Virus record (IMG/VR): IMGVR_UViG_3300027320_000001
Coordinates: 1-32,421 of that record
Reading direction: 5' to 3' (one strand)
DNA length: 32,421 bases
From: a virus
Both the position numbers and the translations under genes were made by a program. Of this stretch, positions 1 to 32,421 are shown in pieces (position 1 is the first letter of the stretch; each line of letters opens with the position of its first letter). Below the pieces are notes generated by a model. That model had not been told where the DNA came from. It was given only the letters and a program-made list of their open reading frames with translations, and did no database searches.

Positions 1-105
1 TCTAAAGTAGCCATCTCAACAATCAAACAAAAAATAATTTATGCACTAGGTGCCGGATGTGGTGCCGTAATTGGATTACTTTTAATAACCTTAATTTTTA
101 AGTAA
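1..105 (+). CDS. 3' end of small two-TM membrane protein (partial, duplicated by circularity)
   Basis: Position 1 is in frame with the gene whose full copy is at 32163-32399; this stretch gives its last 34 residues, including a glycine/alanine/leucine-rich membrane segment and a Lys at the end, with the stop at 103-105. It is not a separate gene, only the part repeated at the window ends. Confidence 0.85.
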   Translation, partial: SKVAISTIKQKIIYALGAGCGAVIGLLLITLIFK

Positions 106-127
106 TATTTATAAACCCAACACCTAA
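1..127. repeat. Left copy of exact 127-bp terminal repeat
   Basis: These bases are identical to 32295-32421. The repeat cuts a gene (its last 34 codons are here, the complete gene is at 32163-32399) and ends inside a C/A-rich intergenic repeat, so it has no relation to gene boundaries. A length of exactly 127 equals a common maximum assembler k-mer, so I read it as the overlap left when a circular contig is written out linearly, not as a packaged direct terminal repeat. Unique genome length is then 32,294 bp. Confidence 0.9.
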
Positions 128-170
128 CACCCAACACCCAAAACCTAAAAACCAACACCCAACACCTAAT
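106..170. repeat. C/A-rich degenerate tandem repeat (CCAACACCYAA units), G-free on the plus strand
   Basis: From the stop of the upstream membrane protein to the palindrome at 172 the plus strand contains no G. It is built from degenerate units; CCCAACACCTAA occurs at 116-127 and again at 158-169, with CACCCAACACCCAA-like variants between. Such simple C/A repeats are frequent between genes in flavobacterial genomes (general knowledge, not checked). It is noncoding as far as I can see. Confidence 0.6.
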
Positions 171-171
171 A

Positions 172-186
172 GTTACATAATGTAAC
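172..186. promoter_or_regulatory. Palindrome GTTACATAATGTAAC, copy 1 (upstream of portal)
   Basis: Seven-base arms GTTACAT/ATGTAAC around a single central A. The identity with the copy at 8222-8236 extends to 21 bases (171-191 versus 8221-8241), so it is a true repeat and not just a shared palindrome. Both copies lie 65-72 bases upstream of a late-gene start codon, with a hairpin in between. A dimeric regulator site is the simplest reading. No binding protein is shown. Confidence 0.6.
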
Positions 187-210
187 CATTTAAGCGCCAC
201 CACCCGTTTA

Positions 211-238
211 ATTTTACCCCATAATTGAAAGGTAAAAT
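211..238 (+). promoter_or_regulatory. Hairpin overlapping the portal start codon
   Basis: ATTTTACC (211-218) is complementary to GGTAAAAT (231-238), with a 12-base loop. The 3' arm contains the first two bases of the ATG at 237. If folded in the mRNA it would hide the portal start. The tape-measure gene has a hairpin in the equivalent place. Confidence 0.45.
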
Positions 239-1466
239 GAGTTTAAACGGTGCTTTTAGCGAAATGTTCAAGCCTGCAACCCGCAGCGCAGCAACCGATG
301 CGTCCTATTTTGGGAACTTCGGCGGCTTCTTCTCTTTGGGTAACGCCAACAACTCCAGTATCAATTACAAAAAGTCATTGGGACTTTCGGCTGTCTACAA
401 TGCCGTCGAACAAATCTCAAACGACATTGCCAAAATCCCTTTTTCGGTAAACCAAAAAAACGGCAACAACCGCGAATCACAACCCAATCATCCAGCTCAA
501 AGACTAATATCTTACGAACCTAATTCCTTGATGACCACCTTTATTTTCCGCAAAACAATGGCCATATCGCTATTGCTTCGCGGCAACGCCTTGGCTAAAA
601 TAGAGTTTGATCGCAACGGAAACCCTATAGAAACCAACTACATCAACTGGGACAACGTGATCGATATCCGCATCAAAAATGGCGAGTTAGTTTATGACGT
701 TCGAGGCTATGCGCAGCCGCTTTTGGCTTCCGAAGTATTGCATTTCAAAAACTTCTCTCACAATGGCATCGTGGGTGTTCCTATCATTTCCTATGCGGCC
801 CAACAGCTCAACATGGCCATCGAAGTGCAAACCTATTCGGCGACAAATTTCGAAAACAAAGGCGTGCGCCAAGGAGTAATTTCCACTGATAAAACCGTCG
901 ACAAAGGAAAAGACAAGATCATTGCAGGATGGCAAAACGCCATGCAAACAAAATCACCGGACCGCGTAGTAGTCCTGGACGATGGCTTCAAGTTCACGCC
1001 CATCAACATTACCCCGCAGGAAGCACAAATCATCGAAACAGGTCGTTTTAACATCGAGGAAATCGCCCGGATGTTCAACATCGCACCACACAAGATCAAG
1101 TCCTTGCAGAACTCGACAAACAATAATATCGAGCAACAATCCCTGGATCATGTTTCCGATACTATCCAACCCTACATCACGAACATCGAGCAGGAATACG
1201 CTAAAAAACTGTTCACTTCAAAAGAACGAGAAAACGGTTTTTTTATTCGTGGCAATATGAATGTGCTTTTGCGAGCCGACATCAAATCCCGCGCCCAATG
1301 GATTTCGTCTATGGTCTATTGTGGTGTAATGTCCCGCAACGAAGCGCGACAATTAGAAGACATGAACGATGGTCCTGAATTATTAAACGAATTCCTCACT
1401 CCTACTAATGAATGGACCGAAAAACAAATTGCAAACAACATAAATCCGCCAGCAAATGGAAATTAA
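237..1466 (+). CDS. Phage portal protein, HK97 family
   Basis: Forms the dodecameric ring at the capsid vertex through which DNA is packaged and to which the neck attaches. The 409-residue length, the N-terminal segment running into SAVYNAVEQISNDIAKIPF, and the C-terminal IEEIARMFNIAPHKI motif (the HK97-portal 'iarifgVP' helix) support the family, and protease and capsid genes follow immediately, as in HK97-type heads. I place the start at the ATG at 237; a TTG four codons upstream is in frame but less likely. The last 11 bases overlap the protease gene. The first residues lie in a hairpin that could limit initiation. Confidence 0.93.
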   Translation: MSLNGAFSEMFKPATRSAATDASYFGNFGGFFSLGNANNSSINYKKSLGLSAVYNAVEQISNDIAKIPFSVNQKNGNNRESQPNHPAQRLISYEPNSLMTTFIFRKTMAISLLLRGNALAKIEFDRNGNPIETNYINWDNVIDIRIKNGELVYDVRGYAQPLLASEVLHFKNFSHNGIVGVPIISYAAQQLNMAIEVQTYSATNFENKGVRQGVISTDKTVDKGKDKIIAGWQNAMQTKSPDRVVVLDDGFKFTPINITPQEAQIIETGRFNIEEIARMFNIAPHKIKSLQNSTNNNIEQQSLDHVSDTIQPYITNIEQEYAKKLFTSKERENGFFIRGNMNVLLRADIKSRAQWISSMVYCGVMSRNEARQLEDMNDGPELLNEFLTPTNEWTEKQIANNINPPANGN

Positions 1467-2076
1467 CCTCAATAAACCCGTAATCCGTGAAGCGGTAATC
1501 CGTGCTTTATCAGATAAAAACAAAGAAAACCGCGAAGCCGAATTCGTAATCTCGGATGAAACACCGGATACTTATGGCACTATTTTTAAAGTGTCGGGTT
1601 GGGATTTAAAACGATACGAAAAAAACCCGGTTGTTTTTTACGCGCACCGTTCAAATTCTGACAATCCTGATATGTTAATCGGTACATCAACTGTTCGTGT
1701 CGAAGACAATCAATTAATTGCAGTAGTACGTTTTGAAAATTCCGACATCAATCCAGTGGCCGAAAAAGTATGGCAAAAAATACAAGCCGGAACCCTTCGC
1801 ATGGCATCCATTGGGGCCAATCCCAAAAAAGGACATTGGGGCGACGAAAAACTAGGTGAAGATCGCGACATGATTTATTTCGACGAACAGGAATTATTGG
1901 AGTGGTCCATCGTTCCCATAGGATCTAATCCTGAAGCTTTGAAACGCGAAACCCAAACTATCGAAGAAATTCGTTCCTCAATCATAAAAAATAAACCAGT
2001 TGAAGTGATTCAACCGGATGAAAATAGAGAGCTCAACGCTTTTGATGCTCAAATTATTATTAACTCAAATTTATAA
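1456..2076 (+). CDS. Prohead maturation protease, HK97/S78 family
   Basis: Serine protease that cleaves the capsid scaffolding (delta) domain during prohead maturation. 206 residues. The family pattern is visible: a PDTYGTIFKVSGWDLKRYEKNP stretch leads into VVFYAHRS with the likely catalytic His, followed by the LRMASIGANP segment carrying the likely catalytic Ser and the EWSIVPIGSNPEA strand that is conserved in phage S78 proteases. It starts inside the end of the portal gene and is followed seven bases later by the capsid gene; portal-protease-capsid is the classical order. Confidence 0.92.
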   Translation: MEINLNKPVIREAVIRALSDKNKENREAEFVISDETPDTYGTIFKVSGWDLKRYEKNPVVFYAHRSNSDNPDMLIGTSTVRVEDNQLIAVVRFENSDINPVAEKVWQKIQAGTLRMASIGANPKKGHWGDEKLGEDRDMIYFDEQELLEWSIVPIGSNPEALKRETQTIEEIRSSIIKNKPVEVIQPDENRELNAFDAQIIINSNL

Positions 2077-2083
2077 AAAGCAA

Positions 2084-3373
2084 ATGAAAAAATCTGCTAT
2101 GTTATTACAAGAACGAGCTCAAAAAATTGCAGCTCAAACGGCGTTACATGCAACTGCCGAAAATGAAAAAAGAAGTTTAGACGAAACAGAAACAGCTACA
2201 TTCCGTAGTTTACAAACTGAAATCGTGGCGCTTACAGAAAGATACAATGATGCTGTAGCATACGAAGAAAATCTTCGCGCTACAGAAGGATCAAAAGGAA
2301 CAGGATTTGCTCCTGAAGAGGGAAAAGCACCAGTAAAAAGAGCCTTCTCTTTACACCGTGCCATCCGTAGCCAATTGGTAAACGGAAACGTGCCTTTAGA
2401 AGGTGCCGAACTAGAAATGCACCAACGCGCTACTGCGGCAGCAACCGAAGCCGGTATTGCTACAGGAGGCGGATTCGCTTTCGAAACAAGAGCACAACAA
2501 ACAGTGACTGAAGATTCAGGAACTAAAGGAGGAAACTTGGTTTCTACTGAAGTACAATCGCCAATCGACTTTTTACGTCCAGAGCCATTAATGAAAAAAT
2601 TAGGGGCTAGCTATTTGACTGGATTAACAGGAAACCTTCGTTTTCCTAAAAATGAAGGCGGAATCGTAGCTTCTTGGGAAGGTGAAACAGATACTACAGC
2701 TGAAACGGCAAACGTTTACGGATATGTAGATTCTATTCCAAAAAGACTTTCAGTGACTGTGCCTATTTCATTGCAAAACTTGATGCAATCGAGTATCGAT
2801 ATCGAGATGTACACCATCAAAGAAATCAACGCGGCCATCGAAAACAAATTAGATGCAACAGCCATCAACGGAACAGGATCAGGCCAGCCTTATGGTATCT
2901 TGAATGCTTCAGGAACTAATGCAGTAGCCTTAGGAACTAACGGAGCAGCACCAACTTGGGACATGGTAGTAGACGCTGAAACAGGTGTATATGTAGGCAA
3001 TGCCAATAGCGCAAAAATGAGCTATGTGGTAAACCCACAAACACGTGGAAAATTGAAAAAAACAAAACACACGGCTGGCGACTTAAACTATTTGATGGAT
3101 AAAACAGGCGAAATCAACGGATACCCTTCTGTGGCTTCAAATCACGTACCATCAAACTTGACAAAAGGAACAGCTTCTGGAGTTTGTTCTGCTTTGATCT
3201 TTGGTGACTTCTCTCAATTGTTAATCAACCAATGGGGTTACATGGATTTGTCAGTAGACGAATTTTCACGTAAAAAAGAAGGTTTGATCGAAGTAACTGT
3301 AAACTTGTTTATGGATGTTTTGGTAAAACAACCAAAAGCATTTACAGTAGTTAAAGATATCTTGACTGCATAA
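2084..3373 (+). CDS. Major capsid protein, HK97 fold
   Basis: Main shell protein, 429 residues from the ATG at 2084; an in-frame ATG at 2018 would overlap the protease gene heavily and is not needed. The first ~75 residues are a charged, coiled-coil-like helical stretch typical of the delta domain removed by the adjacent protease; the rest has the phage_capsid pattern (FLRPEPLMKKLGASYLTGL, then LRFPKNEGG, then the IDIEMYTIKEINAAIENKLDA helix and the NGTGSGQPYGILNA loop). The stop codon overlaps the next start as TAATG, suggesting coupled translation. Confidence 0.95.
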   Translation: MKKSAMLLQERAQKIAAQTALHATAENEKRSLDETETATFRSLQTEIVALTERYNDAVAYEENLRATEGSKGTGFAPEEGKAPVKRAFSLHRAIRSQLVNGNVPLEGAELEMHQRATAAATEAGIATGGGFAFETRAQQTVTEDSGTKGGNLVSTEVQSPIDFLRPEPLMKKLGASYLTGLTGNLRFPKNEGGIVASWEGETDTTAETANVYGYVDSIPKRLSVTVPISLQNLMQSSIDIEMYTIKEINAAIENKLDATAINGTGSGQPYGILNASGTNAVALGTNGAAPTWDMVVDAETGVYVGNANSAKMSYVVNPQTRGKLKKTKHTAGDLNYLMDKTGEINGYPSVASNHVPSNLTKGTASGVCSALIFGDFSQLLINQWGYMDLSVDEFSRKKEGLIEVTVNLFMDVLVKQPKAFTVVKDILTA

Positions 3374-3597
3374 TGTCTGAAAACTTAGATACAGCTGCTT
3401 CTTCAGAAGAAGTAGCTGTTGAAAAAGTTGCAATAGCAACAGAAACTGCACCGTCAGGAAAAAAACTAAAAGTAAAATTTTTACTTTCTCCAACAGGAAA
3501 ATTTGGCTTAGGATATAATGTAGACGAAGTTGCTTCATTTCCTAAAATTCAAGCCACTGAATTAATCGAAGCTGGTTACGCTGAACTCGTAAAATAA
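3373..3597 (+). CDS. Small head-associated protein (hypothetical)
   Basis: 74 residues. The first 30 are acidic, Ala/Ser/Glu-rich and probably disordered; the remainder (KKLKVKFLLSPTGKFGLGYN and the following FPKIQATELIEAGYAELV) looks like a small folded domain of beta strands plus one helix. Small proteins of this kind are often found between the capsid and connector genes in flavobacterial phages and may be head-decorating or head-neck factors; that role is inferred only from position. Start overlaps the capsid stop. Confidence 0.7.
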   Translation: MSENLDTAASSEEVAVEKVAIATETAPSGKKLKVKFLLSPTGKFGLGYNVDEVASFPKIQATELIEAGYAELVK

Positions 3598-3606
3598 AAC
3601 AATACT

Positions 3607-4167
3607 ATGGTAACTCATTTTTATACAGAAATCACAGCAGAGGAATCAGTGCTTACATTAGAAAAAGCAAAGAAACAACTGCGTATTGATGCCGATAATA
3701 CAGACGAAGATGATTTGATTTTAAGTTATATCGATGCGGCACAAGGGGCCTGCGAAAACTTCATCAACAGATCCATCGCGGAACGAAACTTTGTAATGCT
3801 ATGCAACGAATTTTCGACCCCGATCACCTTCGAACGCAATTACGAAAATGATGCTATCGCAAAGATTGAATATTACGCTCCAGGCGCAACAGAGCTTTCG
3901 ACATTAGACCCATCCCAATACCTTTTGCGGGCGTCAAATACCGTAGAATGTTTGGATATCAAATTTCTTTCATTACCGGAAACTGACGAGCGCGATGATG
4001 CAGTTGTAATCACTATCGAGCAAGGATTCGCAGCAGCGAAATGTCCAAAACCTATTCTACAAGCTATCAACCTGCGCTTGTCAGATTTCTTTGAAAGAAG
4101 GGAAGATCGGGAACAGGGAAACAACCCGGCATCGAATAACTTGCTTCGTGCCTATCGAAAATACTAG
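3607..4167 (+). CDS. Head-tail connector, gp6/gp15-like
   Basis: Neck adaptor that sits below the portal. 186 residues. The N-terminal motif LTLEKAKKQLRIDADNTDEDDLILSYIDAAQGACENFINR is the hallmark of the phage gp6-like connector family (residues ~15-57), a four-helix bundle; the C-terminus again is helical (PILQAINLRLSDFFERRED). Position between capsid and the SPP1 gp16-like closure gene is the expected one. Confidence 0.88.
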   Translation: MVTHFYTEITAEESVLTLEKAKKQLRIDADNTDEDDLILSYIDAAQGACENFINRSIAERNFVMLCNEFSTPITFERNYENDAIAKIEYYAPGATELSTLDPSQYLLRASNTVECLDIKFLSLPETDERDDAVVITIEQGFAAAKCPKPILQAINLRLSDFFERREDREQGNNPASNNLLRAYRKY

Positions 4168-4169
4168 CT

Positions 4170-4499
4170 ATGGACAATCCTTTCATTGGCCAAATGGATC
4201 GCAAAATCCAACTGGTACAAAAAGTAAAAACACAAACCAGCACCGGTTCCGAAGTTTCGGCTCAAACCGTAGTTGCTTCGCCTTTTGCTTATATGAAGGA
4301 TATATCCGGTGGCGAAGAAGTCGATGGCAAAGTAAAGCATTTAGTGTCCAGGACTTATACTGTTCGTTTTAATGAAATCGTAAAACAACTTGGTACCGCT
4401 TTAATTTTAATTGATGAAGCCCGAAAGTTCGAAATCCTGCACATCATCGAAATAGGCCGGAAAAAGCACCTCGAAATAAGATGTAAATCTTATGAGTAA
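4170..4499 (+). CDS. Head closure / head-tail adaptor, SPP1 gp16-like
   Basis: 109 residues, small beta-barrel adaptor that closes the portal channel and docks the tail. The pattern IGQMDRKIQLVQKV near the N-terminus, a central SGGEEVDGKV loop, VSRTYTVRF and the terminal KFEILHIIEIGRKKHLEIRC strand are those of the phage head-tail adaptor family. Starts three bases after the connector stop; its last bases overlap the gp10-like gene (ATGAGTAA). Confidence 0.85.
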   Translation: MDNPFIGQMDRKIQLVQKVKTQTSTGSEVSAQTVVASPFAYMKDISGGEEVDGKVKHLVSRTYTVRFNEIVKQLGTALILIDEARKFEILHIIEIGRKKHLEIRCKSYE

Positions 4500-5007
4500 G
4501 CCGCTAGTCGAAATACAAGGATTCCGAGAACTGGAAGCAAAGTTAAAGCTGCTTTCTAATGACAAAGACAAGAAAAAGGAAATCCTTTTGATCCTGCGTC
4601 AATTAGCTAATCCTACGCTTCGGGCAGCGCAAAGTTTTATAAAAGATTCTAGAAAGCCGCACAAGGCCAGGGGTGTTTTGATTCAACCAGGAAACCTTAA
4701 AAAGTCGATTGGAACTATAACTGGAAAGCAAGAAAACCCGACAATTTATGTAGGGCCACGTGCCAAAGGTAATTTTAAAGGATGGTACGGGCATTTTGTT
4801 CACGATGGCGTTAATATATACAAAAAAGGGTTCAAGCGAAAACGGACTAAAGGTGCTAATAATTATGCGGCCAAAAGTAGAACAACTGGCAATCCGTTTA
4901 TGACAAAAGCTAATGCACTTACTAATTCACAAGTGACTGACGATGCCGAGAAACGAATCACCGCTTTCATACAACGCCGAATCGATAAATTGAGTACCAA
5001 TGTTTAA
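4492..5007 (+). CDS. HK97 gp10-like neck/tail component
   Basis: 171 residues, basic. The opening VEIQGFRELEAKLKLLS followed by a helix with RQLANPTLRAAQSFIKDS, and the later GPRAKGNFKGWYGHFVHDG motif, are characteristic of the HK97-gp10 family, found in the neck of long-tailed phages. Overlaps both neighbours by eight bases, so it is translated as part of a chain of coupled neck genes. Confidence 0.85.
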   Translation: MSKPLVEIQGFRELEAKLKLLSNDKDKKKEILLILRQLANPTLRAAQSFIKDSRKPHKARGVLIQPGNLKKSIGTITGKQENPTIYVGPRAKGNFKGWYGHFVHDGVNIYKKGFKRKRTKGANNYAAKSRTTGNPFMTKANALTNSQVTDDAEKRITAFIQRRIDKLSTNV

Positions 5008-5356
5008 AGCAATATCAGAAGAACTTAGGACCTACTTGGGTGGATTAATGGAATTCATGTCCGTAATGCAACGTGACGACAAATTATTCCTATTCCCTAT
5101 TGTAGCGAGTATCGAAAATACCTTACCGCTTTCGACTTATGTATTGAGCGAACGAACGCCGGATACAAAAGACCGAAGCCAAATTAACATCACGTTGAAT
5201 TTTTGGTTCAACATCGAAAGCTACGATCAGTGTTGTGATTTCACCGATACCATGAGCGAATTGATTGATGCAAAATACCTGTTTCAATCCAGCGCAATAG
5301 AATACAATGAGGAAAGCGAAACGTTTTCCGGAATAATAAATTTTAGTATAATTTAA
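5000..5356 (+). CDS. Tail terminator / tail completion protein (DUF3168-like position)
   Basis: 118 residues; ends in beta strands (INITLNFWFNI, ...FSGIINFSII). It occupies the slot between gp10-like protein and the major tail protein, which in siphoviruses holds the tail-terminator ring that caps the tube. The sequence match to a named family is weak, so the call is mainly by synteny and size. Confidence 0.65.
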   Translation: MFKAISEELRTYLGGLMEFMSVMQRDDKLFLFPIVASIENTLPLSTYVLSERTPDTKDRSQINITLNFWFNIESYDQCCDFTDTMSELIDAKYLFQSSAIEYNEESETFSGIINFSII

Positions 5357-5372
5357 TTTAAAAAATAAACAA

Positions 5373-5792
5373 ATGGCTTCAACTATTTACAACGGAAAAT
5401 TGCTTCGTTTCAAATTCGACGGCAAAAAATTCCTTCACGCAACAAATTGCAAATTGACCGTTTCTTCTAAACTAGAAGAAATCGCGACTAAAGATACTGA
5501 TGGTACGGTATCGATTCCTTCAGGATATTCCTTCTCAGGAAGTACTGAAGCACTTTTGGCAAACTTGCCTTCAGGTGATACTACACACGTAACGGCTGAC
5601 GATTTATTATCGGCACAATTAGCTGGAACCGAAATAGAGGTAGAATTCACTACTGATGTTTTGGGCGATATTCTATACACTGGTATGGCTTACATCGACA
5701 ACTTTGATCTAGGAGCTGAAACAGGTACTTCGGTAAAAGTATCTATTTCCTTCAAAGGAAACGGGAATTTGGCTAAAACTATCTTAGACTAG
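5373..5792 (+). CDS. Major tail (tube) protein
   Basis: 139 residues, rich in beta-forming segments and Thr/Ser/Gly. MASTIYNGKLLRFKFDGK, CKLTVSSKLEEIATKDTDG and the closing GTSVKVSISFKGNG strand follow the TP901-1-type tail-tube pattern, in which stacked hexamers form the tail. It is immediately followed by the frameshifting tail chaperone and then (after an accessory block) by the tape measure, the expected order. Confidence 0.88.
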   Translation: MASTIYNGKLLRFKFDGKKFLHATNCKLTVSSKLEEIATKDTDGTVSIPSGYSFSGSTEALLANLPSGDTTHVTADDLLSAQLAGTEIEVEFTTDVLGDILYTGMAYIDNFDLGAETGTSVKVSISFKGNGNLAKTILD

Positions 5793-5793
5793 T

Positions 5794-6183
5794 ATGAATA
5801 GTACGATAGAAGTAGTTATAAAAGAAAAGACTTTCAAGCTGGGATACGGCTTGGAAGTTTTTATAAAGCTTGGCGAGCTTTGGGGACTGGATACCCTAGA
5901 GGAAGTCAACGAACGCTTTCAGGTATTAATACAGGTACAGGAAAACGGTAAAACACCGCTCAAAAATATGGTGATCATGTCTGAGATTGTCGAGGGAATG
6001 ATTAAGGCCAATCCTGAGAATACCGAAACAATCACTGCTATCGAAGTGCGCTCGTTAGCCATGCCAGAATTCGAAGCCGTAGTATCGCAGCTCATGTTTG
6101 GTTTTGCTAAAACCATGCCGCAGGCATCTGAGGACGATACCGAAAAAAAGCCGAGTACCAGGAAGAAAAGCAAAAGCCTTTAA
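5794..6183 (+). CDS. Tail assembly chaperone, short form (gpG-like)
   Basis: 129 residues, mostly helical with a Lys/Ser-rich tail (KKPSTRKKSKSL). Binds the tape measure during tail assembly in the way of lambda gpG; one base separates it from the tail-tube gene stop. The short form ends at the TAA at 6181-6183. A -1 frameshift at 6144-6150 (codons 118-119) leads into the overlapping frame and produces the long form. Identification rests on position, size and the frameshift arrangement more than on residues. Confidence 0.82.
   Translation: MNSTIEVVIKEKTFKLGYGLEVFIKLGELWGLDTLEEVNERFQVLIQVQENGKTPLKNMVIMSEIVEGMIKANPENTETITAIEVRSLAMPEFEAVVSQLMFGFAKTMPQASEDDTEKKPSTRKKSKSL
6144..6150 (+). other. 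Programmed -1 ribosomal frameshift site A_AAA_AAG
   Basis: In the reading frame of the gene starting at 5794 the heptamer splits as A AAA AAG, the strongest known bacterial -1 slippery sequence. The -1 frame is open from 6132 to 6527, and 34 codons of the upstream frame remain at most 11 codons past the slip before its stop. I did not identify a clear stimulatory stem downstream. Confidence 0.85.
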
Positions 6184-6527
6184 CCTGGGATGCTCTCGAA
6201 GAACTAGCTTGTGGCCACATAGGATTGCAGTTGGACTATTACCATCGCTTGACCCAACGGCAGTTTTACAACATCGTAAACGGCTACCGTAAAAAAGAAG
6301 ATTTATTGTCGCGCGAACGCTGGATGATGACCCGTAAAATGATGTACAGCATCATGGCGCCATACCTAGGCAAGGAAGTCAAAGAAACTGATATAATCGC
6401 TTTCCCTTGGGAAGGAAAAGTAATTCAGGAACTAACGGACGAAGAAGAAGAAATACTGCTGGACCAGCAGGCACGAAGCGAAGCATTTTTTGCCCGTTGG
6501 GATGCCCGCAAAAACGGAACGGCATAA
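6150..6527 (+). CDS. Tail assembly chaperone, frameshift extension (gpT-like part of gpGT)
   Basis: After the slip the ribosome reads from 6150 and adds about 125 residues to codon 119, for a fusion of about 244 residues. The extension contains TWDALEELACGHIGLQLDYYHRLTQRQFYNIVNGYR, the W...L..A...G.....Y..LT.RQF pattern seen in T-domains of tail chaperones. A TTG at 6225 is the only plausible independent start and is poor, and the domain begins upstream of it, so expression by frameshift is far more likely. A tRNA gene begins six bases after its stop. Confidence 0.82.
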   Translation, partial: AEYQEEKQKPLTWDALEELACGHIGLQLDYYHRLTQRQFYNIVNGYRKKEDLLSRERWMMTRKMMYSIMAPYLGKEVKETDIIAFPWEGKVIQELTDEEEEILLDQQARSEAFFARWDARKNGTA

Positions 6528-6532
6528 GGGAT

Positions 6533-6604
6533 CGCGGTGTAGAGCAGTGGTAGCTCGCTTGGTTCATACCCAAGAGGTCGTAGGTTCGAGTCCTGCCACC
6601 GCAA
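6533..6604 (+). tRNA. tRNA-Met (CAT), initiator-like
   Basis: 72 nt without encoded CCA. Acceptor 6533-6539/6597-6603, D stem GAGC/GCTC (6542-6545/6553-6556), anticodon stem CTTGG/CCAAG with loop TTCATAC and anticodon CAT at 6565-6567, variable loop AGGTC, T stem GTAGG/CCTGC around TTCGAGT, discriminator A at 6604. Position 1 is C facing A72, an unpaired end that marks bacterial initiator tRNAs, and the D stem has the initiator-type A11:U24 pair. Only two of the three initiator G:C pairs in the anticodon stem are present (T29:A41 replaces one). It lies in the late operon directly after the tail chaperone. Confidence 0.9.
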
Positions 6605-6651
6605 CAAAATAAAGAGTTTCATAATTGGTTTTTTAATTTTTTTTAGGGGCG

Positions 6652-6679
6652 AAAAAGGCTGTAGCAATGCAGCCTTTTT
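6652..6679. terminator. Bidirectional intrinsic terminator
   Basis: AAAAAGGCTG (6652-6661) pairs with CAGCCTTTTT (6670-6679) around an 8-base loop, followed by more T. It ends plus-strand transcription after the tRNA, and the run of A on its left side serves the convergent minus-strand gene that stops at 6682. Confidence 0.8.
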
Positions 6680-6681
6680 TT

Positions 6682-7050
6682 TTAAAGTATTTTTAATTCT
6701 CCCGTTTCAATTGCAGATTCGTAATCTATATAAACTGGAATTAAACCATATGTGTTAAATATTATATATGTTTTATATCCTCTTTTAGAATTTCCTAATG
6801 TTTTAATTTTATGAATTGTAATTTTAGAATTCGATAAATAAGAAGCTGTCATCTCTCCTCCTTGAGTTATAAAAGTAAAAGCATTTCCGATTCGAGGATA
6901 TCCAATTATTAGAGTATCTCCAATATTTAAAGTATGATTATCTTTAGTTTGATATTCTGTATAATTTGATTGACTATATATTTTATTATAAATGGCTTTT
7001 TGGCTGTAACTTGTATAAGTTATTAAAAATAGTAAAATATAATATTTCAT
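6682..7050 (-). CDS. Small secreted protein, likely lysogenic-conversion moron (hypothetical)
   Basis: 122 residues, reverse to all surrounding tail genes. Residues 1-17 (MKYYILLFLITYTSYSQ) are a typical flavobacterial signal peptide with cleavage after SQ; the rest is beta-rich with many Tyr and no motif I recognise. A minus-strand TATTTTTG (matching TAnnTTTG) lies at 7062-7069, 12 bases before the ATG, and the terminator at 6652-6679 closes it, so it has its own transcription unit. Base composition is more AT-rich than the tail genes. Exported, non-structural and independently transcribed: a moron that may act in the envelope of the lysogen. Confidence 0.7.
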   Translation of the reverse strand: MKYYILLFLITYTSYSQKAIYNKIYSQSNYTEYQTKDNHTLNIGDTLIIGYPRIGNAFTFITQGGEMTASYLSNSKITIHKIKTLGNSKRGYKTYIIFNTYGLIPVYIDYESAIETGELKIL

Positions 7051-7079
7051 TTTTTTTTAATCAAAAATAATAAAAATAG

Positions 7080-7109
7080 TTGGTAATTATAAATTTATTT
7101 GTACATTTG
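7080..7109 (+). promoter_or_regulatory. Bacteroidota-type promoter
   Basis: TTG at 7080-7082, 19 bases of spacer, then TACATTTG at 7102-7109, fitting the -33 TTG / -7 TAnnTTTG pattern of Bacteroidota sigma factors. Expected start is near 7114-7117, just ahead of the structured stretch and the gene at 7314. Confidence 0.55.
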
Positions 7110-7114
7110 AATTG

Positions 7115-7284
7115 TCAAAAATTTATAATGTTTAGAGGTCATCGCAGCCTCGCCCTTCGTGAAGGCTTTTTTTATGCGTATTACCGAACAAAAAGCTTCG
7201 GCATTCTATCCTGTCTTTTTATTGTAATAGTAAAGAGAAAACCTCTAAACAAGATTTTTGACAACAGGGATAATAGGATGCCGA
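7115..7284 (+). ncRNA. Candidate structured noncoding RNA or leader
   Basis: No convincing gene lies between 7051 and 7313, but the sequence is strongly self-complementary. Pairings: 7129-7139 with 7241-7251 (11 bp, perfect); AGCCT 7146-7150 with AGGCT 7163-7167, then T7; CCGAA 7184-7188 with TTCGG 7197-7201; TCTTT 7214-7218 with AAAGA 7232-7236; TCGGCAT 7198-7204 with ATGCCGA 7278-7284, continued by TATCCTGT 7207-7214 with ACAGG(G)ATA 7264-7272. The 11-bp helix would form a pseudoknot with the last, and some helices are mutually exclusive, so a switching leader is possible. A promoter precedes it. Alternatives: a terminator cluster, or decayed host intergenic sequence. Confidence 0.45.
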
Positions 7285-7313
7285 TTTTTATTTAATTTCT
7301 AAATATTTTAAAA

Positions 7314-7676
7314 ATGTCAAAAATCGAAACAATGGAAAGAACTTCAGTATTTGAAGAATTCCAAAACACACGCGCTCAATTTTATAAAGACTTCAATCAG
7401 TTCGATAACGACTGTACTACGATGTCTATCTACGAGAACCTAATAGGAATTTCCGAGCAATGTCCTATCAAGTTAAACAACGTATTAACGCAGGCTTTTG
7501 CGTTGCTACAAGAAAAAAATCCAAACAAAAACTACATTAAAACATTAGCTACTTTTAGCGAAATGCTCTTAATCTTATCTTCTTATGATGATTTCATTCA
7601 TACGGAATATGAACGGTTTTATAAATCCTATTTAGCCTTCCAAAAATTTAGAGCAATTCGAAATGGAAGAAACTAG
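7314..7676 (+). CDS. Hypothetical protein, helical
   Basis: 120 residues, predicted mostly helical, with the pattern FEEFQNTRAQFYKDFNQFDND near the N-terminus and no cysteine cluster or membrane segment. I do not recognise a family. It sits between the structured stretch and the HNH gene, whose start it overlaps by 14 bases, in the interval between tail chaperone and tape measure. It could be an extra tail-assembly factor or cargo carried with the endonuclease. An alternative start is the ATG at 7332. Confidence 0.65.
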   Translation: MSKIETMERTSVFEEFQNTRAQFYKDFNQFDNDCTTMSIYENLIGISEQCPIKLNNVLTQAFALLQEKNPNKNYIKTLATFSEMLLILSSYDDFIHTEYERFYKSYLAFQKFRAIRNGRN

Positions 7677-8220
7677 AGAGCCCGAAGTGTGGAAACCGAT
7701 TCCAGATTATGAAGGAATATATGAGGTGTCTTCCTGGGGTAATGTTAGAAGTTTTAATAAAATTGGAAAAAGTTGCCCTGGTCGTTCCCGTGTTTTTTAC
7801 GGAAGATTATTATCTCTAAAAAGCTATGGTGATTATTTTTTCGTCGTTTTATGTAAAGACGATAAAAAAAAAAGAACTGCAGTACATTTAATTGTGTTAT
7901 CTGTTTTTCATCGTTATAAAAATGAAAATGAAAAAGGAAATCATAAAGATTTAAATAAACTTAATAATTATTATAAAAATTTAGAATGGGTAACAATTCG
8001 TGAAAATACATCTCATTATTTTTCTAATACTAAAACAGTTTCAAATTTAATTGGTGTTTCTTATGATAAAAGTAATCAAAGAATTAAACGGTGGAGAGCC
8101 GCAATTCATGTTAATAAAAAAAATATTACTTTAGGAAGATATTTAACACCAGAAGAAGCGCATAAAGCTTACTTAAATGCTTTGAAAGAATATGGCTTAA
8201 CAAATAAATACGCTGGTTAA
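7663..8220 (+). CDS. HNH homing endonuclease (NUMOD4 - HNH - AP2-like)
   Basis: 185 residues with three recognisable parts. Residues ~9-55 carry the NUMOD4 motif (VWKPIPDYEGIYEVSSWGNVRS); ~72-112 an HNH core (AVHLIVLSVF with H75, GNHKDLNKLNN with H94, NLEWVT); ~129-177 an AP2/ERF-like DNA-binding domain (GVSYDKSNQRIKRWRAAI ... LGRYLTPEEAHKAY). This is a free-standing, phage-borne homing endonuclease that would cut unoccupied alleles in related phages. It is clearly more AT-rich than the neighbouring tail genes, in keeping with recent arrival. It ends exactly where the second copy of the 21-base repeat begins. Confidence 0.88.
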   Translation: MEETREPEVWKPIPDYEGIYEVSSWGNVRSFNKIGKSCPGRSRVFYGRLLSLKSYGDYFFVVLCKDDKKKRTAVHLIVLSVFHRYKNENEKGNHKDLNKLNNYYKNLEWVTIRENTSHYFSNTKTVSNLIGVSYDKSNQRIKRWRAAIHVNKKNITLGRYLTPEEAHKAYLNALKEYGLTNKYAG

Positions 8221-8221
8221 A

Positions 8222-8236
8222 GTTACATAATGTAAC
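8222..8236. promoter_or_regulatory. Palindrome GTTACATAATGTAAC, copy 2 (upstream of tape measure)
   Basis: Same palindrome and flanks as at 172-186 (21 identical bases, 8221-8241). It begins at the first base after the HNH stop codon and lies 72 bases before the tape-measure ATG. Confidence 0.6.
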
Positions 8237-8252
8237 CATTTTTATAATACCC

Positions 8253-8293
8253 AAAAACTACTTTTAACCTTTAATTAAAAGTAGTTTTTTTTT
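8253..8293 (+). terminator. Strong hairpin plus T-run abutting the tape-measure start
   Basis: AAAAACTACTTTT (8253-8265) pairs perfectly with AAAAGTAGTTTTT (8277-8289), an 11-base loop between, and the T-run continues to 8293. It has the form of an intrinsic terminator, and the tape-measure ATG is the very next base. It may stop transcripts from the HNH unit, or control translation of the tape measure if read through. Confidence 0.65.
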
Positions 8294-10915
8294 ATGTCGT
8301 TAGCTTCAATAAATATAAAGTTTAATGCAGACCTGAGGGGATTCTCTACTGAGATGCAAAACTCGATGCGGCGTATTGGGGCTTTTGGTAATCAAATGTC
8401 GGCTTTAGGGCAAAGTATGTCTTTGTACGTTACCGGTCCTTTATTAGCAGCGGGTGCCGCTTCCATAAAATTTGCAAGTGACTATAATGAATCCTTAAAC
8501 AAAGTCGATGTTTCCTTCAAGGATTCGGCCGCTAGTGTCAAAGATTTTGCTAAAACATCCTTAGAATCTTTTGGTATTGCCGAAGGCACCGCTTTAGATC
8601 TAGCTTCATCGTATGGTGATATGGGAACCTCGCTAGGTTTGTCAACAGATAGAGCCGCTAAAATGTCCACTTCTTTAGTGGGATTAGCGGGTGATTTGGC
8701 TTCGTTTAAAAACATTTCTATCGATGTGGCTAATACGGCTTTGACCGCTATTTTTACGGGTGAAACTGAAAGTTTGAAAAAATTAGGCATCGTGATGACC
8801 GAAGCTAATTTGCAAAACTTTGCCTATTCTCGTGGATTAAAAGTGAAAATTGCCGATATGGATCAGGCTTCAAAGGTAAACCTTCGCTATGCTTATATTT
8901 TATCGGTTACTAAAAATGCCCAGGGTGATTTTGAGCGCACCGGTGGTGGTGCTGCCAACCAAATGCGAATCTTCCAGGAATCCTTAAAACAAGCTGGGCA
9001 ACAATTAGGATCAGTAATGATCCCTGCTTTCACAAAAGCAATTGTCTATATCAATGGCTTGATCAAATCCTTTTCGGGTTTGACACAAGGTACTAAAGAA
9101 ACTATTGTAGTTGTAGCAGCTGTTGTTGCCGCTATTGGGCCAATGTTAACTGTATTTGGAGGAATGCTCACTTTTATTCCTAATCTGATCACAAAGTTCA
9201 ATGCCTTAAAAACTAGTTTAATAGGATTACAGGCTGTTATTATGGCAAATCCGTATGCAGCAGCAGCAGTAGCTATTGGTTTGATCGCAGCAGCAACTTA
9301 TGCCTGGTATGTCAATTCTAAAAATGTAGCTTCAAGTCAGGACCTATTGAATAAAGCTGTTGCCGAAGGCAATAAAAATTCTGCTACCGAAGTAGGAACT
9401 TTGGACAAATTATACGCCTCAGCTACCAATGTCAAAACAGCGGTCCAGGAGCGAAAAGCAGCAGTCGATAAATTACAGGAACTGTATCCGGCCTACTTCA
9501 AAAATTTGAATGATGAAGTAATTAAAAATGGCGGTGCCAAAACTTCTTACAATGATTTGCGGGATGCTATTTTTAATAAATCGCGGGCAATGGCAATTGA
9601 CAATCAATTGCAAGCTAATGCTAATGATCGTATTGGTAAAGAAGTAGAACTACAGGACAAGATCATTGCCGCAAGAAAAAAATACATTGATTTAGTAAAA
9701 AACCCGCCAAAAGATGAAACTTCGGTTGTTTCTAATGGTGGTATTGATATTATTACTTTTAAATCAGGAAAAGAGGCAATAAAAGAAGCCGGTCAGGATT
9801 TAGCCAACTATAAAACCCAATTATCCCAATTTTATGTTGATGCTAAAAAACAGGATGCTTCGCTTTTAACAGCCAAACAACAATATGCCGCTAAAACAGG
9901 AAAACTAGCCGAGAACGAAATTGCAGTAAATGCCGCTGTGGCAGGTTCTATCGATGGTGTGGCAACAAGTGCTGAAAAATTAGCCAAAGCAGGAACCGTT
10001 GCTTTCTTCGAAAAACAAATTTCTGATTTACAGAAACTTCAAAAAGAAGTCCCAACAACAAATAAGGGTTGGAAAACCTATGAAAATCAAATTAATGCCG
10101 TCAAAGATAAAATAGATGCTTTACAAAATACAGGTATTATACTTCCAAAACCACAGCTATCACAAGAAGTAGATTTTCAACCGCAATCATTAAACATACC
10201 CTATTATGAAGAGCAAATTGCCAGGTATAAATCATTACAAAATGAATTTGCTACGAATAATGAAGAAGGTCGCGCTAAATATCAGTTGTATGCTGATAAA
10301 ATAAAAGATACGGAATTAATCATTCAAGACATTCAAGGCGTTGATACAGTTGTAGCATCTTTAGATTTAATGAAGTCCAAATCACAAGAATTTAAAGAAA
10401 TGCTTGCAGATGTTACTTTACCAGCTTTAACAGATGCTTTTTCGCAATTAGGTAGTGGCATCGTTTCTTCATTAGGTTTAGCCGCTACTGGTTTTCAAGG
10501 TTTTATTGGTGGTATGGCTCAAACAATTACAAAGTTAATTGCGATGATGCTAGCTTCATCAATATCACAATCTATTGCTGGAGCAACTGCTGCTGGTGTA
10601 GCTACAGGTCCAGCTTCTATATTTACGACACCTGCTTTTATAGCTACAGCCGTAAGTGGCGTTTTAGCAGCTTTTTTAGCTATTCCTAAATTTGAAACGG
10701 GTGGTATTGTAGGAGGTACATCGTACTACGGCGACAAAATCCTAGCGCGGGTTAATTCAGGGGAATTGATCCTGAACAATAACCAGCAAAGAGCTGTTCT
10801 CGGTGCCATGAATGGCGGGGGCGACAGTAGTATTATTCCAAGTATAAAAATTCAAGGCTCTGATTTATTGGTCGTTTTCGACCGTGCTAATGCCCGTAAA
10901 AACCGCATAGGATAA
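8294..10915 (+). CDS. Tail tape measure protein
   Basis: 873 residues; sets tail length and is ejected with the DNA. The N-terminal third has the phage tail tape-measure core pattern (IKFASDYNESLNKVDVSFKDSAASVKDFAKTSLESFGI ... ALDLASSYGDMGTSLGLS). Two strongly hydrophobic stretches lie at about residues 270-300 and 315-337, another Ala-rich one at about 740-800, all usual for the class, separated by helical Lys/Gln-rich regions. C-terminal FETGGIVGG...GDKILARVNSGELILNNNQQ is the common tape-measure end motif. Start codon directly follows a T-run; stop overlaps the next ATG (TAATG). Confidence 0.93.
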   Translation: MSLASINIKFNADLRGFSTEMQNSMRRIGAFGNQMSALGQSMSLYVTGPLLAAGAASIKFASDYNESLNKVDVSFKDSAASVKDFAKTSLESFGIAEGTALDLASSYGDMGTSLGLSTDRAAKMSTSLVGLAGDLASFKNISIDVANTALTAIFTGETESLKKLGIVMTEANLQNFAYSRGLKVKIADMDQASKVNLRYAYILSVTKNAQGDFERTGGGAANQMRIFQESLKQAGQQLGSVMIPAFTKAIVYINGLIKSFSGLTQGTKETIVVVAAVVAAIGPMLTVFGGMLTFIPNLITKFNALKTSLIGLQAVIMANPYAAAAVAIGLIAAATYAWYVNSKNVASSQDLLNKAVAEGNKNSATEVGTLDKLYASATNVKTAVQERKAAVDKLQELYPAYFKNLNDEVIKNGGAKTSYNDLRDAIFNKSRAMAIDNQLQANANDRIGKEVELQDKIIAARKKYIDLVKNPPKDETSVVSNGGIDIITFKSGKEAIKEAGQDLANYKTQLSQFYVDAKKQDASLLTAKQQYAAKTGKLAENEIAVNAAVAGSIDGVATSAEKLAKAGTVAFFEKQISDLQKLQKEVPTTNKGWKTYENQINAVKDKIDALQNTGIILPKPQLSQEVDFQPQSLNIPYYEEQIARYKSLQNEFATNNEEGRAKYQLYADKIKDTELIIQDIQGVDTVVASLDLMKSKSQEFKEMLADVTLPALTDAFSQLGSGIVSSLGLAATGFQGFIGGMAQTITKLIAMMLASSISQSIAGATAAGVATGPASIFTTPAFIATAVSGVLAAFLAIPKFETGGIVGGTSYYGDKILARVNSGELILNNNQQRAVLGAMNGGGDSSIIPSIKIQGSDLLVVFDRANARKNRIG

Positions 10916-13746
10916 TGAGCTATTATATCGACATCATCGACACTACTTCGCCTTTGGTACGAATCCTACCCAAGAGTGCTTCCTCAAAAGGGATTGTCCT
11001 GGAGTGGAACGGTGGCGACAGTAAAGATGATTTGTTGATTGTGGGCAGCAACTTAAAATTCGACATGCTCAGTGTCGATGATTCCGATGGCGCTTTTATC
11101 GATTATTTTACCGGTGACGAACACCGTTTCAAAACCCAAATCAAAAATAGTGTTGACGATAGCATTGTTTGGCAAGGACACATCCTACCGGATTTATATG
11201 CCGAACCGTATAAAGCGGTTAATTTCTTTGTTTCCTTCACTGCCACTGACGGATTAGGTCGCTTGAAAGGGAAATACTTGCTCGACGAATACTATTCTCA
11301 AGAAAAAGCAGTGACAGACATCCTATGCCAAATCCTACGATTGACAGGATTGGATCTCGAATTGTATTTTGCTCCGGCCATCGAAAATTTTATCGAAAAA
11401 AACTGGAACAAAATCTACATCGACACCGAAAATTTTATCGAAAGCAATAAAAAGCTAGATGCGTACAAGATTTTAGAAACCATACTAAACGACACCCTTT
11501 GCGTGTGTTACCAATGTGACAATCGCTGGTATATCGAGGGGATCAACGTGCGCCACCTGCGCAATATGGTTTACAGAAAGTATGATGCTGTGGGTAATTA
11601 TGTTGGAACGGTCAATTTTGATCGCGTGACCAAACAAATTACGGCGCTAGTAACCCCATCTATAACGATGATTCCGCCCTACAATGAGGTGGTGATTTCC
11701 CATAAAAAAAAGGAACCTAATTTTCCTAAAACCCTAAGCAAAGAAGCCAACGATGGTTGGGCTGTAGTTACAGGCGTAGTGGGTAAAATATACGCTACTG
11801 ATTGGATGGCAAATGGGGGCTTGTATGCCAAATGCTTTGCACCGGATTACTATTGCACTGTGGCCAACAAGTCACAAGAAACCGGATCAACAGTTACAAA
11901 CTATGCCCAGGATGATACGCAATTTGTTTCCCTGAAGAAAAAACTATTTTTCTTCCCAGGACAACGTGCAAAAATTAGTTTTGATTTCAAGATTGTCAAC
12001 CCTACGGCAAATAGCGAAACACCTAGCAACATGACGCTTTGGGAAAACCCGTTCAAATACGAATTCCTGTTTAACGATGTCGTGATATACAGCAACTTTG
12101 GCGGTACTGTTTTAGATGCCGAAAAAGTAATTTTTAATAGTTCAGGCGAAGCTAAACTAGCCATTGATCATATTTTTACCGAGGAAGGAATGTTTGACGT
12201 GAAAATATACGGACCGCCTGGAGTAACCAATACTACCAAAATTAAAAGCATCGCTATTACAGCGGCGGCTATTGAAGTGATTGGATTTGTCGAGGAACAG
12301 ATTGAAACTGATTTAATCAACGGCGATTTTACCATCGATAAAAAAATAGAATTGGATTATGCCGATGACAAAGCGGGTTTTTCAAAAGGGTTCCGTTTGG
12401 CGAAGCTAAAAGAGGAAACAAGCGTTTTTAACGAGATTGAAATTCCTATTCTTTATGGGTTTACGTTTGAAGGTAAATACTATTCGCAAGTGCAACTCGA
12501 TGGGGCAAATTTGATTGCTGACAATAAATACCAGGTTTATTATGAGGGGTCCCGCATCATGGTAAAGGATGTGGTGTACAACTGGTATCAGGCAGGTGAT
12601 ATGCTTATTGAAACTGAAAATCCTATTACTAGTGGTAGTTTTACGGTAAAAAAATATGCAATTTCTGACGTAGTGGCCAGTCGCGAACATTGGACCCAAT
12701 GGACCGATGCGTTTTATAAAATAGAAAATACGACTTATGTCAAAACGGTAGCGAACATTTACCGCCGCATGTTTAATGTGGCGCATGAAAAACTAGACGT
12801 CACGGCTAAAAATGCGGTAAAATTTAACGACATCATTCAATTTAAATATACGTTTTTGAAGGATTTTGTAGTACTGAACTGCACCTGGAATTTAGACAGC
12901 AATACCAGCGACTTGACCCTGGGCCGGTCAAACTATAAAGATTCAACAGGAACTAATCCTACCGATGTTAATATTCCGCCCATCGTAGTAGCTGGAAACG
13001 ACATTTATATTTCCGATACCCAAACCACGGCTACGCTCCTGGCAACGGCTTATGATCCTGACGGTTTCATAGCATCACAAGTTTGGACAAAAACCGTGGG
13101 CGGTGCCGGTGACGTAGTGGCTACTCCAACATTGCTAGGCACAGAACTCTCTAATCTTACGGATAATCTATACACCTACCAAATTCAGGTCACTGATAAC
13201 GATGGTGCCACGGCAGTTGACGCCATAAATATCATCCGGGCTAAAGAATATACGATTAGTTTAGATCTATTTACCGAAACTGTAAACGCACAGGAACCAC
13301 AAATTTTAGTGCGGAAATACAAAGTAAATGTGACCCCTGCTTTGCCTTCAAATTTTATATTGAATTTTAAAGGAGTATTTCATGTATATGCTCAATTTGG
13401 TATTCGTAATCCGTATGCGCATAGTGGTGAACCTCGATACCAGTCAGCGCAATCTTGGTATGTTATCGAGAAGAATGGAGCTGTTTTTCAAGGTGATACT
13501 TATAAATCTTTAAAATTGGGCGATATTAAAGATGAAACAATTAATGTGGATGTTAATATTATTTCAACGGATGAAATATACATAACAACTGGGGCATATT
13601 TATCATTCAAAGAAGTTTATTATCCTTATTATATTAATGCAAAATCTGATACGAATTTTAAATTACAATCGGCATTTATTTTGAGTGGGGCTGGTACTAT
13701 TGTAGGTCCACCTATTGAGGTTGAAGTTTTACTTAAAAATTATTAA
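10915..13746 (+). CDS. Tail-tip/baseplate protein with PKD-like domain
   Basis: 943 residues. Directly after the tape measure, the slot for the distal tail and tail-associated proteins. The first ~250 residues (opening MSYYIDIIDTTSPLVRILP, with LEWNGGDSKDDLLIVGSNL) look like the hub domain found in Bacteroidota siphovirus tips. Residues ~686-776 form a PKD/Ig-like domain (PPIVVAGNDIYI...LATAYDPDG...YTYQIQVTDNDGATAVD), often involved in surface binding. The last ~165 residues are noticeably more AT-rich than the rest and may be an exchanged receptor-binding end. No peptidase motif was evident. Confidence 0.8.
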   Translation: MSYYIDIIDTTSPLVRILPKSASSKGIVLEWNGGDSKDDLLIVGSNLKFDMLSVDDSDGAFIDYFTGDEHRFKTQIKNSVDDSIVWQGHILPDLYAEPYKAVNFFVSFTATDGLGRLKGKYLLDEYYSQEKAVTDILCQILRLTGLDLELYFAPAIENFIEKNWNKIYIDTENFIESNKKLDAYKILETILNDTLCVCYQCDNRWYIEGINVRHLRNMVYRKYDAVGNYVGTVNFDRVTKQITALVTPSITMIPPYNEVVISHKKKEPNFPKTLSKEANDGWAVVTGVVGKIYATDWMANGGLYAKCFAPDYYCTVANKSQETGSTVTNYAQDDTQFVSLKKKLFFFPGQRAKISFDFKIVNPTANSETPSNMTLWENPFKYEFLFNDVVIYSNFGGTVLDAEKVIFNSSGEAKLAIDHIFTEEGMFDVKIYGPPGVTNTTKIKSIAITAAAIEVIGFVEEQIETDLINGDFTIDKKIELDYADDKAGFSKGFRLAKLKEETSVFNEIEIPILYGFTFEGKYYSQVQLDGANLIADNKYQVYYEGSRIMVKDVVYNWYQAGDMLIETENPITSGSFTVKKYAISDVVASREHWTQWTDAFYKIENTTYVKTVANIYRRMFNVAHEKLDVTAKNAVKFNDIIQFKYTFLKDFVVLNCTWNLDSNTSDLTLGRSNYKDSTGTNPTDVNIPPIVVAGNDIYISDTQTTATLLATAYDPDGFIASQVWTKTVGGAGDVVATPTLLGTELSNLTDNLYTYQIQVTDNDGATAVDAINIIRAKEYTISLDLFTETVNAQEPQILVRKYKVNVTPALPSNFILNFKGVFHVYAQFGIRNPYAHSGEPRYQSAQSWYVIEKNGAVFQGDTYKSLKLGDIKDETINVDVNIISTDEIYITTGAYLSFKEVYYPYYINAKSDTNFKLQSAFILSGAGTIVGPPIEVEVLLKNY

Positions 13747-13748
13747 TC

Positions 13749-13904
13749 ATGGACCAGGATATACAAAGAATCGGCTTGGGGAACATTAAGTTTCCGGCGA
13801 TCAATGAAGAAATACTCATCGAGCCGGAACTACCCTGGACCTTTGACAGCGAAGCCATCACATTTGATGCTGAAACACGAACTTTTGACGAAGACATATT
13901 ATGA
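13749..13904 (+). CDS. Small acidic tail-tip protein (hypothetical)
   Basis: 51 residues (MDQDIQRIGLGNIKFPAINE...), acidic with a repeated F-D-(S/A)-E-x-(I/R)-TFD pattern near its end. Starts two bases after the tip protein and its stop overlaps the fibre gene start (ATGA), so it is translated as part of that chain. Probably a minor tip or fibre-attachment component, by position only. Confidence 0.65.
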   Translation: MDQDIQRIGLGNIKFPAINEEILIEPELPWTFDSEAITFDAETRTFDEDIL

Positions 13905-15838
13905 AACAAATAATCAATTTAGGATCGAGCGTTGGTGCTCACAATGGCGATGGAGCCCGTACAGGAGGTCAGAAAATCAACGATAATTTCACGGAATTAT
14001 ACGGGTTTTCTGAAGTGATATTTAATGAACTTACCATTTTAGAAGATACAAAGCTAGCCATTGCGAACAACCTTTCAGATCTAGAAGATGCTTCTACAGC
14101 GCGAACTAATCTAGGAATAGGCAATATCGACAATACAAGCGATGCTAACAAGCCAGTTAGTACTGCCCAGGCCACAGCTGATGCTACTGTTCTATCCAGT
14201 GCTAATTCCTATACGGACTCAAAAGTAGCTAGCGTGTATAAATTAAAAGGCAGCGTAGCTAATTATGCCGCTTTGCCTTCTTCAGGTCAAGTTGTAGGCG
14301 ATGTTTGGAATCTTGTAGACACAGGAGCTAATTATGTCTGGACAGGAACCGTTTGGGATGAACTAGGAACCACAGTTGATATTTCAGTTAAGGCAAATCT
14401 AGCCAGTCCTACTTTTACTGGAATTCCAATAGCACCAACAGCAACGGCTGGAACTAATAACACACAGATTGCTACAACAGCATTTACAACAACAGCAATA
14501 GCTGGTAAGATGAATAACCCATCACTAACAGCAAGTTATATACCTAAGGCGTTAAATGCTACTACTATTGGGAATAGTAGGTTATTGGATATAAATGGTT
14601 ATTTAGGTATTGATGCAGTATATAGTCCTACAAAAGATATAACATTAGGTAATCAAGCAAATAGAGAAATAGGTATTGAGATATCAAACTCATTAACTGT
14701 AGGTAGGGATTTAATGTTGGCAGCTGGTAAAGCTATAAACTATGCAATAGCAGATTTTGTTCCATTCAGTGTGCCTCTTGTAGGTTTAACAAATTTTACA
14801 ATAAATAAAACAACATTAGACATATACGCTATTGGGGCTGGCACAACAATATATAAAAAATTAGCAGGGTCTTCTGATTTTAACGTGTATGGTAGCGTTG
14901 CTTCAAACACTTATGGAATGTCAGTAAATTATATAACTAATGATATTTGGACAATTTCATACAATGTTATTCGAAAACAAACAGCTGGTTCTGGCCCATT
15001 TTCAATTTACACCACAACTGGATTACCCACTGCAACTTTTCCGTATAATAATTCAATATTTGTAAATCCTGTAACAAATGATATATGGGTTATTATTGCA
15101 GGAAGCCCAGGAAAGTTATATAAACAAACTGGAGGAACTGGTCCATTTGCAGAGTATCCATGTAACATTGCATTCTTTGGTGGAAAAGTAATTGTAAATC
15201 CAATAACAAATGATGTGTTTATTGTGGATAATCAATCATATGGACAAGGAGGTTTGTTAAAGCAAACTGGTGGTTCTGGTTTATTTACTACAGTATTAGC
15301 GACTACTGTTAAAGATATAGATGTTGATTATGCATCTGGAACTATTTATACCATTCATGGATATGGTACACCTGCAAATGGAATTTACAAACAATTAGCA
15401 GGGACGGGCAGTTTTGTATTACAGGGAGTTGTATATGCATCTGGAGATGTTTTTAATGTAAATACTGGTTTTAATACTCTTTGTGTAGAACCAACAACAC
15501 TTAATGTTCTTGCTAATTTTTCTCAATCAACTAATAGGATATATCAGCAAATTAATTATGCAGCTGGAACACCCAACCTACAAGGAGGAACACTAAAACT
15601 ATCAGCAGGCACAGGAAAAGGTACAGGATCTTCAAAAATTCAACTTACTACAGGTGCAAAAACTACCTCCGGTACAGACATGCAAATCGAAACGGTAAGG
15701 ATGGAAATTGACGAAAACGGTTTAATAAAAGCTACAACAATGCCTTCTTATACTGACAATACCGCTGCGCTTGCAGGCGGCTTAGTAGCGGGGCAATTTT
15801 ACAGAACATCAACCGGAATTTTGATGATAACGTATTGA
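13901..15838 (+). CDS. Tail fibre with six propeller-like repeats
   Basis: 645 residues. N-terminal ~200 residues are fibre-like (INDNFTELYGF, SDLEDASTARTNLGIGN, NKPVSTAQATADA, ASPTFTGIPIAPTATAGTNN). Residues ~300-560 contain six degenerate repeats of 40-54 residues, each with a strand such as NPVTNDIWVI followed by a KQTGGTGPF-type turn (KKLAGSSDF, RKQTAGSGPF, YKQTGGTGPF, LKQTGGSGLF, YKQLAGTGSF, and a last weak one), suggesting a beta-propeller or similar toroid that could bind a receptor. The repeat region is more AT-rich than the N-terminus. C-terminal ~60 residues return to a conserved fibre end (YTDNTAALAGGLVAGQFYRTSTG). Confidence 0.85.
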   Translation: MKQIINLGSSVGAHNGDGARTGGQKINDNFTELYGFSEVIFNELTILEDTKLAIANNLSDLEDASTARTNLGIGNIDNTSDANKPVSTAQATADATVLSSANSYTDSKVASVYKLKGSVANYAALPSSGQVVGDVWNLVDTGANYVWTGTVWDELGTTVDISVKANLASPTFTGIPIAPTATAGTNNTQIATTAFTTTAIAGKMNNPSLTASYIPKALNATTIGNSRLLDINGYLGIDAVYSPTKDITLGNQANREIGIEISNSLTVGRDLMLAAGKAINYAIADFVPFSVPLVGLTNFTINKTTLDIYAIGAGTTIYKKLAGSSDFNVYGSVASNTYGMSVNYITNDIWTISYNVIRKQTAGSGPFSIYTTTGLPTATFPYNNSIFVNPVTNDIWVIIAGSPGKLYKQTGGTGPFAEYPCNIAFFGGKVIVNPITNDVFIVDNQSYGQGGLLKQTGGSGLFTTVLATTVKDIDVDYASGTIYTIHGYGTPANGIYKQLAGTGSFVLQGVVYASGDVFNVNTGFNTLCVEPTTLNVLANFSQSTNRIYQQINYAAGTPNLQGGTLKLSAGTGKGTGSSKIQLTTGAKTTSGTDMQIETVRMEIDENGLIKATTMPSYTDNTAALAGGLVAGQFYRTSTGILMITY

Positions 15839-15869
15839 TACAACCTTTAAATAATTTAAACTAAACAAC

Positions 15870-16079
15870 ATGACTACTTCAAAAAAAACGACGATTAAGT
15901 ACTGGTTTTTCCTGATTATCGGGATTGCCTTACTTTCTATGCAGGCTTATAAATATTTTACCAATACCTTTTCGTTTGACTGGCAGGTCGAAACAGCGGT
16001 GCTATTTATAGGATTAATGTTTATGATAAAACCTAATGCGATACCCAATATTATTTTAAAAATCACTGGAAAAAAATAG
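15870..16079 (+). CDS. Small two-TM membrane protein, holin candidate
   Basis: 69 residues: basic N-terminus (TTSKKTTIKY), a TM segment at ~11-29, a short turn, a second TM at ~41-58, and a Lys-rich tail (ITGKK). Two-TM topology with both ends inside, size, and location just before the peptidoglycan-active candidate at 16310 fit a class II holin. No family motif seen, so the role is inferred from context. Confidence 0.6.
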   Translation: MTTSKKTTIKYWFFLIIGIALLSMQAYKYFTNTFSFDWQVETAVLFIGLMFMIKPNAIPNIILKITGKK

Positions 16080-16085
16080 TAAAAA

Positions 16086-16310
16086 ATGAACAAAATGATC
16101 CCCGCCTACCAGCTTGCCTTAACCTTTTTTTCCCTTTTGATTGTGATGATAACTGCTTGGGTAAATGTCAATTCTAGAATCACCGCACTCGAAATACAGC
16201 AGCAGGAAAATAATACGTTTAAAGTAGAAATGAGGACTTATTTTAAGGAATTAAGTTCCGGACAAACTAGCATTTTAGTCGAATTACAAAACAAGAAAAA
16301 TAGAGAATAA
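16086..16310 (+). CDS. Single-TM coiled-coil protein of the lysis region
   Basis: 74 residues: one N-terminal TM (LALTFFSLLIVMITAWVNV, ~10-28) followed by a periplasm-side helical stretch (SRITALEIQQQENNTFKVEMRTYFKEL). The layout resembles i-spanin-like or holin-accessory proteins. Stop overlaps the start of the following gene (TAATG). Confidence 0.6.
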   Translation: MNKMIPAYQLALTFFSLLIVMITAWVNVNSRITALEIQQQENNTFKVEMRTYFKELSSGQTSILVELQNKKNRE

Positions 16311-16693
16311 TGAAGCTTCATTTAAAACGATTGCACAAAACAGATAAATCTACGATTGGCGAATTGTCAATCGATGGCCTTTTTGAATGCTATACGCTTG
16401 AAGATATAGAGCGAACAGTCAAAATAAAAGGCATCACGGCCATCCCGAAAGGTACTTACAAAGTGGGGATTTCTATGAGTACACGATTCAAAAAAGAACT
16501 GCCAATACTTTTTAACGTGCCTAATTTTAGCGGGGTTCGCATTCATTCCGGCAACGTTGCCGAGAATACCGAGGGCTGTATCCTGGTGGGCAATACCCGA
16601 TCCGTGGATTTTATAGGCGAATCGCGAAAAGCCTTTAACAAACTATTTGCCAAAATGAAATTGGCTACCACCATAACTTTAACCATTGACTAA
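16310..16693 (+). CDS. DUF5675-type protein, endolysin candidate
   Basis: 127 residues. The pattern KRLHKTDKSTIGELSIDG.FECYTLEDIER, TAIPKGTYKV, STRFKKELPILFNVPNFSGVRIHSGN and TEGCILVG is that of the DUF5675 family, common in phages. A His (79) and Cys (90) in IHSGNxxxNTEGCI resemble the His...Cys active site of L,D-transpeptidase-like folds, which suggests activity on peptidoglycan. With holin-like and lipoprotein genes on either side it is the best lysin candidate in the window; no classical lysozyme or amidase is present. Activity is inferred. Confidence 0.7.
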   Translation: MKLHLKRLHKTDKSTIGELSIDGLFECYTLEDIERTVKIKGITAIPKGTYKVGISMSTRFKKELPILFNVPNFSGVRIHSGNVAENTEGCILVGNTRSVDFIGESRKAFNKLFAKMKLATTITLTID

Positions 16694-16699
16694 GTAACC

Positions 16700-17329
16700 A
16701 TGAAAACAGCAACAAACATCGACTGGGTAAAAATAAGCTGCTACGGGATTATTTTAGTACTCACTATTATTTTGGCAACTGGAGGCTGCTCCCATTCCAA
16801 ACCAAAACCGCAAATTATAACGGTGAAAGTTCCTGAAGTTCGGGGATCTTTTGAACCGCAAATACCTAAAGTAATCAATAGCCGTGATACCTTATACTTG
16901 AAAAATCCTATTAATAGTATGTTGATTACCGAAAACGAAAAATTAAAAATTGCTTTTGCCGCTGCCAATGACAGCATCAAAAAACTATTGTTCGCAAAAG
17001 CCGTGAAGCTGAATGCGTTCAGCTCCAAATTTGAGGATGAAAATATAAAGATAAATGTCAACGGAATAGTCCAGGGCGAAGTCAAAGAAATAACGCCAAA
17101 CTACACTATAAAGGAAAAAAAAGTGGATGTTCAGATAAACCCAAAAGAAACCGTTTTCAGAATATTAGCTGGAGCTGAAATAGCGGACAAAATCACCTTA
17201 AATTCTTTTATAGCCAAAGCAAACCTACTATTCCAAAATCGAAAAGGAAATACACTATCACTAGGATATGATACCGACAAACGAATTTGGTTGGGGTATA
17301 ATTTTTCAATCTTAAATCTAAAAAAATGA
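16700..17329 (+). CDS. Lipoprotein, spanin-like candidate
   Basis: 209 residues. A hydrophobic N-terminal segment (ISCYGIILVLTIILATGGC) ends in a probable lipobox Cys at residue 30. A helical stretch (residues ~80-105, ENEKLKIAFAAANDSIKKLLF) and a C-terminal beta pair (NTLSLGYDTDKRIWLGYNFS) follow. An outer-membrane-anchored lipoprotein straight after the lysin candidate fits an outer spanin or single-protein spanin, though it lacks an obvious second membrane anchor. Stop overlaps the next start (ATGA). Confidence 0.6.
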   Translation: MKTATNIDWVKISCYGIILVLTIILATGGCSHSKPKPQIITVKVPEVRGSFEPQIPKVINSRDTLYLKNPINSMLITENEKLKIAFAAANDSIKKLLFAKAVKLNAFSSKFEDENIKINVNGIVQGEVKEITPNYTIKEKKVDVQINPKETVFRILAGAEIADKITLNSFIAKANLLFQNRKGNTLSLGYDTDKRIWLGYNFSILNLKK

Positions 17330-17643
17330 GTAAAAAAGTCACACTAGATCCCTCTATAGCTACCCAGCTTGATATTAGCCCAGTGGGGCACAAAGAACGA
17401 GTACAAATTCTATTTACGGCCAGCGAAAATTGGACCGGTAGTTTTGATTTTGTGGTGTACAACAGCGCCGCAAAAAATACTTTTCTACAACCTTCAGGAT
17501 CCTTGAGCATTTTAGATAATGTGATGACCTTAATCATAGATCCTGTTGCGCAGGGAATTTCAATAGCGCCTAACTATTATGAAATCACTAGCACTAGTAC
17601 CAAGCGTATTTTATTTAAAGGACTTTTAAACATCGTAAAATGA
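17326..17643 (+). CDS. Hypothetical beta-rich structural protein
   Basis: 105 residues, soluble, beta-rich (ERVQILFTASENWTGSFDFVVYN, then NVMTLIIDPVAQGI, and RILFKGLLNIVK). The start overlaps the lipoprotein stop by four bases and the stop overlaps the collagen-like fibre start. A fold of alternating strands just ahead of a fibre suggests a fibre-base or baseplate-upper-like protein; this is positional inference, no motif recognised. Confidence 0.65.
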   Translation: MSKKVTLDPSIATQLDISPVGHKERVQILFTASENWTGSFDFVVYNSAAKNTFLQPSGSLSILDNVMTLIIDPVAQGISIAPNYYEITSTSTKRILFKGLLNIVK

Positions 17644-19103
17644 TAGTAGAAATCACTGTTCAGATGCTCCCGTATGATGTAGTTATTTCCTGTGATAATC
17701 CTGAGATAATTAACATTCAACCTATCGCACCTATAAATTTAGTAATAGATTTAAAAAAGGATGGTATTGATGGTCAGGCCGGTGCGCAAGGTATTCAGGG
17801 AATTAAGGGGGATAAAGGAGAAACAGGAGCAGCTGGTGCACAAGGTATACAAGGAATCAAAGGTGATACAGGAGCGAAAGGTGATACTGGTCCACAAGGA
17901 TTACAAGGAATCAAAGGCGATACAGGAGCGAAAGGTGATACTGGAGCCACTGGTGCGCAAGGTATTCAAGGAATCAAAGGGGATACAGGAGAAACAGGAG
18001 CAGCCGGTGCTCAAGGTATACAAGGAATACAAGGCGAGAAAGGCGATACTGGAGCTACTGGTGCGCAAGGCATACAAGGAATGAAGGGGGATACTGGATC
18101 TACAGGGCCAACCGGTGCAGCAGGTCCAAGTGTATGGGGAGTTATTACAGGAACATTATCGGAACAAACGGATTTAAACTCGGCTTTATCCGGAAAAGTG
18201 GATAAAACAGGAAACGAAACTATTGCAGGGATAAAAACATTTAGTGCAGCTCCTAAATTAACTGCTCCATACAATAGTATTCCAACAATAGTAGGTATTG
18301 GTTCTGATGGTTCTATATTTCCACTATATACAGGAATGTTTCCTAACCAAGATGAAATATCATATGTAAAAGGCGTTACAGGTGCTATACAAACACAATT
18401 TAGTGGAAAGCAACCAATTAATGCAAATTTAACTTCAATCTCTTCTTTAAGTACTGTTTCAGGTGCATCATTTGTGAGAGTATATAATGGTAGTTATTAT
18501 TTGGATGATGCATTATATTTAACATCTGTTGGAATATCTAATTTAACTGCAACAGGAACACCTTCAGCTACAAATTTTTTAAGAGGTGATAATACTTGGT
18601 CAATTCCAACAGCACCTTCGCAATCTGCATTTACTATTTTAGCTAATAATACAAATGTGACTGCTGTTCCAACAGAAAAAGTTTATAAAGAAGTAGCAGA
18701 ACAGTCTTTATCGGGTACTGGATTTTCAACAACAGGAGGAACGTTGCCAGGAGGAACGCAAACACATTATTATAGATGGTCTCAAATTGGAAACTTGGTA
18801 ACCGTTAGAATAAATCTAAATTTTACAACTAATGGTATTTGTACAGGTATTGCAATCCCTTTTGCTAATTTATCAGATATACCACAAACACCACAGCACC
18901 CATCTATTTATAATGCAGCTGGAGATATAATAACTTTTGGTTCAGGTAGTTTAGGTAATGGAAAGTTAGTACCTACATTTGCTACTGCTAATGGTACATC
19001 AGGTATAAGAAGAAATTTAGCACTTACAGGTTACGAATTTTTTGTTGGTAGAGCTTCTGCTTCATACAATAACGGATGGATACACGTACAATACTATATA
19101 TAA
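17640..19103 (+). CDS. Collagen-like second tail fibre
   Basis: 487 residues. Residues 1-41 form a short beta-rich base; residues 42-164 are 41 uninterrupted Gly-X-Y triplets built from units such as GAQGIQGIKGDTG, expected to form a collagen-type triple helix; then VDKTGNETIAGIKTFSAAP (a common fibre motif) and a C-terminal, AT-rich domain of about 300 residues with YYRWSQIGNLVTVRINLNF near its end, probably the receptor-binding tip. Placement after lysis genes is unusual for a main fibre and points to a separately acquired side fibre. Confidence 0.88.
   Translation: MIVEITVQMLPYDVVISCDNPEIINIQPIAPINLVIDLKKDGIDGQAGAQGIQGIKGDKGETGAAGAQGIQGIKGDTGAKGDTGPQGLQGIKGDTGAKGDTGATGAQGIQGIKGDTGETGAAGAQGIQGIQGEKGDTGATGAQGIQGMKGDTGSTGPTGAAGPSVWGVITGTLSEQTDLNSALSGKVDKTGNETIAGIKTFSAAPKLTAPYNSIPTIVGIGSDGSIFPLYTGMFPNQDEISYVKGVTGAIQTQFSGKQPINANLTSISSLSTVSGASFVRVYNGSYYLDDALYLTSVGISNLTATGTPSATNFLRGDNTWSIPTAPSQSAFTILANNTNVTAVPTEKVYKEVAEQSLSGTGFSTTGGTLPGGTQTHYYRWSQIGNLVTVRINLNFTTNGICTGIAIPFANLSDIPQTPQHPSIYNAAGDIITFGSGSLGNGKLVPTFATANGTSGIRRNLALTGYEFFVGRASASYNNGWIHVQYYI
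17763..18131 (+). repeat. In-gene DNA repeat encoding 41 Gly-X-Y triplets
   Basis: The collagen-like segment is coded by near-identical DNA blocks (for example GCAAGGTATTCAGGGAAT-like and GGTGATACAGGAGCGAAAGG repeated with few changes). Such in-phase repeats can expand or shrink by recombination without changing frame, altering fibre length. Confidence 0.85.
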
Positions 19104-19104
19104 A

Positions 19105-19521
19105 ATGAGACACATAAGACAAATTGACACAGTTGGGCAAGAGTATTACGGAGTAGTTATAGCTCAAGAGCCATTAGAGAACCATATTTCAATTACAAAA
19201 TATCCAAATCTATTTGAGATATCAGAGGATGAAATACCAGAAAAACATCAGTACTTAAATATGCCTGATTTTGAAGTACCACAGGAGGTGCAGCTATGGC
19301 GAATTAGGACTGTATTAAAACTGATGCAACTAGAGGATCAGATAGAATCTGCTATAGATGCTATGCCAGAGCCTTCTAAGACCGCAGCAACTTACATATG
19401 GAAGTTCGGAACGACTGTAGAGAGATCTAGCCAGACGGTTCTACTACTTCAGTCTGTACTACAGTTGACAGATGAGCAGGTGGATGACTTATTCATACAA
19501 GCAGACGCAATTTTATTATGA
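19105..19521 (+). CDS. Hypothetical fibre partner
   Basis: 138 residues from the ATG at 19105, directly after the collagen-like fibre stop; an upstream in-frame start would lie inside that gene and is unlikely. Soluble; N-terminal half mixed, C-terminal half helical (VQLWRIRTVLKLMQLEDQIESAIDAM and QTVLLLQSVLQLTDEQVDDLFIQADA). Location behind a fibre suggests a fibre-assembly or tip-attached protein, as fibre chaperones are often encoded there. No family recognised. Confidence 0.6.
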   Translation: MRHIRQIDTVGQEYYGVVIAQEPLENHISITKYPNLFEISEDEIPEKHQYLNMPDFEVPQEVQLWRIRTVLKLMQLEDQIESAIDAMPEPSKTAATYIWKFGTTVERSSQTVLLLQSVLQLTDEQVDDLFIQADAILL

Positions 19522-19844
19522 TACTATTTATACTCGCCTACATACTATTCCTTCCGTTGAGTATAATCAACTGGCTCTTCGTTAAAGAGAAGAGTGGATA
19601 CTTCAGGAGTTCCGCAGTCAATATAGACAAGTTTGGCAATAGGGAGTTTAGTACACTGTTTAATAAAATCTTAAAAACAGACAAAGGGTATAGTTTTAGG
19701 AATATTGATGAGACTATATCCTCAGTGCTAGGTAAGAATGAAAGGAATAATACTTTAACAAAGATAGGAAAGGCACTAGTCTGGATACTGGATAAAATAG
19801 ATGCTAATCACGCCTTAAAATCAATAGATAAAAAAGTTTTTTAA
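19518..19844 (+). CDS. Membrane-anchored hypothetical protein
   Basis: 108 residues: an N-terminal TM (MILFILAYILFLPLSIINWLFV, residues 1-22) followed by a basic soluble part with SSAVNIDKFGNREFSTLFNKIL and a regularly charged C-terminal. Starts in the last codons of the preceding gene (four-base overlap), so it belongs to the fibre transcription unit. Proteins of this sort recur at the end of late regions in flavobacterial phages by my recollection; role unknown. Confidence 0.6.
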   Translation: MILFILAYILFLPLSIINWLFVKEKSGYFRSSAVNIDKFGNREFSTLFNKILKTDKGYSFRNIDETISSVLGKNERNNTLTKIGKALVWILDKIDANHALKSIDKKVF

Positions 19845-19920
19845 AAAAAGAGGGGATTTACACATAATAGAAGGAGCTATAGTGGTAACCCCATGGTTGT
19901 TATTTTAATTAAGAATTAAA

Positions 19921-20112
19921 ATGAAAAAAGTATCACTTGAGGAATTGCATCAGAAAAAAAAGCTACAAAAAGACTTGTTGCAAAAGTTTTTAAACGAGCA
20001 TTTGCTTTCCCCTAATTTTACTTTTTCAGATCGAAAAATGGTAGCCAAATTAATGCAACAACAATATAAGGAAGGATTTTTGAATGGAATGAAAATAATA
20101 AAGCTTTATTAA
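19921..20112 (+). CDS. Small basic helical protein
   Basis: 63 residues, Lys-rich and helical (KKVSLEELHQKKKLQKDLLQKFLNEHLL... RKMVAKLMQQQYKEGF). Intergenic 19845-19920 before it holds no clear promoter or terminator. It is the last gene before attP. Size, charge and position next to the arm-type repeats and integrase make it a possible recombination directionality factor, but it lacks a clear winged-helix motif. Confidence 0.5.
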   Translation: MKKVSLEELHQKKKLQKDLLQKFLNEHLLSPNFTFSDRKMVAKLMQQQYKEGFLNGMKIIKLY

Positions 20113-20132
20113 AATCACGAACAAATCACGAC
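20112..20132. repeat. Left pair of arm-type repeats (AAATCACGAAC)
   Basis: Two tandem copies, AAATCACGAAC (20112-20122) and AAATCACGAC (20123-20132), with the stop codon of the upstream gene touching the first. They mirror the pair at 20328-20349 in the same orientation on the other side of the core. Confidence 0.7.
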
Positions 20133-20193
20133 TGAAATAAATTAATTTTTAGCGACATATTGATTTTATTGACTTGTAGCGTTTTTAGTAAGT

Positions 20194-20237
20194 GCCTTCT
20201 AAGCAGGCGGTCGAAGGTTCGAATCCTTCTGCCTTCA
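20194..20237 (+). other. attP core: 3' part of tRNA-Arg (TCT)
   Basis: These 44 bases equal a tRNA from the end of the 5' anticodon stem onward: anticodon loop CTTCTAA (20196-20202, anticodon TCT at 20198-20200), 3' anticodon stem GCAGG, variable CGGTC, T stem GAAGG/CCTTC around TTCGAAT, 3' acceptor TGCCTTC and discriminator A. The 5' half is missing: upstream bases do not pair. This is how integrating phages restore the host tRNA on insertion. Host attB is predicted to be a tRNA-Arg(TCT) with acceptor GAAGGCA and anticodon stem CCTGC. Confidence 0.88.
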
Positions 20238-20243
20238 CACCCA

Positions 20244-20270
20244 AACCCACTGATTTCAGTGGGTTTTTTT
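20244..20270 (+). terminator. Intrinsic terminator after attP core
   Basis: AACCCACTG (20244-20252) pairs with CAGTGGGTT (20257-20265), four-base loop, followed by a T-run. Directly after the tRNA 3' end it would terminate the reconstituted host tRNA transcript after integration and insulate the integrase. Confidence 0.82.
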
Positions 20271-20292
20271 ATGCGCGTGTTTTAAATATTTG

Positions 20293-20300
20293 TATATTTG
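20293..20300 (+). promoter_or_regulatory. Probable integrase promoter -7 element (TATATTTG)
   Basis: TATATTTG fits TAnnTTTG and lies 50 bases before the integrase ATG at 20350; no good -33 TTG is visible at the usual spacing. A nine-base AAATATTTG core shared with the repressor operators lies at 20284-20292, possibly by chance in this AT-rich stretch. Confidence 0.4.
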
Positions 20301-20327
20301 TTTAACATTTTACCACATTTTTACACA

Positions 20328-20349
20328 AAATCACGAACAAATCACGAAC
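20328..20349. repeat. Right pair of arm-type repeats abutting the integrase start
   Basis: AAATCACGAAC at 20328-20338 and 20339-20349, head to tail; the integrase ATG is the next base. With the left pair they frame the attP core by about 60 and 90 bases. Integrase bound here would also cover its own start. Confidence 0.72.
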
Positions 20350-21579
20350 ATGAAAATCGAATTCAAGCTAATTACAACTAGAAAAGAAAATCCGGAAGGC
20401 TTTCCGTTAGTGATTGAAATTGCACATCAAAACAAACGAAAACAAAAAACGATTTGTCTATGTAAAGTGAATCATTTTGTCGAAGCTAACAAAATGATAT
20501 CTGAAAAGCATCCCGATTATGATATTTTGGCGCCTAAAATTATGGAATTGAAGCTTCATGCCCGCAAACTAATTTTGGAAGGATACAATGATGTTGAAAA
20601 AACGTATGATGCTCTTTTTGCCGCTACGAATGATCAGGTATTATTTTTAGATTTTGCTAAAAAACTGATATTAGATATGCGTGAAATGGCGAGTAAATTA
20701 GGCAAATCAAACGAATTGCTGGCGCAAAATAAGCATCTTGGGAATATACTAGTTTATGAAAATGTGATCGCGCAATTTGGCGATTTTGGGCGAAATGTAC
20801 CTTTGCAGTCTTTAGATTATGATATATTGATGCGTTTTAGGAATTACCAGCTTGGGATTGGCAATAGTAAAAGTACAATTCATTTGTATTTACGTACTTT
20901 ACGGGCCATTTATAATAAAGGAATTTTAGTGCATAAATTAAATAATACGATGCCATTTGCCAAGGTTCTGGATAACCTAAAGCAACGTTCCTACGATAAC
21001 AAGAAAAAATACCTGGATAAAGATTTGGTTATTGAAGTGGAAAATTTGGATTTGCAAACGGCTAAGCAAAAATATATCGATCTGTTCCTGTTGCAATTTT
21101 ACTTTGGCGGCTGCGATTTAGTCGATTTGTATTATTTGAAAACGAACCAAATAAAACGTGGCCGGGTAATTTTTGAACGCAACAAAACGAATACTGGTAT
21201 TCGTATTGATTTAAAAATACATCCTAAAGCTGAAAAATTGCTTAAAAAATACCAAGTTCCTGGTGAATGGATTTTTCCTTGGAAAAAGGATAAGGCATCT
21301 TATGATACTTTTCGCAGGACCTACCAGCGCGCCCTGATTTATGTACAGCAGCACAATGATCTTGAAGTCCTTCCTAATGGTGGAAATATGGGTGTGAAAG
21401 TCGCTCGACATACCTTTGCTAATATTGCCAAAGGATTAATGATTGAACCGGATGTGATCCGGGAACTAATGGGCCACGAACGGGATGATGTCGATAATTT
21501 TTATAAGGATAAATACCCGGAACTAATCCGTGATCATGCTCTTTTTGAGGTTGTGAGCAGTTTTAGTTGTGTGAAATGA
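20350..21579 (+). CDS. int: Tyrosine recombinase (integrase)
   Basis: 409 residues from the ATG at 20350; an in-frame upstream start would run through the promoter-like element and arm repeats. N-terminal ~80 residues form an arm-binding domain (KIEFKLITTRKENPEGFPLVIEIAHQNKRKQKTICL), a SAM-like core-binding region follows, then the catalytic domain: RNKTNTG (beta-hairpin Lys), VARHTF (Arg-His), MGHE (His) and the Tyr near FYKDKY. At box I the usual TGLR motif reads GGCDLVDL, with Asp where Arg is expected; substitutions here are known in Bacteroidota integrases. It integrates the genome at tRNA-Arg through the adjacent attP. Its stop abuts that of the convergent gene. Confidence 0.92.
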   Translation: MKIEFKLITTRKENPEGFPLVIEIAHQNKRKQKTICLCKVNHFVEANKMISEKHPDYDILAPKIMELKLHARKLILEGYNDVEKTYDALFAATNDQVLFLDFAKKLILDMREMASKLGKSNELLAQNKHLGNILVYENVIAQFGDFGRNVPLQSLDYDILMRFRNYQLGIGNSKSTIHLYLRTLRAIYNKGILVHKLNNTMPFAKVLDNLKQRSYDNKKKYLDKDLVIEVENLDLQTAKQKYIDLFLLQFYFGGCDLVDLYYLKTNQIKRGRVIFERNKTNTGIRIDLKIHPKAEKLLKKYQVPGEWIFPWKKDKASYDTFRRTYQRALIYVQQHNDLEVLPNGGNMGVKVARHTFANIAKGLMIEPDVIRELMGHERDDVDNFYKDKYPELIRDHALFEVVSSFSCVK

Positions 21580-22128
21580 TTACCATTCTTTTTTAATTAA
21601 TTCCGATGTTTTCTTTTCGAACTTTTCTAAAAAATGTTTGTCAAAGTAAATCAGGCCTTTCGATGCAAGATTATTAGTTATAAATAATGTTTGGTTCTTT
21701 TTAGTAACATATTCAGCTAAATCACCGGAATCATGCCCTAGACCATAGAGTTTGTTGTCTAGGTAAATATCCTTCGCTGTAACCCTATATTTTCCTTCTT
21801 TGAAGTCGATTACCACTAAATACTTCATGCTGTTGCTTACAAAGAGAATGGATCCCATGGTAGTGCCACCATATTTTTTATAATTACATTGATCGTCTTG
21901 AATGGTAAAACTGATGGTGTTATCGATACTTTGAAAGTTATCCTGTTTGATATTAATGATCACTTCTTTTTGAAAATACTTGATTAGTTCCTCTATATTT
22001 TTTCCTGGAACCTCATAAACATGTTGCCAATATACTTTTCCATTTTCTAAATAAAAATCAGTTTCAGGTTGTTTGATTTGACTAAAACCTGAAAAACTAA
22101 TCAATAGCAATAGGATTATATTTTTCAT
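21580..22128 (-). CDS. Secreted DUF4468-like protein, lysogenic-conversion candidate
   Basis: 182 residues. Signal peptide MKNIILLLLISFSGFSQ at 1-17. The following VYWQHVYEVPGKNIEELIKYFQKE and the later MKYLVVIDFKEGKYRVTAKDI resemble DUF4468, a TBP-like-fold domain common in secreted Bacteroidota proteins (moderate certainty). It begins two bases after the repressor stop on the same strand, so it should be transcribed with the repressor in the lysogen. That expression pattern and the signal peptide indicate a host-altering cargo gene acting in periplasm or envelope. Confidence 0.75.
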   Translation of the reverse strand: MKNIILLLLISFSGFSQIKQPETDFYLENGKVYWQHVYEVPGKNIEELIKYFQKEVIINIKQDNFQSIDNTISFTIQDDQCNYKKYGGTTMGSILFVSNSMKYLVVIDFKEGKYRVTAKDIYLDNKLYGLGHDSGDLAEYVTKKNQTLFITNNLASKGLIYFDKHFLEKFEKKTSELIKKEW

Positions 22129-22130
22129 GT

Positions 22131-22553
22131 TTACTTTTTTTTATTTAAATTTTCCTCAATTTTCAAATCAACAGCGATTTCTTTATTTGTTTTTTTTCGG
22201 ATATCTAACTGTGTTTTTAGCAAATATATCATTTCTAGTTGATGCTTTAAATTGATAGGGTCGTCTTTAAGCAGTAAACTTATTTCTGTATGCTCATTTA
22301 TCCTTTCTTCTAATTGTAATATTTTTATATCATTTTCAGTATAATTTTTATCATAAGTACTGATCTGTTTTTTTAAAACATTTGATTTATCACCATTTAA
22401 AACAGTATCTAATATTTGATATTTTGTAGATGGTATTTCTTTCCCATTTTCATATCCATTAATTGTTTGTGTAGACACACCTACCCTTTTAGCTAATTCT
22501 TTTTGTGTAAAACCAAGTAAGAGTCTTTTTTCTTTTATTTCTATCGCTTTCAT
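22131..22553 (-). CDS. Lysogeny repressor, XRE/CI-like
   Basis: 140 residues from the ATG at 22553; a longer in-frame start at 22592 would lie inside the operator palindrome and is rejected. Residues ~3-50 are a classical XRE helix-turn-helix (KEKRLLLGFTQKELAKRVGVSTQTINGYENGKEIPS). The C-terminal two-thirds is charged and helical (LQLEERINEHTEISLLLKDDP), likely for dimer or oligomer formation; no Ser-Lys LexA-type protease is seen, so induction may not be by self-cleavage. Divergent from the early operon, with two perfect operators between and a third inside its own gene. Confidence 0.85.
   Translation of the reverse strand: MKAIEIKEKRLLLGFTQKELAKRVGVSTQTINGYENGKEIPSTKYQILDTVLNGDKSNVLKKQISTYDKNYTENDIKILQLEERINEHTEISLLLKDDPINLKHQLEMIYLLKTQLDIRKKTNKEIAVDLKIEENLNKKK
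22406..22421. promoter_or_regulatory. Third operator-like site inside the repressor gene
   Basis: TATCTAATATTTGATA matches the operator 16-mer TATCAAATATTTGATA at 15 of 16 positions. It overlies codons for KYQILD in the repressor. Possible role in autoregulation or looping. Confidence 0.5.
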
Positions 22554-22579
22554 AATCAATATTTTAGATTTAATTATAA

Positions 22580-22609
22580 AATAATATATCAAATATTTGA
22601 TATATTATT
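22580..22609. promoter_or_regulatory. Repressor operator 1 (30-base perfect palindrome)
   Basis: Perfect 15-base arms centred between 22594 and 22595, containing TATCAAATATTTGATA at 22587-22602. It sits 27 bases upstream of the repressor ATG on the minus strand. Confidence 0.8.
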
Positions 22610-22611
22610 AG

Positions 22612-22635
22612 TTAATATCAAATATTTGATATTAA
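22612..22635. promoter_or_regulatory. Repressor operator 2 (24-base perfect palindrome)
   Basis: Perfect 12-base arms centred between 22623 and 22624, with the same 16-mer at 22616-22631. Centre-to-centre distance from operator 1 is 29 bases, near three helical turns, so both dimers would bind on the same face and could cooperate. It lies 49 bases before the first early gene. Confidence 0.8.
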
Positions 22636-22683
22636 TTTGCTTTATAATTATACACATAATAATAATACAAATATACAAAAGAT

Positions 22684-22947
22684 ATGCTAATAGATGATAA
22701 TGTTGTGTTAAAACAACGGGATTTCAAAACCTTAAAGCGAATTGAAACTGCTCAAAAATCTTCTAAAGTACTGAAGGATTTTTTTAATAAAGGCTTTAAA
22801 TCATTTGATGCTTTGAGAGCTATTGTATTGAATTATTATCCTGAAATACCGGAAGGCCGTCTTTGGGATTTTTGGCATTTTAGGATTGTTGATGAAGAAA
22901 TTACTGATTCTCTAATGGATGTTTTTGAAAAACTTAAAGCTGAATAA
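22684..22947 (+). CDS. First early gene, hypothetical
   Basis: 87 residues, soluble, with a C-terminal IPEGRLWDFWHFRIVDEEITDSLMDVFEKL. Takes the position of Cro opposite the repressor but shows no clear XRE helix-turn-helix; the middle (SSKVLKDFFNKGFKSFDALRAIVLNYYPEI) is helical and could bind DNA. Similar short proteins open early operons of flavobacterial phages by my recollection. Function unassigned. Confidence 0.65.
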   Translation: MLIDDNVVLKQRDFKTLKRIETAQKSSKVLKDFFNKGFKSFDALRAIVLNYYPEIPEGRLWDFWHFRIVDEEITDSLMDVFEKLKAE

Positions 22948-22948
22948 T

Positions 22949-23038
22949 ATGAAAAATTTTCTCTCCTATCAAAAACCACAAATTCAATTTGTTTTGGTTT
23001 TAGCGATTTATTTCTTAGTTCAAATTTTATTTAGATAA
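22949..23038 (+). CDS. 29-residue single-TM microprotein
   Basis: MKNFLSYQKPQ followed by a TM helix (IQFVLVLAIYFLVQILF) and Arg. Starts one base after the upstream stop and its TAA overlaps the next ATG (TAATG), tight spacing that supports it being translated. Confidence 0.5.
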   Translation: MKNFLSYQKPQIQFVLVLAIYFLVQILFR

Positions 23039-23349
23039 TGGCACCTCTAGTTTACATCAATGCAAGTGAATTTATTGAAACGCTAAAGCAGCAAGGCTTG
23101 GTGATTGTTTCAGCAAAAGAGTTCCAGGCAAATAACGAAATTGAACGTAACAGATTGATGCGTAGAAAATCCTTAGCACTTAGCGAGATCGTAAATGCTA
23201 ATTTATTGCCGCTAAAAACAGTAAAAGGGGTAAATGACTGGATTATTTCGGGAAAAATTAAAGAGGGTGAATGGTACCAGGAAACCTCGGGTTATAAAAG
23301 GGTAATGGTTTTAACACAAGCAATTAAAAGACTGGGTTATGGTGAATGA
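23038..23349 (+). CDS. Early hypothetical protein, possible DNA-binding
   Basis: 103 residues. N-terminus VYINASEFIETLKQQGLVIVSAKEF then a basic helix (NNEIERNRLMRRKSLALSEIVNANLLPLKTVKGVNDWI) resembling an excisionase/MerR-like winged helix with a following strand (EWYQETSGYKRVMVLTQAIKRLG). If real, it may be the excisionase or an early regulator, though it lies apart from attP. Not a confident family match. Confidence 0.6.
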   Translation: MAPLVYINASEFIETLKQQGLVIVSAKEFQANNEIERNRLMRRKSLALSEIVNANLLPLKTVKGVNDWIISGKIKEGEWYQETSGYKRVMVLTQAIKRLGYGE

Positions 23350-23491
23350 AATAATAGAAACTACTCCTGAAATAAAGGAAATCCTGGTGGTAGATGAAGT
23401 GGTGATGCAATGTGAAGGCACGAAGATTTGCTTTCCGGAAGCGGTTTTTGATATGATTGAACAATGTAAGCTGTGTGGAAAATGGATTTAG
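23339..23491 (+). CDS. 50-residue acidic protein with C-terminal CxxC
   Basis: MVNEIIETTPEIKEILVVDEVVMQCEGTKICFPEAVFDMIEQCKLCGKWI. Acidic N-terminus, CKLCGKW end resembling half a zinc ribbon, and other Cys upstream. Overlaps the preceding gene by 11 bases and the following by 10. Confidence 0.5.
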   Translation: MVNEIIETTPEIKEILVVDEVVMQCEGTKICFPEAVFDMIEQCKLCGKWI

Positions 23492-23643
23492 ATAACGCAA
23501 TGATTGATTTTATCCTATTGTGGGTTTTAGGTATTGCCGATGTGGTATTGCTTTCGCTCCTGGGGTATGGGGTATATCTTTTTAGAAAGAGTACTTATAA
23601 TTTTGAAAAAAGAATATCAAACCAATTAAAACGTAAAAAATGA
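23482..23643 (+). CDS. 53-residue single-TM protein
   Basis: Acidic start, TM segment (IDFILLWVLGIADVVLLSLLGYGVYLF, ~8-34) and a basic tail (RKSTYNFEKRISNQLKRKK), predicted N-out/C-in. It overlaps both neighbours by a few bases, in the same tight operon. Confidence 0.5.
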   Translation: MDLDNAMIDFILLWVLGIADVVLLSLLGYGVYLFRKSTYNFEKRISNQLKRKK

Positions 23644-23867
23644 TGACAATTATCAACGGACTTTTAGCCTTGTTTTGTATTGGTATTTTAGCCAGTTGTG
23701 TGCTTTGTATCGTTTGGTTTTTATGGGCCATGATGGTAAGCTTTTATACCATTTACTTCAAAAAGCCTAAAAAAAAACCTTGTAGTCATCCTAGTTTCCG
23801 GTATACGGATTTAGATCCATTGAAGCCTTGGACGTGTAGTGTTTGTAAAATGAATTCAGAAATTTAA
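23640..23867 (+). CDS. TM protein with C-terminal zinc-ribbon-like tail
   Basis: 75 residues: a long TM (~4-40, rich in Leu/Ile/Cys/Trp) then KKPKKKPCSHPSFRYT...WTCSVCKMN, where Cys-x-His and Cys-x2-Cys could bind zinc on the cytoplasmic side. Third membrane protein in this short early cluster, start overlapping the previous stop (ATGATG). Confidence 0.6.
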   Translation: MMTIINGLLALFCIGILASCVLCIVWFLWAMMVSFYTIYFKKPKKKPCSHPSFRYTDLDPLKPWTCSVCKMNSEI

Positions 23868-23870
23868 GCC

Positions 23871-24215
23871 ATGAACACCATTTCTTTTGATACTGAAAAA
23901 GCGAAACTAGTTGAAAGGACTGTTTGTCGTGAATTTGGAACAACGCTTTCTGATATTGTAAGCTTTCGGGATTCGTTGGCTAAAAAAGTGGTGGTGTTTC
24001 TTTTGACAAAGCAGTATGGCTATGATAAAAGGATCCTGGGTCACAAGTACCAAATGACGTATTTATACGTGCCGACTGTAGTGGCTGAACTGGAACACCT
24101 CATGAAGGTAGTGCCTGGATTTGAAGGTAAAATTAATGCTATTTTAAAACAATTAGATGATGAGAAAATTTTGGACCTCGCAGGAAGTAGAAATTTTGCA
24201 CCGGCTTTATCCTGA
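23871..24215 (+). CDS. DnaA C-terminal-domain-like protein
   Basis: 114 residues. VERTVCREFGTTLSDIVSFRDSLAKKVVVFLLTKQYGYDKRILGHKYQMTYLYV follows the pattern of DnaA domain IV (helix-turn-helix that reads DnaA boxes), without the AAA+ part. Such stand-alone domains occur in Bacteroidota phages and may steer the host initiator or bind the phage origin. The C-terminal end is overlapped by 59 bases by the following HNH gene. Confidence 0.7.
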   Translation: MNTISFDTEKAKLVERTVCREFGTTLSDIVSFRDSLAKKVVVFLLTKQYGYDKRILGHKYQMTYLYVPTVVAELEHLMKVVPGFEGKINAILKQLDDEKILDLAGSRNFAPALS

Positions 24216-24897
24216 CTGTAAAACGGAAACATTGGCATTGATGTTAAATCGTAAAGCTTCAATTGTTAGTCAGAAAGCAGGGCTTTTGGGAATAAAAAAA
24301 AGCGAAGGCTATATGAAATCGCCTTTATCGGGTAGGATTTCGAAAGCAAATGATATTGGGTTGGAAACTCGTTTTAAAGCCTTGCAGCCAGGATGGAACA
24401 AAGGTAAAAAACAAGTGGATTATATGTCGGCAGAAATGATTAAAAAAACGGCAAAAACGAGATTCAAAAAAGGTCAGGATCCGCATAATACAGTTCCTGT
24501 TGGTCACGAAAGAATCTCTAGGGATGGCTATCTGGAGGTAAAGGTAAGACACCTGAAGGGAACAGGCAAAAACGACAATTTTGTGGCAAAGCATCGGTTG
24601 CTTTGGGTGGAGCATTTTGGGGAAATTCCTATAGGAATGAATGTGGAATTTGTAGATGGTGATAAAAGGAACATCGTGATTGAAAATTTAGTTTTAAGGA
24701 CTAAAAAGCAAAATTTATTGAAAAATACGATGTGTGACTCATCGATTGTAAAACGATTTTTAGGGGTAAAAAACCCGGAATTCGTTGAAAAAATGATTAC
24801 CGAAATACCGGATTTGATTACCCTAAAAAGAGAAATAATTGTATTAAACCAAAAAATTAATAAAAAAGATGCAAAGTATACTGAATCAACTTGTTGA
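24157..24897 (+). CDS. HNH endonuclease with N-terminal Myb-like domain
   Basis: 246 residues. Residues ~4-48 (FWTSQEVEILHRLYPDCKTETLALMLNRKASIVSQKAGLLGI) look like a Myb/SANT-type DNA-binding helix set; residues ~144-180 carry an HNH_3 core (KHRLLWVEHFGEIPIGMNVEFVDGDKRNIVIENLVL) with H146, D167-D169, N172 and N177. The central His of the HNH is replaced (VEFVDGD). It is a probable homing endonuclease in the replication module. It overlaps the upstream gene by 59 bases and the downstream one by 29, as if inserted with little disruption. Confidence 0.83.
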   Translation: MMRKFWTSQEVEILHRLYPDCKTETLALMLNRKASIVSQKAGLLGIKKSEGYMKSPLSGRISKANDIGLETRFKALQPGWNKGKKQVDYMSAEMIKKTAKTRFKKGQDPHNTVPVGHERISRDGYLEVKVRHLKGTGKNDNFVAKHRLLWVEHFGEIPIGMNVEFVDGDKRNIVIENLVLRTKKQNLLKNTMCDSSIVKRFLGVKNPEFVEKMITEIPDLITLKREIIVLNQKINKKDAKYTESTC

Positions 24898-25324
24898 TGT
24901 TGAATTTATATTTTCGACATTGACCTACAAGGTTAAAAAAGTAAAAGAGGTAAATGGTAAGGCTGTTATTGAAACCGATAGGCGTACATTTTGTTTTTTA
25001 CCAAGCGAATTAGGTGATTGGATGGCAAATATTAAGATCCTGGATGCAACTGACGTAAAAAAGAAAAAGAGGGAAGTTGTTCCGGCACCTGAAGTGAAAG
25101 TTTATACTAAAGAAGTGGTGAATGTGCCTACTGCTTTGCAAAATGAAATTATAAAGACGAATGAATTATCTCGAAGAATTACAGATAAACTAGAGGCTGT
25201 TTTTAATGAATTATCAGATGCTCCTGGTGAGGAAACTTATAAAAAAGCAGCTGCTATGGTGAATGCCTCCAATGCTATTATGAATATGCAAGTGGCTAAT
25301 TATAAATTTTTGACACTGAAATAA
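24869..25324 (+). CDS. Hypothetical replication-module protein
   Basis: 151 residues. N-terminal ~60 residues may form a small beta domain (FIFSTLTYKVKKVKEVNGKAVIETDRRTFCFL), then a basic linker (DVKKKKREVVPAPEV) and a helical C-terminal part (LSRRITDKLEAVFNELSDAPGEETYKKAAAMVNASNAIM). No family recognised. Lies directly before the initiator (stop overlaps its start), so a replication-associated or ssDNA-related role is possible. Confidence 0.65.
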   Translation: MQSILNQLVDVEFIFSTLTYKVKKVKEVNGKAVIETDRRTFCFLPSELGDWMANIKILDATDVKKKKREVVPAPEVKVYTKEVVNVPTALQNEIIKTNELSRRITDKLEAVFNELSDAPGEETYKKAAAMVNASNAIMNMQVANYKFLTLK

Positions 25325-25992
25325 TGGAACCAAACTACTATGCCATCATTCCGGCAAGCGTTCGATACGATAAACGATTGAAGCCAAATGCAAAATTATT
25401 GTATGGTGAAATCACAGCTTTATGCAATCAGGAAGGATTCTGTTGGGCCGATAACGCTTATTTTTCAAGACTGTATGAAGTAGATCATAAGACTATTTCG
25501 CGCTGGATTTCGCAGCTAGAAAATGGCGGTTATTTAAAAATACAACACTTTCCAGAAAATGGAAATACACGTAAAATTTTCATTGAAAATCTAGTGACAA
25601 AAAAGTCACTACCTAGTGACAAAAAAGTCACTACCCTAGTGACAAAAAAGTCACTACCTAGTGACAAAAAAGTCACTCCAATATATGAGAATATTACAAT
25701 TAATAATACAATGAATAGAGAAGGGAATTCGCTCGCTTTTTTTGAAGTTAATTTTCCTTCTGACTTTGACAGATTGATGATGCAATACAAATCAAAAATA
25801 AATGACTTTGTCAAGTTTTCGGAACTGTTTGAAGCAACTGTTTTGCAGGAAGGATTAGAATTTAAAAGAAATGTGATTGAGGGTCGCTTTGTGAAGTATG
25901 CCCGGAACTGGATTAGCAACCAAGGAAAGTATGATGTGCAGGTGATTGAATTGAATGCAAATATTCGAAAAGAAAAAATAAGCGGTATTTAA
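25324..25992 (+). CDS. Replication initiator (lambda O-like) with internal origin
   Basis: 222 residues. N-terminal ~80 residues are a winged helix-turn-helix (YYAIIPASVRYDKRLKPNAKLLYGEITALCNQEGFCWADNAYFSRLYEVDHKTISRWISQLENGGYL), the helix_turn_helix_36 type found in replication initiators. Residues ~90-119 are two copies of a 15-residue repeat (LVTKKSLPSDKKVTT) coded by four iterons. A C-terminal helical domain (FEATVLQEGLEFKRNVIEGRFVKYARNW) may contact the helicase encoded next door. Organisation equals phage lambda O: initiator containing its own origin, followed by the helicase side. Confidence 0.82.
   Translation: MEPNYYAIIPASVRYDKRLKPNAKLLYGEITALCNQEGFCWADNAYFSRLYEVDHKTISRWISQLENGGYLKIQHFPENGNTRKIFIENLVTKKSLPSDKKVTTLVTKKSLPSDKKVTPIYENITINNTMNREGNSLAFFEVNFPSDFDRLMMQYKSKINDFVKFSELFEATVLQEGLEFKRNVIEGRFVKYARNWISNQGKYDVQVIELNANIRKEKISGI
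25592..25677. other. Predicted replication origin: four palindromic iterons
   Basis: TAGTGACAAAAAAGTCACT occurs at 25592, 25614, 25637 and 25659 (spacing 22, 23, 22). Each has arms AGTGAC/GTCACT around A6. To the right (25678-25720) lies an AT-rich stretch (TATATGAGAATATTACAATT and onward) suitable for opening. The array is inside the initiator gene. Confidence 0.8.
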
Positions 25993-25993
25993 T

Positions 25994-27472
25994 ATGGAAA
26001 ATACAACGATAAAAGGATTTGATGCGCCACGGGCACTTGATATTGAGGAAGCAGTTATTGGCGCTATGATGATTGACAAAGTGGGTCTTGAAGAAGCTAT
26101 GGCTATCATATCTACTGATGAAGTATTCTACAAAGAAACACATCGGAATATTTTTGTTGCAATTCGGAATCTTTTCAATGCCGGAACCGGAATCGATTTG
26201 TTGACCGTTTCTGCCGAATTGCGAAAGCTGGGGGCCTTAGAACTTGCTGGTGGTGATTTTAATTTGATACAGCTCACGCAAAAGATTGCATCTTCTGCTC
26301 ACATCGAACACCATTGCCACATCCTGTTACAGAAGTTTATGGCGCGAAGAACGATACTATTTAGCAATCAAATCATTGCTTTGGCCTACAGTGAAACTAC
26401 TGACATTTTTGAACTGATGAACCGCTGGCAAAAGGAATTTGACAAAGTGATGGATTTTACTAATACTGGAAGGTCGACCATGTCGTTTCCTGATGCGTTA
26501 CAAAACTTGAAGTTAGAAGTGGAATTGCTTTCGAAAAATAAAGAGGAAGTGCAGCTGGTGGGAATCGATACAGGATTTAAAGGATTGAACAAATATACAG
26601 GTGGCTACCGCAATCAAGATCTAGTGATTGTTGCTGCACGTCCTGGGATGGGAAAAACTTCCTATGTATTGAAATGTGCTATTGAAAACTGTAAGAAAGA
26701 CGTGGGTGTGGGATTCATATCGCTTGAAATGTCTATCGAACAACTGACTGCTAGAGCTGTGGCTATTGATACAAACTTTCATTTAAAGCAATTGCTAAAG
26801 ACCGGTTTTGATAAATCGGAATACTTTAACACCTTTTCATCGCACCAGGAGCGAATGAATAATTATCCTTTGTTTATTGATGATAGCGGAAAAACGGATA
26901 TCAATGACATTGTAATCACGGCAAAATTATGGGTGCGAAAGTATGGCATCCAGCTGTTGATTATAGATTACATCCAGCTGATGACAGATCGTTCTATAAA
27001 AGGAAATCGAGAGGGGGAAATTTCTTCTATATCGCGTCGATTGAAACGATTAGCGAAGGAGTTGAACATCCCTGTGATTGCATTGTCACAACTATCGCGT
27101 GCCGTTGAAACTCGTGGTTCTAGTAAACGTCCTTTGCTATCCGATTTGCGTGATTCAGGAGCCATTGAGCAGGATGCCGATATTGTGCAATTCATATACC
27201 GTCCGGACTATTATAAAATGGAAATGGATACAAGTGACTACAGCGATAAGTTATGCGACCTAGTATCGAAAGGGGCTAACACTGAGATTATAATTGCTAA
27301 GTATCGAGGTGGTTCAACTAATACTGCATTGCTGCAATGGATCGGTGATAAGACTAAGTTCAAGGATGTTGATGATGATCATGACGTTGTGAATTATATC
27401 GATTCAGCTAATGAGTTTCCGAAGATAGGTGCATCTGAAGCATTTGAAATGAATGATGAAAATCCTTTTTAA
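25994..27472 (+). CDS. dnaB: Replicative DNA helicase, DnaB family
   Basis: 492 residues, full length. N-terminal domain ~14-120 (APRALDIEEAVIGAMMIDK), linker, and RecA-like C-domain with Walker A ARPGMGKTS (215-223), FISLEMS, Walker B LLIIDYIQLM, the H3/H4 segments (IPVIALSQLSRAVETR, PLLSDLRDSGAIEQDADIV) and IIAKYRGG arginine-finger region. Unwinds DNA at the fork opened by the initiator encoded just upstream. No dedicated loader gene is visible. The acidic end is typical. Confidence 0.95.
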   Translation: MENTTIKGFDAPRALDIEEAVIGAMMIDKVGLEEAMAIISTDEVFYKETHRNIFVAIRNLFNAGTGIDLLTVSAELRKLGALELAGGDFNLIQLTQKIASSAHIEHHCHILLQKFMARRTILFSNQIIALAYSETTDIFELMNRWQKEFDKVMDFTNTGRSTMSFPDALQNLKLEVELLSKNKEEVQLVGIDTGFKGLNKYTGGYRNQDLVIVAARPGMGKTSYVLKCAIENCKKDVGVGFISLEMSIEQLTARAVAIDTNFHLKQLLKTGFDKSEYFNTFSSHQERMNNYPLFIDDSGKTDINDIVITAKLWVRKYGIQLLIIDYIQLMTDRSIKGNREGEISSISRRLKRLAKELNIPVIALSQLSRAVETRGSSKRPLLSDLRDSGAIEQDADIVQFIYRPDYYKMEMDTSDYSDKLCDLVSKGANTEIIIAKYRGGSTNTALLQWIGDKTKFKDVDDDHDVVNYIDSANEFPKIGASEAFEMNDENPF

Positions 27473-27474
27473 TC

Positions 27475-27792
27475 ATGGCAAATAAACCAAACAAAATACA
27501 AAGAAGCTGGGTACCGGAACGTGTAGCATTCGAACGTGAGAATAGCAATTCAGTTTTCTATAACTCATGGCCTTGGCGAAAGTTTGCTAAAAGATTCAAG
27601 CAAAACAATCCGTTATGTATTGAGTGTTTGAAGTTGGATCTAGTTATCCCTGTTAAGGTTGTGGATCACATCATAGCTATAAATGCAGGGGGTGCGAAGC
27701 TTGATGAGGCCAATTGTCAATCGTTATGTGAATCATGTCATAACAGAAAATCTTCCAACGAAAGCAGGGGGTATGGGGTGAAATCTCGATAG
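27475..27792 (+). CDS. Packaging-associated HNH endonuclease
   Basis: 105 residues. Cys48/Cys51 and Cys85/Cys88 form a zinc site framing the HNH core: VDH (H65), N80 and HNRKS (H89, N90). The placement directly before TerS and TerL matches HK97 gp74-type HNH proteins that help terminase nick cos sites, so it is more likely a packaging factor than a homing nuclease. Stop codon two bases before the helicase's end to its start implies the same transcript as dnaB. Confidence 0.88.
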   Translation: MANKPNKIQRSWVPERVAFERENSNSVFYNSWPWRKFAKRFKQNNPLCIECLKLDLVIPVKVVDHIIAINAGGAKLDEANCQSLCESCHNRKSSNESRGYGVKSR

Positions 27793-27865
27793 TCTGAATG
27801 GTGGATACATCGCTGTTCAGTTAGAATTTTACTCGAAGCATTAATTTAGGGTGGGGGGTGTAATA
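27760..27865. other. Candidate cos/packaging region with G-rich runs
   Basis: Between the last codons of the HNH gene and TerS the plus strand carries G-rich stretches, including AGGGGGTATGGGGTG near 27765-27780 and GGGTGGGGGGTG at 27849-27860, which stand out in an AT-rich genome. Cos sites of HNH-containing phages often lie here. No nick site can be assigned from sequence alone. Confidence 0.35.
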
Positions 27866-27882
27866 TATTAATAGATAGTATC

Positions 27883-28353
27883 ATGCAAAAAATGAAAGTT
27901 ATTAAAAATGATGGTGAAATCGTTGAAGTAAATAAAAATCTTTACGATATTTTAAAAAAATTACCAACGTCAAATTCAAAATTTGAATTGTCAAAGGACC
28001 AAAAATATTGGTATGAATATTTTGGCCAACAATTAGTTGATACAAAAAAACTAACAAAACCCGATTTAATTCACTTACACCAACTGGCAACTTCTGTTGA
28101 TTATTACATCCAGGCTGAACAGGCTATTCGGGAAAGAGGTTTCGATGGCGGTTTGATTCAAACTTTCAAAGGCGGCGCGACAAATGTTTCCGGATATGTC
28201 ACTATCCGTGAAAAGATGATCAAAGAAATCAATGACTTATCGAAGCATTTTGGTTTTAGTTTCAAGGACCGAAGTAAGCTTATTGATGTGTCAAAAACGG
28301 ATGAAAATCAAACCGATTTATTCTCGGTATTTTTAAAAGCTAACAACGGATAA
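27883..28353 (+). CDS. terS: Terminase small subunit, P27 family
   Basis: 156 residues. LTKPDLIHLHQLATSVDYYIQAEQAIRERG then IQTFKGGATNVSGYVTIREKMIKEINDLSKHFGFSFKDR follow the P27/Terminase_4 pattern: helical DNA-recognising small subunit with a conserved C-terminal helix. Recognises the packaging site and presents DNA to TerL. An alternative ATG three codons in (27892) is possible. Confidence 0.85.
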   Translation: MQKMKVIKNDGEIVEVNKNLYDILKKLPTSNSKFELSKDQKYWYEYFGQQLVDTKKLTKPDLIHLHQLATSVDYYIQAEQAIRERGFDGGLIQTFKGGATNVSGYVTIREKMIKEINDLSKHFGFSFKDRSKLIDVSKTDENQTDLFSVFLKANNG

Positions 28354-28394
28354 CTCCTAAAAATAAACAGCAGTAACAATTAAAATAAAATAAA

Positions 28395-28631
28395 ATGATA
28401 ACACCAAAAGAAATTCAAGTTGAAAAAACATTAAAGGAGCTCTTAAAAGACATTGAAAAGTTTGGAATTGATGTTGTAAAAACACAATTGAACTATTACG
28501 TCAATGAGATTAATGAATTTAAAGAATGCCCTACAATATCTTGCATAGGAACTGCTCCAACTACAGCTGGTCTAATAAAAAATGCACATACAACACTAAC
28601 ACATCCCTATTTCCCTACTTTTTTGGAATGA
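28395..28631 (+). CDS. Hypothetical protein between TerS and TerL
   Basis: 78 residues; N-terminal helix (IQVEKTLKELLKDIEKFGIDVVKTQLNYYVNEINEF) and a Thr/Pro-rich end with two Cys. No known family. Lies in the unusual insert between the terminase genes. Moderately supported as coding by its length and start. Confidence 0.5.
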   Translation: MITPKEIQVEKTLKELLKDIEKFGIDVVKTQLNYYVNEINEFKECPTISCIGTAPTTAGLIKNAHTTLTHPYFPTFLE

Positions 28632-28808
28632 ATAGAATCCACCCAACATGAACAAAGTAATTATTTAAAGTTTTTTTATAAAATTTAATAAATAATGTTA
28701 TCTGTTAAGCCTTGTATAATATACATATTTAAAAAAAATAAACATTATTTTAATGCTTTACGAGAAACCGTAAAGAAATATAAAAATAAAGAATAATCTT
28801 TCGCACCC
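28632..28808. other. AT-rich intergenic stretch with a hairpin
   Basis: 177 bases without a supported gene. CTTTACG (28756-28762) pairs with CGTAAAG (28769-28775); on the minus strand T-runs follow at some distance, so it may be a weak terminator for the reverse XRE gene. A 33-codon open frame at 28695-28796 overlaps it and is not supported. Confidence 0.4.
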
Positions 28809-29030
28809 CTAATCTAATAAATCCTTAAAATCAATACCTAATGCAGTACAAATTTTATAAAGAGTTCCTAGACTGGTATTTATCTCACCGCGTTCAATAC
28901 GTCCTATTTGATTCACAGGTACATTCGCGTCATAAGAAAGCATTAGCTGAGAAATATGCTTCGATAATCGCTTTTCTCGAAGTTTCTCACCAACAGATTT
29001 TATAAACCGCTTTTCATTTTTTTCTAGCAC
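28809..29030 (-). CDS. XRE-family regulator, reverse strand within packaging region
   Basis: 73 residues, GTG start at 29030 (a stop codon precedes it in frame, so no longer form). Pure XRE helix-turn-helix: VGEKLREKRLSKHISQLMLSYDANVPVNQIGRIERGEINTSLGTLYKICTALGIDFKDLL. Divergent from TerL (29111), with an 80-base AT-rich spacer holding CAAATTTG near 29036-29043. It could repress its own and the TerL promoter; a late-gene regulator or accessory gene. It differs from the lysogeny repressor at 22131. Confidence 0.78.
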   Translation of the reverse strand: MLEKNEKRFIKSVGEKLREKRLSKHISQLMLSYDANVPVNQIGRIERGEINTSLGTLYKICTALGIDFKDLLD

Positions 29031-29110
29031 TTAACAAATTTGCAATAGTATTTTATAAAAAAATAACACATATATGGGTTATTTAAAAATCAAAAAAACT
29101 AACATAATAC

Positions 29111-30844
29111 ATGAAACTAACCCAGCAGCAAATCGATTCCATCCCTTTTCAATACGCAAATGACGTGCGTTCCGGAAAGATCATCACCGGAAAAAGAATC
29201 AAGCAAGCTGTCGAGCGTTTTTTCTCCTGGATTGATACAGCAGACCATGATGGATATCTACTAGACCATCATAAAGGGATGCAAATCATCAACTTTTATC
29301 CCACATTCTTAAACCATACCATCGGTAAACTAGCCGGAAAACCTTTTGTTCTAGCCCCATTCCAGCAATTTACCTTGTACAATGTTTTCGGCTGGATTAA
29401 AAAAGAAACCGGGTACCGCCGCATCAATACCGTTTACGACAAACGTGCTAAGAAAAACGGCAAAACCGCAGAAATGGCCGGTATGGCATTGTACTGTCTG
29501 TCCTTCGACCTTGAAATGGAAGCACAAGTTTTTGTAGGAGCCACTAAGGAGGAACAGGCGCGCATCTGTTGGAAACAGGCAAAAATGTACATCGAAAGTC
29601 CCGTTGCTAATCCTGCCCTTAGCAATATGGGATTCAACTGCTTGCAGAAAATAATAGGATTCAAAAAAACAGGAGCAACAATGATGCCACTAGGGGGCGA
29701 TTCAAAAACACAAGATGGGATCAATTGTCATTTAGGAATCATCGACGAATACCACGGCCACAAAGACGATTCGGTAAAAGAAAATCTCGAATCATCTACC
29801 GTACAGCGGGCCCAACCATTGATTTACCAAATCACCACTGCCGGGTCAAACGTGCAATCCGCCTGCAAGCACTACGAAGATTCCGTTATCGAAGTCCTCG
29901 AAGGCCGCAGCATCGACGACCACCTTTGGATCATGATACACGACATCGACCAGGAAGATTTAAACACGGAGGAATCCTGGGAAAACAAAGACTTATGGGT
30001 AAAAGCCAACCCGCTTTTGGGCAACGGATTAAGTTTAGAAGGTATCGAAAAAGAATACATCAAGGCCATCAACCAGCCTTCTAAAATTAGAAATTTCAAA
30101 ACAAAAAATTTAAACATGTGGGTCGATCAGCAATTCGACTGGATTCCTTCCGAAGTATGGAACAAAAATAAAGTAGCTACCATCCCGATGGAAAAATTTA
30201 CCAATTTCGGTGCTTATGCCGGACTAGATTTATCCACAACTACTGATTTAAGTGCCTATGCCATCCTATCTGAACCCGATGATTTTGGGGATCGCTACCT
30301 TAAAATTTGGCTTTTTTGCCCGAAAGACACCATCGAAAAACGCTCTAAAGAGGACCGTGTTCCCTATCAATATTGGGCTGATAAAGGCTATATTATTGCT
30401 ACACCGGGCAACGTGATTGACTATTTCGTCATTGCCGACATCATTAAATCGACCTTTCACAAACACAAAGTCATTCGTTTGGAATACGATCGCTACAATG
30501 CTACTCAATTAATCCAGGAGCTGCAAGAAAGTGGCTTGAACGTTTCCGAATTCTCGCAGGCCATCGGTACCATATCGGCACCCACAAAGGAATTCGAAAA
30601 ACTAGTCTATTCCGGCAAGGTAAAACATGACGGCAATCCCGCCTTGGCTTGGATGCTGGCTTCCTGCGTGATTTATGCTGATGCGAACGACAATCTAAAA
30701 GTACACAAAGGCCGTTCCGGTGCAAACGGTCGCCGTGTCGATGGGATCATCGCCACCATCAATGCCTTGGGTGGTTCCATGTCTACACCCGAAGAAACAA
30801 ACGAATCCTATTACAACCGCGACGATGCTCAATTCACCTGTTAA
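29111..30844 (+). CDS. terL: Terminase large subunit
   Basis: 577 residues, full length. ATPase: Walker A-like KRAKKNGKT (111-119, the K-N-G-K-T form of Terminase_1), Walker B LGIIDEYH (208-215), and ITTAGSN coupling motif (241-247). Nuclease domain begins near YAGLDLSTTTDLSAY with D373 as probable metal ligand; ...RLEYDRYNATQLIQEL and VDGIIATINALGG close the family pattern. Motor that fills the prohead and cuts DNA. Confidence 0.95.
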   Translation: MKLTQQQIDSIPFQYANDVRSGKIITGKRIKQAVERFFSWIDTADHDGYLLDHHKGMQIINFYPTFLNHTIGKLAGKPFVLAPFQQFTLYNVFGWIKKETGYRRINTVYDKRAKKNGKTAEMAGMALYCLSFDLEMEAQVFVGATKEEQARICWKQAKMYIESPVANPALSNMGFNCLQKIIGFKKTGATMMPLGGDSKTQDGINCHLGIIDEYHGHKDDSVKENLESSTVQRAQPLIYQITTAGSNVQSACKHYEDSVIEVLEGRSIDDHLWIMIHDIDQEDLNTEESWENKDLWVKANPLLGNGLSLEGIEKEYIKAINQPSKIRNFKTKNLNMWVDQQFDWIPSEVWNKNKVATIPMEKFTNFGAYAGLDLSTTTDLSAYAILSEPDDFGDRYLKIWLFCPKDTIEKRSKEDRVPYQYWADKGYIIATPGNVIDYFVIADIIKSTFHKHKVIRLEYDRYNATQLIQELQESGLNVSEFSQAIGTISAPTKEFEKLVYSGKVKHDGNPALAWMLASCVIYADANDNLKVHKGRSGANGRRVDGIIATINALGGSMSTPEETNESYYNRDDAQFTC

Positions 30845-30865
30845 TCCTAAAAACCAAAATAATTC

Positions 30866-31117
30866 ATGAACCCACAAGAAGAAAAAGCCCTGAAAATTAT
30901 GATTGCCAAGCTCGAAAAAGAAAACGCCGAAATGCGTAAAATCTCAACCCGAAAAGGGTTTTACAACGAGTACTTCAACGAGCTCAAAACAGCCAAAACC
31001 AACAAAGAAGCCTTCAATACCATCAACGACCGGTTTTATGCCCTTTTTGGTAAATACCGCTACAGTGATTATGCCAGCTTTAAACGAATGACAAACTATT
31101 ACCACAACAAGAAATGA
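30866..31117 (+). CDS. Hypothetical coiled-coil protein
   Basis: 83 residues, basic; N-terminal coiled coil (EEKALKIMIAKLEKENAEMRKI) and aromatic-rich C-terminal (FYALFGKYRYSDYASFKRMTNYYHNKK). 21 bases after TerL and overlapping the next start (ATGA). No family recognised. First of six small genes separating TerL from portal. Confidence 0.65.
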   Translation: MNPQEEKALKIMIAKLEKENAEMRKISTRKGFYNEYFNELKTAKTNKEAFNTINDRFYALFGKYRYSDYASFKRMTNYYHNKK

Positions 31118-31290
31118 AAATACTCACAATCATCCTGATCACATTTACCCTGGCATTCAGCACCAGCGCCCTTTTCGAAATCGAATACATTGCGCACAAT
31201 CCCGTGCGCTACATCCTAGTGATCCTTTTAATCCTGATCGAATTACTCACCGGATTCTTTTACATCAAATCCTTAATCAAAAATCTTTAA
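31114..31290 (+). CDS. 58-residue two-TM membrane protein
   Basis: MKILTIILITFTLAFSTSALFEIEY (TM at ~2-18), a short polar loop with His, and a second TM (YILVILLILIELLTGFFY) with a Lys tail. The start overlaps the preceding stop. Possible superinfection-exclusion or inner-membrane factor by analogy to other small phage membrane proteins; unproven. Confidence 0.6.
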   Translation: MKILTIILITFTLAFSTSALFEIEYIAHNPVRYILVILLILIELLTGFFYIKSLIKNL

Positions 31291-31318
31291 TCAAAAATCT
31301 TAAATCTTAAATCTAAAA
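31274..31318. repeat. AATCTTAA-type short repeats
   Basis: TCAAAAATCT and AAATCTTAAATCT units recur three to four times at the end of the membrane-protein gene and before the ATG at 31323. Simple flavobacterial-style intergenic repeat, no known function. Confidence 0.5.
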
Positions 31319-31322
31319 TCCC

Positions 31323-31496
31323 ATGTCCGAAAAACTAAAAGCCGACAACCTGGCAAAAGCAGTCCGTCAATTACCCAACCCAAAAAGCTATCCGCCTGAA
31401 ACCGTAACCATCCTAGTCGGAAAAATAAAATATACCTTCTCTAAAAATGAAAACGAATGGTATTTTAAAATCGAATCACCATGCAAGAAAACTTAA
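31323..31496 (+). CDS. 57-residue hypothetical protein
   Basis: MSEKLKADNLAKAVRQLPNP followed by SYPPETVTILVGKIKYTFSKNENEWYFKIES, probably a helix and a small beta sheet; ends CKKT. Overlaps the next gene by 16 bases. No family recognised. Confidence 0.55.
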   Translation: MSEKLKADNLAKAVRQLPNPKSYPPETVTILVGKIKYTFSKNENEWYFKIESPCKKT

Positions 31497-31846
31497 TAGC
31501 TACTAAAGATATTGCCGATAAAATAGGATTAAACTACCTTACGGTTTTAAACCGTGGCGCACTTTTAAAGCTAGAACCCAGGCAAATCAATCGCACCTTT
31601 TACTGGACTAAATCACAGCTAGAACAAATCGAACAGTACCGAAAAAAATACAAAACTCGTATAAACACCACAAACCGTTTTTCCAAAGAAAAAATAACAA
31701 TCGTAGAACTGTTCCTTTCCAGCAAAAACAATTCCTGTAGCGAGATCGCCCGGCAAACCGGAAAAAGCCGTTCGTTTGTCAACACCGCCATCAACGAATA
31801 CCTAAAAACAAAAACAATCACCGTAGAATCAAAAATGAACCTATGA
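31481..31846 (+). CDS. Double helix-turn-helix DNA-binding protein
   Basis: 121 residues. N-terminal ~5-52 (NLIATKDIADKIGLNYLTVLNRGALLKLEPRQINRTFYWTKSQLEQI) is like the MerR/excisionase winged helix; residues ~71-112 (KITIVELFLSSKNNSCSEIARQTGKSRSFVNTAINEYLK) form a second helix-turn-helix. Basic linker between. Located next to the late-gene start, about 700 bases upstream (through the circular join) of the palindrome at 172; it is a candidate late regulator, a guess from position. Confidence 0.68.
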   Translation: MQENLIATKDIADKIGLNYLTVLNRGALLKLEPRQINRTFYWTKSQLEQIEQYRKKYKTRINTTNRFSKEKITIVELFLSSKNNSCSEIARQTGKSRSFVNTAINEYLKTKTITVESKMNL

Positions 31847-32166
31847 AAATACCTTGTATTTGCATCGACTCAAAAAACAAACCTTCCGAAATTCCTATTT
31901 CAAAATGGATAGTTGAAGGAAATGAGTACAACATCACACACGTTTACCACCAGTTTCAACAAAAAGGAATTAAGGGTGTTGAATTGGCCGAATTTGATAT
32001 TTCCGATTGTGTGCCGTACAATTGCTATCGCCTGGACCGTTTTGCTTTCACGCAACTAAATCTATTAAAATTAGCTGCATTAATAAATACGTGTACTGAA
32101 CTCGATAAAATCGATATTCAGGAATTAGTAGAAAAACTAACGACATTACAACCAAAAGCAAAATGA
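31843..32166 (+). CDS. Hypothetical protein
   Basis: 107 residues; CICIDSKNKPSEIPISKWIVEGNEYNITHVYHQFQQKGIKGVELAEFDIS suggests a small beta barrel of SH3-like type, followed by a helical C-terminal with LLKLAALINTCTELDKIDIQELVEKL. Four-base overlaps with both neighbours. Family resemblance to short phage proteins annotated as hypothetical; no function assigned. Confidence 0.62.
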   Translation: MKIPCICIDSKNKPSEIPISKWIVEGNEYNITHVYHQFQQKGIKGVELAEFDISDCVPYNCYRLDRFAFTQLNLLKLAALINTCTELDKIDIQELVEKLTTLQPKAK

Positions 32167-32399
32167 AAATATTCCTGCAATCCTTCTTTCAAATTGGCTT
32201 AGTGGCTGTCAATACAATGCTCATCGCAAAAGGAATCCTGATGGGCGTGTTCATCGTTTCCTTCCTGATCTCGTTACTTTGGGCCTTTAATGTTTCTAAA
32301 GTAGCCATCTCAACAATCAAACAAAAAATAATTTATGCACTAGGTGCCGGATGTGGTGCCGTAATTGGATTACTTTTAATAACCTTAATTTTTAAGTAA
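32163..32399 (+). CDS. Small three-segment membrane protein before the portal
   Basis: 78 residues: hydrophobic segments at ~5-22 (QSFFQIGLVAVNTMLIAKG), ~24-43 (LMGVFIVSFLISLLWAFNV) and ~55-77 (IIYALGAGCGAVIGLLLITLIF), with basic residues between. Holin-like in topology but remote from the lysin candidate; could also be an exclusion or anchoring factor. Its last 34 codons are repeated at window position 1. Confidence 0.65.
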   Translation: MKIFLQSFFQIGLVAVNTMLIAKGILMGVFIVSFLISLLWAFNVSKVAISTIKQKIIYALGAGCGAVIGLLLITLIFK

Positions 32400-32421
32400 T
32401 ATTTATAAACCCAACACCTAA
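32295..32421. repeat. Right copy of the 127-bp terminal repeat
   Basis: Identical to 1-127, closing the circle; see the left copy. Confidence 0.9.

Follow-up and report, generated by a model that had tools for sequence, protein, structure and literature searches.

A probable phage replication origin inside the gene of its HTH_36 initiator, with half-sites that covary with the recognition helix

Introduction

Replication origins that lie inside the gene of their own initiator are a known kind, represented by lambda O and pSK41 Rep, and the phage locus described here is probably a new member of it. In lambda, ori is located inside the O gene (PMC7466680). In pSK41, four binding sites are found within rep, in the region of a dispensable linker, and these rep-internal sites constitute the origin (PMC5703833). 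The same review describes the Rep of pPR9 as a hybrid, in which a PF13730 N-domain sits on the pSK41 Rep C-terminal domain; this domain and its ori replace the pSK41 pair, a mini-replicon carrying them replicates autonomously, and the domain and origin differ jointly from those of pSK41 as one block of roughly 500 bp (PMC5703833). In RepA_N replicons the iterons are semi-palindromes that meet at a poly-A tract (PMC7145576).

The locus studied here belongs to the window, i.e. the whole stretch of 32,421 nucleotides that was analysed (IMG/VR record IMGVR_UViG_3300027320_000001). The Rep of pPR9 carries the same Pfam DNA-binding domain, PF13730, as the window initiator, but pPR9 is a staphylococcal plasmid rather than a phage, and its Rep ends in another C-terminal domain. 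RepA_N initiators (pSK41, pTZ2162 RepA) resemble the window system in the rep-internal linker sites of pSK41 and in their semi-palindromic iterons. They also give the best, though modest (E about 0.01), fold matches to the N-domain; by sequence they belong to a different Pfam family. The original prediction had drawn a parallel with lambda O. In layout the parallel is apt, with iteron steps of 20, 24 and 23 in lambda and 22, 23 and 22 in the window, but the lambda dyads have an odd-length spacer, unlike the A6 of the window, and the profile comparison (hhalign of the N-domain family against lambda O) found no homology. The window protein did match the O-like PHROG 678 in hmmscan (1.2e-7).

Results

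The record carries a 127-bp direct repeat at its two ends (1-127 and 32295-32421) and is therefore probably a complete circular genome of ~32.3 kb written with an overlap. Profile searches identified terminase, portal, tape measure, integrase and DnaB genes, and the nearest cellular relatives were in Flavobacterium and related genera, consistent with the host guessed earlier. Downstream of the tail genes, positions 17640-19103 encode a protein with collagen-like G-x-y repeats (GIQGIKGDTGAKGDTG...). The detrended genome GC skew has its maximum near 28.3 kb and is not sharp at the iteron array; since most genes lie on one strand, the skew is uninformative as an origin marker.

The initiator gene (25324..25992, plus strand) encodes 222 amino acids forming an HTH_36 domain, a disordered linker and a helical C-terminal domain in the AlphaFold2 (AF2) model. 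It matches PF13730 (E 2.7e-10; 40.3 bits against a curated cutoff of 25) and phrog_19658, a replication initiation protein (E 1.1e-29); its relatives are annotated as replication initiators (phrog_19658, phrog_270 and phrog_428), as are GenBank phage homologues. It lies immediately upstream of a DnaB-like replicative helicase gene (25994..27472, plus strand; PF03796, E 1.2e-82). DnaB is adjacent in 37 of the 87 loci with enough downstream DNA, and about half of the testable loci showed neither a DnaB nor a loader match shortly downstream. The winged-helix DNA-binding domain (codons 1-92, 25324..25599, plus strand) is modelled with a pLDDT of 88.9, and its top PDB matches, 5kbj, 4pt7 and 4pql, are N-domains of RepA_N initiators, including a Rep-DNA complex (TM about 0.67-0.69 by query length, at modest E values of 0.008-0.018). 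A direct PDB sequence search returned nothing relevant, and among the Pfam matches of the initiator only HTH_36 exceeded the cutoff, PF06970 (RepA_N) being absent. Residues 92-131, which are encoded by the array, are predicted to be disordered (AF2 pLDDT below 50). The C-terminal helical domain (codons 132-203, 25717..25932, plus strand; AF2 helices 136-199) may act on the helicase or primosome; in the family this region varies, with Phg_2220_C in some members and no Pfam domain in others.

Within the linker-coding part, TAGTGACAAAAAAGTCACT occurs in four exact copies starting at 25592, 25614, 25637 and 25659, i.e. at steps of 22, 23 and 22, and no further exact copies were found in the whole record, where a single weak imperfect dyad at 30415 was detected outside the array. 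Each copy is part of a 20-bp dyad, TAGTGAC-AAAAAA-GTCACTA, with 7-bp arms flanking A6. Symmetry is perfect in iterons 1 (25592..25611), 2 (25614..25633) and 3 (25637..25656), and extends to 6 of 7 pairs in iteron 4 (25659..25678). A recount thus agreed with the original prediction as to the number, coordinates, steps and codon phases of the iterons and, apart from the one imperfect pair in the fourth copy, their palindromic nature. Counted from the gene start at 25324, the copies lie at offsets 268, 290, 313 and 335, corresponding to phases 1, 2, 1 and 2, so that copies 1 and 3 are read as CTA GTG ACA and copies 2 and 4 as CCT AGT GAC. Translation bore out the earlier statement that two iterons make 15 codons (45 nt), which are repeated twice in the protein (LVTKKSLPSDKKVTT / LVTKKSLPSDKKVTP).

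This nearly exact peptide repeat (14/15) in a low-complexity linker raises the question of whether the repeat serves the protein, with a duplicated 15-residue peptide under selection and the dyads arising incidentally from Lys-rich codons or from expansion of the repeat. When the window gene was subjected to 20,000 synonymous-codon shuffles that preserve the peptide, its dyad score of 27/28 compared with 12.5 +/- 2.5 in the shuffles (maximum 23). Likewise, the linkers of 143 related genes contained 134 perfect 6-bp inverted repeats with a 6-nt spacer, against 22.2 +/- 4.5 in synonymous shuffles, a sixfold excess; the same count gave 7 each in the N-terminal and C-terminal coding regions of these genes. 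Selection on the peptide alone was rejected, since synonymous shuffling abolishes the dyads. Relatives with a changed peptide also retain the symmetry, and the linker is predicted to be disordered, with pLDDT below 50; we regard this explanation as the least credible of those considered. It had been proposed to look for relatives that keep the peptide repeat and lose the palindromes, and the opposite was seen: in relatives L008 and L009 both dyad arms alter symmetrically while the linker amino acids change. The L009 dyad, for example, is TATTGAC-AAAAAA-GTCAATA, with two arms altered in addition to amino-acid changes in the linker. More generally, close relatives differ in the letters of the dyads and keep their geometry and symmetry.

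The original prediction had further claimed that iteron spacing is set by the reading frame. For the window this is right: with a constant step of 22, the third copy would begin at offset 312, in phase 0, and be read TAG TGA, and an extra C is indeed present ahead of iteron 3. The sites double as codons, and since TAGTGAC contains stops when read in one frame, only phases 1 and 2 are open to the array, which here gives 22-23-22. As a general rule the claim is incomplete, however, since the family keeps a distance of ~22-24 bp (steps between neighbouring dyads are 22 bp in 102/316, 23 bp in 69/316 and 24 bp in 74/316), the frame only forbids one phase, and there are at least three solutions. 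One is the 22/23 alternation of the window and of relatives L007-L009, L011 and L015; another, found in many Firmicutes, is the use of 24-nt steps; the third is a constant step of 22 with one arm sacrificed (L012, L024, L025 and L027). Among stop-prone dyads, those whose sequence gives a stop triplet in phase 0, phases 1 and 2 account for 201 of 217 copies. The 16 copies that do occupy phase 0 all depart from the consensus in the left arm and thereby lack the stop (e.g. TGT, TGC, TCA or CCA), and 10 of them retain a perfect right-arm core. Stop-free dyads (TATGGAA, TATTGCG and others) occupy phase 0 in 25 of 109 copies, and in a larger set a perfect left-arm core was present in 23 of 35 phase-0 copies of stop-free dyads versus none of 16 of stop-prone ones (p = 6e-6). 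The loss of a true stop is in itself trivial; what is informative is that a copy is retained with one arm changed, or that the step is shifted.

Directly 3′ of the array lies an AT-rich element, CAATATATGAGAATATTACAATTAATAATACAATGAATA (25679..25717, plus strand), which encodes IYENITINNT... and is the proposed unwinding element. Across the family, GC content directly 3′ of the last dyad drops to 0.15-0.17 over 30 nt, versus roughly 0.3-0.45 in the surrounding bins, and in 91 of 157 genes AATANTACA starts 2 nt past the last dyad. Codon choice in the stretch is biased towards AAT for Asn (763/773, against 66% elsewhere) and ACA for Thr (76% against 30% elsewhere), and the stretch is retained even in genes of 59-68% GC. 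Given the GC drop, the codon bias and this persistence in GC-rich genes, the stretch likely represents a DNA-level signal, most simply an unwinding element, and the earlier suggestion that the AT-rich flank is the unwinding zone gains support from the family-wide composition.

The predicted recognition helix of the initiator is HKTISRWISQLEN (codons 55-67, 25486..25524, plus strand), a helix in the AF2 model. Using 277 unique genes, arrays were called blind to the protein sequence and the half-sites were then compared with the aligned N-domain. Residues 60, 56, 59 and 57 were the most half-site-informative of the 73 N-domain columns, and all lie inside this predicted helix. The association of R60 with half-site base 7 reached z = 21: Arg60 goes with C at position 7, and other residues with another base, in 78 + 46 genes (124/134), with 10 disagreeing. 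At positions 4-5, Glu56 pairs with TG (25/25; half-site TTGAC) and Val/Ile56 with TA (32/34; half-site TTAA), and Lys56 accompanies GTGAC/GGGAC half-sites. When relatives more than 75% identical were excluded, six helix residues predicted 3.84 of the 5 half-site core bases and the remainder of the domain 2.99. The covariation persisted in disjoint nearest pairs (Fisher p = 4e-6), and in a tree constructed with the helix left out, R60 and C7 changed together on a branch 14 times versus 2.0 expected; of four control columns three had no excess and residue 20 had a smaller one. Half-site rules fixed before the last two sequence collections were fetched gave the exact half-site in 16 of 20 held-out genes, a figure that tests the rule more than distant lineages because several of the 20 share their helix with genes seen earlier. 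The proposal that the iterons are initiator-binding sites is thus strongly favoured by the covariation of helix and half-site. Inverted repeats with 7-bp arms and a 6-nt loop could also make RNA stems, and would then be mRNA hairpins serving attenuation or translation control; but half-sites that covary with a DNA-recognition helix, and a lack of enrichment in G.U-type mismatches (34 of 397 non-Watson-Crick core pairs, versus 105 of the A.C type), make this extremely unlikely.

Relatives illustrate how initiator and array change together. Between L007 and L008, whose DNA is 93% identical, most differences lie in DNA-binding-domain codons and in the array: DHKTISRW occurs with half-sites that are mainly GTGAC, DRITISRW with TTGAC ones. 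In L013 (gene 2974-3651), a divergent HTH_36-like N-domain and a related C-terminal part are accompanied by a wholly different array, CCAATCATTGG (TTCCAATCATTGGAA-like), at 15-16-bp steps; this looks like a swapped reader-target module, comparable to the exchange reported for pPR9 (PMC5703833). In the initiator genes of L005 and L006 half-sites are mixed, with TATTGA and TATAGAC arms within one dyad, which may represent an intermediate in a specificity shift. Of the 264 genes that were long enough, 27 yielded no dyad call. Where the helix contains QRWF (L171:2501-3154 and L054), the initiators have tandem repeats (e.g. CCCTATACCCAAAAATGAGACA) without clear dyads, possibly reflecting a different binding mode within the HTH_36 family. 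Starting a search from an Enterococcus member returned mainly near-identical copies.

Discussion

Comparative sequence analysis leads us to assign a probability of roughly 0.86 to the reading that the array comprises the sites of the phage replication origin to which the initiator binds, located in the disordered-linker part of the initiator gene. The HTH_36 N-domain would bind as a dimer, with one recognition helix in each arm of every dyad and the pair spanning the central A-tract, Arg60 lying close to the inner C and residue 56 close to bases 4-5. With all four dyads occupied, at intervals of about two helical turns, the neighbouring AT-rich stretch could come under strain and open, after which the C-terminal domain may direct the adjacent DnaB-like helicase onto the opened DNA.

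Covariation argues for recognition, not for the purpose of binding, and the dyads could instead be autoregulatory operators by which the initiator blocks or times transcription of the initiator-helicase operon, the origin being elsewhere. Autoregulation is also seen among plasmid initiators, for example RepE of F. However, the sites lie ~270 bp inside the gene and not at a promoter, a conserved AT-rich element at a fixed distance suits an origin, and the rep-internal sites of pSK41 are themselves an origin (PMC5703833), so that we consider operators unlikely. Another possibility is that the array serves incompatibility or partition, in the manner of a centromere, and is not a start site; iterons in plasmids also mediate copy control. 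Here the annotation of the gene family is replication initiation, DnaB is adjacent and the AT-rich element follows the array, and no partition gene was identified, although the small neighbouring ORFs have no assigned function; such a role seems very unlikely.

We think it probable that HTH_36 initiators constitute a natural, readable protein-DNA recognition code, in which helix and array would change in concert inside a single gene to give new replication specificities, the coding constraint leaving few array geometries (alternating steps of 22 and 23, steps of 24 nt, or sacrifice of one arm in the stop-phase copy). A limited literature search found no prior report of an HTH_36 recognition code or of stop-avoiding arrays. 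Every ORF would hold both the reader (the recognition helix) and its target (the iterons), so that genomes and metagenomes would supply many matched pairs.

Gene-internal origins have been known from a few models, and here reader and target are paired over hundreds of relatives from several bacterial phyla. This makes it possible to test directly the specificity code of a family of winged-helix initiators, and to predict the origins of uncultured phages from sequence. The arrays also offer a copy-by-copy view of a DNA-level signal and a reading frame negotiating the same bases, and specialists may wish to pursue both the readable code and the solutions to the stop phase.
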